A stretch of 64,000 bases of DNA, taken from NCBI RefSeq assembly GCF_002287075.1, contig NZ_NSKE01000004.1, positions 124,001 through 188,000 of the forward strand. Direction: 5' to 3'. Under the pieces are notes generated by a model. That model did not search any database. It saw nothing but the letters and a program-made list of their open reading frames with translations, and was not told the origin of the DNA. Every line of letters begins with the position of its first letter. Position 1 is the stretch's first letter. The position numbers and the translations under genes are program-made. Source of the DNA: Fodinibius salipaludis. Lineage in GTDB: Bacteria; Bacteroidota; Rhodothermia; Balneolales; Balneolaceae. Below are positions 1 through 64,000 of the stretch, one piece after another.

Positions 1-1
1 T

Positions 2-61
2 CAGGATGTCCAGCTAAAAGAAGCCGTAGACGAACTACTCAATCAAATAGATCAAGAGTAA
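2..61 (+). CDS. C-terminal end of an upstream gene (partial)
   Basis: The window opens inside a reading frame that ends at TAA 59-61. Its last 19 residues are acidic and helical (ending LNQIDQE). A terminator follows at once, which supports a real gene end. Too little is visible to name a family. Confidence 0.5.
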   Translation, partial: QDVQLKEAVDELLNQIDQE

Positions 62-125
62 TAATAATCGATTGGGACTTCGGGAAACATCCTCAACCTT
101 TCTCAAATTTTAGAATAACATTAAG

Positions 126-157
126 AGCATCGATCAATTTTGGTCGGTGCTTTTTTT
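126..157 (+). terminator. Intrinsic terminator after the partial upstream gene
   Basis: A ten-pair stem containing G-U pairs (agcatcgatc with ggtcggtgct) is followed by seven T residues at 151-157. It separates the upstream gene from the alcohol dehydrogenase. Confidence 0.75.
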
Positions 158-189
158 GTGCATAAATGCGACTGCTGAATGTCAATCAC

Positions 190-205
190 ATTGCATATAT
201 GCAAT
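190..205. promoter_or_regulatory. 16-bp perfect palindrome upstream of the alcohol dehydrogenase
   Basis: ATTGCATATATGCAAT is a perfect palindrome in the intergenic region about 205 bp before the dehydrogenase start. The TTGCA...TGCAA form resembles operators of dimeric winged-helix (MarR-like) or TetR-like repressors. No such regulator gene lies next to it here, so the operator reading is inference. Confidence 0.4.
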
Positions 206-411
206 ACCGGCCAAATCTACTTTAATCGATTGATCCTTTCTCAGGATAAAAAACCCTCCTGTTTATCCTAAAACCTTTGCTGAAATAAATAATCATCAAA
301 TGAATACCTATGGCATATCTCTTGCAGTTATATAAAATATAAAAATAGCAATCAGTGCATCCCTAAGAAATTATAATGGATGCCCTCAAACAAAAATGAG
401 AGGTACGTATT

Positions 412-1452
412 ATGAAAGCACTTGTTTATCACGGTCCCGGAAATCGCACTTACGAAGACAAACCCAAACCAGCCATTCAGGAAACAACTGATGCTGTCGT
501 CAAGATTACCAAAACAACTATTTGCGGTACTGATCTTCACATTATGAAAGGAGATGTACCTGCTGTTGAAGATGGAACTACACTTGGTCACGAAGGCGTA
601 GGAATTATCGAAGAAGTTGGTGAAGGAGTATCTAATTTTAAAGAAGGAGATCATGTTCTCATCAGCTGTATCACCGCCTGCGGAAAATGTGATAACTGTA
701 AAAAACAGATGTATTCTCACTGCGAGGACGGTGGTTGGATTTTAGGACATAAAATCGATGGTACACAAGCCGAATATGTACGAATTCCACATGCCGACAC
801 CAGCCTTTACCACATCCCAGAGGATGCTGATGAAGAAGCATTGGTCATGCTCAGCGATATTTTACCTACCGGTTTTGAAGTAGGGGTACTCAACGGCAAA
901 GTAAAACCCGGTGATGTGATTGCCATTGTTGGAGCCGGCCCCATTGGTCTTGCAGCACTATTGACAGCCCAATTCTACTCCCCTGCTGAAATCATTATGG
1001 TTGACCTCGATGACAATCGCCTCGATGTATCAAAAGAATTCGGAGCTACCGACACTGTCAATAGTGGGGACGAAAATGCTATTGATAAAATAATGGAGCT
1101 CACCGATGGCAAAGGAGTAGATGTTTCTATTGAAGCAGTTGGTATTCCTGCAACTTTTGATATCTGCCAGGATATCGTTAAAGCCGGTGGACAGGTTGCT
1201 GTGGTCGGTGTTCACGGTACCAGCGTAGACTTTAAGCTGGAAGAACTGTGGATCAAAAATATCACCATGACTACAGGATTGGTTGATACCTATACCATTC
1301 CCATGCTGATGAAAACAGTAGGATCAGGCAAGCTGGAACCCGAGCAGCTAATTACTCATCATTTTAAATTAGATGAAATAATGGAGGCTTATGACACCTT
1401 TGGTAATGCTGCTGAGGAAAAGGCCCTAAAAATTATTCTCGAAAACAAATAA
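412..1452 (+). CDS. Zinc-dependent medium-chain alcohol dehydrogenase
   Basis: This is a 346-residue member of the MDR family, which oxidises alcohols or reduces aldehydes and ketones with NAD(P). The catalytic zinc ligands are visible as C38 in CGTDLH and H60-E61 in GHEGVG. The structural zinc lobe has four cysteines at 90, 93, 96 and 104. A Rossmann GAGPIG motif lies near residue 175. It is full length for the family. The start follows a good ribosome site (GAGAGG). It is a single-gene unit with terminators on both sides. The substrate cannot be read from sequence; secondary alcohols or short-chain aldehydes are typical for this subgroup. Confidence 0.9.
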   Translation: MKALVYHGPGNRTYEDKPKPAIQETTDAVVKITKTTICGTDLHIMKGDVPAVEDGTTLGHEGVGIIEEVGEGVSNFKEGDHVLISCITACGKCDNCKKQMYSHCEDGGWILGHKIDGTQAEYVRIPHADTSLYHIPEDADEEALVMLSDILPTGFEVGVLNGKVKPGDVIAIVGAGPIGLAALLTAQFYSPAEIIMVDLDDNRLDVSKEFGATDTVNSGDENAIDKIMELTDGKGVDVSIEAVGIPATFDICQDIVKAGGQVAVVGVHGTSVDFKLEELWIKNITMTTGLVDTYTIPMLMKTVGSGKLEPEQLITHHFKLDEIMEAYDTFGNAAEEKALKIILENK

Positions 1453-1479
1453 CTAACTCTTCAATTTATCTTTATAAAA

Positions 1480-1507
1480 AGCCCGTACCTTTTGTACGGG
1501 CTTTTTT
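1480..1507 (+). terminator. Intrinsic terminator after the alcohol dehydrogenase
   Basis: A perfect nine-pair stem (agcccgtac with gtacgggct) is followed by a T run. Confidence 0.9.
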
Positions 1508-1560
1508 ATTTGAAATATTCTCTCTGGGATATCCTTCAGATCTAACCAACAGACCTTTCT

Positions 1561-1753
1561 TAAGACGTAAATTTACCTCAGATTTTACTTGCTATATAGA
1601 TTTAATCTAAATAGTTTCGGGCGTGTTATTTAAAAGTGATCTACATAAGGATGGTTGCTATTCAAAAGCAACAAAACGTTCCTTTAGATTTCACTCTCAA
1701 TAGCAATTAAATCAGAATTGGAAATAATCTACCATTGTAGGATTTACGTCTTA
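1561..1753 (+). promoter_or_regulatory. Leader of the TonB receptor framed by a 12-bp inverted repeat
   Basis: TAAGACGTAAAT (1561-1572) and ATTTACGTCTTA (1742-1753) are exact reverse complements. The second arm covers the spacer between the AGGA ribosome site and the first base of the ATG. If both arms are in the transcript, they could form a stem that hides the start. A 6-1-6 inverted repeat (1597-1609) and a small hairpin (1654-1672, gttgct with agcaac) lie between them. I see no B12 box or other known riboswitch core. With the terminator this accounts for the 300-bp gap before the receptor. Confidence 0.4.
1597..1609. promoter_or_regulatory. 6-1-6 inverted repeat, candidate metalloregulator operator
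   Basis: TAGATT-T-AATCTA is a perfect inverted repeat about 145 bp before the TonB receptor. Its position fits an operator for a metal-uptake operon, and a DtxR-family regulator is encoded at the far end of the same block. It does not match the classic DtxR or Fur consensus, so the assignment is inference. Confidence 0.35.
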
Positions 1754-4137
1754 TGAACTACCAAAATAATTTTATTCGCGCCACCTTAACTGCACTGCTA
1801 TTTTTTATTTTTAGCGCTTCTGTATTTGCCCAATCGGCAAAAATTGAAGGACAAGTTACCAATACCGAACAAAAGCCTGTCCCCAATATTAATATTGCAT
1901 TACAAGGTACTTCGTTTGGAGATGCCAGTGATTCGCAAGGCTATTATTCGATCACTGAAATTCCCGCAGGAGATTATACCTTGGTCGTTTCTGCTGTTGG
2001 TTATACCACCCAACGAAAATCCATTTCAATCGAAAGTGAGGAAGAACTATCAGTCAATATTACACTTTCAGACAAAAATGAAGAACTTCAGGAGATTGTT
2101 GTTGAGGGCAATCAAATCAACAAATTTTCTACTGAGTTCAGTGGTTATGTAGCTAAACTTCCCGTTCAGGATTTAGAAAATCCGCAGGTTTATAATACAA
2201 TTAGTGCTGATCTAATAGAAGAACAGGCTTTAACAAGTTTCGAAGACATTCTTAAAAACGCTCCGGGTGTCTTTAAGCTTTGGGAATCAACAGGACGAGG
2301 TGGTGATGGAGCAGGCTACTATGCTATACGAGGATTTTCCATACAGCCACAAATGATGAACGGATTACCTTCACTTACCAACGGTTCACTGGACCCTGCC
2401 AACATAGAACGTGTTGAACTTATGAAAGGTCCATCTGCCACTCTGTTTGGCACCAGCGTTACTTCTTACGGCGGTCTTATCAATGTAGTAACTAAAAAAC
2501 CATATGATACATTTGGTGGACAAGTTTCTTATAAGGCCGGAAGTTTTGGGCTAAATCGTGTTACGGCAGATATAAATATGCCCATTAGTTCTGAAGAAAA
2601 TATTGCTCTGCGTATTAACAGCGCATATCACAAAGAAAATAGTTTTCAGGATGCGGGATTCAGCGAATCGCTCTTCCTTGCACCTTCCCTTTCGTATGAA
2701 GTGAATGAAGACCTCTCCTTTCTGATCAATACAGAACTATACCATTCAGAAAGCACTAACCCACTGATGCTGTTCCTTAATCGTGGTGCACCGCTTGAGG
2801 CTAACAATCCATCCGAGTTAGGCTATAATAATGAACTCTCATACACTACTAACGATCTGACCATCAACAATCCTGCCTATAGCCTACAGGGTAAAATGAC
2901 CTATAACCTTTCAGAAAACTGGACTTCAGAAACGGTTCTTTCCCGCAGTTCTGCTAAATCGGATGGCTACTACAGCTATGTATCTACCATCGGATTCCCC
3001 GAAAACATCTATAGCCGCCGTATCAGCGATCAGAACTCTACAACCAATGGGACTGATATTCAGCAAAATTTCAAAGGAGATTTTGAACTGGCTGGCCTAC
3101 GAAACCGTATGGTTATCGGACTGGATTTTTTCCAAGAGAAAGTGATTAACAATAGTACCGGCTATACTTTGTACGATACTATAAACCTCACCAACAACAA
3201 TCCTACGCCTATCTCCAAGGCTAAGGTGGATACCATGTTGGCCAGTTCTCCAGTAAATAAAAGTAAAACCGAGCAAAAGGTATATAGCGCCTACGTTTCG
3301 GATGTCATTGATGTACTACCCCAGGTTTCGGCTATGCTTAGCTTGCGACTGGATCATTTTGTCAATGAAGGGAATGTCCGTACCGAAAACGACGATTATG
3401 ACCAAACAACCCTTTCACCCAAATTCGGGTTGGTTTATCAACCGTTCAATGAGCAGCTTTCTATCTTTGGAAATTATATGAACAGCTTTAACAACGTTGC
3501 CCCAAAAGAGCAGGGAGACGGTACTATCGAAAGCTTTTCACCGGAACGTGCAAACCAATGGGAAGCCGGCGTTAAAACAAACCTTTTTAACGGGCGTTTA
3601 AACGCAACCGCCAGTTATTACGACATCACAGTATCAGATGTTGTACGGTCGGATCCGAACCGAGCTAATTATTCTATTCAAGATGGTGAGCTCTACAGCC
3701 GTGGTTTTGAGCTCAGCTTAAATGCAGCTCCTATAAATGGGCTAAATATTACAGCGGGCTACAGCCACAATGAAAGTGAATACACCGTAACCAGCACTGC
3801 TGGTGAAGAAGGACGTCGACCGAATGATGCAGGTCCCTCTGACCTCATTAACGGTTGGATAAGCTACGAACTTACCAGTGGACCATTAGCAGGAGCTGGA
3901 CTTGGATTGGGGGGAAATTATGCGAGCGATAATTACGTCACTAATAATTCCCAAATAGGACGATTTACAATTCCTGCTTATACGGTGTTAAACACCTCAG
4001 TATTCTATAATACCGACAATTATCGGTTAACTCTTAAGGTGAATAACTTTACTGATGAGGAATACTATAATGGATGGAGCACAGTAAATCCACAGCGTCC
4101 GCGTAATATCACTGCGGGATTCACTTATAAGTTTTAA
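1753..4137 (+). CDS. TonB-dependent siderophore-type outer membrane receptor
   Basis: This 794-residue outer membrane protein has a signal peptide (1-26, cleaved before Q27), a carboxypeptidase-regulatory-like beta domain (about 30-115), a plug (about 145-255, with the typical ERVELMKGPSA stretch) and a C-terminal beta barrel ending in phenylalanine. The plug and barrel resemble siderophore receptors of the FhuA/FoxA type, which import ferric chelates using TonB energy. It heads a block with a DUF4198 protein and two PepSY membrane proteins, a context common for iron-chelate uptake and reduction. No periplasmic binding protein or ABC permease is nearby. The exact ligand is unknown. Confidence 0.88.
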   Translation: MNYQNNFIRATLTALLFFIFSASVFAQSAKIEGQVTNTEQKPVPNINIALQGTSFGDASDSQGYYSITEIPAGDYTLVVSAVGYTTQRKSISIESEEELSVNITLSDKNEELQEIVVEGNQINKFSTEFSGYVAKLPVQDLENPQVYNTISADLIEEQALTSFEDILKNAPGVFKLWESTGRGGDGAGYYAIRGFSIQPQMMNGLPSLTNGSLDPANIERVELMKGPSATLFGTSVTSYGGLINVVTKKPYDTFGGQVSYKAGSFGLNRVTADINMPISSEENIALRINSAYHKENSFQDAGFSESLFLAPSLSYEVNEDLSFLINTELYHSESTNPLMLFLNRGAPLEANNPSELGYNNELSYTTNDLTINNPAYSLQGKMTYNLSENWTSETVLSRSSAKSDGYYSYVSTIGFPENIYSRRISDQNSTTNGTDIQQNFKGDFELAGLRNRMVIGLDFFQEKVINNSTGYTLYDTINLTNNNPTPISKAKVDTMLASSPVNKSKTEQKVYSAYVSDVIDVLPQVSAMLSLRLDHFVNEGNVRTENDDYDQTTLSPKFGLVYQPFNEQLSIFGNYMNSFNNVAPKEQGDGTIESFSPERANQWEAGVKTNLFNGRLNATASYYDITVSDVVRSDPNRANYSIQDGELYSRGFELSLNAAPINGLNITAGYSHNESEYTVTSTAGEEGRRPNDAGPSDLINGWISYELTSGPLAGAGLGLGGNYASDNYVTNNSQIGRFTIPAYTVLNTSVFYNTDNYRLTLKVNNFTDEEYYNGWSTVNPQRPRNITAGFTYKF

Positions 4138-4147
4138 CTATAGCCTG

Positions 4148-4169
4148 AGCCCCTCATTACAGAGGGGCT
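4148..4169 (+). terminator. Weak terminator after the TonB receptor
   Basis: An eight-pair stem (agcccctc with gaggggct) is followed only by a broken T tract (ttcttta). It probably allows partial read-through into the DUF4198 gene, lowering downstream expression relative to the receptor. Confidence 0.55.
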
Positions 4170-4187
4170 TTCTTTATTACGTACTCT

Positions 4188-4925
4188 ATGAAAAAAATAG
4201 TTCTATCAACTCTTTTCACACTGTTTATCACTTCTCATCTTTTTGCTCATAACTTGTGGATAGAAACGACTTCTACCGGATCTATCGGAGAATCACAAGA
4301 GGTTCATGTATACTATGGAGAATATACCTCTGGTTATTACGAAAAAGTCGATGAAAACTTTAAAGATGTCGCAGATTTTGAGTTATGGGTTGTTACTCCC
4401 GACGGGAACCGAATACAATTAGATACCACCCCCGGCCAACAAAAATACACGGCAGAATTCACCCCTGAACAATCTGGTGCATATACTGTCTTTCTTAAAA
4501 GCGATCAAGCGGACGTTGTAGATTGGCGTGAATATGATCTGGGGATTTTAAAGCCCAACTTTTATGCCTCAACAATAACAGTAGTGGGTAAAAATACATC
4601 CAAGACCACCTCCGACCTTACCGAAGCTAATCCTTTGGTAATACATGATAGTAGTGCTCAACCAAAGCAAGCAGGTGATAGCACTCAGCTCACCGTTTTT
4701 TATGAAGGAGAGCCACTAGCCGAACAAGAAATCGTTGTTGGCATAGCTGACCAATGGACCAAAACAGTTTCTACCAACGAAGATGGCAATGTTGAATTTG
4801 CCCTTCCCTGGAAAGGACAATACGTCATAGAAACCGTTTATACCGAAGACACATCCGGCACCTTCAACAAAACCGACTACGAGGCTACCCGTCACACTTC
4901 AACATATACGATAAAAGTACAATAA
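4188..4925 (+). CDS. DUF4198-family periplasmic protein
   Basis: This 245-residue exported protein has a signal peptide ending at A20, so the mature chain starts HNLWIE. The same His-aromatic start (AHDFWL and similar) marks DUF4198 proteins, which often accompany nickel, cobalt or iron uptake systems. Two beta-rich modules follow, about 21-140 and 165-245. It sits between a TonB receptor and PepSY membrane proteins. It may handle metal or metal chelate in the periplasm, with the N-terminal histidine a plausible ligand. The family is fairly secure; the function is inference. Confidence 0.75.
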   Translation: MKKIVLSTLFTLFITSHLFAHNLWIETTSTGSIGESQEVHVYYGEYTSGYYEKVDENFKDVADFELWVVTPDGNRIQLDTTPGQQKYTAEFTPEQSGAYTVFLKSDQADVVDWREYDLGILKPNFYASTITVVGKNTSKTTSDLTEANPLVIHDSSAQPKQAGDSTQLTVFYEGEPLAEQEIVVGIADQWTKTVSTNEDGNVEFALPWKGQYVIETVYTEDTSGTFNKTDYEATRHTSTYTIKVQ

Positions 4926-4944
4926 TTCATATTCGAATATTATT

Positions 4945-6162
4945 ATGGATTTTAAGGGAATTATCTTATTTCTGCACCGCTGGCTCGGACTTATTACCGG
5001 TCTGATAGTACTTATTTTAAGTATTACCGGGTGCCTATTCGTTTTTCAGCAGGAAATTTCGGAGATCGTTCTCCACGACACCTTTTATGCGGATGAAGTG
5101 CCTAAGAGCCAACAACACCTGCCCATAGAGAAGCTCCAAGCCAACGCTGCTGACGCACTGGGCGTCGAACATCTGCCCTCTGGACTAACAACCTACAAAA
5201 ATCCCGATCGCAACTGGTCGGCCATGCTATATAAAGGCGGTGTAGATTCGTGGACCTACTTTGGTGGTATGGAAACTTACAAAACAGCCTATATCAATCC
5301 CTACAATGGAGAGATTGAGGGTATCGTCAACGAGAAAAAAGACTTCTTCCAAATTGTAAAAGGTATCCACTGGAGTCTGTTGCTGGCCACGCCCATTGGT
5401 CAACCTATCGTTGTATGGAGCACCGTTATTTTTATCATTCTTTTAATTTCGGGAATGATTCTCTGGTGGCCCAAAAAATGGAACAAAGCTGGGAAACAAA
5501 AAAGCTTCAAAATAAAATGGGACTCAACCTGGCGTAGAGCAAATTATGATCTCCATAATGTATTAGGTTTTTACTTTCTGACTCTTTCGCTAATTATTGC
5601 CTTTACGGGTCTCTACTGGTACTTCCCTTTTGCGCAAAAAAGCCTTCATTTTTTAGGAACCGGTGATTATCAATTGCCGGATGGCCCCACAGAAAAAGTG
5701 GCCTCCACTATTCCTGATACGAAAGCGAACTCCATCCCAATGGAGCAAGCTTATCAACAGGCATGGGCAGAATATCCCAAAGCATATAGTATAGCTTTGA
5801 TTGCACCAACGGATTCGCAATCAACTATCCGCGCAAATATTCGTCCCGACGGACAAACCTATTACGGAAGAAGTTATCTAAAATTCGATCAATACTCTGG
5901 AAAACTCTTGGCTGCCGACCGCTATGAGAATAAAAATACTGGCGAAAAACTGGTTGCCATGAATTACGATATTCATGTCGGAGCTATTGGCGGAATACCG
6001 GGTAAAATTATAGCTTTTTTTGCCAGCCTTATTTGTGCCAGTTTGCCTGTTACCGGATTTATTATTTGGTGGGATCGAAAGAAACGCCAATGGAAGCGTG
6101 AAAAACAACTTCAAAAACGAAGAGAAAAAGCAGCTCCATCGAAAGAAAGAGTACCAGCGTAA
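4945..6162 (+). CDS. PepSY-associated membrane protein (PiuB-like)
   Basis: This 405-residue inner membrane protein has about four transmembrane segments (near 13-35, 150-175, 205-225, 350-375) with large periplasmic loops between them. It ends in a basic cytoplasmic tail. Histidines at membrane edges (LHRWLG near the N-terminus and DIHVGAIGG before the last segment) match the PepSY_TM family. Members near siderophore receptors are thought to reduce imported ferric chelates. It starts 19 bp after the DUF4198 gene, and the next gene begins 1 nt after its stop, so these are cotranscribed. Confidence 0.8.
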   Translation: MDFKGIILFLHRWLGLITGLIVLILSITGCLFVFQQEISEIVLHDTFYADEVPKSQQHLPIEKLQANAADALGVEHLPSGLTTYKNPDRNWSAMLYKGGVDSWTYFGGMETYKTAYINPYNGEIEGIVNEKKDFFQIVKGIHWSLLLATPIGQPIVVWSTVIFIILLISGMILWWPKKWNKAGKQKSFKIKWDSTWRRANYDLHNVLGFYFLTLSLIIAFTGLYWYFPFAQKSLHFLGTGDYQLPDGPTEKVASTIPDTKANSIPMEQAYQQAWAEYPKAYSIALIAPTDSQSTIRANIRPDGQTYYGRSYLKFDQYSGKLLAADRYENKNTGEKLVAMNYDIHVGAIGGIPGKIIAFFASLICASLPVTGFIIWWDRKKRQWKREKQLQKRREKAAPSKERVPA

Positions 6163-6163
6163 T

Positions 6164-6487
6164 ATGGAAAAGACCAACACTATCTTAAGCCGGAGAAAGA
6201 ACCTCAGTATCGAGCGGTGCAGCTGCTGCGATAATATCATTCTCTACCATAAAAACTTATTACTCAAATTTAGTCCCAAAAGTTTTCAAAAATTCACTTC
6301 TACTCTTATCGATCTGGATTTTAATAAACGATCAATAACATTCGCAGATGGGACCGAAAGAATGGTTATAAACACCCAGCAAAAAGAAGTGCAAATGTGT
6401 TTTCAGAAATCAGAATTTAAAACGATCTGTTATGCACTTGAAGAGGCCTCGGTAATGCTGGAAGTCAACGACATTTTATATACCTAA
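6164..6487 (+). CDS. Small Cys-motif protein (DUF6686-like)
   Basis: This 107-residue soluble protein begins at ATG 6164, 1 nt after the preceding stop. The longer open frame upstream only overlaps the PepSY gene. It has a C-x-C-C motif at 19-22 followed by a hydrophobic/beta segment, resembling a family of small uncharacterised Bacteroidota proteins with a paired-cysteine head. The cysteines could bind a metal. Its place between two PepSY genes suggests a role in metal handling or reduction. The family name is from memory of the pattern and is uncertain. Confidence 0.6.
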   Translation: MEKTNTILSRRKNLSIERCSCCDNIILYHKNLLLKFSPKSFQKFTSTLIDLDFNKRSITFADGTERMVINTQQKEVQMCFQKSEFKTICYALEEASVMLEVNDILYT

Positions 6488-6511
6488 AGCTGTGTATCGC
6501 TATTATCAATC

Positions 6512-7651
6512 ATGGAGATCTCAAAGAAAAAGATCCTTGGCATTCATAAATGGTTCGGATTAATTGCCGGACTTTTTGTATTGGTTATGGCTGTATCGGG
6601 TTCTCTGCTCGTCTTTGATGATGAGATCGAACATTATATTCACCGTGATGTCATTCACTTAGATAGAGCTGAAGGGAGTGTCAATATTGATGCGGCCTAC
6701 CAATCAATACAACAAAAATATCCAGACTGGAGTGTAAGAATATCTCATATCCCCAAAACACCCAACCGTGCTATTGAAGCCCAGGTCCGAAGACCTGATG
6801 AAGGACGACGTATTCTGTACGTTAACCCAACAAACGGAACAATACTGCGAGACCTGCATGGGAACGAAACGTACTCCTATTGGTTACTCAATTTACACTA
6901 TAAGCTCCATGCAGGTTTTGCAGGTGAACTGGTACTCTTTTTGGCCGGAATCTGCTTTTTAGGTTCACTAATAACCGGATTCTTGTTTTATCGTAAATCC
7001 ATTTGGCGGGTTCTTACTTTTAAAATTCGTCCTCGATTTCGAAACCTTAAAAGTGGATCCTCTGAACTACACCGCACTGTAGGCGTGTGGGCCCTCTTAT
7101 TGAACTTTGTTATGGTTCTAACCGGTATTTTTCTATCGCTAATTGTGGTAGGAACCAATACCTATCACTTTATCAAAGGAGAAGAAAATCAGGATCCCAA
7201 TCCTCCATCCATCAATGTCTCAATCAATAACCTACTTGAGAAATCCCGATCTAATGTGGCGGGCTTCACCCCAACTTACATTGAAATGCCGACTGAGGAG
7301 GAAGATGCTATTACCATTTTTGGTCGCATGAATACCGACTGGTCTATCCACTATGAATTTTCAAATCACATCGAATACAATCCACAAACAGGTGCAGAAA
7401 CAGAGCAATTTTTAATCCGAGAAAAGCACTGGAGTTATAACATTTTGAGTGTTGCTTATCCCCTTCATTTTGGAAACTGGGGTGGTATATTTATCAAGCT
7501 ACTCTACTGCATAGCCGGATTAGCCCCTCCCATCCTGTCTATTACCGGATTTATTATCTGGCAGCAACGTAGAAAACGACGCAAGGAATTAGCTCAGTTC
7601 AATGCTCATTCAACTTCTACTTGTTCGAATCAAGTAGAAGTCACCCACTGA
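6512..7651 (+). CDS. PepSY domain membrane protein
   Basis: This 379-residue inner membrane protein is paralogous in layout to the earlier PepSY gene. A first transmembrane segment follows IHKWFG (about 13-35), with further segments near 130-155, 185-215 and 330-355. The periplasmic PepSY-like region lies between the first two. Conserved histidines sit beside the membrane (LHYKLHAGF, ELHRTVG, PLHFGNWG), consistent with haem binding or electron transfer in ferric-chelate reduction. The last 16 codons contain an 11-bp perfect inverted repeat (7613-7641), so the C-terminal tail looks like DNA structure that became coding. Confidence 0.78.
   Translation: MEISKKKILGIHKWFGLIAGLFVLVMAVSGSLLVFDDEIEHYIHRDVIHLDRAEGSVNIDAAYQSIQQKYPDWSVRISHIPKTPNRAIEAQVRRPDEGRRILYVNPTNGTILRDLHGNETYSYWLLNLHYKLHAGFAGELVLFLAGICFLGSLITGFLFYRKSIWRVLTFKIRPRFRNLKSGSSELHRTVGVWALLLNFVMVLTGIFLSLIVVGTNTYHFIKGEENQDPNPPSINVSINNLLEKSRSNVAGFTPTYIEMPTEEEDAITIFGRMNTDWSIHYEFSNHIEYNPQTGAETEQFLIREKHWSYNILSVAYPLHFGNWGGIFIKLLYCIAGLAPPILSITGFIIWQQRRKRRKELAQFNAHSTSTCSNQVEVTH
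7613..7641. repeat. 11-bp perfect inverted repeat in the 3' end of the PepSY gene
   Basis: ACTTCTACTTG and CAAGTAGAAGT flank a 7-nt loop, ending 10 bp before the stop codon end. There is no T run, so it is not a standard intrinsic terminator. It may protect the 3' end of the operon mRNA or act as a protein site. Confidence 0.5.
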
Positions 7652-7743
7652 TACTCCTCCTCTCTGTTCTATATATTTTCTATCTATTCCAGAAACAGGT
7701 TTTTTCGTTAAAAACATGAGGAGTTATACCCAAGCAAGTCTGA

Positions 7744-7774
7744 TCATTACCCCGACCTAACCATTTGGTAATGA
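7744..7774. repeat. 8-bp inverted repeat between convergent genes
   Basis: TCATTACC and GGTAATGA flank 15 nt in the gap between the PepSY gene and the convergent DtxR-family gene. A short palindrome GTGATCAC lies nearby at about 7783-7790. No T run follows. Its function is unclear. Confidence 0.3.
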
Positions 7775-7860
7775 GCTTACCAGTGATCACGGTATATCCC
7801 CCCTCCAAAGCCGACGATTTATAATTAGGTGTTTAGCTACAATTCAAAAAAGCGAACGTT

Positions 7861-8517
7861 TTATATCTCGGCCACAAAGATATTTCTGGCAACATCGTTG
7901 CCAATCACCTGCTCGTCATTCTCAACAAGAACGGTAACCGGCCCATCAAAAGGAGCTTTTTCTTTTATTTTTACTTTTATTCCGGGCAGCAAACCAACCT
8001 TCTCGAGATAACGCAACAACTCCGGGTCTTGGTCCTTTACCCGGCTCACTATATACTCTTGCTCTGCTTCTCCCTCAATAAGAGGTTCTGCATCCATCTC
8101 GGGCATTAATCCATCTTTGGTAGGGATGGGATCACCATGCGGATCGTGAGTAGGATCATCAAGCAGTTGGGCAATTTTATCCTCAAACCGTTCCGAGATA
8201 TGATGCTCCAGCTTTTCGGCCTCATCGTGCACCTCATCCCAAGAATACCCCATCACTTCTAACAGATACAGCTCCAGCAGTCGATGGTGACGTATAATTT
8301 CGAGCGCAATCTTCTTGCCTGAATCCGTCAGCCGTGCTCCTTTATACGACTGATAATCAACCAATCCCATCTTGCCCAGCCGCTTAACCATATTAGTGGC
8401 CGATGCCGACGAGACATCCAGTGAATTTGCAATCTTCGTGGTTGACGCCCCTTTATTTTCTGTTTCCAGCGTATATATCGCTTTCAGATAATCTTCAACA
8501 GCCTGACTCAATACCAT
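7861..8517 (-). CDS. DtxR/MntR-family metal-dependent repressor
   Basis: This 218-residue regulator has an N-terminal winged helix (about 1-65, with recognition helix around SSASATNMVKRL), a dimerisation/metal domain (66-140) and a C-terminal FeoA/SH3-like domain (about 150-218). Metal ligands align with the family: H78, E82, H97, E101, E104, H105. Residue 9 is Asp and residue 101 is Glu. These positions are Met and Cys in iron-sensing DtxR but Asp and Glu in MntR, so manganese sensing is possible. It converges on the uptake block and is a reasonable candidate to control it. It is likely autoregulated, but I see no clear operator at its own start. Confidence 0.88.
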   Translation of the reverse strand: MVLSQAVEDYLKAIYTLETENKGASTTKIANSLDVSSASATNMVKRLGKMGLVDYQSYKGARLTDSGKKIALEIIRHHRLLELYLLEVMGYSWDEVHDEAEKLEHHISERFEDKIAQLLDDPTHDPHGDPIPTKDGLMPEMDAEPLIEGEAEQEYIVSRVKDQDPELLRYLEKVGLLPGIKVKIKEKAPFDGPVTVLVENDEQVIGNDVARNIFVAEI

Positions 8518-8592
8518 CTTGAATACATTTTATGCATCATTTCTGTTACCATAATATATGGAATATCTCAGTGCTATTTTACTCTCAACCTA

Positions 8593-9105
8593 TTAATTAA
8601 TATCTACTCCATGCTTATTTAAATATTCTTTAAACGATTGCTTACCTGTTAAATCTGACCCTACAAAAGCCACAAGCTTGTCAAAAATATCAGTCGGCAA
8701 AAATCCCGGCTGTCTGCCTATGGTGTTACCATCCCGATCCAAAAAAATAAATGTGGGCGTCGAACTAACTCTAAACTGACGCGCCAATTGCCGTTCGGTA
8801 AGGGAACGGCCATTAAATACAATTTCGCGATCCGACTCGATATCGACCTTAACCGGATAAAAATATTTGTCTAAACTGTCTTGAACCGTTTGCTTTGGAA
8901 ACACTTCCTTATGCATTTTTTTGCAATACCCACACCATTCTGCTTCGGCAAACAGCATTACCTTTTTACCATTCTCTTTGGCCAACTCCTGCGCTTCAGA
9001 AAGTGAATTCCAATTTATATCCGACTGAGCTGTTGCAGGGAATATTCCAATAAGTAAAACAAATAATCCAATGAATAATCCTCTCACATTCCACAGTAAT
9101 CTCAT
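8593..9105 (-). CDS. Exported thioredoxin-family protein
   Basis: This 170-residue protein has a signal peptide or membrane anchor (1-26, ending ATAQ) and a thioredoxin fold with active site C58-G-Y-C61 after AEAEW, plus the cis-proline segment SSTPTFIF. It resembles the thioredoxin_7/SoxW-like group that reduces periplasmic disulfides. I prefer ATG 9105, because AGGT lies 8 nt upstream. A GTG at 9114 would add three residues and touch the stop of the preceding phosphatase gene. It is translationally close to that gene, so the two probably form an operon. Confidence 0.82.
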   Translation of the reverse strand: MRLLWNVRGLFIGLFVLLIGIFPATAQSDINWNSLSEAQELAKENGKKVMLFAEAEWCGYCKKMHKEVFPKQTVQDSLDKYFYPVKVDIESDREIVFNGRSLTERQLARQFRVSSTPTFIFLDRDGNTIGRQPGFLPTDIFDKLVAFVGSDLTGKQSFKEYLNKHGVDIN

Positions 9106-9114
9106 TAATAGCAC

Positions 9115-11727
9115 CTATTTTTCTTTCTGATCATTTAACTTTATAACCATTATCGTCATATCATCGTGCTGTTTTGCCTTGCCGATAAAAGACCTAACAT
9201 CTTGCGCTAACAAGTCTAAAATTTCCTTGGCTGATTTCCGGACATTCTGTTTTATCAACGTATTGAATCGCTTAGTGCCATAAAATCTTTGGGTCTCACT
9301 CAATGCTTCAACGATTCCATCAGTATAAAGGACAATTACATTATTCTCTTCTACAGATAATTCAACCTCTTCCAGATGCTCGTCAAAACGATCCCTCGAC
9401 AATCCAATACCAATTCCTTTGGGTTTTAACTCTTCTAAATTTGTATTGTTACCGTCCACTCTCAAAATCGGATTATGTCCCGCACGAGCAAAACGGAATG
9501 TTCTCTCTTTTAGGTCAATAATTCCATAAACCAACGAGATAAAAGTTCCTCGCTGAGCATTATCATAAAATAAACGATTCACCTTCTTTAAAATCTCAGC
9601 AGGTGAATCAATCTCACGACAAAGACTATGAAGCATTCCCTTGATAAAGGTCATATAAAATGCGGCCTGAATGCCTTTGCCACTCACATCTCCAATAGTT
9701 ACTGCAATACGATGGTCATCAAGTTGAACAAAGTCATAATAATCCCCACCCGTCTCGTACGCGGGTTTACAGATTGCGGCTAAATCCAGGTTTTTAAAAC
9801 GCGGGGTTTCTACTGGTAAGAAAGATTGTTGGACATCACGCGCAATTCTAAGCTCCTGTTTAATGCGTTGTTCTTGTGCCAGCTCTTCAACATAATCCGG
9901 CACATAGCCCGAAAGAGACTGCTCTTTCTCTCCCTTGACAATAAATAATACTGCTGCGACAGCATTACCAAACAAGAAAATCAATAACAGAATAAATGCA
10001 GGCAGATCCGGCGAACCACTTACAACCCAACCGCTTGAGGATTCAAGCATTAATACAAAAAGAAAATGGGTGAAAAAGACTGTCAGAATATCCCACTTCA
10101 GAAAAATAGCGAGGAAAACAATACCTAAAATTCCAAAAAGTACGATCTCCGAAATGACCGGCCCAACATTTTGGAAAGTAGGTATAATTAAAATAACACC
10201 AATAACGATCGTTAATGAGGCAAGCCACTTTCTTTTATGAGTGCTATAAAACTGTGTTGCCGCAACGGCAAAGATGCTCAATGCAAATAACAAGCTAAAC
10301 CAAAAACTGTTTAGAAAAAGATAAATGGGTGCCCAGGCTACTTCGTGAGCAAGAAAAGTACGTTCGATTTCGAGAAACAGATTGGGAGCAAAAGAAAGGG
10401 CAACAGTCCATATTCCACACAGCATAAATGCCAGTACCATTGATCGCAGAATCATTTCCCCGATAGGCTTATTAAAAAACTTTCCCTCGCGGAGATAATC
10501 ATAACTGTACAATTTTTGGGGCCAGTATTGACGCATAATCGAATCACCGACGGCAAATAGGGCAAATACGCCCACCGAGGTAAAAGCACCCGAAAACCCC
10601 ATTTGCAGCGCCAAGCCAAGCAAGTCCATCGATTGCGCATTTACCCCCATCAACGAACTTGTTCCCCATTCTTGTAAAAAAATAGTCGCCGGTACAATCA
10701 GCCCTGTTAAAATACCGGCAATCAATGCTGATCGGGTATCAACTGCGCGGGAACGAATCCGGAAGTAAAACAGGACTATCAGGGTAAGAGTGAAAATCAA
10801 CACTATCGCTATCCTGCTAATTTCTAATAATCCGGGCATATTTTGTTCCACACCATCCGGATTGTAGGTAGCATCAAGATTTACCAACGCTCCACTGGAG
10901 AGAAGACGAACATTAATACGGAGATCTTGTCCCATTATCGGAGTCGAGGCATTTACGACCACATCCGCTACGGCCTGTGAATGAACGGTCTCAATTTGAA
11001 TATCCGAAAATTCAAATTGTTCGGGATTCCAACCTCCGATTTGAAGATAATAACTTGCTAACCGTTCGATATTAGCCCGTTGAAATGTATGCGAGCGTTC
11101 AGTATCAGTGACATCCGCTGTATCTGGAGTCGAATCACTGTTGTAATCCTCATCGAAATCAAATCGCAGCACTCTATCCCAGGCCGAATCAGGCAACGTC
11201 TTCCAAAGACTCAAATCAGCATCCGCATCAAAGGCATGGATTAAAGCCCTGCGATGCACAGGACGACCCGGCAGACTATTCTGAGGATTTAGAAATTCGA
11301 TCAGGCGTCCCTGCTCATCAAGACGTACAACAATATTTTCATTTTGATCGTCTGTAGATTGAGAATTATCTCTAATATTAGAAAATTTGATATTCCAATA
11401 ATATGGATGTAAGCCTGGGGGAATAGAGTCTGATACTGAATGGATAAATGTCTGGCGACCGTTATCAAGTTGTAAACTGTCAAGTAAGTCGGTATTGCTC
11501 TGCAATGTAATTTCCGAAGCTTGTCGATCATCAAGAGAATATCCTAAATCACGAACAACCTGGTTCGCTGTTGCAGCGACCGAATCCTCAGATATTGTTT
11601 TTTGTATAACACTGCGTGGTTCCTGTGAGGGATAACTCAAGAAAAATCCAAAAACGCATAACAATCCCACTGCAACGAAAATAAAATCCCCAACCCCAAA
11701 TGCAGTATTTTTATCAATAATCGACAT
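9115..11727 (-). CDS. Membrane-anchored SpoIIE/RsbU-type PP2C phosphatase
   Basis: This 870-residue protein has one N-terminal membrane helix (about 12-30), a large predicted periplasmic sensor region (about 30-300) and a block of roughly eight to ten membrane helices (about 305-610). A linker helix (EQRIKQELRIARDVQQSFLP) leads to a C-terminal PP2C domain. Catalytic metal-site motifs are present: GGDYYDF, GDVSGKG and LYTDGIVEA. Such enzymes dephosphorylate anti-sigma-factor antagonists. The periplasmic module may sense a ligand or envelope state. No anti-sigma partner is encoded beside it. A thioredoxin gene follows directly downstream. Confidence 0.88.
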   Translation of the reverse strand: MSIIDKNTAFGVGDFIFVAVGLLCVFGFFLSYPSQEPRSVIQKTISEDSVAATANQVVRDLGYSLDDRQASEITLQSNTDLLDSLQLDNGRQTFIHSVSDSIPPGLHPYYWNIKFSNIRDNSQSTDDQNENIVVRLDEQGRLIEFLNPQNSLPGRPVHRRALIHAFDADADLSLWKTLPDSAWDRVLRFDFDEDYNSDSTPDTADVTDTERSHTFQRANIERLASYYLQIGGWNPEQFEFSDIQIETVHSQAVADVVVNASTPIMGQDLRINVRLLSSGALVNLDATYNPDGVEQNMPGLLEISRIAIVLIFTLTLIVLFYFRIRSRAVDTRSALIAGILTGLIVPATIFLQEWGTSSLMGVNAQSMDLLGLALQMGFSGAFTSVGVFALFAVGDSIMRQYWPQKLYSYDYLREGKFFNKPIGEMILRSMVLAFMLCGIWTVALSFAPNLFLEIERTFLAHEVAWAPIYLFLNSFWFSLLFALSIFAVAATQFYSTHKRKWLASLTIVIGVILIIPTFQNVGPVISEIVLFGILGIVFLAIFLKWDILTVFFTHFLFVLMLESSSGWVVSGSPDLPAFILLLIFLFGNAVAAVLFIVKGEKEQSLSGYVPDYVEELAQEQRIKQELRIARDVQQSFLPVETPRFKNLDLAAICKPAYETGGDYYDFVQLDDHRIAVTIGDVSGKGIQAAFYMTFIKGMLHSLCREIDSPAEILKKVNRLFYDNAQRGTFISLVYGIIDLKERTFRFARAGHNPILRVDGNNTNLEELKPKGIGIGLSRDRFDEHLEEVELSVEENNVIVLYTDGIVEALSETQRFYGTKRFNTLIKQNVRKSAKEILDLLAQDVRSFIGKAKQHDDMTIMVIKLNDQKEK

Positions 11728-11822
11728 GCAGTTTTTTACTGTAAGATATTTCTTTTGTTTTCACTCACGAATATGCCAAATTCTTACGTAAATTTCTGCT
11801 TTCTACTATAGCCGAACAAAAA

Positions 11823-12593
11823 ATGTGTCTGATTGTATTCTCATATAAACAACATCCCCAATACCCGCTAATTTTTGCCGCTAATCGGGATGAACATTAT
11901 GAACGACCTTCACGAGCAGCTCAATTTTGGGATGAAAATCCAAACATCTTAGCCGGTAAGGATTTAAAAGCCGGTGGCACCTGGATGGGTGTTAATAAAC
12001 AGGGAGAATTTTCGGCGATAACAAATTACCGCGATCCTGACATTAAGAAAGAAAATCCGCCCAGTCGTGGCAAGTTAGTGATCGATTTTTTAAAAAATGA
12101 TCTCAATCCCAAACAACATATTGAGCAACTTCATCCCGATGCAGATAGTTATATGGGTTTTAATCTGTTAGCAGGATCGTTGGATCAGCTGGGCTATTAC
12201 TCCAATCAACAAGACGATATTCTATTGTTAAATTCGGGATTATACGGTCTCAGCAATCACCTGTTGGAAACTCCCTGGCCGAAAGTACGTCTTGCAAAAA
12301 GGAACTTACAGTCCCTCATGAATGATAATACCATTGCCCCCGAACCACTTTTTGACCTATTGGCTGATGATCGAGAAGCCTCGTACGAAGAGCTGCCAGA
12401 CACCGGAATTCCCAAGGAGGTCGAAAAGAAAATTTCTCCAATTTTCATTAAAAGCGATGGGTATGGCACACGCTGTTCTACCGTTTTATTAGTCGATCAT
12501 AATAGAGAAGTTACCTTCGCAGAACGTCGATTTAAGCCTGAAACAATGGATGTTGAGAAGGAAAACTCCTACCAGTTTACTATTGAAAAATAG
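11823..12593 (+). CDS. NRDE/TANGO2-family protein
   Basis: This 256-residue protein starts MCLIVF and carries the NRDE signature at residues 21-24 (AANRDEHYER), with the following GGTWMG and NYRDP motifs. These define the NRDE (TANGO2) family. Eukaryotic members are linked to haem or lipid handling; the bacterial role is not established. The N-terminal Cys2 resembles that of Ntn hydrolases, but I cannot show activity. It is full length. It is divergent from the SpoIIE gene, with about 95 bp between the starts for both promoters. Confidence 0.85.
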   Translation: MCLIVFSYKQHPQYPLIFAANRDEHYERPSRAAQFWDENPNILAGKDLKAGGTWMGVNKQGEFSAITNYRDPDIKKENPPSRGKLVIDFLKNDLNPKQHIEQLHPDADSYMGFNLLAGSLDQLGYYSNQQDDILLLNSGLYGLSNHLLETPWPKVRLAKRNLQSLMNDNTIAPEPLFDLLADDREASYEELPDTGIPKEVEKKISPIFIKSDGYGTRCSTVLLVDHNREVTFAERRFKPETMDVEKENSYQFTIEK

Positions 12594-12604
12594 CTAAAAA
12601 ACAA

Positions 12605-12625
12605 ATCCGTACCAGAGGTTCGGAT
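12605..12625. repeat. Hairpin A of a related pair
   Basis: ATCCG-T-ACC aga GGT-T-CGGAT pairs with one central mismatch. A second hairpin with the same core (CCGTACC-N3-GGTNCGG) lies 44 bp downstream. Both are between convergent genes. Confidence 0.45.
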
Positions 12626-12668
12626 CGAGACACAGACCTTACTCAAAATAAAATCTCATACATCATCT

Positions 12669-12693
12669 GGTTCCGTACCTCCGGTGCGGAACC
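12669..12693. repeat. Hairpin B of the related pair
   Basis: GGTTCCGTACC tcc GGTGCGGAACC is an 11-pair stem with one G-T wobble. There is no T run on either strand, so it is not a classic terminator, although its place between convergent genes suggests mRNA 3'-end protection. Confidence 0.5.
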
Positions 12694-12717
12694 TAAGCCC
12701 CAGTCAATATAGATGCT

Positions 12718-14451
12718 TTAATCCAATGTTGTATTAGCTGCCTCTTTACCCTTAGGCGTATATTCTTCAGGATTTGGAGTTTTACCAAACTGAAAAATAA
12801 TCGCTACAATAACAGCCACTCCGGCCGGATAGATAACCCATGCAGGAACGCCGAGTACCATAATTGCGATTAAACTCACAATACTAATAGTCCCAACAAT
12901 CATCGCATAGGGCAACTGTGTGTTAACGTGTTCTACGTGATCGCACTGGGTTGCGATAGAGCTTAGAATAGTCGTATCTGAAATCGGCGAACAATGATCC
13001 CCCCAGACCGACCCCGCCAACACTGAACTTACACTCGCATAAATAATTTCGGCCGTAATGGCATAATCCAGCCCGGTATTATTCCCAATTTCCCAAGCCA
13101 GCGGCACAACCAGCGGCATTAAAATCCCCATAGTACCCCAGCTCGAGCCCGTTGCAAAAGCAGTTAGAGCTGAAAGTATAAACACAATAGCCGGCAACCA
13201 ATAGGGGTTTAATGTTTCCCCGAAAACGCTCATCAGGTAATCGGCTGTACCAAGTTCAACGGTAAGCGCACTGAGCGCCCAGGCTAACACCAAAATTAGA
13301 AGCCCATCGAACATGGTGTGCATTCCCTCCATCATACCTTCAAGCATCTCATCAACTTCCAATAGTTTTCGAGAAAGCGTCATAATAATAGCTACAGTAA
13401 CAGAGATAAGCGATCCCCAGAGCAATGCCTTGTAAGAATCGGCAGATTCAATAATGGCCTGAACAGAACTTCCTTCTCCCGTTAGAAATAACCCCCCAAC
13501 TGTTCCTACGACAAGAGCTATAATTGGAATAACTGCATTTGACCAGTGTGATACCTTTTTAGTCTTTTCGTCGTCTTCAATTTTATCTTTCCAGAGGTTA
13601 TACGTATCGAGCTCCGGATTATGCTTTGCCTTGTAAAGATTGATCCGGGCCTTAAGCATCGTTGAAAAATCACGTCCCGACCAAGCGATCAGAATCACAA
13701 ACAGGAGGGTAAAGAAAGCGTAAAAATTATATGGTAACGAGCTCAAAAATACCGCATAGGCTGATTCAGTGAAGTTAGGCATCTTTTCGGATGCATCAGC
13801 AATAAATCCAACCATAGCTCCTATCCAAGTGCTTACAAGCGCTATCGTCGCTACCGGGGCTGCGGTAGCATCTACCAAATAGGCCAGCTTAGCTCGCGAA
13901 ATACGCAGCTTGTCAGTTAATGGACGCATGGTACTGCCTACCACCATGGTGTTGGCATAATCATCAAAAAAGACAACAAATCCCATTAAGGACGTCATCA
14001 GTTGTCCCCTCACTTTAGTGCGTACATATTTGGTGATGCGCTCAATAACTCCGCGTGTACCACCATTATCGGTGATAATACCAACCATACCACCAATAAG
14101 AATCGTAAAAATAATGATACTCATATGGCTTTCATCAGCCGTGGCAGGCACTATATAACCGTCGAGCGCTGTAAAAAAGCTGGTAAAAATACCGCCGAAC
14201 GAAAGATCTCCTGCCAAAAAAGCACCGCACCAAATTCCCAGAAATAGGGCAAAAAGTACTTGGCGAAAAATTAATGCAATGCCAATTGCAACGAGCGGAG
14301 GCAAAATACTAAACCAACTTCCTGATTCAATCCCTGTTTTAGCCGTTTCCTCAGCAGCTTGGGCAGCGTCGGGAGAAGCATAACCAAAATTAATTAACAG
14401 CAATACTGAAAATAATCCGGCTATAACAAACAATGCTTTCCGCTTCATCAA
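12718..14451 (-). CDS. NhaC-family Na+/H+ antiporter
   Basis: This 577-residue polytopic membrane protein starts with an unusual signal-peptide-like segment ending near residue 25 and an acidic/Ala-rich linker before the transporter core. Conserved NhaC/ArsB-type regions include MVGIITDNGGTRGV, FFDDYANTMVVG and VLAGSVWGDHCSPISDTT. These proteins exchange Na+ for H+ across the inner membrane, or in some members malate/lactate. A roughly 60-residue charged cytoplasmic loop lies in the middle. MM at the start leaves two possible start codons. The gene fits a salt-tolerant lifestyle. Confidence 0.88.
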   Translation of the reverse strand: MMKRKALFVIAGLFSVLLLINFGYASPDAAQAAEETAKTGIESGSWFSILPPLVAIGIALIFRQVLFALFLGIWCGAFLAGDLSFGGIFTSFFTALDGYIVPATADESHMSIIIFTILIGGMVGIITDNGGTRGVIERITKYVRTKVRGQLMTSLMGFVVFFDDYANTMVVGSTMRPLTDKLRISRAKLAYLVDATAAPVATIALVSTWIGAMVGFIADASEKMPNFTESAYAVFLSSLPYNFYAFFTLLFVILIAWSGRDFSTMLKARINLYKAKHNPELDTYNLWKDKIEDDEKTKKVSHWSNAVIPIIALVVGTVGGLFLTGEGSSVQAIIESADSYKALLWGSLISVTVAIIMTLSRKLLEVDEMLEGMMEGMHTMFDGLLILVLAWALSALTVELGTADYLMSVFGETLNPYWLPAIVFILSALTAFATGSSWGTMGILMPLVVPLAWEIGNNTGLDYAITAEIIYASVSSVLAGSVWGDHCSPISDTTILSSIATQCDHVEHVNTQLPYAMIVGTISIVSLIAIMVLGVPAWVIYPAGVAVIVAIIFQFGKTPNPEEYTPKGKEAANTTLD

Positions 14452-14555
14452 ATCAGTTTTTGATTAACTTTATTTCTTGTCCATACCAAACGTACAATTG
14501 ATCCTTGAAAATACAATCTCTGTAATAATTTGCCAGATTTTTTTTGCAACAAAAA

Positions 14556-14582
14556 CCCTGAGGGTATTGTAGACCCTCAGGG
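14556..14582 (-). terminator. Intrinsic terminator of gltX
   Basis: A perfect ten-pair stem (ccctgagggt with accctcaggg) is followed, on the minus strand, by five T residues. It separates gltX from the NhaC gene. Confidence 0.85.
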
Positions 14583-14649
14583 CTTGAAATAAACTAACTT
14601 ATATTAAGCATAGACACTTATAATAGGTACCAAGCTCCATAAGCAAAAG

Positions 14650-16134
14650 CTAGCCTAACCTTTCGATCGCTGTATTAATTCGGCGGATAGTTGTCTCTTT
14701 GCCAAGTAGTTCAATCGTTGGCGTCAAATCGGGACCATAACCCATGCCCGATACGGCCACACGTAATGGCATCATTACCGGACCAAAGCCAACATCGTAC
14801 TCTTCAATCACTTCTTTAATTTTATCTTTGAGCGTTTTGGCCTCAAAGTCATCTCCGTCAAGCTCCTCGATCTTTTCTACATATGCTTCGAGCAGCTCAG
14901 CACTGTTGTCTTTCCACTTTTTAACTGCCTTGTCTTCGTATTCCTCGGGATCCTCAAAGAAAAACCGTCCCATCGTCACGAAGTCCTCAACCTTGCTGAC
15001 CCGCTCTTTCATCAACGGAATAATCTGCTTCATATATCCCTCGTCGGGATCAAGATCGTGCTCCTTAGCAATCTCCTGCACACGTGGCCACAGCTCGTCA
15101 GCCGGCTTTTCACGTAGGTAGTGCTCATTATACCAGATCAGCTTTTTGTAATCGAACACCGCACCGCCTTTGCTTACGCGATCCAGTGAAAACAGATCAC
15201 AAAGTTCTTCCAGCGAATGGATTTCCGAATCGTCGCCCGGACTCCATCCCAAATATGCCAGAAAATTAACTAACGCTTCCGGCTCAAACTTCTGCTCGAT
15301 ATAATCTTTGGTATTGATAGGAATTCCCTCGGTCTCAGCTTTCCGCTTTGAGAGCTTGCCTCCACTTGGCGACATAATCAGCGGCAGGTGTGCCATCTTG
15401 GGCGGCTCCCAGCCAAAATATTCGTACATCAAAATATGCTTGGGGGTACTGCTGAGCCACTCTTCCCCACGAATAACATGCGAAATTTTCATCAGGTGAT
15501 CATCCACCACATTCGCCAGGTGATAGGTTGGCATGCCGTCAGATTTAAGCAGAACCTGGTCATCTAACCCCTTGCTTTCAAAGGATACAAAGCCACGCAC
15601 CTCATCTTCAAAACGAATGGTTTCGCGACGCGGAACTTTTAAACGAATAACATATTCTTCGCCTTCTTCCAGCTTGCGCTCGACCTCCTCTTCTGGAAGC
15701 GTAAGGCTGTTTTTCATCGACATTCGGGTAATCGCATCATACTTGGGTGACGGATTTCCCGACTTTTTCAACCGCTCCCGCATCTGGTCCAATTCTTCAG
15801 GCGTATCAAAAGCGTAATAGGCATTGCCCTGTTCAACGAGCTGCTCGGCATATTGCTCATACATATCCTTGCGCTCACTCTGACGATAAGGACCAACATC
15901 TCCGGGATTTTCGGGACCTTCATCGACCTCCATTCCGGCCCACTTTAATGAACGATGGATATCTTCTTCAGCTCCTTCTACATAACGAGCCTGATCGGTA
16001 TCTTCAATACGGAGCACAAACGTTCCGTTGTTACCTTTCGCAAATAAATAATTATAGAGTGCCGTCCGGAGTCCACCGATATGCAGCAAACCTGTGGGTG
16101 ACGGCGCAAAACGTACACGTACACTACCTTCCAT
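14650..16134 (-). CDS. gltX: Glutamyl-tRNA synthetase
   Basis: This 494-residue class I synthetase charges tRNA-Glu, and in organisms lacking GlnRS also tRNA-Gln. The HIGH-type motif is at 18-21 (HIGG) after RFAPSPTG, and the KMSKS-type motif is K260-LSKR. The family GluRS hallmark RIEDTD is at the expected place. The length is normal. The C-terminal anticodon-binding part is present (about 330-494). The gene is monocistronic with its own terminator. Glu/Asp codons are frequent, so the protein is acidic. Confidence 0.97.
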   Translation of the reverse strand: MEGSVRVRFAPSPTGLLHIGGLRTALYNYLFAKGNNGTFVLRIEDTDQARYVEGAEEDIHRSLKWAGMEVDEGPENPGDVGPYRQSERKDMYEQYAEQLVEQGNAYYAFDTPEELDQMRERLKKSGNPSPKYDAITRMSMKNSLTLPEEEVERKLEEGEEYVIRLKVPRRETIRFEDEVRGFVSFESKGLDDQVLLKSDGMPTYHLANVVDDHLMKISHVIRGEEWLSSTPKHILMYEYFGWEPPKMAHLPLIMSPSGGKLSKRKAETEGIPINTKDYIEQKFEPEALVNFLAYLGWSPGDDSEIHSLEELCDLFSLDRVSKGGAVFDYKKLIWYNEHYLREKPADELWPRVQEIAKEHDLDPDEGYMKQIIPLMKERVSKVEDFVTMGRFFFEDPEEYEDKAVKKWKDNSAELLEAYVEKIEELDGDDFEAKTLKDKIKEVIEEYDVGFGPVMMPLRVAVSGMGYGPDLTPTIELLGKETTIRRINTAIERLG

Positions 16135-16218
16135 AAATCTTGGTAATTGAATTAAAATAATTTCTGTTCAATGCTCCGAAAAATAAGGCTTATACGGCAC
16201 TTGTGCTAATGTTAACGA

Positions 16219-16274
16219 GTGATAAGTAATAAGTGAATGGTGATTTTTAATTCTTAATTTTTAATTCTTAATTC
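16219..16274 (+). repeat. Eight tandem heptamers (STRR-like)
   Basis: Eight 7-bp units run without a gap: GTGATAA, GTAATAA, GTGAATG, GTGATTT, TTAATTC, TTAATTT, TTAATTC, TTAATTC. The block lies between divergent gltX and WbqC genes. Its form matches the short tandemly repeated heptamers described in cyanobacteria and other genomes. A ninth weaker unit (TTAACGA) precedes it. Confidence 0.7.
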
Positions 16275-16327
16275 CACTCACAGTATTAATAATATCAGTG
16301 CACTAAGTGACTTAATAGTAACTCAAA

Positions 16328-17005
16328 ATGAAGCTTGCTCTTTTAACCCCCCAATTTGCACCTAATCTCTACGATCTGGCCGTCATGCTGCAGGCCGACC
16401 GAATTATTCTGCAGAATGTAGAACGTTGGTCACGTAAGAGCCGTATTCATCGTGCTCAAATTCGCACGCCCGAAGGCACGCAATGGATTAATATTCCCAT
16501 CCGTACTGAAGACCGAAAAAAAGCCATCAAAGATGTACGCATGGATCATTCCGACGACTGGGTTACCCCCCTGTTGCGCACGTTGGAATATAACTACCGC
16601 AACAGCATCTACTACGATTTTTACGAACCTGAAATTAAAGCTGATTTTAAATCCGCCTACGATTACAGCCACCTGATGGATTTTATCCTATATATCCAAA
16701 AACGACTGTTTCGTTTTATGGATATCAGCATTGACTATGAGCTGGCCAGCAAACTTTCAGCTTATGATTCCAATCCCGATTTACTGGCGCAGCGTTTGGG
16801 AGCGAATACCCTTTTCCAGGAACACTACAGCCGACATTATCAGCGACAGGCCAAGCAAAAGAGTGATCCCATCTTTGATCACCCCAAATACCATCAGCAT
16901 TTTGAAGGATTTGAACCTTTGTGCTGTATTTTGGATGTACTCTTTCAATTTGGACCGGAAAGTTTTCGAATTACCGATCAGCTTGTTGAAAAAGTTGAAG
17001 GTTGA
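16328..17005 (+). CDS. WbqC-like family protein
   Basis: This 225-residue soluble protein starts MKLALLTPQFAPNLY and then has DRIILQN and WIN(I)PI segments, matching the WbqC-like family. Members occur in O-antigen and other glycan clusters, and some are predicted amidases or transferases; the reaction here is not known. It is followed 61 bp later by a class V aminotransferase, so the two may act together on an amino-sugar or cysteine-like substrate. That link is inference only. Confidence 0.78.
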   Translation: MKLALLTPQFAPNLYDLAVMLQADRIILQNVERWSRKSRIHRAQIRTPEGTQWINIPIRTEDRKKAIKDVRMDHSDDWVTPLLRTLEYNYRNSIYYDFYEPEIKADFKSAYDYSHLMDFILYIQKRLFRFMDISIDYELASKLSAYDSNPDLLAQRLGANTLFQEHYSRHYQRQAKQKSDPIFDHPKYHQHFEGFEPLCCILDVLFQFGPESFRITDQLVEKVEG

Positions 17006-17066
17006 ATATTAAAAGTTTACCCTTAAAAAAACTTCAACATTTAACTTTACAACATTCAATATCAAG

Positions 17067-18227
17067 ATGGACTGTCAGAAACTCCTATTTTCACTGCCCG
17101 ATGACCATCATTACCTAAACTGCTCCTATTTATCACCGCTGTTACAAAGTGTGGAAGAAGCCGGTATTCAAGGGATTAAAGGGAAAAATAATCCATGGGA
17201 AGTAACACCTGATCATTTTTTCGGGGATAGCAATACGCTACGATCTCTATTTGCTAAACTTGTAAATGCACCCAAGGCGAAAGATATCGCTATAATGCCT
17301 GCAGTTTCGTACGGACTGTCAACAGTAGCAAAAAATATAAATCCCGCTAAAGGAAGTTCAATCGTAATTTGCGGCAAGCAATTTCCCAGCAATGTATATG
17401 CCTGGAAACGGTTTTGTGAGGAACATAACTGTCAGTTAAAGGTTGTTGATCCACCGGAAGGGTTCGATAACCGAGGGCAAAAGTGGAACAAGCGAATATT
17501 AGATGCCATCGATTCAGATACGCTACTGGTTGCACTCGGCAATGTGCATTGGACTGACGGTACGTGGTTTGATATAAAAACGATTGGAGCGAAAACTCGA
17601 AATAACGACGCATACTTTGTAATCGACGGCACACAGTCTGTTGGGGCAATGCCAATTGACGTGCAAGAAATTCAGGCGGATGCCCTAATCTGTGCAGGAT
17701 ATAAATGGCTGATGGGTCCCTATGCGATAACACTTGGCTATTTGGGGCCAAGACTTCAAAACGGTATCCCCCTCGAAGAAGGTTGGATCGTCCGTAAAAA
17801 TAGCGAGGATTTCAGCGGACTGGTGGATTATGAGGATGGCTATCAACCGGGTGCCCAACGCTTTGACATGGGTGAACGCAGTAATTTTATTTTAGTACCG
17901 ATGATGATTGAGGCTATCAAGCAGATTTTAGATTGGAAACCTCAAAATATCCAGAGGTATTGTAAGCAACTAACAGCCGACCTTGAAAAAGATTTACCGG
18001 ACTACGGATATCAAATTGAGGAGACCGACTGGCGGGCCGGGCATATGTTTGGCATCCGACTGCCAGCATCTGTATCCTTAAAAAAACTACAGCGCCAACT
18101 TGATGAACATAACATTCATGTTTCGGTGCGGGGCTCGGCGGTGCGCGTAGCACCAAACGTCTATAATGATGAAAAAGATATTGCTATGTTACATGATGTG
18201 CTTAACGATGTGGCGAATGACGCATAA
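17067..18227 (+). CDS. Class V PLP-dependent aminotransferase
   Basis: This 386-residue fold-type I enzyme of the cysteine desulfurase/kynureninase-like class V group has the PLP lysine at K213 in AGYKWLMGP, preceded by VIDGTQSVGAMP, the usual Asp/Gln cofactor site. There is no conserved Cys loop typical of NifS/SufS. It is therefore more likely an aminotransferase or lyase of isopenicillin-epimerase-like type than a desulfurase. The substrate is unknown. A 38-residue membrane gene and a sodium symporter follow on the same strand. Confidence 0.82.
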   Translation: MDCQKLLFSLPDDHHYLNCSYLSPLLQSVEEAGIQGIKGKNNPWEVTPDHFFGDSNTLRSLFAKLVNAPKAKDIAIMPAVSYGLSTVAKNINPAKGSSIVICGKQFPSNVYAWKRFCEEHNCQLKVVDPPEGFDNRGQKWNKRILDAIDSDTLLVALGNVHWTDGTWFDIKTIGAKTRNNDAYFVIDGTQSVGAMPIDVQEIQADALICAGYKWLMGPYAITLGYLGPRLQNGIPLEEGWIVRKNSEDFSGLVDYEDGYQPGAQRFDMGERSNFILVPMMIEAIKQILDWKPQNIQRYCKQLTADLEKDLPDYGYQIEETDWRAGHMFGIRLPASVSLKKLQRQLDEHNIHVSVRGSAVRVAPNVYNDEKDIAMLHDVLNDVANDA

Positions 18228-18254
18228 TGGGTAACTTTTAAGTCGGAGCAAGTT

Positions 18255-18371
18255 ATGACAGAGAAAGAGTCAGAAAAACCACAACCAAACTATTGGCCTG
18301 TTTTTTGGATCGGCCTTGCTTACATCCTGTTGCTGGGGCTATTCACTTACTTCTTTAACTTCCCCATTTAA
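18255..18371 (+). CDS. 38-residue single-pass membrane protein, symporter partner
   Basis: This short frame begins at ATG 18255 with a good ribosome site (CGGAG) and ends 5 bp before the symporter start. Residues 1-12 are charged and polar (MTEKESEKPQPN) and 13-38 form one hydrophobic segment rich in aromatic residues, ending FFNFPI. Several sodium:solute symporters have small membrane partners encoded just upstream (for example DUF485, DUF4212 or DUF3311 types). This one is shorter than those and I do not recognise its family. Coupling to the symporter is inferred from spacing. Confidence 0.7.
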   Translation: MTEKESEKPQPNYWPVFWIGLAYILLLGLFTYFFNFPI

Positions 18372-18376
18372 CCGTT

Positions 18377-20122
18377 ATGCACTGGATTGACTGGCTTGTT
18401 CTTGTCGCATTTCTGGGATATACCATCTGGGATGGTACTCGTCACGGCAAACAAAGTGAAAATATTGAGGGATTTTTCCTGGCCAACCGATCGATGCCTT
18501 GGTGGGCAATGGGATTATCGGTGATGGCAACCCAGGCTTCGGCAATTACGTTTATCGGCACTACGGGTCAAGCGTATGTTGAGGATATGCGATTTGTACA
18601 GATCTATCTGGCAGTGCCTTTTGCAATGATCATCCTGTGCCTAACGCTGGTACCCTATTTTAATAAGCTGCAAAACTTTAGTGCTTATGAAGTGCTGGAG
18701 GAACGGTTCGGACTTTCCACCCGCCTTTTTACGAGCTTTCTTTTTCTGATGTCACGCGGTCTTGGGTTGGGAATCATTATTGCAGCCCCATCATATGTGC
18801 TTGCCATACTGCTGGACCTGCCGCTTTCAACGACCATCCTTATTATTGGGATTACCGCCACGCTTTATACCATGGTCGGCGGTATAAGCGGAGTAATCAG
18901 AACCGATGTCAAACAGATGGCGGTGATGATGTTCGGGCTTGGGTTCTGCTTTTACTGGATCCACTATCAGCTGCCGCCCGATGTAGATTTCAGCGACTCG
19001 CTCTATCTTGCCGGTACGCTCGGCAAGCTGGATGCACTGGATATCAGCTTCGATATAAGTGAAAAATACAATATTTGGACCGGTGTTTTTGCTGCGCTCT
19101 TTTTGATGCTTTCCTATTTTGGAACTGATCAAAGTCAGGTACAGCGTTACCTTACAGCAAAGTCGCTGAATGATGCCCGCAAGTCACTTTTACTTTCAGC
19201 TTATGCTAAAGTGCCTATGCAGTTTTTCATTTTACTACTGGGCGTAATGCTCTATGTGTTCTATATTTTTGGATCCGCTCCGATCACCTTTCACAGCACC
19301 GATCCGGTGGCCGAAACAGAACAGACTGAACTTGCCGGAGAAATGCTGCAACAGGAGTACAAAGCCACCCATTTACAGCGCAGAGAAGCTGCTTTAAATC
19401 TTCTTGAGCAAAAGACACCAGAAAATGCGGAAGCTTTTAGAGAGGCCGACCAGCACCTCAAGGAGGTGCGCGAATCGGAAATGGAACGGCAAGAAAAGAT
19501 TACCGAATCCAGCCGAAACGACACCAATTATATTCTCCCCTATTTTATTCTCAATGAGATTCCCATTGGCATTATCGGACTTATTGTAGCCGGAATTTTT
19601 GCTGCCGCCCTCTCGAGTATCGACAGTGAGCTCAATGCCCTTGCCACCATTTCTATCGTGGATTGGTATAAGCGACTGGATTCCAAGGATCGAAGCGCAA
19701 AATGGTATCTAAGATCATCACGATTTACAACCGTACTATGGGGATTACTGGCAACGGGGGCGGCGCTGGCTCTGGGCGAAACACGATCCATTATTGAATT
19801 GGTTAACAAAGTCGGTAGTTATTTCTATGGATCTATTCTGGGTGTTTTTGTTCTGCTACTCTATGTAAAACGTGCCAACGGTGTCGGAGCTTTGACCGGA
19901 CTTATCTCAGGAATGGTGACCGTCTTTTTCTTTGATCGCCTTTTCGAACATCCTGAAACAGGCAGCTGGCAGTTGATCTTTCCTTGGAATGAGACCCCAG
20001 AAGGCTTTACCAAAGCTATTGAATATCTGTGGTTAAATCCCGTGGGAACAGTCGTTGTTGTTATTGTGAGCGTTTCCATAAGTATGCTTTGGGATCAGAT
20101 GAGTGACAAATCTCTACGCTGA
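18377..20122 (+). CDS. Sodium:solute symporter (SSS family)
   Basis: This 581-residue inner membrane transporter has about 13 helices and the SSS signature region around GFFLANRSMPWWAMGLSVMA and the sodium-site helices that follow. An unusual charged, helical insertion (about 308-383, rich in Glu, Gln, Arg and Ala) interrupts the core and is predicted to form a coiled coil. Such an insert is not part of the standard LeuT-like fold. The substrate (sugar, amino acid, sialic acid or carboxylate) cannot be read. A 38-residue membrane protein is encoded directly upstream. Confidence 0.85.
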   Translation: MHWIDWLVLVAFLGYTIWDGTRHGKQSENIEGFFLANRSMPWWAMGLSVMATQASAITFIGTTGQAYVEDMRFVQIYLAVPFAMIILCLTLVPYFNKLQNFSAYEVLEERFGLSTRLFTSFLFLMSRGLGLGIIIAAPSYVLAILLDLPLSTTILIIGITATLYTMVGGISGVIRTDVKQMAVMMFGLGFCFYWIHYQLPPDVDFSDSLYLAGTLGKLDALDISFDISEKYNIWTGVFAALFLMLSYFGTDQSQVQRYLTAKSLNDARKSLLLSAYAKVPMQFFILLLGVMLYVFYIFGSAPITFHSTDPVAETEQTELAGEMLQQEYKATHLQRREAALNLLEQKTPENAEAFREADQHLKEVRESEMERQEKITESSRNDTNYILPYFILNEIPIGIIGLIVAGIFAAALSSIDSELNALATISIVDWYKRLDSKDRSAKWYLRSSRFTTVLWGLLATGAALALGETRSIIELVNKVGSYFYGSILGVFVLLLYVKRANGVGALTGLISGMVTVFFFDRLFEHPETGSWQLIFPWNETPEGFTKAIEYLWLNPVGTVVVVIVSVSISMLWDQMSDKSLR

Positions 20123-20153
20123 TAATTCTGACCTAAAACATGAATTATCCCAA

Positions 20154-20188
20154 TAAAAAAAGCCCCGGCTATAAAACCGAGGCTTTTG
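20154..20188. terminator. Bidirectional terminator between convergent genes
   Basis: The stem agcc-c-cgg with ccg-a-ggct has an A run before it and a T run after it, so it can serve both the symporter (+) and the metalloprotease (-). Confidence 0.75.
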
Positions 20189-20210
20189 AAATTAATTCCT
20201 TGTTATCGTT

Positions 20211-22703
20211 TTATTCATCCGGATTAAGAATGTTCTCAATCCGCACTTCGACATCATCTAGATGCGCCTCTGTAGCACGATCTTGTACCCGATTCTGGGT
20301 ATTCTGAACATCGTCTAACAGTATCTGGAGCTGATCTCGAACGATCGGACGAATATCAGACTGGCTGACATTTACATCCGTCCATCCCAAAAAATCCTTA
20401 AATGCATCGGGGATATCCGGGAGTTCTTCAGTCATCAAATGCTCCATACGCTCAATATATGCACGCTGCAGATTACGGCGATGCACTTCAATTGCGCTAT
20501 TACTATTGAGCTCAGACCAGATTCCATTACGCACATCATCCATCATTTCGAAGGCATCGTAGGTATCTTCTGATGACCGCGCATCGAACTCGATGAGTCG
20601 AGCTATTCGCTGCGGATCAGTAAGATCATTTAACACCTGCACCTGAGCGCTTCGCATATCGTCAACAACGGTAGATTGATTAATACGATCAAGGATATCT
20701 TCCTCAAGCAACCAATCGGGTGTCATAAAACCATAGTCAATAAGGAAGTCCATGGCCCGTTGCTGAGTTTCTTGAGGGACAAATGTATACACAGGACCTT
20801 CTTGATTGTAGGTTTTATGATCTTCGTAAACGCCCCCTACATTTTTAGTCACATGTCCCATATACCGGTTCCATTGACCAACAACGTTATTGTAAAGCTC
20901 TTCGAGCTCGGCAAAGTTCTCACCTTCGCGATCAGTCCATTCAACCAAATTAGAGGTAATACGCTTCAAGTTTGCAATACCAAGCTCACTGGCTTTCATT
21001 GCGTCATTACCGAGATCTTCGTTCTGTGAACGAGGATCAATTTTGTTGCCGGTTTGTTGACCATAAAAATAACGGGGATCATCTGCACGTTCCCGTGTCC
21101 ACTCGTTAAGTTTGGCCACCTTTTCCTCTTCACTCATATCCTCGGGGAACCATGTATAGCCCCACTTTATCGACCACTTATCATACTCACCTACGGCAGG
21201 ATGGAAATCTTCTACTCCGTCACCAGGTTGGGCAATGTAGTTAAAGCGGGCATAGTCCATAATGGAAGGAGCCGTACCGTGCTTTTCGGTAAATATTGGA
21301 GATCGTAGCGAATCGACCGGGTATGCATAGCTGGAACCGTAGTTGTGTGGCAAACCAATAGTGTGGCCGACTTCGTGAGCAGAAACAAACCGAATGAGTT
21401 CGCCCATCACTTCGTCCTTAAATTGTACAGCTCGCGCATCGGGATTTGCCGCTGCCGTTTGTACGAAATACCAGTTGCGAAGCAGGTTCATCACATTGTG
21501 ATACCACCCAATGTCACTTTCCAGAATTTGACCGGTTCGCGGATCATGTACATGCGGTCCATATGCATTCTGGATATCAGAAGCGAAGTATCGAATCACC
21601 GAATAGCGAACATCTTCGGGACTCCATTCAGGGTTTTCTTCTTTGGAGGGCGGATCTTTTGCAATAATTGCATTTTTAAATCCGGCCGCTTCAAATGCTT
21701 TTTGCCAATCTTCGACTCCCTGCTTTAAATAGGGACGCCATTCTTTAGGTGTTGCCGGATCAATATAATAAACAATTGGTTCTTTAGGCTCTACCAGCTC
21801 ACCATCAAGATAGGCTTCTTTATCACTGGGCACCAGTTTATAACGCGTAATATACTGTACTTCATTTGCCTTGTGACGCTCAGTGCCATAATCAGTTTGC
21901 TGAACACTGAAATATCCTATTCGCTGATCATAAGAGCGTGTTTCCCATTTCTCTTCAGGCAGCAGCACCATACTATGGTTAATCTCCATAGAGATTGTTC
22001 CCGTTGAAGAACTGGAAGGCGGCTTAGAAGCATCATAGGTCATCCAGCTTCGCGCCTCGATATTTTCCGGGTAACTGTTGATATGCTCAATAAAAGAGCG
22101 CTCAGGATCGAGTCGCCTTACCCCATACTCCTCGCGCTGACTGCTTTGCAGGCCAAGGGAAGGGATATCACTGTCATATAATTTCGTTACATCAATAACC
22201 ACTCCAGACGAATCCTCACCGAGTGATTTAACATCGAAAGAAGCAATAATTGGCTCAAAATTTGAGTTTTGAACTGCTTCATAGACCGGCAGCGAATCAC
22301 TCGCCACATTCTCGTACGAAACATGTCGCAAAAGAACTTGGTCATCTTTCTTTTGCCAGCGGACAACCTGCGTATTTAGCTTTTCTCCGCCGTAGCCGAT
22401 CTCGTCTTGAGTTTCAGCAACACGTGAAACAAGCAGCATCTCGCGGCTTAATAGCGAATCAGGAATCTCGTAAAGATAATCTTTATCGACCTTATGAACA
22501 TCAAATAATCCTGAATCGGTTTCAGCCTTGTCAGTGACAACTTCACTGTACGGCTTGATACCGTTCTCTGATTCCGGCGATGACAGTCCACCGCTTTTTG
22601 ATTGGTCTTGAGCACTTTGAGTACTGGCGCATGCCCCTAATAAGCCGACACACAACACCATGACACTCAATTGCTTCAATTCCTTGAAGATAGAATAACT
22701 CAT
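20211..22703 (-). CDS. Large lipoprotein zinc metalloprotease (DUF5117/DUF4953 type)
   Basis: This 830-residue exported lipoprotein has lipobox LLGAC at about 22-26. The active site is H443-EVGHTIGLPH453 with a downstream met-turn SIMDYARF, the metzincin pattern HExGHxxGxxH. The order (N-terminal DUF5117-like beta region, catalytic domain, C-terminal helical region) matches the large secreted zinc-dependent metalloproteases common in Bacteroidota. It probably degrades external peptides or proteins at the cell surface. It is monocistronic. A 12-bp palindrome lies just upstream at 22732-22743. Confidence 0.88.
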   Translation of the reverse strand: MSYSIFKELKQLSVMVLCVGLLGACASTQSAQDQSKSGGLSSPESENGIKPYSEVVTDKAETDSGLFDVHKVDKDYLYEIPDSLLSREMLLVSRVAETQDEIGYGGEKLNTQVVRWQKKDDQVLLRHVSYENVASDSLPVYEAVQNSNFEPIIASFDVKSLGEDSSGVVIDVTKLYDSDIPSLGLQSSQREEYGVRRLDPERSFIEHINSYPENIEARSWMTYDASKPPSSSSTGTISMEINHSMVLLPEEKWETRSYDQRIGYFSVQQTDYGTERHKANEVQYITRYKLVPSDKEAYLDGELVEPKEPIVYYIDPATPKEWRPYLKQGVEDWQKAFEAAGFKNAIIAKDPPSKEENPEWSPEDVRYSVIRYFASDIQNAYGPHVHDPRTGQILESDIGWYHNVMNLLRNWYFVQTAAANPDARAVQFKDEVMGELIRFVSAHEVGHTIGLPHNYGSSYAYPVDSLRSPIFTEKHGTAPSIMDYARFNYIAQPGDGVEDFHPAVGEYDKWSIKWGYTWFPEDMSEEEKVAKLNEWTRERADDPRYFYGQQTGNKIDPRSQNEDLGNDAMKASELGIANLKRITSNLVEWTDREGENFAELEELYNNVVGQWNRYMGHVTKNVGGVYEDHKTYNQEGPVYTFVPQETQQRAMDFLIDYGFMTPDWLLEEDILDRINQSTVVDDMRSAQVQVLNDLTDPQRIARLIEFDARSSEDTYDAFEMMDDVRNGIWSELNSNSAIEVHRRNLQRAYIERMEHLMTEELPDIPDAFKDFLGWTDVNVSQSDIRPIVRDQLQILLDDVQNTQNRVQDRATEAHLDDVEVRIENILNPDE

Positions 22704-22731
22704 AGATGGTTTTTTATTTTAGGTTAGTTAA

Positions 22732-22743
22732 TAAGAATTCTTA
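22732..22743. promoter_or_regulatory. 12-bp palindrome upstream of the metalloprotease gene
   Basis: TAAGAATTCTTA lies about 29 bp before the metalloprotease start, in the 230-bp gap to the divergent methyltransferase gene. It could be an operator, but short AT-rich palindromes also arise by chance. Confidence 0.3.
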
Positions 22744-22933
22744 AAGTGAGAGCTGTAACGAAATGAATCAACTATAAATAGCTAATTAGATGTAAAAAGA
22801 TATTTCAGTAAAGCTCTCAAGACTCTTCATAATTTCCAAGGTATATTTTAAAGTAATTCCATACACACTGAATTAGTCAATTTGCTTCAGCTTTGTTACC
22901 TTCAATTAGCTATCAGTAATCAAAGGAAAATCA

Positions 22934-23545
22934 TTGGAACACCTACTTTATTTTCTAAAAGACTTAAAACGTGTTGGAGCAGTAGCTCCCAGTTCTAAGT
23001 TTTTAGCCAAAGATCTTGTGGTCCAGCTACAAAATAAACTTGCTGATACCGATTGCAAGCCGTTAAACATTTTGGAAGTTGGTGCCGGCACAGGCTCGCT
23101 GACTAAGCAGATCGCAAAGCATCTTCGTCCGCAAGATTCTTTAGACATCGTAGAGATTCACAAAAAGTTTTACCAAATCATTGGTTCTAAGTATCGTCTC
23201 AATGATAATATCCGTATTCATCATGCTGATATCTTAAACTTTCATCCCCAGAAAAATTACGACTTTATATTTTCAAGCCTTCCCTACGAAAATATGCCGG
23301 AAGAAATAACAAAGCAGATCTGGGAGAAAAAACTTAGTCTTTGTTCTCAAAGAGCATATATCAGCTATTTCAAGTACTTAAAATTCGGTGATTTTAAAAG
23401 TGATTTTGAGGAAAATATTGTTAATACCTACAAGCATGACAAAAAGCTTGTCTTTTTAAATATTCCTCCCGCTAAGATTTATACTCTTGAAATTAAACAA
23501 CGTGATAAAGAGCAGGCCGCCATTAAAAGCCCCAACGTAGCATAA
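22934..23545 (+). CDS. SAM-dependent methyltransferase, phospholipid N-methyltransferase/KsgA-like
   Basis: This 203-residue Rossmann methyltransferase has motif I LEVGAGTGSLT near residues 47-57 and a motif IV-like segment FSSLPYEN. The fold and the start (FLKDLKRVGAVAPSS) resemble bacterial phospholipid N-methyltransferases of the PmtA type, which are distant relatives of KsgA. Membrane lipid methylation is therefore a reasonable guess, though a different small substrate is possible. The start is TTG 22934, set by AAAGGA 7 nt upstream. Its stop codon directly abuts the stop of the convergent holin-like gene. Confidence 0.75.
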   Translation: MEHLLYFLKDLKRVGAVAPSSKFLAKDLVVQLQNKLADTDCKPLNILEVGAGTGSLTKQIAKHLRPQDSLDIVEIHKKFYQIIGSKYRLNDNIRIHHADILNFHPQKNYDFIFSSLPYENMPEEITKQIWEKKLSLCSQRAYISYFKYLKFGDFKSDFEENIVNTYKHDKKLVFLNIPPAKIYTLEIKQRDKEQAAIKSPNVA

Positions 23546-23863
23546 TCAGAAAAACCCCAAATTTAGCACAGCTAACAGCAAGCTAAATAAGAACGCCCAT
23601 CCGAAGCTTTCTATTTTCATGCCTTCTATCATTTCGTCCGCCAGCATCAGCATTAGAGCATTAATCACAAAAATAAAAAGTCCAAATGTTAATATCGTTA
23701 TGGGCAGCGTCAGAAAAACCAGGATTGGTTTCACCAGGGTATTTATAATTGCTAATAGTATCGCCACCCCAATTGCCGTTAAGAAACTTTTTATCTGTAC
23801 GCCTTTTAAGATATAGCCGATTACAAAGATCCCGATACTGTTTACTAATAATGACCAAATCAT
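23546..23863 (-). CDS. Four-helix phage-holin-like membrane protein
   Basis: This 105-residue protein has four hydrophobic segments and the typical core AIGVAILLAIINTLVKPIL, matching the phage holin family (superfamily IV, 4 TMS) of chromosomal membrane proteins. Despite the name these are usually not prophage genes, and there is no phage gene around it. The function is unknown. Its TGA and the TAA of the convergent methyltransferase gene sit back to back with no spacer. Confidence 0.8.
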   Translation of the reverse strand: MIWSLLVNSIGIFVIGYILKGVQIKSFLTAIGVAILLAIINTLVKPILVFLTLPITILTFGLFIFVINALMLMLADEMIEGMKIESFGWAFLFSLLLAVLNLGFF

Positions 23864-23930
23864 AAGAGTATATCCGTTTTTGGTGAGAATTTGTCTACAA
23901 TACGGATAATACTCTCAAAGGTTGTAGCCG

Positions 23931-24290
23931 TTATGCTTTTAATGCTTCAATTTTATCAGACAACTCTTTCAAAGCTTGCTTATTCAAAGAGCAAAATTCT
24001 GATATTTTGTCTCCCAAATCATCAGATATTTTCCCTGTGTTGGCCTGCTCCTCAATATCAAGAATAAGTTCGTGGGCTCGCTCCATCCCCATATATTTTA
24101 GATTGGGCTTAATTTTATGGGCTTGTTTGTAGAGCTTCTGCCATTCTCCATCCTTATAATATTTCTGGATGTTTTCAATGGTCGCAGGCGTGTTTTCAAG
24201 AAATGCTTCAGTAGCTTCTATAACAATGGAATCGTCACCCATTGCAATTTCACGCAAATAAGAAAGGTCGGTCACTGATTTATTATCCAC
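23931..24290 (-). CDS. Hpt-domain phosphotransfer protein
   Basis: This 119-residue helical protein is a stand-alone histidine phosphotransfer domain. The phospho-accepting residue is H58 in QAHKIKPNLKYMG. The usual family motif is AHKLKSS, so Pro-Asn at 62-63 is a variation. It would relay phosphate between a hybrid kinase and a response regulator, neither of which is encoded here. The start is GTG 24290 without a clear ribosome site. A perfect DnaA box (24283-24291) overlaps the start codon. Confidence 0.8.
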   Translation of the reverse strand: MDNKSVTDLSYLREIAMGDDSIVIEATEAFLENTPATIENIQKYYKDGEWQKLYKQAHKIKPNLKYMGMERAHELILDIEEQANTGKISDDLGDKISEFCSLNKQALKELSDKIEALKA

Positions 24291-24684
24291 AGAAAAACGC
24301 TTTTATATTATACATTTTGGTATGTTGATTACCACATACCAAATACGCATTTCTGTTATTACAATACAAATTAAACTTTGTAACTAAGCCGTCTTATTAT
24401 CCTGTTAACATTACAATGCCCACGAGCACCAGTAATGTTATTTTCAGAATTAATGCCTTCCAATCTTTCATTATGATATTCCCACAACTTATTATTACAC
24501 TTTGTCGGAAAAGCAACTAAGTAATAACCAATCCTTCCTTTAATATCAAGTTATCAACATTGATATATCTATTAATAATCACCAATTACTTCCCGATTGT
24601 GCTTTCAAGAGAGATATACCATTATTTTGTTACAAATTTTCTGTATAAACTTTATCCCGTAAGTTTTCCACATAGTTATCCACA
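24283..24684. other. AT-rich gap with DnaA boxes (candidate origin or DnaA-regulated site)
   Basis: The gap between the Hpt and copper ATPase genes carries TTATCCACA at 24283-24291 and 24676-24684, both perfect matches to the DnaA box. One-mismatch copies are TTTTCCACA (24664-24672) and TTATCAACA (24551-24559). A 9-bp inverted repeat tttggtatg/cataccaaa (24316-24343) and several AT-rich runs lie between. Single perfect boxes also occur inside coding sequence at about 49313 and 58217, so the motif alone is weak; the clustering is what stands out. Confidence 0.35.
24397..24471 (-). CDS. Candidate 24-residue membrane microprotein
   Basis: This short frame on the minus strand starts at ATG 24471 with GGGA 8 nt upstream. 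It reads MKDWKAL followed by a strongly hydrophobic stretch ending MLTG, typical of a single-pass microprotein with a charged N-terminus. It lies between the copper ATPase and Hpt genes in the same orientation. I do not recognise a family. The short length means chance is a real alternative. Confidence 0.35.
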   Translation of the reverse strand: MKDWKALILKITLLVLVGIVMLTG

Positions 24685-24692
24685 CATATTTA

Positions 24693-26951
24693 TCACGTTG
24701 TGGAAAGGTCTGCTTTTTGCAGTCGTCTGGAGTTGAAAACGACATTGATAGAACTAAAAGCCATGGCAGCTTCAGCCAGCACAGGATGCATCATCCCCAT
24801 AACAGCAAGAGGGATCATTACCACATTGTAAAAGAAAGCCCAAAAGAGATTTTGTTTTATCTTCTTAAATGTAGCTTCACTTAGCTTTATCGCCTGCACT
24901 ACTGATTGAAGCTCTCCTTTTACGAGTACGATATCACCCGATTCTATAGCTACATCAGTGCCCGTACCGATGGCAATACCTACATCGGCCTGCGTTAAGG
25001 CGGGGGCATCATTAATACCATCACCCACCATAATTACTTTCTTGCCTTCCGATTGGAGACGTTTTATCTCATCAGATTTTTGATCGGGAAGTACACCTGC
25101 AATTACTTGCTCAATACCTACTTCGCTTGCCACTGCACGCGCCGTTCGTTCGTTGTCTCCGGTGATCATAACCGGGGTAAATCCCATTTTCTTGATAGTA
25201 GCAATAGCCTTTTTACTATCTTCTTTGATAGGATCGGCGATTGCTATCAACCCAACCAGCTCTCCATCTACTCCAACCAAAACCGTCGTCTTAGCCTGGC
25301 TTTCATATTCCTCAATATCAGCCTTTGCCTCACTATTGACCGTAATACCCTGTTCTTCAAATAGTCGCTTATTACCAATAATAACTTCCTTTCCTTCAAT
25401 TTCTGCGCGAATACCTTTCCCCGTAACAGCTTCAAATCCAGAGGCATCCCACAGATCTTTCTCATGTTCTTGGGCATGACTAACAATCGCCTCACCAAGA
25501 GGATGCTCAGATCCTCTTTCCGCAGCAGCAGCATATTTAAGAATCGTTTTCTTATCCCAATCTGATACTGCCACAACATCTGTAACAGAAGGCTCTCCCT
25601 TGGTAATCGTTCCGGTTTTATCCAATACTATCACATCAGTTTCACGCAAAAGCTCAACGGCCTTGCCCTTGCGGATTAAAATTCCGTTTTCGGCTCCAAG
25701 TCCGGTGCCTACCATCAGGGCCGTCGGCGTCGCCAATCCCAATGCACAGGGACATGCAATCACCAACACCGCGATGGCTGCGTAGAAGGCCAGTGCTATT
25801 TCTCCCATACCGGGGTTAATCCACGGGATAAAACCCGACGCCCAGACCGCAACCTGTCCGAAAAACTCCGGAAAGATCATCCATGCCGTCCACGTGGCAA
25901 CCGCCAATCCAATAATGACCGGCACAAACACTGCGGTAATACGATCGGCAAACTCCTGTATGGGCACCTTGGAACTCTGGGCTTCTTCAACCATCCGAAT
26001 AATCTGGTTAAGAAAGGTCTCGCTGCCCACCTTGGTCGCCTGCACTTTAAGCGTACCATTTTTATTGATCGTCGACCCGATGACTTCATCTCCTTTCTCT
26101 TTGCGCACCGGCATCGATTCGCCCGTGGCAAGCGACTCATCCACACTGCTTTCACCGTCAATCACCTTGCCGTCGGTGGGTATCTTTTCGCCGGGACGTA
26201 CAACCATCACATCGTCGACCTCCAATTCTTTTACAGGGATGGTCATCTCTTTGCCGTTGCGAATGATGGTCGCCTCTTTGGCCTCCAGCGTCATTAAATT
26301 CTTTATTGCCTCAGAAGCACGCCCTTTTGCCTTCGTTTCTACATAACGTCCCGTAAGATGAAAGGCCATAATCATGCCCGCGATACCGGCAAAGCTGTGG
26401 AATGGCGGCGCCATACCGAAAACATGCAGCAGAGCCACAAATCCCGTTCCCAGCGCTGCCAATGATCCCATGGCAATAAGCACATCCATATTAGGAGAAC
26501 CGTTGATCGCTGATCTCCAAGCTCCTTTCAGCGTTTCCCAACCGGGATAAAAGATGACAACCGAAGAAAGCCCGATCATCAGCAGCTGATACCCCAACTC
26601 TCCACCGAGCGCAAAGCCGGCAAACATTTCGGGAATCATCAGCAAAATAATGGGAATGGTCATTGCCCATGACCACCACATTTTATGATAGGCTACATCA
26701 AGTTTTTTTTTACCGGTTATATCTGCATCCTTATCTTCGTCAGCTTCTTCCTTAATATCATAGCCGGCATTTTGCACCGCCTCTTTTAACTTTTCATGCA
26801 GAACTTCGCCGTTTTCGAACTCAACAAACGCTTTTTCCGTAGCCAGATTGACCGACGCTTTATCGACTCCCTCTACTTCAGCGAGGGCTTTTTCTACGCT
26901 GTTGGCACAACCGGCACAGTGCATACCTTCAATTTGCAGTGATTCTTTCAT
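24693..26951 (-). CDS. copA: Copper-translocating P1B-type ATPase
   Basis: This 752-residue inner membrane pump exports Cu(I). One N-terminal HMA domain carries the metal motif GMHCAGC (C12, C15). The transmembrane metal site is C400-P-C402. The phosphorylated aspartate is D444 in DKTGT, and GDGINDAP marks the P-domain hinge. Its length is usual for a CopA with one HMA domain. The closely linked upstream gene (same strand, 107 bp away) encodes an HMA-AraC regulator, a plausible copper sensor for this pump. Confidence 0.95.
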
Positions 26952-27058
26952 AGCAGTTTTTACTAAATTTCAAATTACATCCAAGTATAACTGCTTTTAA
27001 GCAGACACATCTTACAATACATTAAAAGAAATGTGTAAAATTTTTGGATACAGAAAAT

Positions 27059-27628
27059 TTATACAGCATCCAGCGACTGGCGACTGTTCTCATCAATGTG
27101 GCTGCGAAAAGAACTGACTGTTTCTCCGGTTACTTTTTTGAACTGATTGGAAAGATACTGCACGCTACTGTAATTGAACTTCCACGCTATCTCACTCAGC
27201 GTCAATTCATCATAGGAAAGCAACTCTTTAACCCGCTCAATCTTCAAGTTAATGAGGTATTTTTCAATCGTCACACCTCCGTAATCTGAAAAATAGTTAC
27301 TCAAATAACTGTAGTTGTATTGCATATTTTCCTCTAAAAAAGTGGAGACTTTCTCAGGATCTTCAGAGTTTTCGAGATGTTTTAAATAATCAAGAAGTTG
27401 AACCTTTATCTGCTCAAGAAGTGCCTTGTCGTTCTTTTTAATAAGCTCAAACCCCTTCCCAACCAATGCTTCACTTATCTTTTCGAGATCTTCAAACCCA
27501 ACATCTTCGGTAATAACAACTTTCCCGAGGGCAATGGATTCAACTTCATATCCGAGGTCCTTTAACACCTGCTGCACCGTCATGATACAGCGATCGCACA
27601 CCATATTTTTAATTTGTAATGTCGTCAT
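27059..27628 (-). CDS. HMA-domain AraC-type transcriptional regulator
   Basis: In this 189-residue fusion, residues 1-70 form a heavy-metal-associated fold with the metal motif MVCDRC (C11, C14), and about 85-185 form an AraC-type double helix-turn-helix (LTLSEIAWKFNYSSVQYLSNQFKKVTG). The HMA part likely binds Cu(I) and the HTH part controls the adjacent copA. It is much shorter than classic AraC proteins, because the usual cupin sensor is replaced by the HMA domain. It precedes copA on the same strand, with about 107 bp between them. Confidence 0.85.
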   Translation of the reverse strand: MTTLQIKNMVCDRCIMTVQQVLKDLGYEVESIALGKVVITEDVGFEDLEKISEALVGKGFELIKKNDKALLEQIKVQLLDYLKHLENSEDPEKVSTFLEENMQYNYSYLSNYFSDYGGVTIEKYLINLKIERVKELLSYDELTLSEIAWKFNYSSVQYLSNQFKKVTGETVSSFRSHIDENSRQSLDAV

Positions 27629-27693
27629 AGGTCAGTAAAACGTGGCAAATTGGTAAATCGTTTACTCTTTAAATACCTCATAAAAATACAAAA

Positions 27694-27717
27694 GGGCAAA
27701 GCTTTGCAGCCCTGCCC
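27694..27717 (-). terminator. Terminator of glmS
   Basis: On the minus strand GGGCA-containing arms (gggcagggct...agctttgccc) pair and are followed by TTTTG, just after the glmS stop. The stem is imperfect. Confidence 0.55.
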
Positions 27718-27743
27718 AAAAAAATCTTCGCAAGAAGATAATG

Positions 27744-29588
27744 TTATTCTACCGTTACACTTTTCGCTAAATTCCGTGGCTGATCCACATTACAGCCGCG
27801 ATTTACGGCAATATAATAGGAAATCAGTTGTAACGGTATGGTCGTTAACATTGGTGAAAGACAATCCTCGGTCTCGGGAATCGCGCAAGAAAATTCAGAA
27901 AGATCAATAACCTCATCATTATCCTCACCAGTTATTGAAATAATACGGCCTTCACGCGCTTTCACCTCTTCAATATTGCTGATCATCTTCTCATTCGTAT
28001 GCTCCGTAGCAGCAATCACAACAACCGGCATCATCTCATCAATAAGCGCAATGGGACCGTGTTTCATTTCTGCGGCAGGATATCCTTCTGCATGGATATA
28101 TGAAATTTCTTTAAGCTTCAGCGCGCCCTCGAGTGCCACTGGGAAGTTATACGTTCGTCCCAAGTACAAGAAGTTCGGCGCATAACTGAAAAGCCGAGCC
28201 ATATCTTTAAGAGAATCGCTGTTATCCAAAATCTTCTGCACTTTCCCGGGAATGCGATCCAGCTCTTCGATCAATCGCGCTGCATATTCTTCATCGAGCA
28301 CGCCTCGCTTTTGTCCCAACAGAATAGCCATCATAGCCAGTACCGAAACCTGGGTCGTAAATGCTTTGGTGGATGCCACCCCAATCTCCGGACCGGCATG
28401 TGTATAGACGCCCGCATCGGTATCACGGGCAATGGTTGATCCTACTACATTACAAACACCAAGCGTAAGTGCTCCACGTTCTTTAGCTGTGCGAAGGGCC
28501 GCCAGCGTATCCGCCGTTTCGCCGCTTTGCGAAATCACCAGCATTACATCATCTTCGTCAATAAGGGCTTCGCGGTAGCGGAATTCCGAAGCATATTCTA
28601 CCTCTACAGACAACTTAGCCAGATGCTCGAACAGATATTCAGCAACCAAGCCGGCATGCCAGCTGGTCCCGCAAGCAGCTATAATCAATCGTTTAGCATT
28701 CACCAGCTTATCTAATACATCAGTGATACCACCTAATTGTATAGAGTGGTCTTCTACATTAATTCGTCCCCGCAGGCAATCCGAAATAGCGCGCGGCTGC
28801 TCAAAAATCTCCTTGAGCATAAAGTGCGGATATCCGCCCTTCTCAATCTCTTCGATACTCATCGCCAGCTCATGGACTTTCTTTGTAAGCGGCTCATCTT
28901 CTATAGTTTTAACATCATATCCCTCCTTGGTAACGATAGCCATCTCACCATCATCCAGGTAAACCACCTTTTTAGTATGCTCAACGATGGGCGAAGCATC
29001 CGATGCCACAAACATTTCACCGTCTCCAATCCCCAGCAACAATGGTGATCCTTTTCGAGCTACAATAATACGATTGGGCTCCTCAACATTTAAAATGGCC
29101 AATCCATACGTACCTACCACCTGCTGAAGTGCCATTTGCACAGCCTGCTCGAATGTAATTTCTTCGCCATCTCCGTTCTCATAAATCTCTTCGATAAGCT
29201 GAGCAATAACTTCCGTATCGGTATCGGTATGAAACGTCCGACCTTTATTCTTCAGCTCTTTCTTTAAGGTATTGTAATTCTCAATAATGCCATTGTGGAC
29301 AAGCGCGATTTTTCCCGATTCACTTACGTGCGGATGAGAATTAATATCATTCGGCGCACCGTGCGTAGCCCATCGGGTATGTCCAATACCAACGAGACTG
29401 TCATTGGGGTTAGCTTTCATTTTTTTCTTGAGGTTCTGGACCTTTCCTTTTCCCTTCTTAATATCCAGCTGACCGTTAAGCAAAGCAATACCTGCAGAGT
29501 CATATCCGCGATATTCAAGGCGCTCAAGTCCTTTTACAATGATATCGCTCGCTTTCTTATTTCCTATATATCCAACAATTCCGCACAT
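27744..29588 (-). CDS. glmS: Glutamine-fructose-6-phosphate aminotransferase
   Basis: This 614-residue cytoplasmic enzyme makes glucosamine-6-phosphate from fructose-6-phosphate and glutamine, the first step to UDP-GlcNAc, peptidoglycan and LPS. The N-terminal glutaminase domain begins MCGIVGYIG with the nucleophile C2 and has GHTRWATHG. Two SIS domains follow (about 290-420 and 460-600), the first with ACGTSWHAG and SQSGETADT, ending KSVTVE as usual. I see no glmS ribozyme in front of it. It is divergent from a GlmU-like gene. Confidence 0.97.
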   Translation of the reverse strand: MCGIVGYIGNKKASDIIVKGLERLEYRGYDSAGIALLNGQLDIKKGKGKVQNLKKKMKANPNDSLVGIGHTRWATHGAPNDINSHPHVSESGKIALVHNGIIENYNTLKKELKNKGRTFHTDTDTEVIAQLIEEIYENGDGEEITFEQAVQMALQQVVGTYGLAILNVEEPNRIIVARKGSPLLLGIGDGEMFVASDASPIVEHTKKVVYLDDGEMAIVTKEGYDVKTIEDEPLTKKVHELAMSIEEIEKGGYPHFMLKEIFEQPRAISDCLRGRINVEDHSIQLGGITDVLDKLVNAKRLIIAACGTSWHAGLVAEYLFEHLAKLSVEVEYASEFRYREALIDEDDVMLVISQSGETADTLAALRTAKERGALTLGVCNVVGSTIARDTDAGVYTHAGPEIGVASTKAFTTQVSVLAMMAILLGQKRGVLDEEYAARLIEELDRIPGKVQKILDNSDSLKDMARLFSYAPNFLYLGRTYNFPVALEGALKLKEISYIHAEGYPAAEMKHGPIALIDEMMPVVVIAATEHTNEKMISNIEEVKAREGRIISITGEDNDEVIDLSEFSCAIPETEDCLSPMLTTIPLQLISYYIAVNRGCNVDQPRNLAKSVTVE

Positions 29589-29722
29589 AGATGTCTTGTA
29601 TTATTGTATTTGTTTACTGATTCTTATACTGTCTCTCCCAGACTAAGATTTGCACAATACTAAAGTTATCATTCTGGCAGATATTTTGAAACAATTATAA
29701 TCAATCATTTATAGGTATAACC

Positions 29723-30928
29723 ATGCAGCTGTGTTTCTTTGAAGATGAAAAGCTGACCACTTTTCATCCCCTTACATTAACTCGTCCCACTGACGATCTG
29801 CGCATCGGCATTCTAACACTTTCGGAGAAATGGAAACAGGCGTTACATCCTACAAAAACGAATCGCATACTACGACCGGAGCTCAAAGGGCTATTTGAGG
29901 CCGATGAAATATCAACGGATGAGAACTGTATCTGGATGAACAGCCGATACCTGCCAACCGAACAACTGGTTACGCAAGTAAACAATTTAAGTGAAGGTCA
30001 ATATCTTACATACGGAGAGACGATCATTGCCGCCAACGTGGATGGAGGAACATCCCGGCAGTGGCTTGAAAATGGGGAACCCGACTTTAACACCCTTTTT
30101 GTGCTGGAATCCAATGATTTCTTATCCCTCAACAACCTCTGGGATCTATTCCAGCTGAACGGCCAGGAAATTGTTCGAGATATCGAGTTGCTGGATATCA
30201 ATACCAACATAAATGGTACTGTTTCGGATTACGCCGTGCTCGAAAAGCAGGAAAACATCTATATTCAAGAAGGAGCCACCATCGAAGCCGGGTGCGTACT
30301 TAACGCTTCAAAAGGACCTATTTTTATCGGCGAAAATGCCACTATCATGTCTGGGGCTCATATTCGCGGCCCGGTAGCCATCTGTGAAAATGCTACTATT
30401 AAAATGGGTGCCAAAATTTATGAAGATACCACTATCGGACCGGTCTGTAAGGTGGGTGGCGAAGTAAACAACTCCATCTTCCACTCCTACTCCAACAAAG
30501 GTCACGACGGATTTGTCGGCAACTCTATTATTGGCCAGTGGTGCAATTTCGGGGCTGATACCAACACATCGAACCTGAAAAATAATTACAGCAGTGTACG
30601 TATTCCCGACTGGTCTAATAGTCAGGAGATTGAAACAAACCAGCAGTTTTTCGGCACCGTAATGGGCGACCATTCCAAAACAGCAATCAACACGCAATTG
30701 AATACCGGTACCATCTGTGGAGTTAGCTGTAATATTTTTTCAGATGATTTTCCTCCCAAACTAATCCCCTCATTCAGCTGGGTGGGTTCCAATGTTATTC
30801 AAACATACCGCATCGATAAAGCCCTTGAAGCCATGGAAGCCATGATGGCGCGGCGTGACATATCACTTAACGAAGAATACAAACAGATGATGAAAACTAT
30901 TTTTGATACGAAGAATCATCCCCAATAA
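29723..30928 (+). CDS. GlmU-like putative sugar nucleotidyltransferase
   Basis: This 401-residue protein starts MQLCFFEDEKLTTFHPLTLTRP, the start typical of the GlmU family in Bacteroidota. It has a shortened nucleotidyltransferase region (about 1-190) and a left-handed parallel beta-helix acyltransferase-like region (about 205-370, with hexapeptide repeats such as IGENAT and IKMGAKI). It lacks the classic G-x-G-T-R-M pyrophosphorylase loop of GlmU, so activity on glucosamine-1-phosphate is not assured. Its divergent pairing with glmS supports a role in amino-sugar nucleotide supply. Confidence 0.8.
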   Translation: MQLCFFEDEKLTTFHPLTLTRPTDDLRIGILTLSEKWKQALHPTKTNRILRPELKGLFEADEISTDENCIWMNSRYLPTEQLVTQVNNLSEGQYLTYGETIIAANVDGGTSRQWLENGEPDFNTLFVLESNDFLSLNNLWDLFQLNGQEIVRDIELLDINTNINGTVSDYAVLEKQENIYIQEGATIEAGCVLNASKGPIFIGENATIMSGAHIRGPVAICENATIKMGAKIYEDTTIGPVCKVGGEVNNSIFHSYSNKGHDGFVGNSIIGQWCNFGADTNTSNLKNNYSSVRIPDWSNSQEIETNQQFFGTVMGDHSKTAINTQLNTGTICGVSCNIFSDDFPPKLIPSFSWVGSNVIQTYRIDKALEAMEAMMARRDISLNEEYKQMMKTIFDTKNHPQ

Positions 30929-31101
30929 ACGCCGCCTGAAAAATATTTGGATAATAAATAGGTATTGTCCTCAATTAGCACTACCTTTAATCGTTATATT
31001 TAATTACCCACCCAGTAAGTTACTTCTTTGAAACGACGCGTTAATTCAACTCTTTTCATCAGACAGAGCAGACAGGTGTACACAAAGACACAGTTATAGT
31101 T

Positions 31102-31317
31102 ATGAAACAAGGAAAAATAAAGTTCTTCGACACTAAAAAAGGATTTGGATTTATTGCACCTGATGAAGGCGGCGATGACATTTTTGTCCACAGAAACAAT
31201 GTCGAGAACCTCGATTACAACCAAGGACTTGAAGACGGCGAAGCCGTTGAGTTTGAGGTAGAAGAAACTCCCAAAGGCTTAAGTGCTACTAACGTAACCA
31301 GCCTGGATTACAAATAG
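31102..31317 (+). CDS. Cold-shock domain protein
   Basis: This 71-residue single OB-fold CSD protein has the RNA-binding motifs KGFGFI (RNP1) and DIFVH (RNP2), binds single-stranded RNA and DNA, and probably acts as an RNA chaperone. It is preceded by a gene-free region of about 170 bp, in keeping with the long leaders of cspA-type genes. A strong terminator follows, so it is monocistronic. Confidence 0.93.
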   Translation: MKQGKIKFFDTKKGFGFIAPDEGGDDIFVHRNNVENLDYNQGLEDGEAVEFEVEETPKGLSATNVTSLDYK

Positions 31318-31344
31318 ATCCGAGATTTTATATTGGATTTTAGG

Positions 31345-31370
31345 AGCCCGCTTTTTAGCGGGCTTTTTTA
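31345..31370 (+). terminator. Terminator of the cold-shock gene
   Basis: A perfect eight-pair stem agcccgct/agcgggct is followed by a T run. The remaining roughly 250 bp up to the next gene hold no other clear signal, apart from T-rich tracts. Confidence 0.9.
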
Positions 31371-31626
31371 TTACACGATATTTTTGCTGTCCATCCTTTT
31401 GGTTCCTCCCTTCTAAAATACCTGGCTTCGGGTAACTTTTACACACTTGTAGTTTTTTTGATCCTAATTTATCTACAAAACCCCATTAATACCCTAAAAA
31501 AGCTGAGCCTATTCTTTGGCACATTTTTTGGTTCCTTTCTTTATCAATCTCCCTCAGCCCCAAACCAAACTATCGATTCCCCTTAACTAAAAAAGGGCAC
31601 TGTCCTTATCCTAAAATGTATAGCCC

Positions 31627-33045
31627 ATGCTAACCAATACCTATCAGTCATATTTTTTTATTTTAGGATTCTTCATAACAGCAAGTATGCTCAATGCAGG
31701 ATGCAGTGATGGAGGCCCACCCGGACTTTCAGAATCACTGGATGAAACGGTCTCTCCAATAGAAGTAATCGATACATTCCCCGAATACGCAGACGAAAAT
31801 ATCGAGCTTGATGTGTCCATTCAGGCTACATTCAGTGCATCAATAGATACCAGCTCTATTAATGACTCAACTTTTATTGTAAGAGAAGGTGGTATAGAAA
31901 TATCCGGTACGTTTTCCTACTCCGGCAGTACGGTCACCTTCATGCCAAACAGAACATTTGCTCGAAACACCTCCATCAACACCACCATTACTTCACAAGT
32001 AGCTGACGTAGAAGGTAATACCATGGATCAGGAATATGAGTGGAATTTCACAACCCGACCGGCAACAACCTACGAAGCTACCCCACCTACCGTTATTGAG
32101 ACTAATCCCAAAGACGGCGCCACCGACATTTCCGCCAACACCAATATCTCCGCCCGTTTTAGTAAAACCCTGAACCCCGAAACCATCAACAGCAACACAT
32201 TCTACTTGCGAAACAATAACGGCAGCATCATTCCCGGTTCGCTAAGCTATACCGACTCCACCGCTACGTTTAGTCCCTCGGAATCACTGCCCGATGGGGT
32301 TGAGTACACCGCAACGATTACTAACGATATTGAGGACCCATTCGGCAATTCCCCCGACCAAAGCTATAACTGGAATTTTACTACAAAAGAGATCGACCGC
32401 ACCCCACCTCGCGTTATATCCACTAATCCTGAAAACCATGAAGAGGACGTGGCCTTTGATATTCAAATAACAGCCACATTTAGTGAGCGGATAGATCCAG
32501 CTACGATAAACAGCAACACATTTAGGCTGCGGACAAACTTAAATAGCATTTCTGGATCGGTCAGTTATGAGGACTCAACGGCTGTTTTTAAACCCTCGAG
32601 TACCCTACAGGATGGAATAGTTTTCACCGCTATCATTACCGATGGCATCCAGGATCTTAAAGGGAATTCACCTCCTAATAATTACAGCTGGAATTTTATT
32701 ACAAAAGAGATCGACCGCACGCCGCCCCACATTATATCCACTAAGCCTCAGAATGAAGAAGATGATGTACCCATTGATATCCAAATAACAGCAACATTTA
32801 GTGAACAGATGAGTAAGTCCACTATAAACGAAGATACTTTCGAGCTATACCAATGGCAGTGGGGACAATACCGAAAGCTTTCAGGATCGGTAAGCTACTC
32901 AGGAAGTACGGCCACATTTACACCCGGAACTGACCTCCGCGATGAACAGTATTATACTGTCATAATCAGTTCGGATGTTACTGACCTGGCTGGTAACGCA
33001 CTCGGTGCAACATACCGCTGGGACTTTGAGACCGAAGACGACTAA
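31627..33045 (+). CDS. Lipoprotein with four bacterial Ig-like (Big_5) domains
   Basis: This 472-residue surface lipoprotein has lipobox LNAGC (about C26) and then four repeats of about 100 residues (near 45-145, 155-255, 258-360 and 362-470). Each follows the SbsA/Big_5 pattern: P-x-V-I-x-T-x-P-x-x, then I-x-A-x-F-S, S-G-x-x-x-Y, and Y-x-W-x-F-x-T at the end. There is no catalytic domain. It is likely a structural or adhesive cell-surface protein. Repeats 2 to 4 share long near-identical DNA, showing recent internal duplication. Confidence 0.85.
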   Translation: MLTNTYQSYFFILGFFITASMLNAGCSDGGPPGLSESLDETVSPIEVIDTFPEYADENIELDVSIQATFSASIDTSSINDSTFIVREGGIEISGTFSYSGSTVTFMPNRTFARNTSINTTITSQVADVEGNTMDQEYEWNFTTRPATTYEATPPTVIETNPKDGATDISANTNISARFSKTLNPETINSNTFYLRNNNGSIIPGSLSYTDSTATFSPSESLPDGVEYTATITNDIEDPFGNSPDQSYNWNFTTKEIDRTPPRVISTNPENHEEDVAFDIQITATFSERIDPATINSNTFRLRTNLNSISGSVSYEDSTAVFKPSSTLQDGIVFTAIITDGIQDLKGNSPPNNYSWNFITKEIDRTPPHIISTKPQNEEDDVPIDIQITATFSEQMSKSTINEDTFELYQWQWGQYRKLSGSVSYSGSTATFTPGTDLRDEQYYTVIISSDVTDLAGNALGATYRWDFETEDD

Positions 33046-33166
33046 CTCCAACTGATCAGAACAAGTCGATAGAACCGGGGCGATACCAAATAAAAATCCG
33101 AAAGCATGTTTCAAATTAGTGATGAAAACTCCTATATTTGTCACGCTTAAAAATTTGGCGAATATT

Positions 33167-33251
33167 GCCCAAGTGGCGGAATTGGTAGACGCGCATGCTT
33201 CAGGAGCATGTGGGGATCTTCCCCGTGGAGGTTCGAGTCCTCTCTTGGGCA
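33167..33251 (+). tRNA. tRNA-Leu (anticodon CAG)
   Basis: This 85-nt tRNA has acceptor stem GCCCAAG/CTTGGGC, an anticodon arm CATGC-TTCAGGA-GCATG giving anticodon CAG, a long variable arm (class II, tggggatcttcccc) and the TTCGAGTCC T-loop. The discriminator is A. CCA is not encoded (ACTC follows). It reads CUG codons. Confidence 0.97.
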
Positions 33252-33254
33252 CTC

Positions 33255-33287
33255 AAATCCCTGTAAGTTACTGGCTTGCAGGGATTT
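33255..33287 (+). terminator. Terminator-like hairpin after tRNA-Leu
   Basis: A 13-pair stem with one G-T pair (aaatccctgtaag with cttgcagggattt) lies directly after the tRNA. The following T tract (agtatttta) is imperfect. Confidence 0.7.
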
Positions 33288-33395
33288 AGTATTTTAGGTG
33301 CAAATATTATCGTTCTTTAGGAAGTCTTTATTTTTATACATATTGGAATATTATTACTCGGGTGCTAATAATAATTAAAACTCAAGAGTTCTAAT

Positions 33396-33890
33396 ATGTT
33401 ATCACCATATAAAAGGGCCATTGCATACCTATTAATCTTCTCATTCTTTCTAAGTAGTTGTGCTACTATATTTAAAGGTAGTAATGCTGAAGTTCGCTTT
33501 AATTCTTCACCTTCCGGAGCAGAAGTTCTGGTAGACGAAATAAATAAAGGTGAAACCCCTACATCAGCCCAACTATCACGCAGTGAAAGCCATATTGTAA
33601 CATTTCAAAAAGACGGATATGAGGAAGTAAAAGTTAAAGTAAACAGAAATTTTGATGGAGCTACCACTATATTAGGTAATTTGGTTTCGTGGTGGCTTTT
33701 AGGAGTTGTAGTTGATGTTGCATCAGGAGCAGCTTATACATTAAGTCCGGCCGATCTACAAGGGAACCTTAATAAACTTGAAGAGGCAGGAGTTATCAAT
33801 AAAGATGAATTACCTAAAGCTAAAGAGAATACTGTTCACGTATTTATGTTGACCAAAGAGGAATGGCAAGAAATTCAAAAAAGTGAATAG
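33396..33890 (+). CDS. PEGA-domain lipoprotein
   Basis: This 164-residue lipoprotein has lipobox FLSSC (C22), followed by a PEGA domain (about 32-82: FNSSPSGAEVLVDE...GETPT) and a segment with two hydrophobic stretches (GNLVSWWLLGVVVDVASGAAYTL). The N(L)...G..VD..SGA...L.P pattern is common in these envelope proteins. Function is unknown; PEGA domains occur in outer-surface or S-layer-like proteins. It is monocistronic. Confidence 0.8.
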   Translation: MLSPYKRAIAYLLIFSFFLSSCATIFKGSNAEVRFNSSPSGAEVLVDEINKGETPTSAQLSRSESHIVTFQKDGYEEVKVKVNRNFDGATTILGNLVSWWLLGVVVDVASGAAYTLSPADLQGNLNKLEEAGVINKDELPKAKENTVHVFMLTKEEWQEIQKSE

Positions 33891-34112
33891 GGAGTACTTT
33901 TTAGCTGATTTAGCTTCAATTTGTTAAGCCACAATAATTTTGGGGCTTTAAAATGCTTCCAGAAACACACCCTCCAAGTTACTACTAACCTATCGTAAAG
34001 AATAACAAAGGCATTAATCTTTTCCTCATCCACCCGATTATAAAATCCATTTTTACACATTTAGTAATTTATCGTACATTAAAATTCATTTTTTACCATA
34101 TATATTAGATAT

Positions 34113-34562
34113 ATGCGAGCAATCGGTGTCATTCTTATAATTATTACCATTATTTCCTGCGCATCCACGCTTCCGCCTGCGGAACCTTCGGTAAGGATGA
34201 TGAAAAAAGCTGATACCATCATCCTTGCTTTAAGCGACTCCCCCTCCCAAGCCTATCAAAGTTTTGAAACCCATCTGGGTAATCAGGAATTTACGGTAAT
34301 ACGGTCTAACAAAAAACCGCTTACGCTCGAAACACGGCATAAAAAGTTTGACCCAACCATCCTGAAAGTTTTTGGAAGCTATGCTATGAAGGTAAATGCC
34401 ACGATAAAAGATTCGACCCTCCACATAACAGGCACCTTGGCCAGCGGTACTCAGGTAGAAAATGCGGGCGGTAAGAAAAGTCCCGTAAAAGATGGATGGA
34501 ATAAGTTGGTTCAACTGGCAAAAGAATTTTCCCACCAACAGATATACTACAGTAGAAATTAG
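34113..34562 (+). CDS. Small hypothetical lipoprotein
   Basis: This 149-residue protein has a short signal and lipobox (IISC, about C16), followed by a mixed alpha/beta domain. I do not recognise a family. Its last 4 bp overlap the 3' end of the convergent kinase/ATPase gene (34559), so the two stops share bases. Confidence 0.65.
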   Translation: MRAIGVILIIITIISCASTLPPAEPSVRMMKKADTIILALSDSPSQAYQSFETHLGNQEFTVIRSNKKPLTLETRHKKFDPTILKVFGSYAMKVNATIKDSTLHITGTLASGTQVENAGGKKSPVKDGWNKLVQLAKEFSHQQIYYSRN

Positions 34563-36157
34563 CGGTTACTGTTGGATATATTTCTATCAGCCAGCTCAAA
34601 ATAGAGTGTTCTGATTGTCTGCTCGACAGGCTGATCGGTTTGCACGGAAATGAGGTTTTCATCTCCAATTTCGCTTGGCGGACTGTATCGGTTTTTAAGG
34701 GTTTCAAAATCTTCTAACCGGGCATCCGATACCACATCATCTTCCCCTTCGCGCTGCTTCAGGCGCGATTTCACCACATCTTCGGCTGCTTTGGCTTCCA
34801 CAAAAAGATAGTCAGTTTCCAACTCCCCCAATCTCCGGATAACCTTTTCGCGGACTGCCCTGTTGCTAAAGGTAGCATCCAAGATCACGCTTTTTCCCTC
34901 ACCAATACACTTTTCTATCTTCTCTATAAGCGTTTGGTACGTTTGCTCCGACATCAATTGAGTATACAGCTTATCGCGCTGTTCTGCCGGCGTTCGTTTC
35001 TGCAGGTCAAGTCCGGCCATCGATTTTCGGATGCGATCAGAAGAAAATCGATCGATATTAAATTTTTGCTCAAAATGCTTGGCAAGCGTCGTCTTCCCTG
35101 TCCCCACACCACCCATGAATATCAGCACGATGGGCTTTGATCCAAGCAGCGCGTATCGCAGGGACAGATCAAAATATTGAGAGGCCTTTTGGGCTGCTTT
35201 CTCACGATCGACCTGCGGCACTTCTTCCTCTCCACTCTGCAAACTTTTAACCTTTCCTTTTACATATGCCCGGTAGCACTTATAAAAATCGATAATCTCC
35301 AACAGGTCGGGGTCATCCAGTTTCTTGGACATCTCATCAATGAAGTAGCGTTCTTCCTGCCACCTATTGTTGAAGTCGAGATCCATGGCAAGAAACGCTA
35401 AATCCACTGCCAGATCCCCGTAGCGGAACCGGTCATTAAATTCTATACAGTCATAAATCTGTACTTTCTCGGGCGTAATATGAATATGCTCCAGGTGCAA
35501 ATCGCCATGACCGTCTACAATCCGCCTTTGAGCAATCCGCCGTTCAAAGAGTTCACTGCGGTGTTCAAAATATTGATTGGTGAAAGACTGTATGCCCCGG
35601 TACATGTTGTCATCAATGGTTTCGCCGACAAAACCTTTGGTCTGCTCAAAATTTTCATCGGTGTTTACTTTGATACTTTCGATTTCTCCGTACTGCAAGA
35701 CCTGTTCATCGGGCTGCTGAGTATTATAAAAGTCAGCCAGCTTATCTACTACGCGATTGAGGTGCGACTTTTTTAGTGTGCCCTTTTCCAAATAGCTGTG
35801 CAAGAAATATTCATCAGGCAGCTGTTTCATCTTTACCGCGTATTCAACTACGGAATCAGTTTGCAGCACCTCATCGGATATTTGAAATGAGTCGCCCTCT
35901 TTACTAACCGATACCACCCCCAGGTAAATATCATTCGAGAGCCTGCGGTTCAATTCAACCTCGCGGTGACAGAATTCCTTTCGTTTAGCAAGTGAGCTGT
36001 AATCCAAAAAGCCAAAATCTACCGACTTTTTAAATTTGTAAACATATGGAGGAACCAAAAATACATGTGAGATGTGGGTCTGAATATGGGATACCCCTTC
36101 CGGATTATGAGGATAGGAATCAGGGGATTTAAGAAAAGCTAACAGCTTGGGATCCAT
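34559..36157 (-). CDS. Bifunctional APH-like kinase / P-loop nucleotide kinase
   Basis: This 532-residue fusion has an N-terminal aminoglycoside-phosphotransferase/choline-kinase-like domain (about 1-325) with the catalytic loop beginning at H217 (HGDLHLEH) and the metal-binding YDCIEFNDRFR segment. The C-terminal P-loop domain (about 340-515) has Walker A GGVGTGKTT (K355) and resembles gluconate-kinase or zeta-toxin-like AAA_33 kinases. This pair of domains is seen in a family of uncharacterised bacterial kinases. The substrate is unknown; I would not infer antibiotic resistance. Confidence 0.82.
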   Translation of the reverse strand: MDPKLLAFLKSPDSYPHNPEGVSHIQTHISHVFLVPPYVYKFKKSVDFGFLDYSSLAKRKEFCHREVELNRRLSNDIYLGVVSVSKEGDSFQISDEVLQTDSVVEYAVKMKQLPDEYFLHSYLEKGTLKKSHLNRVVDKLADFYNTQQPDEQVLQYGEIESIKVNTDENFEQTKGFVGETIDDNMYRGIQSFTNQYFEHRSELFERRIAQRRIVDGHGDLHLEHIHITPEKVQIYDCIEFNDRFRYGDLAVDLAFLAMDLDFNNRWQEERYFIDEMSKKLDDPDLLEIIDFYKCYRAYVKGKVKSLQSGEEEVPQVDREKAAQKASQYFDLSLRYALLGSKPIVLIFMGGVGTGKTTLAKHFEQKFNIDRFSSDRIRKSMAGLDLQKRTPAEQRDKLYTQLMSEQTYQTLIEKIEKCIGEGKSVILDATFSNRAVREKVIRRLGELETDYLFVEAKAAEDVVKSRLKQREGEDDVVSDARLEDFETLKNRYSPPSEIGDENLISVQTDQPVEQTIRTLYFELADRNISNSNR

Positions 36158-36362
36158 AGCAGTATCCGTGTATTAATGCTGATAATTACAATATTTTTTG
36201 GGTTGATATCACAAAGTACAAAATCGCCCATTCAAAATTCAGCCCTTCCTTTTCAATAAGAATAGGAGAAATAATTTTCTTGTAAGTAACTATTTTTACT
36301 ACAGTTAATGTATGTATTTTGTAGATTATAGTAATGGACAGTAAAAATTAACGGAGAGCATC

Positions 36363-37283
36363 ATGAAAATTCTATCAGGATTACTTATTGCATTACTATT
36401 GACAACTTGGAGTATTGACGCAAATGCACAGTTGTTAAACCGACTAAAGAAAAAAGCAAAACAGGCCGCGGAACAGAAAGCCGAAGAAAAACTGGCCGAA
36501 CAGGTTCAACTATTAGCCGAACGAGCCGTAGAGAAATCATGGAATTCAATTTTTGGAGAATGGGACGCTGACAGTAGTGGCGGGATACACGTTCCGTTCA
36601 CAATGAGCAGCAATATCAAAACCGAAGACCGTTACTCCTTCCAGACAATAACGACGATGGAAGTACGATCGAGCGATAAAAATGGCCGGGAAGAACCGCC
36701 AATGAACGTCGATATGCACTTTAGTGATGACGGCACTTATACGGGCACCAAATTCCGTTCCCAGGAAATGGAAAAACAGGAGGGCAATCTTTTTATTATT
36801 TACGACTTAACCAACGAAGCCATGCTTATGCTAATGGAAAATGAGGGCAATAAATTTTCATTTGGCTATAAGTGGGATCAACAGATCACTGAAAATGACA
36901 GCCTATCCGATGAAGAGGCCAACTGGGACGAGCTGGAAGAGTGGCGCGGGTATGAAAAGATCGGCAGCAAGAATATATTAGGTTATGGTTGTGATGGATA
37001 TCGATCTGAAACTGATGAAGAAACCATGGAAATTTGGGTGACCCGCGACGAGGATTTGGGTATGACCCAACTCTTTAAAGCGCAGGCAAACGCCAAACAG
37101 ATGAGAGGTAAAATTCCCGACGAATATCCTTACGGCATGATTATGGAAATGAAAAATGAGAATAAAAAAACCGGTGAGCAGGTGACTATGAGGGTGACCA
37201 ACATCAAGAAAAATGAAAATATCTCGTATGTCATGGCCGACTATCCACCCATGAGTTTGGGCAAAACATCATCTAATAAATAA
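36363..37283 (+). CDS. DUF4412-family exported protein
   Basis: This 306-residue protein has a signal peptide (ending NANAQ near residue 23). A charged helix (about 27-60, rich in Lys, Glu and Ala) precedes a beta-rich domain (about 75-290) that matches the DUF4412 pattern, with repeated short beta strands and an EIWVT(R)DEDLGM segment. The function is not known. It may be an outer-membrane-associated lipid-binding or envelope protein. The start has a clear ribosome site (CGGAGAG). Confidence 0.7.
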   Translation: MKILSGLLIALLLTTWSIDANAQLLNRLKKKAKQAAEQKAEEKLAEQVQLLAERAVEKSWNSIFGEWDADSSGGIHVPFTMSSNIKTEDRYSFQTITTMEVRSSDKNGREEPPMNVDMHFSDDGTYTGTKFRSQEMEKQEGNLFIIYDLTNEAMLMLMENEGNKFSFGYKWDQQITENDSLSDEEANWDELEEWRGYEKIGSKNILGYGCDGYRSETDEETMEIWVTRDEDLGMTQLFKAQANAKQMRGKIPDEYPYGMIMEMKNENKKTGEQVTMRVTNIKKNENISYVMADYPPMSLGKTSSNK

Positions 37284-37365
37284 CCCATATTTTTATTGAT
37301 ATAAATGGCAGGCATCCCTATCCTCATTGACGCAAAATGTAAGGCTCAAAGAGCGAACTGATATT

Positions 37366-37710
37366 ATGGATGAATTAAAAGTAAAAGGTGAAGTTGCCCA
37401 AATTCTGGAAGAACAATCCGGCACGGGTAAAAACGGGGAATGGCGCAAACAGGACTTTATTCTGGAGACGCCGGGAAAGTATCCCAAGAAAATTTGTATT
37501 ACTCAGTGGGGCGATAAAATTGATCAATTTAATGTTCAGGAAGGCGAAGAAGTGACCGTATATGTGGATCTGCAAAGCCGAGAATACAAAGGCAACTGGT
37601 ATACCGATGTAAAAGCCTGGAAAGTGGAGCGCGGAGATGGCGACTCACAGGATAATCCCGATGAAAACGTCATTGATATGTCAGATATGGATCACGATGT
37701 ACCCTTTTAA
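37366..37710 (+). CDS. DUF3127 OB-fold-like protein with SSB-like C-terminal tip
   Basis: This 114-residue protein starts at ATG 37366; an upstream TTG would add 13 residues but is less likely. The core (about 1-92) has the DUF3127 pattern (KVKGEVAQILEEQSG, ICITQWGDKID, VYVDLQSREYKGNWYTD), probably an OB fold. The tail is acidic and ends DMDHDVPF, closely matching the DDDIPF-type tip by which SSB recruits partner proteins. This suggests single-stranded nucleic acid binding or partner recruitment. That part is inference. Confidence 0.75.
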   Translation: MDELKVKGEVAQILEEQSGTGKNGEWRKQDFILETPGKYPKKICITQWGDKIDQFNVQEGEEVTVYVDLQSREYKGNWYTDVKAWKVERGDGDSQDNPDENVIDMSDMDHDVPF

Positions 37711-37715
37711 TAACG

Positions 37716-37904
37716 CTATAAAATAGACATTATCAGGTAGATGCTGATTCCCATTGCCGAGGTGATAAATAAAATAACACCATAGGCTTCAACGGTACTG
37801 CTTCCATTTCTTTTCATAGCGGTGACCGTATTTTGCACTGGACCTTTCCAAAGCCAAATCAAGAGAGCTAAACCCAAGCCGACCACCAACAGAATAAGTA
37901 CCAT
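37716..37904 (-). CDS. Small two-helix membrane protein
   Basis: This 62-residue frame encodes two hydrophobic segments (about 1-20 and 40-62) joined by a polar linker with Lys, Arg and Asn. It fills the gap between DUF3127 and DUF805 genes on the opposite strand. I do not recognise the family. The membrane-protein pattern supports a real gene, but no strong ribosome site is visible. Confidence 0.5.
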   Translation of the reverse strand: MVLILLVVGLGLALLIWLWKGPVQNTVTAMKRNGSSTVEAYGVILFITSAMGISIYLIMSIL

Positions 37905-38047
37905 TTATGTGTCGCTATTCCTTGTCTTGTGCTTGAAGAACCCTAATGCAGAAGCTAAACTTGCAACTTTTGAGGATTCTTCTATTCTTAGTCATGTTAA
38001 TTCTATTAGGGGTACACAAAAATACAAAAATAAAACAAGGAGAGCTT

Positions 38048-38443
38048 ATGGAATGGTATATCAAAGTATTAAAAAACTATGCAGAGTTTGAGGGCCGTGC
38101 TCGTCGTAAAGAGTACTGGATGTTTACGCTGGTTAACTTTTTAATTTATGCAGCGCTACAAACTCTTATGTTTATGCTCGCAGGAATGAATCCAGAATCA
38201 AGTGTTGGATTGGTTCTTATGGGTATTTTGGGGCTGTATTCTTTAGCTGTTTTCATTCCCAGTTTAGCAGTAGGCGTCCGCCGCCTCCACGACACGGGAC
38301 GTAGCGGCTGGTGGCTACTTATTAGTTTAGTACCAATAATTGGAGCTATTGTTATAATCGTGTTTTTGGTACAAGATAGTCAGCCGGGCACCAACCAGTA
38401 CGGTGAAAATCCTAAAGAAATGGGATCGGCAGCCGTCGCTTAA
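38048..38443 (+). CDS. DUF805 membrane protein
   Basis: This 131-residue inner membrane protein starts at ATG 38048, set by AAGGAGA 7 nt upstream; the longer open frame upstream is not coding. It begins with the DUF805 hallmark YAEFEGRARRKEYWMF and later has VRRLHDTGRSGWW, with three to four membrane segments. The biochemical role of the family is unknown. It is monocistronic, with its own terminator. Confidence 0.88.
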   Translation: MEWYIKVLKNYAEFEGRARRKEYWMFTLVNFLIYAALQTLMFMLAGMNPESSVGLVLMGILGLYSLAVFIPSLAVGVRRLHDTGRSGWWLLISLVPIIGAIVIIVFLVQDSQPGTNQYGENPKEMGSAAVA

Positions 38444-38465
38444 ATTATTTCGGTACTTAAAAAAA

Positions 38466-38503
38466 GCCGAGCTTGCTAAGTTAATTAGCAGCTCGGTTTT
38501 TCT
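38466..38503. terminator. Bidirectional terminator
   Basis: The stem gccgagcttgctaa / ttagcagctcgg has an A run before it and a T run after it. It serves DUF805 (+) and the amidohydrolase (-). Confidence 0.8.
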
Positions 38504-38526
38504 ATTTTGGATCAAATTCTATCAAA

Positions 38527-39975
38527 TTACTTTTTAATCCTATCCGCTTCTTCTACTAATTCGGGGTACTTGAACCAGCTTTCGGTTTTAGATTCATTAT
38601 CAGGACCAATTTTCCCTTTCACCTGCTCTAACAAGTTTTGAGGATTATAAACCTTGCCCGATTTCATCACCAACTGCATATTACGCGTATTGGTAATGTC
38701 TTCCAAAGGATTCCCTTTCACCACATACAAATCTGCCAGCTTACCGGTCTCCACAGACCCGAGCAAACTGCTTTTGCCAAGAGCCTTTGCACTATTTAAA
38801 GTCCCAGCCTTGAGTGCTGCCTGCTCGGGCAATCCAGCCATCACCATCGTATGCATTTCGCGGTGCGCACTAAAACCCGCCAGGTAATAACCATGACTTG
38901 GAGCATCAGTTCCCAATGTAATTAAGTCACCACCCCCTGCTTCGTAAAATGCTTTCGTTGATCGCTTCATAGCCTCATAAAGACCGTCCATCAACTCGCT
39001 GGCTTCTTGCTCTTCGCGGGGTGGAAGCTGCTTGCGGACGTAATCTGTAAACAGCGATTGTTCATCTTCCCAATAATCGAATCCATCTTTTAAAGTAGTA
39101 AAAAAGACCGGCGCAATAATGGTACCGTCAAAGTATACATTGTGATCTATAAAGTACTGTACGGTCTTTTTGAAATCAGTCGTTGTCGTATCCACTTTGT
39201 TCCAAACCGGATAGGCATACTTCGTAGAATCGAGCACAAAACCACCTAAAATATGCTCTACCCGATCGATGCCGTTATCAATAGCAGTGATAGAGTTCGT
39301 TGTATTGCGATAGCCCGAACCCAGGTGCCCAGCTACCTTAAGGCCGTGCCAGTGTGCCCGATCCACAAGGTGTTTTACGGTTTCGGGATTACCGCCTTTG
39401 GTCTTGAACCCATCAACACCAAGCGCCGCCCAATAATCAACCTGTTCGTAAATTTCCTCTTTGGAAAAATTCTGCCAGTCGGGACGCGCCGTGCCAAAAT
39501 AGGGCCCCGAAGCCCAAATGCGCGGACCCGTCCATTTTCCAGAGTTCACCAACCGTTTGGCAGCCAACTCCATATAGGGATAATACACGCCGTTGGCAAA
39601 GGTGGACGTCACCCCATTGGCCAGATACACCAGCGCATTGTATTTAAATTCATCAATCTCCTCCAATTCCTCAGACCCAAAAGCGTCAATCCGATAATGG
39701 GCATGAATATCCACAATGCCGGGCAGTACATACTCATCTTGGGAGAGTTCCACAATTTCATATTCCCCGACTTTTGTCCTGGCCGGGGGCTGTCCCACTC
39801 GGTAAAATCTTCCGCCGCGGATCAAAATCCCTTCATTTTCTACCATCTGTTCGGTATGCACATCAAAATAAGACCCGCCCTTTATATATACCGGATCTGA
39901 CTGTGCCCATGCCGAGGAGGCAAGTACAAAAAGTACAAATGTAAAACTAATCAGAATACGTTTAAATACGTCCAT
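38527..39975 (-). CDS. Exported amidohydrolase-family protein
   Basis: This 482-residue enzyme has a signal peptide (ending SAWAQ) and a metal-dependent amidohydrolase fold of the imidazolonepropionase/prolidase-like group. DIHAHYR supplies the first two metal histidines. HLGSGYRN and TLGTDAPSHG fit later metal and catalytic positions, and the C-terminal GKLADLYVVKGNPLED is typical. It probably hydrolyses a small cyclic amide or dipeptide in the periplasm. I prefer ATG 39975; an upstream TTG at 39996 would add seven residues. A terminator separates it from the SusC/SusD operon. Confidence 0.85.
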   Translation of the reverse strand: MDVFKRILISFTFVLFVLASSAWAQSDPVYIKGGSYFDVHTEQMVENEGILIRGGRFYRVGQPPARTKVGEYEIVELSQDEYVLPGIVDIHAHYRIDAFGSEELEEIDEFKYNALVYLANGVTSTFANGVYYPYMELAAKRLVNSGKWTGPRIWASGPYFGTARPDWQNFSKEEIYEQVDYWAALGVDGFKTKGGNPETVKHLVDRAHWHGLKVAGHLGSGYRNTTNSITAIDNGIDRVEHILGGFVLDSTKYAYPVWNKVDTTTTDFKKTVQYFIDHNVYFDGTIIAPVFFTTLKDGFDYWEDEQSLFTDYVRKQLPPREEQEASELMDGLYEAMKRSTKAFYEAGGGDLITLGTDAPSHGYYLAGFSAHREMHTMVMAGLPEQAALKAGTLNSAKALGKSSLLGSVETGKLADLYVVKGNPLEDITNTRNMQLVMKSGKVYNPQNLLEQVKGKIGPDNESKTESWFKYPELVEEADRIKK

Positions 39976-40015
39976 AACTAAATGTGTTCTTGTCAAAATT
40001 TATCGTAAAAAAAAG

Positions 40016-40049
40016 CGAAAACCCGGCTCAATTACGAACCGGGTTTTCG
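40016..40049 (-). terminator. Terminator of the SusC/SusD operon
   Basis: A perfect 11-pair stem (cgaaaacccgg with ccgggttttcg) is followed on the minus strand by a T run of eight. Confidence 0.88.
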
Positions 40050-40067
40050 TTATTGAAGGTACAACTA

Positions 40068-41456
40068 TCAGAAATCCTCGAAATTGATTTCTGATTGAGG
40101 TCGTGCCATCTGTGTAAAAATAGTTCCTGTAAGCTTATCATTTTGATCAATTTCATCGAGGCGATCGTATCGACGCATATCAATCCATCGGTGACCAAAT
40201 TCGGCCCACAGCGAATATCGGCGCTGTAACAGAATTTCATCAATCAATGCCTGTTCGTTAAGTGCTCCGCCATAATCAGAGAGATTCCACGTATTACGCA
40301 CATAATTAATAGCCTCTGCTGCATTAGTATAATTTGCAGCCGTTGCTCCTTCTAAGTTCGTCTGTGCTTCGGCGTAGATCAGGACGAGCTCTTCATTACG
40401 AATCAGCGAAAGCGGAGCTCCTACTCCGTCGAAACGATTGTCTTGGTACTTGGCCTCTTCGGGCACATTAGGATTATTGATGGGGGTATCTCGCAAGAAA
40501 AACTTGCGATCGACGCGCAAATCCCCAGCCAAAGTATCCTCAATAATAGATGGGTGCACCACCATAATCTCATCTGCTGATGCATTGCGGGGAACATACA
40601 ACGGGTTGAACGTATCGGGCGGATCACCGTACGACAGGTAAGCACCCTTGTTCATCACGCCTTCTCCTTCGGCCAGTTCAAAAAACGGCTCCGCATTAGA
40701 AAGTGCATCTAACGCACCCTGCCAATCTTCGGCATAAACTGCTGCTCGTGCTGCCATAGCTCGATTTAGCTGGGCCATGGTTGCCGGATTATTGAAATCA
40801 GCAAATCCATCGGAAAGGTTGAAAAAGAAGCTTCCTCCTGCATTTTGTAAATCTTGATATCCTTCATCAAGTAAGCCTCGAATGCTTGAAAGTGCATCCT
40901 CATAGCTTTCGAACTCCCCTAAATTTTGCGGATCGGCCACATCAACCCGAATACCATTTTGATACTGCGTTAGCAGTGGAATTAAGAACTGGTAGGCTTG
41001 GATCGTTTTCGCATATCCCCGCACGCCGTTCTTTTCTTCTTCGCTCAGCAGGGCAGTATTGTTGAGGGCCTGCATTAGTAGGTTTGCCTGCTGAATAGCT
41101 GCATAAGGGGTATCATAGGCAGCTGCGGATCCAAAAAAGGCTGGATCGGTTTCAGCATTCCCGTCAATACCGAGCCACTCAGTAACAAAACGTCCGTCAA
41201 TGCTATCGAATCGCCATACTTCACGGCCAAATGATCCCAGCAAGGGGATAAGGCCCCCGGCATATTGTCTATTTCTGAGCTCCAGTCCCGTAACAAGGTT
41301 TTGCACCTCGGGCTTGGTGGCATTTTGCAATACCTGTTGCACCGATGGATTATTGGGATCAGTGACATTTTTTGATCCGACCAATGATCCATCACAATTC
41401 ACCATAAAAAATACCAAGGTGACACTAATAACTGCTATGTAGGTTAATCGTTTCAT
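40068..41456 (-). CDS. SusD/RagB-type nutrient-binding lipoprotein
   Basis: This 462-residue surface lipoprotein has lipobox FMVNC (about C20 counting from ATG 41456). The helix-rich body has TPR-like N-terminal helices and the conserved C-terminal region (LVLIYAEAQ, AINYVRNTWN, ILLQRRYSLWAEFGHRWIDMRRY) typical of RagB/SusD. It caps the SusC channel encoded 22 bp upstream and captures the substrate. The open frame extends 28 residues further upstream, but those lack a signal, so ATG 41456 is the start. Confidence 0.92.
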   Translation of the reverse strand: MKRLTYIAVISVTLVFFMVNCDGSLVGSKNVTDPNNPSVQQVLQNATKPEVQNLVTGLELRNRQYAGGLIPLLGSFGREVWRFDSIDGRFVTEWLGIDGNAETDPAFFGSAAAYDTPYAAIQQANLLMQALNNTALLSEEEKNGVRGYAKTIQAYQFLIPLLTQYQNGIRVDVADPQNLGEFESYEDALSSIRGLLDEGYQDLQNAGGSFFFNLSDGFADFNNPATMAQLNRAMAARAAVYAEDWQGALDALSNAEPFFELAEGEGVMNKGAYLSYGDPPDTFNPLYVPRNASADEIMVVHPSIIEDTLAGDLRVDRKFFLRDTPINNPNVPEEAKYQDNRFDGVGAPLSLIRNEELVLIYAEAQTNLEGATAANYTNAAEAINYVRNTWNLSDYGGALNEQALIDEILLQRRYSLWAEFGHRWIDMRRYDRLDEIDQNDKLTGTIFTQMARPQSEINFEDF

Positions 41457-41478
41457 GAGCAAATAATTTATGGATTGA

Positions 41479-44400
41479 TTAAAAATCGAGTTTGAGATGG
41501 AACATGATTTTACGAGCACTTGGATATGCCGCAACTTCAACCCCGGTTCCTATGGCCGAAGATCCAAACTCCGATACCTCCGGATCGTAACTGGGATAAT
41601 CAGAAAACAGCAGTACATTATTTCCTGATGCTCCAAGACGTACACTTTTGACCGTACCCCCGGTATAACTTTCCAAGAAGCTGGCCGGCACTGAATAATA
41701 TAAACTTAGCTCTCTAAGCTTCAGATAACCTGCATCCGCTACAAAACGACCTGCACCTTCGCCCGGACGATCAAGTCCATCGGGCGTTCCATCTCCATTA
41801 CTGTCATTATTCCAGTCTGGTGTTGTCCCCGCGTTATCCGCTAAAAAACGGCGCAGGTTGATAACTTTTTGTCCGTGACTGTAGTGCCAGAAGAAGTTAA
41901 ACTCCCAGTTATTCAAAAAGTTTATCGTATTTGTCCAAGACATCTGGTAATCAGGCTGGGAATCTCCATAAACGGTAAACCGACCTGCTTCAGTATCGAA
42001 GGGTGTACCCACAATGGTGGTGGGCGAAAACCCCTCAGCAATATAGAACGTACCGAGAGCGGCTCCAAAACCACCGGTTGTGAAGGATGGTACTTTTAAA
42101 TTGGTAATTTCAGCAGTGTTCTTCCACCAATTAACCGTAGAGTTCCAGCTAAATTTATTGGCCTGCACCGGCACCGTTCGCAGCGCCAGCTCAATACCTT
42201 CATTTTGCAAGTCCGCGGCATTTGTTGCCATCACCTGTAACCCTGATGAGCTTGGCAGCTCCTGGTCAAGAATCAAGTCACTCACATTCTTGCGGTAGTA
42301 CGTGGCCTCCAGTGAAGCACGTCCGCCCCGAAGTCCCAAATCAACACCGACCTCCAACTCTTGGGCCGTTTCCGGTTCAAGATTGGGATCGATGGTACGG
42401 GTAGAACGGAACGTCCCAAGATTACCGGAAATTAATCCACTATTAAGTGCCTCAAACGTCACCCCGAAGTTGGGCAATCCACCGGTTTCACCGTATGCTG
42501 CCCGAAGCTTAAACTGCTCCAGGATATCTGCGCTCCAGAATTCAAAGTTCGTAATATTTACGGCCATCGAGGCTTTGGGGAAGAAATAATACTTATCCTG
42601 ATCGGCATTAAGCGTTGATTTATCAAAGCGAGCGCCTACGGTACCGATAACCTTGTCATCCCAATTCACTTCTTGCTGAGCCACATAACCTACATCGGTA
42701 ACATCTACAAAGTACTGATTGTAAATCTCCTGGAGACTGGCATTTTCTACATTCGTTTGACCGGGGACCAGCCCACGACCACGAACCTGCTGTAACTGTC
42801 GCTCATTGTGGTAGGTAGTATAACCGGCCTGGGTGGTAAGATTCCACGGCGAATCTTCGCTACCCACCATAGTATTATAGACCAAAAATGCCTGTAAGTT
42901 AATATTCAGCACTTTTTCGGCAGAATGTATAACATCTCCGGGATTGGCCTGCGACTGCTGATACTGTAGAAACGGCGGCATGTACGCCATCGTATTGGAA
43001 TTCATAAAATCAACGCCGCCATCCAGATTAAAATTAAGCGTATGTGCACCTGAGCTATACAATTTAAAGTTAGCTGACAACGACTGTAAAAAACGGTTCA
43101 CTTCTTGTCGATTTACACCATACTCAATAAGCTCAAGCGGATTCATCTGGAAAAACGGATTGTCGGGATAATCCCCGTTTTCATCCGGCAACAGCTGTGC
43201 AAAAGGTGGCGTAAAAGCTACGGCCTGCACAACAGAACCAACTCCACCATTACCGGTCCATCCCCGATTCGTTTCTGTATTGATGTAGTTCGTGCTTGAC
43301 GATATATCAATATTCTCATTGAGCTGATGATCTATGTTGGCACGTAGCGAGTAGCGGTCAAAACCGGTGTTTTCGATGATACCATTTTCATCCTTAAACG
43401 CTCCGGAGACATAAAACTGCGTTTGAGCATCTCCGCCCGAGACACTAATCTGGGTATTAACTTGAGCCCCTTCCCGTCCAAAGATTAGCTCCTCATAGTC
43501 CCGGAGTGTACCATTAGCCACAGCATCATTATACATCTGTTTGGCAGATTGTGCAGCAGAAGAACCAGCTCCATAAACCAAGTCAATTTTATCTTCGCTC
43601 CACGAAGCGGCACCAATTTTATTCAAGATGCTCGAATATCCCACATCCTGACTAAAACTAACCCTTGTTGCTCCACCGCTTCCACGTTTAGTTTCGATAA
43701 TAACCACTCCTGCATTCGCCCGGGCCCCGTAAATAGCTGCCGCAGAAGGACCTTTGAGTATTTCTATGGATTCAATTTCATCGGGGTTTAAATCCGCAAG
43801 CCGATTGGCCCCATCATCCTGACTGGCAGCTTGCTGGGCACTTACCGCAGAAACGCCCGTTTCAAGCTCATCATTATTAATATAAATGCCATCAACAATA
43901 ATCAGCGGCTGAGAACTCCCGGCCCCCAACGTACTGATCCCGCGCAGCTTAATATCAACCCCGCCGCCCGGCGCTCCGCCTGAAGAGGTCATGTTGGTAC
44001 CGACCACCTTACCCTGCAATGCACCATCAACCGTAGCCGGCGTAGTATTACCCGTTAATTCATCAGCATTAATTTTAGTCACCGAATTTGCAAGGTTTTC
44101 TCGCTTTACTGACGAAGCTAACCCCGATACTACCACTTCATCGAGCTGCATTGCCGACGGATTCATCACAATTTCAATGGTATTATCCCCTTCGGAAATT
44201 TCAATTTCCTCTTCGTAGGTTTCATATCCTACAAACGTAGCCCGAAGCATATACGTACCTTCGGGAACATCTGAAATTTCAAAAGTACCTTCCGCATCAG
44301 AAGCGGCCCCGATGTTCAGTTCTGGTATAAAAACATTCACTCCTGGCATTGGTTCTCCGGTAGGTCCATCAATTACTGTTCCTTGTAGTATTCCCTCAAG

Positions 44401-44766
44401 CGCTTGCTGTTTTTTATCCTTCGAAACAATAATATAGGAACGTCCCCCTTTCCGTTCGTAAGATAAATCGAAAGGCCTCAAAATACTGGCTAACTGCAGC
44501 CCCAGATCCCTTTCCGGTTCACGAATACTTGACAGGGATACGGTTTTTCCCTCAATCAACTCTACATCATACAGAAAAACAATATTTCTGTCTTCTTCAA
44601 TATTGTTCAGAATCTCTTCTAACGATATTGATTGTGATGTATCGTATTGCAGAGAGTTCCTGAGCGACAATATCTCACTATCGTTAGATTGTGCAATACT
44701 GCCCTGTACCAACATCGCTGTTACAAAAAACAACGACAGTAAAACCGTGTATCTTTTCTTCATCAT
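41479..44766 (-). CDS. SusC/RagA-type TonB-dependent transporter with STN domain
   Basis: This 1095-residue outer membrane transporter has a signal peptide (about 1-25), an STN/secretin-N-like signalling domain (about 45-108), a carboxypeptidase-regulatory-like domain (about 118-205), a plug (about 215-355, with GVVIIETKRG) and a barrel ending in phenylalanine. The STN domain marks a receptor that signals through FecR to a FecI sigma factor, and both are encoded directly upstream. The partner SusD follows. The substrate is not fixed by sequence; the nearby amidohydrolase and peptidases hint at peptides, as inference only. Confidence 0.93.
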   Translation of the reverse strand: MMKKRYTVLLSLFFVTAMLVQGSIAQSNDSEILSLRNSLQYDTSQSISLEEILNNIEEDRNIVFLYDVELIEGKTVSLSSIREPERDLGLQLASILRPFDLSYERKGGRSYIIVSKDKKQQALEGILQGTVIDGPTGEPMPGVNVFIPELNIGAASDAEGTFEISDVPEGTYMLRATFVGYETYEEEIEISEGDNTIEIVMNPSAMQLDEVVVSGLASSVKRENLANSVTKINADELTGNTTPATVDGALQGKVVGTNMTSSGGAPGGGVDIKLRGISTLGAGSSQPLIIVDGIYINNDELETGVSAVSAQQAASQDDGANRLADLNPDEIESIEILKGPSAAAIYGARANAGVVIIETKRGSGGATRVSFSQDVGYSSILNKIGAASWSEDKIDLVYGAGSSAAQSAKQMYNDAVANGTLRDYEELIFGREGAQVNTQISVSGGDAQTQFYVSGAFKDENGIIENTGFDRYSLRANIDHQLNENIDISSSTNYINTETNRGWTGNGGVGSVVQAVAFTPPFAQLLPDENGDYPDNPFFQMNPLELIEYGVNRQEVNRFLQSLSANFKLYSSGAHTLNFNLDGGVDFMNSNTMAYMPPFLQYQQSQANPGDVIHSAEKVLNINLQAFLVYNTMVGSEDSPWNLTTQAGYTTYHNERQLQQVRGRGLVPGQTNVENASLQEIYNQYFVDVTDVGYVAQQEVNWDDKVIGTVGARFDKSTLNADQDKYYFFPKASMAVNITNFEFWSADILEQFKLRAAYGETGGLPNFGVTFEALNSGLISGNLGTFRSTRTIDPNLEPETAQELEVGVDLGLRGGRASLEATYYRKNVSDLILDQELPSSSGLQVMATNAADLQNEGIELALRTVPVQANKFSWNSTVNWWKNTAEITNLKVPSFTTGGFGAALGTFYIAEGFSPTTIVGTPFDTEAGRFTVYGDSQPDYQMSWTNTINFLNNWEFNFFWHYSHGQKVINLRRFLADNAGTTPDWNNDSNGDGTPDGLDRPGEGAGRFVADAGYLKLRELSLYYSVPASFLESYTGGTVKSVRLGASGNNVLLFSDYPSYDPEVSEFGSSAIGTGVEVAAYPSARKIMFHLKLDF

Positions 44767-44776
44767 TATGATCCCC

Positions 44777-45898
44777 TTAGTTTAGTGTTTGATTTATAAA
44801 GGAGCCTTCAAGCATATTCTGCCTAAAAACAATTTGATCTTCATATTTCACGATTGTTATCTCGAGTGTTCTACTAAGTGCCGACAAAAGCATATCCAAA
44901 TCCTCATTTTCTATCGATCCCGAAACTTTTTTTGTCATTAACAGCGGGTTGGCAATGACGACCTCTTTGCCAAAAAGTTTTTCTATACGATCTGCAACCA
45001 CTGTTAACGGGGCCCTTTCAAACTCGAAAAGCCCCTTGGTCCAAGAAGTATAGCGATGGGTATCTACATTCTGGATGGTGATATCAGAAGCCACCCGGCT
45101 AAAAACGGCCCGTTCACTTGGCCTTAAAATTGTTTCATCATTTTTCGCAGATAAACCTTTTCGCTGTATTGCCACCTTTCCTTCTTCAAGAACTACTTTT
45201 GTGATCTCATCCCAGGTATTCACCATAAAGCGCGTTCCCAATACATGGATATTGCCATCATTTGTTTGAACCTGGAAAACGGGACCTTCACCCGATGCTC
45301 GGTGTGTGACATCGAAAAAAGCTTCGCCTTCCAACTGTACCCCAACCGTATCCTCATAAACCCATCCGGCGTGATATGTCACCGAAGAATTAGCATTCAA
45401 CGTTATCCGTGTCCCGTCATTAAGTACAATAATCTTTTGTTCTCCATAATCGGTAGTGGTAGTTAACAGTTGCGGGACCTGTATCTCATTGTCTTCCAAA
45501 GATGGGACAGGCATAAAGTCGGTATATTCGATTGTAAACAACATTGCGATCAATAACAGCACTGTTGCAGCGGCCGTTAGCATCCATCCCAAATAATGGG
45601 ATGAAGTAATTGAGGAGACCGCTTCATTTACATGACGCCGAGGCATTGTAATACGTTTCTGGAGTTGCTCCCAGCTGTCATACTTTTTATGATGTGGCGG
45701 TATTTCTTCCCGACTACCCCGTTCGAGCTCCAACACAATCTTCTTTGCCGTCAAAATATTTTCCCTGCAATCAGCATGATTTGTAATCCAATGCTCCCAA
45801 CGTTGATTTTCCTTCTCCGCAGCATTTCCGAAACACCAACTGCGAAAAGCCGGATCGGTAATAAGTTGTACAATGATCTTGTTTGAGTCTTTTGCCAT
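44777..45898 (-). CDS. FecR-family anti-sigma regulator
   Basis: This 373-residue single-pass inner membrane protein starts at ATG 45898; upstream TTG 45961 is less likely. It has an N-terminal cytoplasmic sigma-binding part, a membrane helix (about 101-123), a periplasmic FecR domain (about 145-260, with GEAFFDV and VLGTRFMVN) and a C-terminal DUF4974-like STN-interacting domain (about 290-365). It receives the signal from the STN domain of the SusC partner and controls the FecI sigma factor encoded upstream. Confidence 0.9.
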   Translation of the reverse strand: MAKDSNKIIVQLITDPAFRSWCFGNAAEKENQRWEHWITNHADCRENILTAKKIVLELERGSREEIPPHHKKYDSWEQLQKRITMPRRHVNEAVSSITSSHYLGWMLTAAATVLLLIAMLFTIEYTDFMPVPSLEDNEIQVPQLLTTTTDYGEQKIIVLNDGTRITLNANSSVTYHAGWVYEDTVGVQLEGEAFFDVTHRASGEGPVFQVQTNDGNIHVLGTRFMVNTWDEITKVVLEEGKVAIQRKGLSAKNDETILRPSERAVFSRVASDITIQNVDTHRYTSWTKGLFEFERAPLTVVADRIEKLFGKEVVIANPLLMTKKVSGSIENEDLDMLLSALSRTLEITIVKYEDQIVFRQNMLEGSFINQTLN

Positions 45899-46065
45899 AA
45901 GCCGTTGTTCAATAGTCTTCGTTGATAAAGAGGAGCAAAAACTATTGCTGTACCCAAACAATTTTTTAATAAAAAGAGCCCTCTAAATACTTATTAGGCC
46001 CTTTTTTGCTATTAATGACTCACTAATTATTTCGGAAGGATGAAAATTGTGCGCAGGTTGTGTAC

Positions 46066-46674
46066 TTATATAATAATGAGGAAAAGAAGACCAAGAGCTA
46101 TTTTAATGCCTTCTTTTTCGAATATTTTCCGCAATCGTTCAATAGCGCGATACATATAATTGCGCACTGTTTGATACTCAAGTCCCAAGATTTGCTCAAT
46201 CTCTGAATAGCTCATCCCTTCGTAATATTTCAGGAACAACACCTCTCGCTCGCGCTGCGTTAAATCTTCGCAGATCTCTTGAAGTTTTTGATGAAGCTTT
46301 GCCTGCTGTTCATTATCAATGAACAGCCCTTCAACACTTACCACCTTCTTCATGTCACTTTTAAAGGAGACCGACCTATAGTTGATATCATTCCTCTTTT
46401 TAATCTCTCCCATTAATCGACGCCGAAAACTGATCCAAAGATATCCTTTTACATTTTGGACCTCAGAGAGCGTTGCACGGCTTTCCCAAAGCTGATAAAA
46501 CAGTTCTTGCAGACAGTCCTCAACCAATTCCTCTTTTGAACACACGGATAATCCGTATGAAAAAAGAGAGTCATAATAACGTAGAAACAGTGTGCGAAGT
46601 GATCCTTTTTGCCCTTCCTTCAATTTCGCCCACAGCTCCTCATCTGATTGTGGTATGGAGCGTGTGCTACCCAA
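46066..46674 (-). CDS. FecI-type ECF sigma factor
   Basis: This 202-residue sigma factor has region 2 (about 25-95, LFLRYYDSLFSYG) and region 4 (about 130-185, LTQREREVLFLKYYEGMSYSEIEQILG). The last dozen residues are strongly hydrophobic (GLLFLIII), which may be a membrane-contacting tail. It probably drives transcription of the downstream SusC/SusD genes under control of the FecR protein encoded next. The apparent start is TTG 46674; I find no better ATG, so the N-terminus is uncertain. Confidence 0.88.
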   Translation of the reverse strand: MGSTRSIPQSDEELWAKLKEGQKGSLRTLFLRYYDSLFSYGLSVCSKEELVEDCLQELFYQLWESRATLSEVQNVKGYLWISFRRRLMGEIKKRNDINYRSVSFKSDMKKVVSVEGLFIDNEQQAKLHQKLQEICEDLTQREREVLFLKYYEGMSYSEIEQILGLEYQTVRNYMYRAIERLRKIFEKEGIKIALGLLFLIII

Positions 46675-46806
46675 TTTTTCTTATAGCCCTGAAATAAAAA
46701 TGTTATCCAAATGTCCTTCTCATTTGGATCTGTTCTTGAAGTATAACATCCACAGGGTAATAGTCAACTCTTTTCTAAAATAAAAACAATTATTTACACC
46801 TAATTG

Positions 46807-47388
46807 TTATAATACCCGTCGAGCAGCCAGAAATCGATTGCGCCAATAACTTTTTCCAAGCTTGCTTATCATTACGCCGCTTGAGGTAGAGGCATGTAAA
46901 AACTCCCCACTGTTAACGGCAATACCAACGTGCAGGGTTTTACGACCGGTTTTAAAAAATACCAAATCACCGGTCCGTACCGCAGCCCGGCGTATTTTAC
47001 TGCCTACATTCAGTTGTTCTTTGGTGTTTGTTGGCACATCAATCCCAAAATAGTCATCAAGCACAATATTCACGAATCGAGAGCAATCGACTCCCTCCTG
47101 TGATGTTCCACCCAATAAATACGGCGTCCCTTTCCAATCACGGTAAGCTTGTATTAGTGATGCTTTGGCCTCATCTAATGATGATACAGCTATTGCCGTA
47201 TTCGATGACGACTGATCAGATGTTGCCGTATCCTCTTCAACAGACGGAGAAGAACTATTCTCTACCGCTTGAGCAGGGTTTTCGTTTCCGCCAGTAACAG
47301 CAGGCGGATGCGAAGATCGCGGGACGACCCCGCAGGCCACCGCAAATCCTCCGATCATAAATATTACTAAAACCTTGCGCATATACAT
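46807..47388 (-). CDS. NlpC/P60 lipoprotein endopeptidase
   Basis: This 193-residue lipoprotein has lipobox AVAC (about C19), a low-complexity Ser/Glu/Asn-rich linker (about 25-70) and an NlpC/P60 domain (about 78-193). The catalytic Cys is C102 in GVDCSRF, and the two histidines lie in HVGIAV and HASTSSG. It resembles E. coli Spr/MepS, which cleaves peptide cross-links of peptidoglycan during growth. It is anchored in the outer membrane or exposed to the periplasm. It is monocistronic and divergent from pdxJ. Confidence 0.88.
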   Translation of the reverse strand: MYMRKVLVIFMIGGFAVACGVVPRSSHPPAVTGGNENPAQAVENSSSPSVEEDTATSDQSSSNTAIAVSSLDEAKASLIQAYRDWKGTPYLLGGTSQEGVDCSRFVNIVLDDYFGIDVPTNTKEQLNVGSKIRRAAVRTGDLVFFKTGRKTLHVGIAVNSGEFLHASTSSGVMISKLGKSYWRNRFLAARRVL

Positions 47389-47482
47389 TCCCTGCCGTTT
47401 CTATATTTTGAACTTACAATCTCCTTTAAATGATCTATATTTAAGGGTTTAAAGATAACATTAAATTAAGTGTTTTATTACA

Positions 47483-48208
47483 ATGCAACTTCTGGTAAAT
47501 ATTGATCACATTGCTACTCTCCGCAATGCACGCGGCGAAGGGTATCCCGATCCCATTGAAGCGGCTAAAGTCTGTGAGCAAGCCGGAGCTTCAGGTATCG
47601 TCTTTCACCTGCGAAAAGATCGCCGTCATATCAAAACGGAAGATGTATATCGATTAAAGGAAACTGTTAACGGTAATCTTGATTTTGAGATGGCCGCTAC
47701 CGACGAAATGCTGACCATCAGCAAAGATGTTAATCCGGAACTGGTGACGCTTGTTCCAGAGAGCCGGGAGGAACTTACCACCGAGGGTGGACTTGATATG
47801 GAAACAGTCTTTGAGGATTTTCGCGATCGGGTATTTCCGGTTTATGCCGATACTGATATTGCCATAAGCTTGTTTGTGGATCCCAATAAAAAGGATATCG
47901 AACTGGCTGCCGAACTGGGCAGTGATGCTATTGAACTACATACCGGTACCTATGCCAATGCATCCAACGAAGCAGATAAACAAAGTGAACTAAAACGTTT
48001 GCGGGATGGAGCCGAGCAGGCTCACAAGCTGGGAATGAACGTTAATGCCGGGCACGGCTTAAATCTCGACAACCTACAGCCTTTGGTCAATGAAGTACCA
48101 CATTTGAACGATATCAGTATTGGTCATGCCTTAGTTTCATCTGCCTTATTCGATGGTCTTGATGAAACGGTAAAAAAATTCTTACTCATCATGAATACTG
48201 CTAACTAA
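47483..48208 (+). CDS. pdxJ: Pyridoxine 5'-phosphate synthase
   Basis: This 241-residue TIM-barrel enzyme joins 3-amino-1-hydroxyacetone phosphate with deoxyxylulose phosphate to make pyridoxine phosphate, the last step of the DXP-dependent vitamin B6 route. The N-terminus (LLVNIDHIATLRNARG) is diagnostic, as is HLRKDRRHIK. The conserved glycine-rich end NAGHGLNLDNL is present. Its length is standard. era follows 46 bp downstream on the same strand. Confidence 0.97.
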   Translation: MQLLVNIDHIATLRNARGEGYPDPIEAAKVCEQAGASGIVFHLRKDRRHIKTEDVYRLKETVNGNLDFEMAATDEMLTISKDVNPELVTLVPESREELTTEGGLDMETVFEDFRDRVFPVYADTDIAISLFVDPNKKDIELAAELGSDAIELHTGTYANASNEADKQSELKRLRDGAEQAHKLGMNVNAGHGLNLDNLQPLVNEVPHLNDISIGHALVSSALFDGLDETVKKFLLIMNTAN

Positions 48209-48254
48209 TTGTATTAATCTTCGGAGCTGAAATCTCCCAATTTTTATCACCACT

Positions 48255-49142
48255 ATGGAAAATACTAAAGATCATCGTTCGGGATATGTAGCCATTTTAG
48301 GAAAACCCAACGCCGGCAAATCTACTCTAATGAACCGCCTGCTGGGTAACAAGATTTCGATCACCACACATAAACCTCAGACCACCCGCCATCAGGTTAT
48401 TGGAATTCACTCCGAGGAAGATATGCAGATTATATTCCTGGATACCCCCGGCGTCATCGACCCAAAATACGAACTCCAGAAAGCAATGATGAAAACAGTG
48501 GATCGTGCCCGCACCGATGCCGATATCCTATTGCTCATTGTCGACGTAAAGGATCACAACATACCGGGACGCATTTACAAGATGTTCTCCTCGATGAAGG
48601 GTAAGCAGATATTCCTGATTATCAACAAGATTGATAAAGTCACTGATCAGGAAGCTGAGGGAGTTGCCCGCAAGCTTGAAGATGAGTTCGATTTTGACGA
48701 CACCTTCTTTGTCTCAGCCCTTAACGGTAAGGGACTTCAAAACCTTATGGATAATATTAAGGAAAATATTAAACCGGGTCCGCCCTTCTATCCCAAGGAT
48801 ATGCTAAGCGAGCAGCCAGTGCGATTTTTTGTGGCCGAGATGGTTCGAGAGCAATTGTTTTTGCTTTACCATCAGGAAATTCCATACTCCTCTACTATTG
48901 ATATCGTCCAGTATGATGAACGGGACGATCTGGATTACATCAGTGCCGATATTATTGTGAATCGTAATTCGCAAAAAGGGATACTTATTGGAAAGGGAGG
49001 AAAAGCGATCAAAAAACTGGGTAAAAACGCCCGTGAAGTCATCGAAGATTTCGTGAATAAAAAAGTCTACCTGGATCTCCATGTAAAAGTACGCGAAAAA
49101 TGGCGCGAAGATCCAAGCCGAGTGCGACATTACGGTTATTAG
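48255..49142 (+). CDS. era: GTPase Era
   Basis: This 295-residue ribosome-assembly GTPase binds the 3' end of 16S rRNA. G-domain motifs are present: G1 GKPNAGKS (16-23), G3 DTPG, G4 NKID and G5 SALNG. The C-terminal KH domain has GKGGKAIKKLGKNARE. Its length is standard. It ends against a REP-like palindrome and the convergent RAYT gene. Confidence 0.97.
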   Translation: MENTKDHRSGYVAILGKPNAGKSTLMNRLLGNKISITTHKPQTTRHQVIGIHSEEDMQIIFLDTPGVIDPKYELQKAMMKTVDRARTDADILLLIVDVKDHNIPGRIYKMFSSMKGKQIFLIINKIDKVTDQEAEGVARKLEDEFDFDDTFFVSALNGKGLQNLMDNIKENIKPGPPFYPKDMLSEQPVRFFVAEMVREQLFLLYHQEIPYSSTIDIVQYDERDDLDYISADIIVNRNSQKGILIGKGGKAIKKLGKNAREVIEDFVNKKVYLDLHVKVREKWREDPSRVRHYGY

Positions 49143-49149
49143 TAGTAAA

Positions 49150-49182
49150 CAATCCGCAAAATTTTGTAAACTTTGCGGATTG
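49150..49182. repeat. REP-like palindrome between era and the RAYT gene
   Basis: CAATCCGCAAA and TTTGCGGATTG form a perfect 11-bp stem with an 11-nt loop, 3 bp from the RAYT stop. It shares the core ATCCGCAAA...TTTGCGGAT with a second copy inside the RAYT gene. Confidence 0.7.
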
Positions 49183-49185
49183 CCA

Positions 49186-49779
49186 TTAATTTCTTTTATG
49201 AGCCTGAATAAAATTTTCTCTCCCGCCAAACCACTTAAATACTTCTTCGCGTTTTAGATTTATTGCCTGCTTGGACAGTAAACTATGATACGAACTATAT
49301 GGCCAGTCCGTAATATTATCCACAAAACCATGTTTAATAGGGTTTTGATGGATATAGCAGATTAATTGGGTGTAGTAGGAATCTTCAGTTATCGATTTTC
49401 TATTAAGATTATCCAGAAATAAACTTCCTTTTCTATCATACATTTTATTAAATGATTTCGCATACGAAATCAGAAAGTTCTTAAACTGATTAGATATTAG
49501 ATCCGCAAAGTTTTCGAAACTTTGCGGATCTCTATCTGGATACTTCTTCTTAGCAAATCTCAACAAAGCCTCCCTACTTTTTACCCTCACCATAACATGA
49601 AAATGGTTCGGCATCAGGCAGTACGCAAAGGTATCTGCAATATGCGGAATATACTTTTGGTATCTCTTTAAAAAGAATGCGTAATTTGTATCTTCTCTGA
49701 AGATGAGATCTCCGGCATTGCCATGATTATAGACATGATATATCGCATTCGGCTCAAAAGACTCTCTATTATTCCCCAT
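49186..49779 (-). mobile_element. REP-associated tyrosine transposase (RAYT, IS200/Y1 family)
   Basis: This 197-residue HUH single-strand transposase has a Y1_Tnp fold with metal-binding H59-F-H61 in MPNHFHVMV and the catalytic tyrosine probably in YYTQLICYIHQNP (about 135-147). The N-terminus NAIYHVYNHGNAGD is typical of RAYTs, which process REP palindromes rather than moving as normal insertion sequences. Two REP-like palindromes are present, one just past its stop (49150-49182) and one within its own coding region (49500-49530). The frame is intact, so it may be active. Confidence 0.88.
49500..49530. repeat. REP-like palindrome inside the RAYT gene
   Basis: GATCCGCAAAGTTT and AAACTTTGCGGATC form a perfect 14-bp stem with a 3-nt loop. 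On the coding strand it encodes part of the segment DPQSFENFAD. It shares the core of the palindrome downstream of the gene. Confidence 0.75.
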
Positions 49780-49796
49780 AACAAGAATAAATCCTG

Positions 49797-51512
49797 ATGA
49801 ATATTTTAAATAATCTACTTAACGATTTGTTTTTACGAAAATACAGTTTCTGTAACTTACTGGGCCTACTACTTTCGTTAACCCTTCTATTTCCGATTTT
49901 AGTAACAGCTCAAGATTCAGGCGTACTTGCTACCAAAAAAGACTCCCTCCGCGGTTCAATAACTGCTGAACGGGATTGGTGGGACGTAGTTTATTACGAT
50001 TTACATGTTACTGTCCAGCCGGAGGACTCCTCCATCACTGGGTATAATAAGATCACCTATCGCGTTACCAAAGAACCGAAGCGTATGCAGATTGACCTGC
50101 AAGATCCGCTCACCATCGATCAGATAACACAAGACGGCCAAACACTTGATTACAGCAGGGCTGAAAACAGTTACGCCTATATGGTCGAAGTACCCGATAA
50201 TTTTAAAAAAGATTCGCTTTATACCATCTCAGTTTATTATCAGGGTAAACCGAAAGTAGCTGAAAACGCCCCATGGGACGGTGGATTTGTCTGGGAGCAG
50301 GACTCTCTCGGCAACCACTGGATTGCAACGGCCAACCAGGGATTGGGCGCCAGCGTCTGGTGGCCCAACAAGGATCATCAGTCTGCAGAACCCGACAGTA
50401 TGAGCATCAATATCACCGTTCCCGATGAAATTAAAAATGTCTCGAACGGACGTCTTCGTGACACTACCCAACATGATAACGGCATGACCACCTGGAGCTG
50501 GTTCGTATCCAATCCTATAAACAACTACAACATAGCCGTTAATGCCGGCAACTACGTAAATTTTAAGGATACGTACGAAGGTAAAAACGGCACGCTGGAT
50601 CTAAGCTATTGGGTGCTGGAACACAACCTGGGAAAAGCAAAAGAACAATTTCAGCAAGTTAAACCGATGATGCAGTGTTTTGAGGATTGGTTTGGACCGT
50701 ATCCCTTTTATGAGGACAGTTTTAAGCTGGTGGAAACCCCACACTTGGGAATGGAGCACCAAAGTGCGGTGGCTTACGGCAACGGATATCAAAATGGCTA
50801 TCGCGGCACCGATCTTTCCGGCTCGGGCTGGGGATTAAAATGGGATTTCATCATTATTCACGAAGCGGCTCACGAGTGGTGGGGCAACAGCATCACCACC
50901 AACGATGTGGCGGACATGTGGATACACGAAGGTTTTACCAGTTATTCGGAGTCCATTTATACCGAGTGCCGCTTCGGAAAGGAAGCAGGAGCTGAATACG
51001 CCCGAGGCATGCGCGACGGCATTGAAAACAAACAACCTATTACGGGAAAATATGGACTCAACAATGAAGGCTCCGGCGACATGTACAATAAGGCTCACAA
51101 CATGCTGCACATGATTCGTCAGATCGTGGATAATGACTCTACTTGGAAAAACATACTCCGCGGGATACAAAAAGAATTTCGTCATCAAATTGTAACTGCT
51201 GACCAAATTGAGCACTATATCATGGAACAGTCAGGGGAAGATCTGGATGACGTTTTCGATCAATACGTGCATTATGCTAATATCCCTACTTTCGAATATT
51301 ATATCAAAAATGATGTTCTGTTTTACCGGTGGAAAGCCGACGTCGATCATTTTGACATGCCCCTCAAAGTCACCTTAACCGATGGGAGCTATACATTTAT
51401 CTACCCATCAACAGATAGATGGAAGCGAAGTAATTTGTCACTTTCAGATACTAATAATTTTAAAATTGACAAGGATTTTTATATAAAAGCAGATTCTATA
51501 TCATCCCGATAA
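49797..51512 (+). CDS. M1-family metallopeptidase
   Basis: This 571-residue exported zinc aminopeptidase-like protein has a hydrophobic signal segment (about 15-38). An N-terminal beta domain precedes the catalytic domain with H355-EAAH359 (HEAAHEWWGN) and a downstream glutamate in WIHEGFTSYSES. The exopeptidase motif GxMEN appears as LGMEHQS, so the fourth position keeps the Glu but Asn is replaced by His. The C-terminal helical domain of large aminopeptidase N is missing, which makes it a short M1 form. It probably trims peptides in the periplasm. Confidence 0.88.
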   Translation: MNILNNLLNDLFLRKYSFCNLLGLLLSLTLLFPILVTAQDSGVLATKKDSLRGSITAERDWWDVVYYDLHVTVQPEDSSITGYNKITYRVTKEPKRMQIDLQDPLTIDQITQDGQTLDYSRAENSYAYMVEVPDNFKKDSLYTISVYYQGKPKVAENAPWDGGFVWEQDSLGNHWIATANQGLGASVWWPNKDHQSAEPDSMSINITVPDEIKNVSNGRLRDTTQHDNGMTTWSWFVSNPINNYNIAVNAGNYVNFKDTYEGKNGTLDLSYWVLEHNLGKAKEQFQQVKPMMQCFEDWFGPYPFYEDSFKLVETPHLGMEHQSAVAYGNGYQNGYRGTDLSGSGWGLKWDFIIIHEAAHEWWGNSITTNDVADMWIHEGFTSYSESIYTECRFGKEAGAEYARGMRDGIENKQPITGKYGLNNEGSGDMYNKAHNMLHMIRQIVDNDSTWKNILRGIQKEFRHQIVTADQIEHYIMEQSGEDLDDVFDQYVHYANIPTFEYYIKNDVLFYRWKADVDHFDMPLKVTLTDGSYTFIYPSTDRWKRSNLSLSDTNNFKIDKDFYIKADSISSR

Positions 51513-51513
51513 A

Positions 51514-51529
51514 ATGATACTTGTATCAT
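51514..51529. promoter_or_regulatory. 7-2-7 inverted repeat over the methionine operon promoter
   Basis: ATGATAC-TT-GTATCAT is a perfect inverted repeat centred on the -33 TTG (51521-51523) of the predicted promoter. This is the expected place for a repressor operator. It could also be a weak stem after the M1 gene, but no T run follows. Confidence 0.45.
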
Positions 51530-51551
51530 AACAGATAATCGATTATGTTTG
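51521..51551 (+). promoter_or_regulatory. Bacteroidota-type promoter of the methionine leader
   Basis: TTG (51521-51523), a 20-nt spacer and TATGTTTG (51544-51551) match the -33/-7 consensus TTG and TAnnTTTG. The start of transcription would be near 51557, about 20 nt before the leader ORF. Confidence 0.6.
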
Positions 51552-51575
51552 ATTTGAAATTCAAAAAACCAAGAC

Positions 51576-51653
51576 ATGAAACGAATACAAAAACATATTT
51601 GTCGCCTCTGTTGTATGTGCATGTGTATGCCGCACCTGCAACCGGAGGACTGA
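51576..51653 (+). CDS. Cys/Met leader peptide (attenuator ORF)
   Basis: This 25-codon frame has a middle reading CRLCCMCMCM: five Cys and three Met codons within ten positions. The start and end are ordinary (MKRIQKHI and PHLQPED). It lies directly after a predicted promoter and before an intrinsic terminator and a SAM riboswitch that control Met biosynthesis genes. Clustered regulatory amino-acid codons before a terminator are the classic design of ribosome-mediated attenuators (trp, his) and of Cys leader peptides. It is not expected to have a function as a protein. No strong ribosome site is seen. Confidence 0.7.
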   Translation: MKRIQKHICRLCCMCMCMPHLQPED

Positions 51654-51713
51654 TTCGTTTTACTCTTGTAAAACAGATTCAAAGCCCTTCGGTTAATCCC
51701 GAAAGGCTTTTTT
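51640..51713 (+). promoter_or_regulatory. Attenuator: antiterminator and terminator arms
   Basis: The terminator stem aaagcc-c-ttcgg / ccgaa-a-ggcttt (51681-51710) is followed by T6. The segment AACCGGAGG at the end of the leader ORF (51640-51648) can pair instead with CCTTCGGTT (51686-51694), 9 pairs with one G-U, which destroys the terminator. A small stem gttttac/gtaaaac (51657-51674) sits between. A ribosome finishing the ORF would cover the antiterminator arm and allow termination. One stalled at the Cys/Met codons would leave it free. Confidence 0.65.
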
Positions 51714-51749
51714 AGTTTTTGTACGATTGTTCTTTTGATTTAGTGAGCA

Positions 51750-51867
51750 CTCTTATCCAGAAAAGCTGAGGGATCAGGCCCGAAGACGCTTTGGCAACCG
51801 TCCCGCACTTCACCGTGCGGGGAAAAGGTGCCACTTCCTGCTCCGGTAACACGGGGAAAGATGAGAG
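51750..51867 (+). ncRNA. SAM-I (S-box) riboswitch
   Basis: P1 is CTCTTATC (51750-51757) with GATGAGAG (51860-51867). The conserved core is visible: gctgagggatcaggccc, ggcaaccgtccc, the P3 arm cccgcac/gtgcggg, and ggtgccacttcctgc. It senses S-adenosylmethionine and lies 148 bp before the first gene of the Met operon. It is expected to favour the following terminator when SAM is high. Confidence 0.93.
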
Positions 51868-51875
51868 AACAGGCC

Positions 51876-51895
51876 AAACTCATTGCGAGTTTTTT
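51876..51895 (+). terminator. Small hairpin with T run after the SAM aptamer
   Basis: AAACTC attgc GAGTTT is followed by further T residues, between the aptamer and the main terminator. It may be part of the expression platform. Confidence 0.45.
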
Positions 51896-51896
51896 A

Positions 51897-51951
51897 AGCC
51901 TCTTCTGAGATCTTTACCCCACCGGTGTAAGATCTTGGAAGAGGCTTTTTT
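51897..51951 (+). terminator. SAM riboswitch terminator
   Basis: The stem agcctcttc / gaagaggct (51897-51905, 51938-51946), with inner pairing agatctt/aagatct, is followed by T6. It is the likely off-state terminator of the riboswitch. Confidence 0.85.
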
Positions 51952-52015
51952 ATTTGCATGAAATTTAAAATCCACGGATCAAAAACTCCGAAGAATATTA
52001 CGAACTAACAACATT

Positions 52016-52513
52016 ATGAAGTCAACATTTAACAACTGGTACGACAAAAAGATGCGAGCGACAGAAGAGCTCAGTGCCGAAACCGATCGCGCCGAGAAAA
52101 CGCTGGCAAATATATCCACTATCGCTATTGTGGGACTGTCGCGCAGTTTTCATAAAGACAGCCAGTTTGTAGCCCGCTACCTCCAAAATGCCGGATATAA
52201 CATCGTACCGGTAAATCCCAATGCAGATACCATTCTGGGTAAAGAATCCTATCCGGATCTCAAAAGTATCCCTCATCCCATTGATGCAGTAGATGTATTT
52301 CTGCCGTCCGATCATATACATAAAGCAGTTGACCAGGCTGTGGAATTGGAACCAAAGCCGAGAGCAATATGGCTGCAACTGGGAACCGGTGAACAACCTA
52401 AAGAAATAGAGAAAGTGAAAGGAACGGGAATTGAGATTTACGAAAACCGCTGCATCAAAGTGGATCACCAATTTTTGATACGACCGAAAAAAGAATCAAC
52501 CAATAACAACTAA
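52016..52513 (+). CDS. CoA-binding domain protein (YccU-like)
   Basis: This 165-residue protein has a CoA-binding Rossmann domain (about 28-150), with the nucleotide loop IAIVGLSRSFHKDS and the following NAGYNIVPVNPN and LPSDHI segments. Stand-alone members of this family often sit before sulfur-amino-acid genes, and here it opens the SAM-riboswitch operon ahead of metY. It may act in acyl-CoA or O-acetylhomoserine handling, but no reaction is established. metY begins 18 bp downstream. Confidence 0.85.
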   Translation: MKSTFNNWYDKKMRATEELSAETDRAEKTLANISTIAIVGLSRSFHKDSQFVARYLQNAGYNIVPVNPNADTILGKESYPDLKSIPHPIDAVDVFLPSDHIHKAVDQAVELEPKPRAIWLQLGTGEQPKEIEKVKGTGIEIYENRCIKVDHQFLIRPKKESTNNN

Positions 52514-53863
<1,350 letters not shown>

Positions 53864-53871
53864 CCTATTAC

Positions 53872-53902
53872 CCATCGGATGGCTGAATCTGCCATCCGGT
53901 GG
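53872..53902 (+). repeat. Strong hairpin between metY and metX
   Basis: CCATCGGATGGC and GCCATCCGGTGG form a 12-pair stem with one G-T wobble and a 7-nt loop. No T run follows. It may stabilise the metY mRNA or set the metY:metX ratio. Confidence 0.6.
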
Positions 53903-53986
53903 ATTATTAATCAATAATCAAAATCCATCGATCCTGAAACAAGCATTACTACGCCAAGGCTTTGTAGCACAAGGTTCAGGATAACA

Positions 53987-55039
53987 TTGAACACAATGAG
54001 CAACAACCAATCACATACATTTGAAAAACCGTTTGTTACCGAGGGCGGAGCTACAATACCTGAGCCAACGATAGCATATCAAACGTGGGGTGAGTTAAAT
54101 AGCCAACGTGATAATGTCATTCTGGTCTGTCATGCCCTAACCGGCAATACCGCTGTTGACGAGTGGTTCCAGGGAATATTTAGTAAAGGGAAAGCACTTG
54201 ATCCCAATAAGCACTTCATTATTTGTCCCAATGTTTTGGGCAGCTGCTATGGATCAAGTGGTCCTACTTCGATCAACCCTGAAACCGAAAAACCATACCG
54301 GGCTGATTTTCCCAAAGTTACTATTCGCGATATCGTACGGCTGCAACAACAACTTTTTGACGAACTCGATATCAACAAGATAGAACTCGTTATCGGTGGA
54401 TCAATGGGTGGCATGCAGGCACTGGAATGGTGTATTATGGATGAACGCCCGCAGTCAGCTGTATTAGTTGGGATGGGTGAAAAACATCGTCCCTGGGCGA
54501 TTGGCATAAGTCATACCCAGCGCCAGGCTATTTATAATGATCCCAGCTGGGACGGTGGATTCTACTCCGAAGACGATCCCCCTAAAAAAGGATTGGCACT
54601 GGCACGTATGATTGCGATGAACAGCTATCGGCACCCCTCCGATTTTGATAAAAAATTCGGTCGGCGATTGCAAGAAGGAAAATCCCAATACGAAGTAGAA
54701 TCGTATCTCAGCTACCAAGGCAAAAAGCTCGTTGACCGGTTTGATGCGGTTTCCTATGTACGTCTCACTCAGGCGATGGATTCTCACGATATCAGGCGAA
54801 GTCGCCCCAAAATAAGGAAAACGATTGCCGGTTTAACTATTCCTATTGCGGTTGTAGGCATCGACAGCGACATGCTTTATCCCGCAAAAGAATGTCAGGA
54901 CCTGGCAAATCAATTACCAAACAGTCGGTACAAAGAAATTACATCGCCGCATGGTCACGACGCATTTTTAATCGAATTCGATCAGCTTAACTCTATTGTA
55001 AAATCACTTCAAACAGAACTATCTCAAAAAGCAGTTTAA
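53987..55039 (+). CDS. metX: Homoserine O-acetyltransferase
   Basis: This 350-residue alpha/beta-hydrolase-fold enzyme transfers acetyl from acetyl-CoA to homoserine. The nucleophile S139 lies in IGGSMGGMQALEW. The catalytic His is in SPHGHDAFL and the Asp in GIDSDMLYPA. An AGGA ribosome site 5 nt away favours TTG 53987, and ATG 53996 would remove three residues. thrA follows 5 bp downstream. MetX product specificity (acetyl versus succinyl) cannot be fully fixed, but pairing with metY supports acetyl. Confidence 0.93.
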   Translation: MNTMSNNQSHTFEKPFVTEGGATIPEPTIAYQTWGELNSQRDNVILVCHALTGNTAVDEWFQGIFSKGKALDPNKHFIICPNVLGSCYGSSGPTSINPETEKPYRADFPKVTIRDIVRLQQQLFDELDINKIELVIGGSMGGMQALEWCIMDERPQSAVLVGMGEKHRPWAIGISHTQRQAIYNDPSWDGGFYSEDDPPKKGLALARMIAMNSYRHPSDFDKKFGRRLQEGKSQYEVESYLSYQGKKLVDRFDAVSYVRLTQAMDSHDIRRSRPKIRKTIAGLTIPIAVVGIDSDMLYPAKECQDLANQLPNSRYKEITSPHGHDAFLIEFDQLNSIVKSLQTELSQKAV

Positions 55040-55044
55040 TAGCA

Positions 55045-57456
55045 ATGTCACATTCAGAAACACATATCTTAAAATTCGGCGGTTCTTCACTGAAAAATGC
55101 CTCACTCATAAATCAGTCGGCTAACATTGTTGCTGGCCATATGCAAAAGGCACATCCGATTGTAGTTGTTTCGGCCATCGGTGGTGTTACTGATACGCTC
55201 ATCGAATTAACCAATCTTGATCAAAAAACGGAACACAAATCATGCCGTATTATTAATGATCTGGAACTTAGGCATCGCCGCATTTTCGATGAAGTAGCAT
55301 CTGTCAGCCACCCTAATCGGGGGGACCTTCAAGACCTATTCGGTCGACTTAGGACCACTTTTGATGATAAAAGCTTAAAAAGTGAGCATTATCAAGCGTG
55401 GAAAGACCAAATATTGTCTATCGGCGAACGGGCCTCTGCACTCATATTTTCCGCAGCGTTATCAGAACAGCAGATAGAATCAACTGCTCACGAGTCATCT
55501 CATTTTGTAAAGACAGATTCTACATTTGGCAAGGCACGGGTACAGCGTGATGCTACACGAAAATTAATTAGGAAGTTTATCAACCAATCACAGGCTGTAC
55601 CTGTTATTACCGGCTTTATTGGCTCTAACGAGAAGCAGCAAATTACTACGCTTGGTCGATCGGGCTCGGACTACTCGGCCGGACTTATTGCTGATGCTCT
55701 TGATGCCGATCACCTTGAAATCTGGACGGATGTGGACGGAGTTCTCACAGCCGATCCGCGCTGGGTACCGGATGCAGAATCTATTGAACAGCTCAGTTTT
55801 GGCGATATTTCCGAACTTTCAGCCCACGGCGCCCGTGTCATTCATCCCAAAACCATACAACCCATCCAAAACAAAAAAACCACCGTGTTAGTTAAAAACA
55901 GCTACAATCCTGAGCACCCCGGCACACTCATTACTTCAGATTTTGACACCAATGGGTCACTTAAAACGATCGCCATTACCGGTCCGTTTGTAAGACTGCA
56001 GATCGATCAGAAATACGCTTACGATCTGTTTGAAAAACTGAACAAATGGAGCGCTGACAACCCCAATACAAAACCAATAGAATTTAGACAGCAATCAGAA
56101 TTTGAGGCAGTTCGATTCTCGCTAAAACAATCCTTTTTCGAAGACATCAAAGAACAGCTTTCGGCATGGGCGGCCAAGCAAAATACGCTCTTTAATCTTG
56201 ATGATAACCTATATAAGGTAAAAAAATTCAGCAACCAGTTTAATAAAGGAGAGCAACTATCAGGACGGGTCATTTCGCTGCTCGCAAAAAACAATATTCA
56301 ACCGTTACACACCGAACGGAACTACGACGAACGCTTTATCTCCTTCTTACTACCTGAGGATGAAGCCCGTCGGGCAGCGCATTTGATTAACAATGCCATT
56401 TCTAAAACTAAGCCTGTCATCGACCTTTTTATAGCCGGCACCGGAGCTGTCGGAAAGACACTGCTTAACCAACTTAACAAGCTAAAAACCACTGATATTG
56501 AATTCAGGCTGATCGGCACCTGCAATAGTCGCAATACACTTTGGAATACAGATGGAATAAATTTAGATACAACCCTAAACTGGGATGAAGCCGAACAAAC
56601 AAACTGGGATACCCTGCTGGACAAACTCACCAAAAACCAACATCGAGATCTTATTTTTGTAGATGCTACAGGAAGCGAAGAAGTGGCACGTCTGTATCCC
56701 AAATTGTTTGCCAACACAATTCACGTAGTTACCCCCAGCAAATTAGCTAATACATTTGAGCAGTCATTTTTCGACAAACTGCAAAGCCTAATTCAAAAGC
56801 ATCATTCCTCCTTCAACTATGAAACGACCGTTGGAGCCGGCCTGCCGGTTATCTCTACGATCGAAGAGTTACAATCGACAGGGAATAAAATTACTGAAAT
56901 ATCGGGCGTAGTTTCCGGAACAATGACCTATCTTTTTAACCAACTCGAACAGGATGTCCCCTTTAGTAAGGCTATAGCTGATGCGCGTAAAAAAGGCTAC
57001 GCCGAACCCGATCCCCGTGACGACCTCTCCGGGGAAGATGTAGCTCGTAAGTTTTTAACCCTGGCTCGTACCCTTGGTATCAAAATAGAACGGGAGGAAT
57101 TGCAAGTGGAATCATTAATTCCAAAAGAGCTAAAAGATGTTGATGGCAAAACCTTTTTGGGAAAGTTGTCAGATTATGACAGCGAATGGAAACAACGTAT
57201 CCGTTCTGCCCAAGAACGTAATGAGACACTCCGTTACACCGGCAAACTTAAAGATGGTAACATAACAATTGGAATAGAATCTGTTCCTCAGGACTCTCCT
57301 CTCGGACAGCTTAAAGGAACCGATAACCTCATTCAGATTTATTCTGAATTTTATAATCAAACGCCCTTGGTTATTCAAGGTCCTGGGGCTGGAAAAGAAG
57401 TTACAGCAGCCGGTGTGCTTAGTGATATCCTAAAAACTGTGGAGCAGCTAACCTGA
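55045..57456 (+). CDS. thrA: Bifunctional aspartokinase / homoserine dehydrogenase
   Basis: This 803-residue fusion supplies homoserine for Met and Thr. The aspartokinase part (about 1-295) has KFGGSSLKNA and the GRSGSDYSA motif. ACT-like regulatory segments occupy about 310-440. The homoserine dehydrogenase part (about 450-803) has the nucleotide loop GTGAVGKTLL and the catalytic region GYAEPDPRDDLSG. It starts 5 bp after metX, so the riboswitch operon carries the whole route from aspartate kinase to homocysteine, except Asd and the sulfide supply. Confidence 0.95.
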   Translation: MSHSETHILKFGGSSLKNASLINQSANIVAGHMQKAHPIVVVSAIGGVTDTLIELTNLDQKTEHKSCRIINDLELRHRRIFDEVASVSHPNRGDLQDLFGRLRTTFDDKSLKSEHYQAWKDQILSIGERASALIFSAALSEQQIESTAHESSHFVKTDSTFGKARVQRDATRKLIRKFINQSQAVPVITGFIGSNEKQQITTLGRSGSDYSAGLIADALDADHLEIWTDVDGVLTADPRWVPDAESIEQLSFGDISELSAHGARVIHPKTIQPIQNKKTTVLVKNSYNPEHPGTLITSDFDTNGSLKTIAITGPFVRLQIDQKYAYDLFEKLNKWSADNPNTKPIEFRQQSEFEAVRFSLKQSFFEDIKEQLSAWAAKQNTLFNLDDNLYKVKKFSNQFNKGEQLSGRVISLLAKNNIQPLHTERNYDERFISFLLPEDEARRAAHLINNAISKTKPVIDLFIAGTGAVGKTLLNQLNKLKTTDIEFRLIGTCNSRNTLWNTDGINLDTTLNWDEAEQTNWDTLLDKLTKNQHRDLIFVDATGSEEVARLYPKLFANTIHVVTPSKLANTFEQSFFDKLQSLIQKHHSSFNYETTVGAGLPVISTIEELQSTGNKITEISGVVSGTMTYLFNQLEQDVPFSKAIADARKKGYAEPDPRDDLSGEDVARKFLTLARTLGIKIEREELQVESLIPKELKDVDGKTFLGKLSDYDSEWKQRIRSAQERNETLRYTGKLKDGNITIGIESVPQDSPLGQLKGTDNLIQIYSEFYNQTPLVIQGPGAGKEVTAAGVLSDILKTVEQLT

Positions 57457-57552
57457 TACTAATCAACATTTTATAAAAATTTTTAACCAATGTTAGATTG
57501 CTCTTAAAAAAATGTTTTTTTGCTCCAAGTTATGTAATGTAGTTGTAGAACA

Positions 57553-57787
57553 ATGACAGTTATGTTTAAGATCTGAACGATCGCAACATTCATCTTGAAA
57601 GATAATACTCCAATAAGAGAGTAACTGTTTGCAAGAGTGATTAGGCTCAAATACTCATTAGAGAGTAAACATAACTGGCTGTAATGAATCTGCAGGTGCT
57701 TATTACATTTATACCATAGAGTGGCTATTGGGGTAGTCAACTCTGTAAAGACAAGGGACCGATCGGAAGATCGGTCCCTTTTTTATT
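57553..57787 (+). ncRNA. Candidate structured RNA with strong terminator
   Basis: A 12-bp perfect long-range stem (CAGTTATGTTTA 57557-57568 with TAAACATAACTG 57666-57677) closes a 97-nt domain. This can form small hairpins at 57570-57582, 57592-57603, 57606-57623 and 57635-57656. Two further stems follow (57680-57707 and 57718-57744), and then a perfect 12-pair terminator (57753-57780) with T6. A TTG...TAGTTGTA promoter-like pair lies just upstream. I do not recognise 6S, SRP, RNase P or tmRNA hallmarks. It could instead be the 3' UTR of thrA. The rest of the 447-bp gap shows nothing clear. Confidence 0.4.
57753..57786 (+). terminator. Strong intrinsic terminator
   Basis: A perfect 12-pair stem (aagggaccgatc with gatcggtccctt), GGAA loop and T6. 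It ends the thrA operon and/or the candidate RNA. Confidence 0.93.
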
Positions 57788-57903
57788 GTTTATATTTTTT
57801 GTGCATAGCTTACCTCTCATTACAATGCTCTGCGTTGTGATTATAAAAGTTCACCACTTATCACCTACAAGCATGAATACTCTTACATGACATAGATATT
57901 TTC

Positions 57904-60294
57904 CTACCGGATATTATCATCAAAATTATATTTTGGCGGTTCCACATCTTTTAAATGTTTCACAAAATAATCCCACCGCATATTCATAAAATACCGGGAG
58001 TTGCCAAAACCGTGACCTGCGTTGGGAAATACCATAAGATCAAAGTCTTTATCGGCTTTGATTAAAGCATCCACCATTAATAGCGTATTCGTAGGCGGAA
58101 CGTTGTCGTCCATCAACCCATGGGCAATTAAAAGTTTTCCTTCCAAGTTTTCAGCCAGTAATTGATTCGCCTGCTTATCATAATTGTCACCCTGCTCATA
58201 TAAGCCGAGCTCATTTTTATCCACATTCTCTTTCCTTTTCAAAAGTCCGTGCCATTTTTCACCCCAGTCGGCCTCATAATTACGATTATCATGATTTCCG
58301 GCACCGGAAACCGCGACCTTATAAAAGTCGGGATGCTCCAATATAGCACGCGTTGAAGCAAATCCTCCGCCGGAGTGTCCCCAGATACCTACGCGCGTAG
58401 TATCCATCCAGGAATGACGATCGGCCAACTGCTTAATAGTTGCAATCTGATCAGGCAATCCGTTATCACCCATATCACCGTAACAACTATCGTGGAAAGA
58501 CTTAGATCTTCCCGGAGTACACATCGCATTTACCTCGACAACGATAAAACCAAGTTCAGCCAGCGACTGTTTATCAGATCGAGAAGCACTAAATCCAAAT
58601 GTACGAATACTTCCCGATTGCGGACCAGGATACAAGTAGTTTAATACCGGGTAAGATTTGGTCGAATCAAAATTGGTCGGCTTATACATTAGTCCATACA
58701 GATCCGTTTCACCGTCACGGGCTTTCACGGTAAACGGCTCAGGAGCCTGCCAGCCATTTTCAATTAATTGACTGACGTTCGCTTCTTCCAATTCCATCAC
58801 TTTTTCGCCATCTAAATTGCGGATTATTGAAACCGGAGGCGAATCAACTGTTGAGTAGGTATCGGTGAAATATTCTTTATTATCCGACCATGTTATTTGG
58901 TGATGCGCATTTCCGGATGTCAGATTCGACAATCCCGACCCATCCAAATTCACCTTATATAAATAGTGGTAATAGGGATTTCCCTCCTCTCGATTTGACC
59001 CTGTGAAATAGACCGTTCGGTTTTCTTCATCTACGTGCTGTAGGTCAAGCACCCGCCAATCGCCTTCTGCAATTTGATGCTTCAGCTCACCGCTTTCTAA
59101 ATCATACAAATAGAGGTGTCCCCAGTTATCGCGCTCCGAAAACCAGATCACTTCGTTGGTTTCCTCAAGCACCGTCCAACTTTCTTCGCTGTATCCCGAT
59201 TCAAAATAGGTATCAACTTCCTCTTTCAGTACGTCACGCACTTCACCGGTCTCGGGATCGGCCGCGTGCAGCTGGGCTACTTTATGATCACGGGATGAGG
59301 ACACAAAAAACAACTGCGAACCGTCGGCACTCCATTCGTTATCCAAAAACCGTCCGCCCCAATCGGCAATGTGATCCGAAATCGTAGAGCGGTGAAAATC
59401 GGGCTCCATGTCCAGATCGATGACTTTGGGATTTTCCTCATCGGCATGTACAACTACTCGTTCAATTTTGAATACGGTACTATCACCGGGCAACGGATAC
59501 TTCCACCGCTCCAAATCGGAGTGTCCTACTTTTGTATTATAAAGATACATTTCTCCAACCCCTCGACTATCGTGGCGGAAGGTGGCAATCTTCTCAGAAT
59601 CAGGTCCCCACAACAATACCGGACGGTCGTTGCGGACCCAGCCGGCGTTGTTGGTTGCATAACCGTAATACTGCTCACCGTCGGTAGTCAGCTGCGTACG
59701 CTCATCGGTTTCGGTATTACGCATCCACAAGTTATGATCTTTGATATACACGGCTTTTTTGCCATCAGGAGACAACAGTTCGTCCGTTTTTTGAAGCTCA
59801 GGCAGTTTTTCTGTTTTGTAGGATGATAAATCAGTCTCAAACCGCTGTCCGTTCATTTGATAACTCAATTTATTCTCTTCCTCGGAATATGAGACATCGT
59901 TCAACGACAAGCTTTGGGCATCAATCTCTTTATCCACTTTTTCAGAAAGCGTATCAGCCACTCGTTGATGATCAAAGGCTTTTTTCTTTTCTCCAGATTC
60001 AGGATCAGCCATGACATACTTAACTCCCTCCTCCGCTCGTGTATTATATATAAGAACATCAGATGACCAATTCTGTCCTAATACCGAGTTCAAAACTTTA
60101 TCATAGGTATTTTGCCACAGAAACTGCTCGGCTCGCTTATAGTCTTTGGCGGTAACTGTCTTTTTCGTTTCAGATTTTTCTTCTATATGCTCCGACGACT
60201 CTTGCTGCATAGCGGACTGTTGCGAAGAGCATCCCGCTATTAATAATATAGCGAATAGAAATACTGTAAAAGGAATAGACGTGGGTCGCATCAT
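57904..60294 (-). CDS. S9-family lipoprotein peptidase (DPP-IV-like)
   Basis: This 797-residue lipoprotein starts at ATG 60294, with lipobox LIAGC (about C21); the open frame runs further upstream but that part has no signal. An eight-bladed propeller (about 110-530) precedes an alpha/beta-hydrolase domain. The catalytic serine is S641 in GHSGGGFA, the aspartate is in GLMDDNVPP and the histidine is in NAGHGFG. It cleaves dipeptides from exported or external peptides. A set of MraZ-like repeats lies about 110 bp upstream of its start. Confidence 0.92.
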   Translation of the reverse strand: MMRPTSIPFTVFLFAILLIAGCSSQQSAMQQESSEHIEEKSETKKTVTAKDYKRAEQFLWQNTYDKVLNSVLGQNWSSDVLIYNTRAEEGVKYVMADPESGEKKKAFDHQRVADTLSEKVDKEIDAQSLSLNDVSYSEEENKLSYQMNGQRFETDLSSYKTEKLPELQKTDELLSPDGKKAVYIKDHNLWMRNTETDERTQLTTDGEQYYGYATNNAGWVRNDRPVLLWGPDSEKIATFRHDSRGVGEMYLYNTKVGHSDLERWKYPLPGDSTVFKIERVVVHADEENPKVIDLDMEPDFHRSTISDHIADWGGRFLDNEWSADGSQLFFVSSSRDHKVAQLHAADPETGEVRDVLKEEVDTYFESGYSEESWTVLEETNEVIWFSERDNWGHLYLYDLESGELKHQIAEGDWRVLDLQHVDEENRTVYFTGSNREEGNPYYHYLYKVNLDGSGLSNLTSGNAHHQITWSDNKEYFTDTYSTVDSPPVSIIRNLDGEKVMELEEANVSQLIENGWQAPEPFTVKARDGETDLYGLMYKPTNFDSTKSYPVLNYLYPGPQSGSIRTFGFSASRSDKQSLAELGFIVVEVNAMCTPGRSKSFHDSCYGDMGDNGLPDQIATIKQLADRHSWMDTTRVGIWGHSGGGFASTRAILEHPDFYKVAVSGAGNHDNRNYEADWGEKWHGLLKRKENVDKNELGLYEQGDNYDKQANQLLAENLEGKLLIAHGLMDDNVPPTNTLLMVDALIKADKDFDLMVFPNAGHGFGNSRYFMNMRWDYFVKHLKDVEPPKYNFDDNIR

Positions 60295-60402
60295 ATCACA
60301 TTTTTTTCGGCATTTAAATATTAGACGATAAGGATAGCTGAAAAATAACTTGCAGGCAAAAACCACTTCTAAGATTTATTTTTAAGCTATCTTGAAAATC
60401 TA

Positions 60403-60428
60403 TCCCACACTCTACCACACTCTTCCCA
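60403..60428 (-). promoter_or_regulatory. Second set of MraZ-like repeats, facing the S9 peptidase gene
   Basis: On the minus strand TGGGA, TGGTA and TGGGA are spaced by 6 and 5 nt, the same layout as the mraZ operator except for one base in the middle unit. It lies in the divergent promoter region of the S9 peptidase. The remainder of the 315-bp gap holds the mraZ promoter. Confidence 0.4.
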
Positions 60429-60568
60429 TTTTCTAATATTTCAACATCTGTATATATTCAAAAATCCCTAAATCCATTCCTAAGCAACCTAAACGGCATT
60501 TTCCCCATCCAACCTCTAACATCTAACTTTCAGAAATTGATCCCCCTAAATCTTTCTGTAATAAATGC

Positions 60569-60624
60569 TTGACAAATTACATCCTTTAGGGGTACATTGT
60601 GGGGTGAAGTGGGAGAATGTGGGA
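60569..60624 (+). promoter_or_regulatory. mraZ promoter and MraZ operator
   Basis: TTGACA (60569-60574), an 18-nt spacer and TACATT (60593-60598) form the promoter. Three direct repeats, TGGGG, TGGGA and TGGGA (60600, 60610, 60620), each with a 5-nt spacer, overlap the likely transcription start. Triple TGGG repeats spaced this way are the known MraZ-binding site, so autoregulation is expected. Confidence 0.85.
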
Positions 60625-60681
60625 GTTCTAAATCCACTCGTCGAATTCGATAACATTTGCTGTTAATTCTGGGGACCTTAT

Positions 60682-61152
60682 ATGCCAAGTTTCAAAGGTC
60701 AATATGAACATAGTGTTGATAATAAAGGACGCGTTAGCTTCCCGGCTAAACTGCGTAAAGCACTCAATCCCCAGGCACAGGAGCGCTTTACTATTTTAAG
60801 AGGTCTCGAACCCTGCCTTTATCTATACCCAGAGGATGAATGGCAGAAAGTAGAGAATCAGCTATCCCAGATCAACAGCTTTACCAAAGAGGGGCGCACG
60901 GTTAAGCGCAATTTCCTGCGTTTTGCCGAAGATGTGAACCTCGATAATCAGAATCGCATTCCTCTACCTTCACAATTAACTGATTGGGCCGGCATTGATG
61001 GCAAAGCCATTTTTATCGGTAGCGGCGAACGTATTGAAATATGGTCGCCCGAAAAACTGGATGAAATTGATTCCGGCCTTGATTTCGAATCGTACCAAGA
61101 ACTTTTTGAGCGCGTGATGGGTGACGATGACAACCATAATGACGAACAATGA
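60682..61152 (+). CDS. mraZ: Transcriptional regulator MraZ
   Basis: This 156-residue protein has two SpoVT/AbrB-like swapped-hairpin domains (about 5-55 and 80-130). It begins with FKGQYEHSVDNKGRVSFPAKLR, shown here split as FKGQYEHSVDNKGR then VSFPAKLR, the family signature. It binds triple TGGG repeats and controls the division/cell-wall cluster. The matching operator is directly upstream. It has an acidic C-terminal tail. It opens the dcw cluster and overlaps rsmH. Confidence 0.95.
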   Translation: MPSFKGQYEHSVDNKGRVSFPAKLRKALNPQAQERFTILRGLEPCLYLYPEDEWQKVENQLSQINSFTKEGRTVKRNFLRFAEDVNLDNQNRIPLPSQLTDWAGIDGKAIFIGSGERIEIWSPEKLDEIDSGLDFESYQELFERVMGDDDNHNDEQ

Positions 61153-62077
61153 TACATATCATGAGCATCAGCCGGTACTGCTGGAAGAATCCGTAGAGTA
61201 TTTAATTACGGATCCCAGCGGGATCTATATCGATGCTACACTTGGCGGTGGTGGACACAGCCTGGCATTGTTATCTCACCTAAATGACGACGCTCAACTT
61301 ATTGGTATTGATCAGGATGACGAAGCCCTTGCGGCAGCAAATGCCCGCATCGGCGACGACAAACGATTTTCTTCCATAAAAGGCAATTTCGGTTACCTCT
61401 CCAGGCTATTACCCCCAGAACTCCATGGGGAGGTAGCCGGAATCCTTCTTGATTTGGGACTCTCAACACATCAGATAAAAGAAGCCGACCGGGGATTTAC
61501 ATTCCAAAAAGAAGGTCCGCTCGACATGCGCATGAGTAACCTCCGCGGTATTACAGCATACCAGGTGGTGAACGAATACTCCTACGAAGATCTGCGTGAT
61601 GTGATCTATCATTACGGCGAAGAACGGAACAGTCGAAAGATTGCCAGTGAAATTATTGATCGGCGTCCCATTGAAACCACTACTGAACTCCGCAATGCTG
61701 TGGAAGCTGTTGTAAAAGGTCAGTATCAAATAAAAAGTGTAGCCCGCGTTTTTCAAGGGATTCGAATTGAGGTCAACCGTGAGCTGGATATGCTGCGCAA
61801 AGTGCTCGAGCAATCGCTTGAAGTACTTAAAATGGATGGACGTATTGTGGCTATCAGCTATCACTCGCTCGAAGACCGTATCGTCAAGAGGTTTTTCAAA
61901 GCGGGCAATCATGAGGGAAAAATTGAAAAAGACTTTTACGGCAATCCGCTGACTCCCATAGAAGAAATTTCCGGCGGTATTATTCGTCCCACAGAAGAAG
62001 AGATCGAGCGTAACTCTGCGGCACGTAGCGCAAAGATGCGCGTTGCCCAGAAAATAGAAGTTCCGGAGGTGAAGTGA
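61121..62077 (+). CDS. rsmH: 16S rRNA (cytosine-1402-N4)-methyltransferase
   Basis: This 318-residue SAM-dependent enzyme methylates C1402 in the decoding centre of 16S rRNA. It has the SAM loop DATLGGGGHS and the later conserved segments LLDLGLSTHQI, GPLDMRM and ISYHSLEDRIVK. It overlaps mraZ by 32 bp; a start at ATG 61139 would shorten the overlap to 14 bp and is equally possible. Translation coupling with mraZ is likely. It is the usual second gene of the dcw cluster. Confidence 0.95.
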   Translation: MTMTTIMTNNDTYHEHQPVLLEESVEYLITDPSGIYIDATLGGGGHSLALLSHLNDDAQLIGIDQDDEALAAANARIGDDKRFSSIKGNFGYLSRLLPPELHGEVAGILLDLGLSTHQIKEADRGFTFQKEGPLDMRMSNLRGITAYQVVNEYSYEDLRDVIYHYGEERNSRKIASEIIDRRPIETTTELRNAVEAVVKGQYQIKSVARVFQGIRIEVNRELDMLRKVLEQSLEVLKMDGRIVAISYHSLEDRIVKRFFKAGNHEGKIEKDFYGNPLTPIEEISGGIIRPTEEEIERNSAARSAKMRVAQKIEVPEVK

Positions 62078-62078
62078 T

Positions 62079-62507
62079 ATGCATATAAAATCTCCGATGA
62101 AAAAGGATAAAGTTAAAAAGAACCGACGATCTAATAACAAAAAATCGTCTCGCTCATCCAACCGTATCCTTATTAATGGAAGTAACGGGAATAAACGAAC
62201 TAATGGATCAACAAAAAAGAAAAAGGGAATATCGCTTCCCAAACTGAAACCCTGGAAAGTAATTGCAGGGGCTATAGTATTGGGCCTACTGGGTATCGTT
62301 TACCTCAATCATGTTTTTGCGACACAAGAACTATTACGCGAGGTCAACCAGCTTGAGGCTGAATATAATCGTGTTCAGCGAATGCACACCGACTACAAAC
62401 TTATTTACGATCGGATTATTGGTCCGGCAGAAATTTATGAAAATGCTCAAGAAGCTGGCTTCATTAATGGCGGACCGGCTGAAAAGGTAATTGAGGTGGA
62501 AAAGTAG
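62079..62507 (+). CDS. FtsL-like cell-division protein
   Basis: This 142-residue bitopic membrane protein has a long basic cytoplasmic tail (about 1-60, rich in Lys, Asn and Ser), one membrane helix (about 62-84) and a periplasmic coiled coil (about 85-120). The size, topology and place between rsmH and the transpeptidase gene fit FtsL, which acts with FtsB and FtsQ to activate the septal synthase. The basic tail is long for the family. A strong ribosome site (GGAGGTGA) sits before ATG 62079. Confidence 0.8.
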   Translation: MHIKSPMKKDKVKKNRRSNNKKSSRSSNRILINGSNGNKRTNGSTKKKKGISLPKLKPWKVIAGAIVLGLLGIVYLNHVFATQELLREVNQLEAEYNRVQRMHTDYKLIYDRIIGPAEIYENAQEAGFINGGPAEKVIEVEK

Positions 62508-64000
62508 ATGGAAAATTCTCGTTCTGCCATATTAAACAGACTCTTTATGGTCTTTGGCCTGGTACTATTAGTACCTTTCGCGATAGGACTACAGCTTTTC
62601 CGTGTTAACTTTGTGGAGGGAGATGAGCTACGAAACCTCTGGAACGAACAAGCTATCGACTACATCTCCATACCGGCCCAACGAGGAAATATATATGATC
62701 AAAATGGGAGCCTGCTTGCGACAAACAACGTCGAATATAAAGCTGCCATTGATCCCAAGATCGAGGGACTTACAAATACACAAATCGGTCAAGTCTGTGA
62801 CACGCTGGCCAAATATACCAAGAGGTCTTCAGCTTTTTATCAACAAAAAATAAAACAGGCACCAAACCGGTCGCGATATGTTGTCTTAAATAAAAGTATC
62901 GATACCGAAGCCCATGAGGCCCTACGACAACTCAACATTCAGGGTGTCATTCTGGAAGAAGAATATAAGCGAAAGTACAATTTCGGAACATTAGCAGCCC
63001 ATACCCTTGGATTTGTAAATCACGACCTTAACGGCATGACGGGTCTTGAAAAAGAATATAACAATCAGCTTCGTGGTGAAGATGGCGTACAGCAAGTTCG
63101 CCGCGATCGCAATGGACGTATTTATGCTTATTTGGGCGCCCCTCGCAAACAACCACAGCAAGGACATTCACTGCACACCACCATTGACTCTCATATTCAG
63201 GCTATTTTAGAAGAAGAACTTAAAGCCGGGATCGACAAAACCAGATCCATCAGCGGTTCTGCTATTGTTATGGATCCCCAAACAGGAGCCATTAAAGCAA
63301 TGGCCAATTATCCCACATTCAATCCCAATAATCCTGCCTCCCTTAATAGTACGAACCGCAGGAACTTTGCGATCTCGGATATGATCGAGCCCGGCTCTAC
63401 CTTTAAACTTGTTACATCCATAGCTGCCGTCGAGCAAAAGAAGGTACAATTAAATGAACAGTTTAAAACCCCCGAAGACGGCAAAACACTAATACATGGT
63501 CAATGGATGCGTGACCACGAACCGATGGGAACTCTTTCGTTTCCCGAAGTGATCCAAAAATCCTCAAACGTGGCTACAGCACAAATAGCCATGCGGCTGT
63601 CAAAAGATGCATTCTACCAATATGCCCGTAATCTCGGATTTGGTACTCCCACAAACATTGATCTTCCCAACGAAGAAAGCGGACGTCTTCCCAAGCCGTA
63701 CGAATGGAGTCAAGTTACCTTGCCCTGGATGGCAATAGGATACGAAGTACAGGCTACTCCCATTCAGATTGCACAGGCCTACGCTGCCTTTGCTAACGAA
63801 GGAACAATGATGCGCCCCTATTTGGTAGAAAAGATTACAAACGGCCGAGATAAAGTTGTTCAGAAAAACAACCAAGTGCCCGTTCGAAAAATTGCCAAAG
63901 AATCTACCATCAAAAAGCTGTACCCCATTTTCAAGGAGGTCGTTTCTGATTCGGGAACTGCTGAATACGCACAGGTCGACGGACTCTCTATTGTGGGAAA
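62508..64000 (+). CDS. ftsI: Septal penicillin-binding protein, FtsI-like (partial at window end)
   Basis: The frame starts at ATG 62508, directly after the ftsL-like stop, and runs off the window end after 497 codons. There is one N-terminal membrane helix (about 12-30), a PBP dimerisation region beginning IPAQRGNIYD, and the transpeptidase domain with S297-TFK300 (active serine) and an SSN motif in IQKSSNV. The last visible bases read IVGK, where the KTG motif should begin. The enzyme cross-links septal peptidoglycan. A C-terminal PASTA domain may follow but is not visible. Confidence 0.93.
   Translation, partial: MENSRSAILNRLFMVFGLVLLVPFAIGLQLFRVNFVEGDELRNLWNEQAIDYISIPAQRGNIYDQNGSLLATNNVEYKAAIDPKIEGLTNTQIGQVCDTLAKYTKRSSAFYQQKIKQAPNRSRYVVLNKSIDTEAHEALRQLNIQGVILEEEYKRKYNFGTLAAHTLGFVNHDLNGMTGLEKEYNNQLRGEDGVQQVRRDRNGRIYAYLGAPRKQPQQGHSLHTTIDSHIQAILEEELKAGIDKTRSISGSAIVMDPQTGAIKAMANYPTFNPNNPASLNSTNRRNFAISDMIEPGSTFKLVTSIAAVEQKKVQLNEQFKTPEDGKTLIHGQWMRDHEPMGTLSFPEVIQKSSNVATAQIAMRLSKDAFYQYARNLGFGTPTNIDLPNEESGRLPKPYEWSQVTLPWMAIGYEVQATPIQIAQAYAAFANEGTMMRPYLVEKITNGRDKVVQKNNQVPVRKIAKESTIKKLYPIFKEVVSDSGTAEYAQVDGLSIVG

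Follow-up and report, generated by a model that had tools for sequence, protein, structure and literature searches.

A putative trp-type attenuator with mixed cysteine and methionine codons precedes a SAM-I riboswitch at the metY operon of Balneolaceae

The textbook example of how methionine genes are controlled is the SAM riboswitch. In the 64,000-nucleotide stretch of Fodinibius salipaludis DNA that we analyzed (hereafter the window), a metY operon carries such a riboswitch, and a short open reading frame (ORF) crowded with Cys and Met codons, followed by an intrinsic terminator, stands in front of it. Why does this operon have a second terminator, and what could the short ORF be reading? 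All elements lie on one strand (+), in the order leader ORF, terminator 1, SAM-I riboswitch and metY operon, and the closest named metY loci belong to Fodinibius/Aliifodinibius (Balneolaceae, Balneolota). Judged from the sequence and its conservation, the upstream element is very probably a ribosome-mediated attenuator of transcription, like those of trp and his, in series with the SAM-I riboswitch before metY. Its leader would read the charging of Cys-tRNA and Met-tRNA jointly. The features of the locus are as follows.

51521–51551, + strand: candidate promoter (TTGT at 51521–51524; TTATGTTTG at 51543–51551)
51576–51653, + strand: leader peptide ORF MKRIQKHICRLCCMCMCMPHLQPED, stop included (25 codons; kind kept in 74 of 82 metY SAM-I loci)
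51577–51586, + strand: start-region stem, 5' strand, pairing with 51653–51662 (permutation test over 72 leaders)
51600–51629, + strand: regulatory codons (codons 9–18; five Cys and three Met)
51605–51615, + strand: region 1, over Cys codons, pairing with 51637–51648 (folds; permutation test)
51637–51651, + strand: region 2, 5' strand of the antiterminator, extending to the stop codon (folds; covariation)
51651–51653, + strand: stop codon TGA of the leader, near the antiterminator
51653–51662, + strand: start-region stem, 3' strand, at and just past the stop codon, pairing with 51577–51586
51682–51694, + strand: region 3, 5' arm of the terminator and 3' strand of the antiterminator (folds)
51682–51713, + strand: intrinsic terminator 1 (hairpin 51682–51709; T-run 51708–51713)
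51750–51867, + strand: SAM-I riboswitch aptamer (RF00162; 81.9 bits against a gathering threshold of 44.4)
51896–51951, + strand: terminator 2, presumably the riboswitch's expression platform (long hairpin and T-run)
52016–52513, + strand: gene of a CoA_binding_2 protein, the first 3' of the riboswitch (Pfam PF13380)
52532–53863, + strand: metY, O-acetylhomoserine sulfhydrylase (PF01053; TIGR01326, 682.6 bits, cut-off 495.1)
53987–55039, + strand: metX-like homoserine O-acetyltransferase gene (PF00561; NF001209, 396 bits, cut-off 331)
55045–57456, + strand: bifunctional aspartokinase/homoserine dehydrogenase gene (PF00696, PF00742, PF03447)

The earlier note on this DNA had described a 25-codon ORF with five Cys and three Met codons inside ten positions, followed by an intrinsic terminator. 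Both are present. Cys is encoded at codons 9, 12, 13, 15 and 17 and Met at codons 14, 16 and 18, and the leader ORF is the sole place in the six frames of the window with at least seven Cys/Met codons in ten. The locus thus has the short ORF rich in codons of the regulated amino acid that marks leader-peptide attenuators, and a terminator between that ORF and the operon. The terminator consists of the hairpin at 51682–51709 and its T-run, although it contains one C-A mismatch (51687 with 51704) in the source genome, where G is found in the 11 other aligned Fodinibius leaders. The riboswitch aptamer begins 36 nt beyond the T-run of terminator 1 and is the single RF00162 match in the source genome. 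The fold of 51745–51965 (z = -5.52) contains the hairpin of terminator 2.

The trp, his and thr attenuators of Proteobacteria combine a short ORF of regulatory codons with mutually exclusive antiterminator and terminator helices and a stop codon near the antiterminator. The pairing that the earlier note had proposed between the end of the ORF (51640–51648) and the 5' arm of the terminator (51686–51694) was reproduced, with nine contiguous pairs including one G-U, and two further pairs follow after one mismatch. The fold of 51560–51715 has a z-score of -5.45, and none of 200 shuffles was equally stable. Moreover, the pairing of region 1 with 51637–51648 overlaps the antiterminator strand, giving the 1:2, 2:3, 3:4 layout of the trp attenuator. 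Three features go beyond the earlier note: this 1:2 hairpin over the Cys codons, the SAM-I riboswitch and the start-region stem. The start-region stem may hold an untranslated leader closed, or it may control initiation. Searches with Rfam models found no T-box at the gathering threshold in the window and none at E ≤5 in 51500–52020, and no known leader family above gathering at 51576–51713; the best leader-type match in 51500–52020 was Phe_leader, at 16.8 bits against 55.

We searched 92 Balneolaceae genomes with RF00162 and obtained 104 SAM-I matches in 82 genomes, one of them (L184) below the cut-off. Twenty-two of the 104 precede metH, recognized by its DGAMGTM motif, and all 82 remaining loci have a metY match downstream by tblastn. 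The earlier note had staked its reading on relatives that keep the operon also keeping the ORF. This stood for 74 of the 82 metY SAM-I loci, which retain leader and terminator, and failed for eight, which keep the operon without a leader, in G036, in G060 and in six members of a single genus (G080, G081, G082, G084, G086 and G088). This leaderless genus has small genomes that keep the SAM-I box at metY (L144, L153, L155, L157, L164 and L184, in G082, G086, G084, G088, G080 and G081), with the apparent C-terminus of an Era-like gene preceding the box. The terminators of 73 leaders were found by script and that of L112 by hand. Scored by one rule, the 74 leaders reached 7 to 16 (median 11), with 61 at 10 or more, while the 22 metH SAM-I loci stayed at 6 or below, none reaching 7. 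Dinucleotide shuffles scored at least 7 in 63 of 1480 cases and at least 10 in 2 of 1480. The removal of two identical sequences left 72 distinct leaders, each with at least two Cys codons and at least one internal Met codon.

To assess the pairings across the family, partners were swapped among the 72 distinct leaders in 5000 permutations per pairing. Complementarity exceeded every permutation in all four cases: 19.31 for the antiterminator with the 5' arm (best permutation 17.88), 24.03 for the 5' arm with the 3' arm (21.61), 16.03 for the start region with the post-stop segment (14.92) and 17.65 for the codon core with the antiterminator (16.9), each with 0/5000, figures that are not strict probabilities because relatedness is ignored. 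In counts anchored on the best helix register of each leader, a choice biased toward pairing, the two or three innermost antiterminator positions paired in 99–100% of leaders and the outer ones in 51–94%, some of them dropping to 51–83%, and three positions showed G-C/A-U counts of 33/25, 20/23 and 44/11. The alignment of 12 genomes of the genus gave no excess of antiterminator covariation over shuffles (140 of 500 as high). The terminator-excluding antiterminator therefore shows covariation family-wide, whereas the genus alone does not rise above shuffles. In the 12 genus leaders, 96.7% of the cells of the start-region stem were paired, with double changes at two pairs, and several pairs between regions 1 and 2 were broken in 4 to 7 of the 12 members. 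RNAalifold predicted only 3 pairs from a MAFFT alignment of the 72 leaders, probably because leader lengths differ, and we relied on the permutation tests and anchored counts instead. The earlier note had also asked whether stop position and pairings would be kept together in relatives: the antiterminator is maintained close to the stop codon, and its pairs show family-wide covariation.

An M1-peptidase gene on the same strand ends at 51512, and the hairpin might be merely the 3' terminator of that gene, with the ORF arising by chance. By a rough measure, the longest upstream ORF does lie on the same strand in 58 of 73 loci. In the other 15, however, it lies on the opposite strand; among six of these scanned, four were recognized by Pfam (three GSDH and one PGK) and two had no match. 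A promoter-like motif is located between the M1-peptidase gene and the leader ORF, and its TTGT and TTA..TT elements are each kept in 85% or more of 12 Fodinibius leaders, where their distance from the start codon is nearly constant. The codon bias is conserved, and the pairings covary. On the promoter-like motif, the codon bias and the opposite-strand upstream genes, we rejected a terminator of the upstream gene, which we regard as scarcely credible, and retained the attenuator reading.

If a translating ribosome controls the antiterminator, the position of the antiterminator relative to the regulatory codons becomes informative. The best antiterminator helix lay within 14 nt of the stop end in 73 of 74 leaders, and at +3 in L112, placed by hand; the purine core of the antiterminator strand starts anywhere from 10 nt upstream of the stop end to 5 nt downstream of it. 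The distance that separates the antiterminator from the last clustered Cys/Met codon had a median of 15 nt (SD 3.5, range 7–23), falling at 15–17 nt in 36 of 72 leaders and at 11–21 nt in 63 of 72. The distance from that codon to the stop varied more (SD 6.4), as did that from the antiterminator to the stop (SD 5.3). The antiterminator position thus tracks the last Cys/Met codon more closely than the codon-to-stop distance holds, with a correlation between the two positions of r = 0.84, which is inflated by relatedness and dominated by a few position classes. Judged by ribosome footprints, an antiterminator about 15 nt away would just escape coverage by a ribosome halted at the final regulatory codon.

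We also used a simple masking model in which the RNA ends before the 3' arm of the terminator and the antiterminator is counted when its probability exceeds 0.5. With a ribosome on a Cys/Met codon the antiterminator was predicted in 71 of 71 leaders, in a stall scan that ends when the leading edge of the ribosome comes within 12 nt of the stop end, covers part of the Cys/Met codons and gave no value for L177. With the ribosome at the stop codon it was predicted in 10 of 72. The proposal of the earlier note that completion of the ORF masks region 2 and stalling exposes it is thus supported by the spacing and, within its simplifications, by the model. The antiterminator exceeded 0.5 in 46 of 72 leaders without any ribosome, suggesting that a protective 1:2 hairpin may not be a general feature; such a hairpin does appear in the fold of the source window, and the pairing of codon core and antiterminator passed the permutation test. 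On the complete RNA, the median terminator probability was 1.00 without a ribosome, 1.00 with one at the stop and 0.99 with one stalled. As the terminator is favored in every ribosome state on the complete RNA, antitermination would have to be kinetic.

The codon conservation, mutually exclusive pairings, covariation and spacing strongly support a mechanism like that of the trp attenuator and agree with the trp/his logic suggested by the earlier note. We infer the following course of transcription, translation, stalling and termination. RNA polymerase would transcribe the leader with a ribosome trailing behind. When Cys- and Met-tRNA are well charged, the ribosome would run to the stop codon at 51651 and cover the antiterminator strand (51640–51651), so that the terminator at 51682–51709 could form and transcription would end. 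When either tRNA is poorly charged, the ribosome would stall within 51600–51629 and leave region 2 free to pair with region 3 (51682–51694), and the polymerase would continue to the SAM-I riboswitch, which would terminate in turn at high SAM. Because the two terminators are in series, read-through would need both low charging and low SAM, and the operon would be fully on only at low Cys or Met charging plus low SAM. At high SAM, Cys could come from the SAM cycle.

Why should one leader read both amino acids? Homocysteine, the product of MetY, probably gives rise both to Met and, through reverse transsulfuration, to Cys, which would account for a leader that reads both. A cystathionine gamma-synthase-type gene in the source genome (L267) scored over the model cut-off, and a CBS- or cysteine-synthase-like gene (L260) stayed under every cut-off, the best match being TIGR01137 with 468 of 510 bits. 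No cysE gene exceeded the cut-off in the 12 genus genomes (173 bits in G016, below 50 in the others); this is weak evidence for its absence because the cut-off was reached in just 8 of 14 control genomes and G016 scored 173 bits. Cys is therefore likely derived from homocysteine, with MetY feeding both amino acids. The absence of a leader at the metH SAM-I loci fits a MetY that supplies both Cys and Met.

To follow the leader beyond the known loci, we built a covariance model from the 72 leaders and searched 244 genomes of the class with it; 76 had a match at E ≤0.001. Among 394 genomes of the phylum, as delimited in the search set, 120 had one at E ≤0.02, Balneolaceae included. Ten class matches lay outside the known leaders and all were inspected. 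One (L215) is a Cys/Met leader from a different family within the order. Four Balneolaceae genomes (L218, L219, L220 and L224) have long Cys/Met leaders and terminators before rhodanese-like genes, identified by Pfam for L218. When the 12 genus genomes were searched with an exact Cys/Met DNA pattern, one matched, G015, at its rhodanese leader. The remaining five class matches (L216, L217, L221, L222 and L223) showed no corresponding leader, and we regard them as chance matches.

Twenty stretches, most of them among the high-ranking non-Balneolaceae matches, made up the first batch of the phylum search. Leaders with Cys and Met codons were present at all 18 non-Balneolaceae loci, upstream of 13 metY genes, two cysH-like genes and one each of a cysK-like, a solute-binding protein and a metN-like gene; Pfam searches covered 8 of these 18 downstream proteins as well as the trpE product of the source genome. 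The cysH-like genes start 450 and 500 nt beyond the leader and the solute-binding protein gene 323 nt beyond it. Five of the 13 metY loci, from one family (f27; L242, L245, L247, L249 and L257), have Met/Cys leader attenuators in tandem pairs. The other two stretches were Trp leaders before trpE, in the source genome and in G019. That of the source genome (L258, G000:C36:238399-238546, minus strand) is a classical trp attenuator with the leader MKKSAHKNISWWWPVKQHTQAVAFL, arranged like the Cys/Met leader. Among 20 weaker matches taken as a second batch were 8 Cys/Met leaders before metY and four Trp leaders before trpE, with Pfam run on 8 downstream proteins and the others assigned by their N-termini. 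The second batch also included an OsmC-like gene preceded by a Met-rich leader (MQITSLHMATSSMHMTMCMMRYFV; L295), an aspartokinase gene whose leader has eight Thr and four Ile codons (L286:340-479) and a three-His leader before hisG (L285:338-465). Five matches (L280, L287, L288, L290 and L293) lacked a matching leader and were taken as chance.

The order of leader, terminator, SAM-I riboswitch and metY recurs in two loci of Ignavibacteria (L066 and L073), and leader and SAM-I are combined in L246 and L248 as well. In two other Ignavibacteria, Stygiobacter (L084) and a member of Melioribacteraceae (L092), metY directly follows a Met-only leader and its terminator, with no SAM-I match at either locus. 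Among 80 named metY loci, a stricter Cys-based rule found Cys/Met ORFs in few loci outside Balneolaceae, indicating that the leader is far from universal at metY. In a Cytophagales MAG, the segment from the SAM-I riboswitch to metY contains a Cys/Met ORF whose end reads MSICCGMCMRCC (L088:3823-3861), with no obvious terminator. Cys-rich ORFs before metY at three Nostoc loci appeared, by eye, to belong to a coding sequence and were set aside. Mixed Cys/Met leaders occur well beyond Balneolaceae. We somewhat favor the broader view that Balneolaceae, Ignavibacteria and other Bacteroidota/Chlorobiota have in common a control system for sulfur amino acids, made of leader-peptide attenuators that read Cys- and Met-tRNA charging jointly. 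The codon mix (Met-only, mixed or Cys-rich) would be tuned to each gene, with tandem copies in some genomes and a stack on SAM-I in others, where a single transcript would integrate tRNA charging with the SAM level.

A leader crowded with Cys and Met might also act through its peptide, either as a nascent chain that stalls in response to a metabolite or as a metal-binding peptide, since Cys/Met clusters look like metal-binding stretches. The order and spacing of the Cys and Met residues differ among leaders, however, and it is the codon cluster that the antiterminator position tracks. In the loci inspected, codon identity also matches the pathway of the downstream gene: Trp with trpE, Thr with aspartokinase, His with hisG, and Cys/Met with metY and with cysH-, cysK- and metN-like genes. 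We thus consider a peptide sensor very improbable and keep to a leader that reads tRNA charging.

Is it then both tRNAs that are read? Cys-tRNA alone might be sensed, with the Met codons as passengers that serve RNA structure or come with the easy alternation of ATG and TGT. Cys does outnumber Met in the 72 distinct leaders (19.1% against 13.8% of 1601 post-start residues), and the leader of one cysK-like gene contains a run of three Cys codons. On the other hand, 68 of the 72 leaders contain at least two internal Met codons, Met exceeds Cys in many leaders outside the family, and two relatives have Met-only leaders before metY. Sensing of Cys alone therefore appears unlikely, and the proposed sensing of Met as well as Cys is well supported by the codon record. 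The Met-only leaders in the two relatives and Met-rich leaders elsewhere support, without proving, that Met is sensed in its own right.

Leaders that mix codons for two amino acids are known from thrL and ilvL. Compared with the trp, his and thr attenuators of Proteobacteria, the leader described here differs in mixing Cys with Met, in preceding a sulfur amino acid operon, in standing in series with a SAM-I riboswitch and in its occurrence in Balneolaceae and their relatives. Short ORFs with runs of Cys codons before cys or cbs genes have been described in Mycobacterium, Propionibacterium and Bifidobacterium, and the passages of that paper on the Mycobacterium leaders report that no conserved terminator hairpin was found (PMC1262725). 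In contrast to those actinobacterial leaders, as they are presented there, our source locus has an intrinsic terminator, an antiterminator and Met codons (PMC1262725). The uORFC-8-2 motif before cysS in Rhodobacterales, which combines Cys codons in tandem with a stem that resembles a terminator and has a U-run, was proposed to be a ribosome-mediated attenuator (PMC8632094). It differs in having two conserved Cys codons, in its association with cysS and in belonging to alpha-proteobacteria, and the passages that describe it mention neither Met codons nor a riboswitch (PMC8632094).

In Xanthomonas campestris, the SAM-I riboswitch of the met operon leader is reported to bind uncharged initiator tRNA (PMC7270179). 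By that account, it shares with our locus the joining of SAM sensing and a tRNA-charging signal in one met leader; the expression platform itself binds the tRNA there and acts mainly on translation, whereas a separate translated leader would act upstream of the aptamer here (PMC7270179). Within Bacteroidota, leader-peptide attenuation before amino acid biosynthesis operons is described for Flavobacterium psychrophilum; the main text of that paper does not contain the word methionine and uses cysteine only for a protease, and its Table S7 or SI D9 may list such a leader (PMC9723704). In the open-licence PMC literature we found no report of a mixed Cys/Met leader, prior notice being possible in the supplement of PMC9723704, and none in which a leader peptide and a SAM riboswitch are arranged in series. 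What appears new is a putative trp-type attenuator with mixed Cys and Met codons that stands in series with a SAM-I riboswitch, is kept in Balneolaceae and recurs beyond them.

A single natural transcript thus appears to integrate Cys/Met charging and SAM, two signals read by two mechanisms. Balneolaceae have the leader at metY, the gene of homocysteine synthesis, and none at the SAM-I boxes of metH. If our reading is true, the metY operon of these bacteria would carry a natural two-input transcriptional gate, and it would provide a search model that could reveal more leader peptides in the group.
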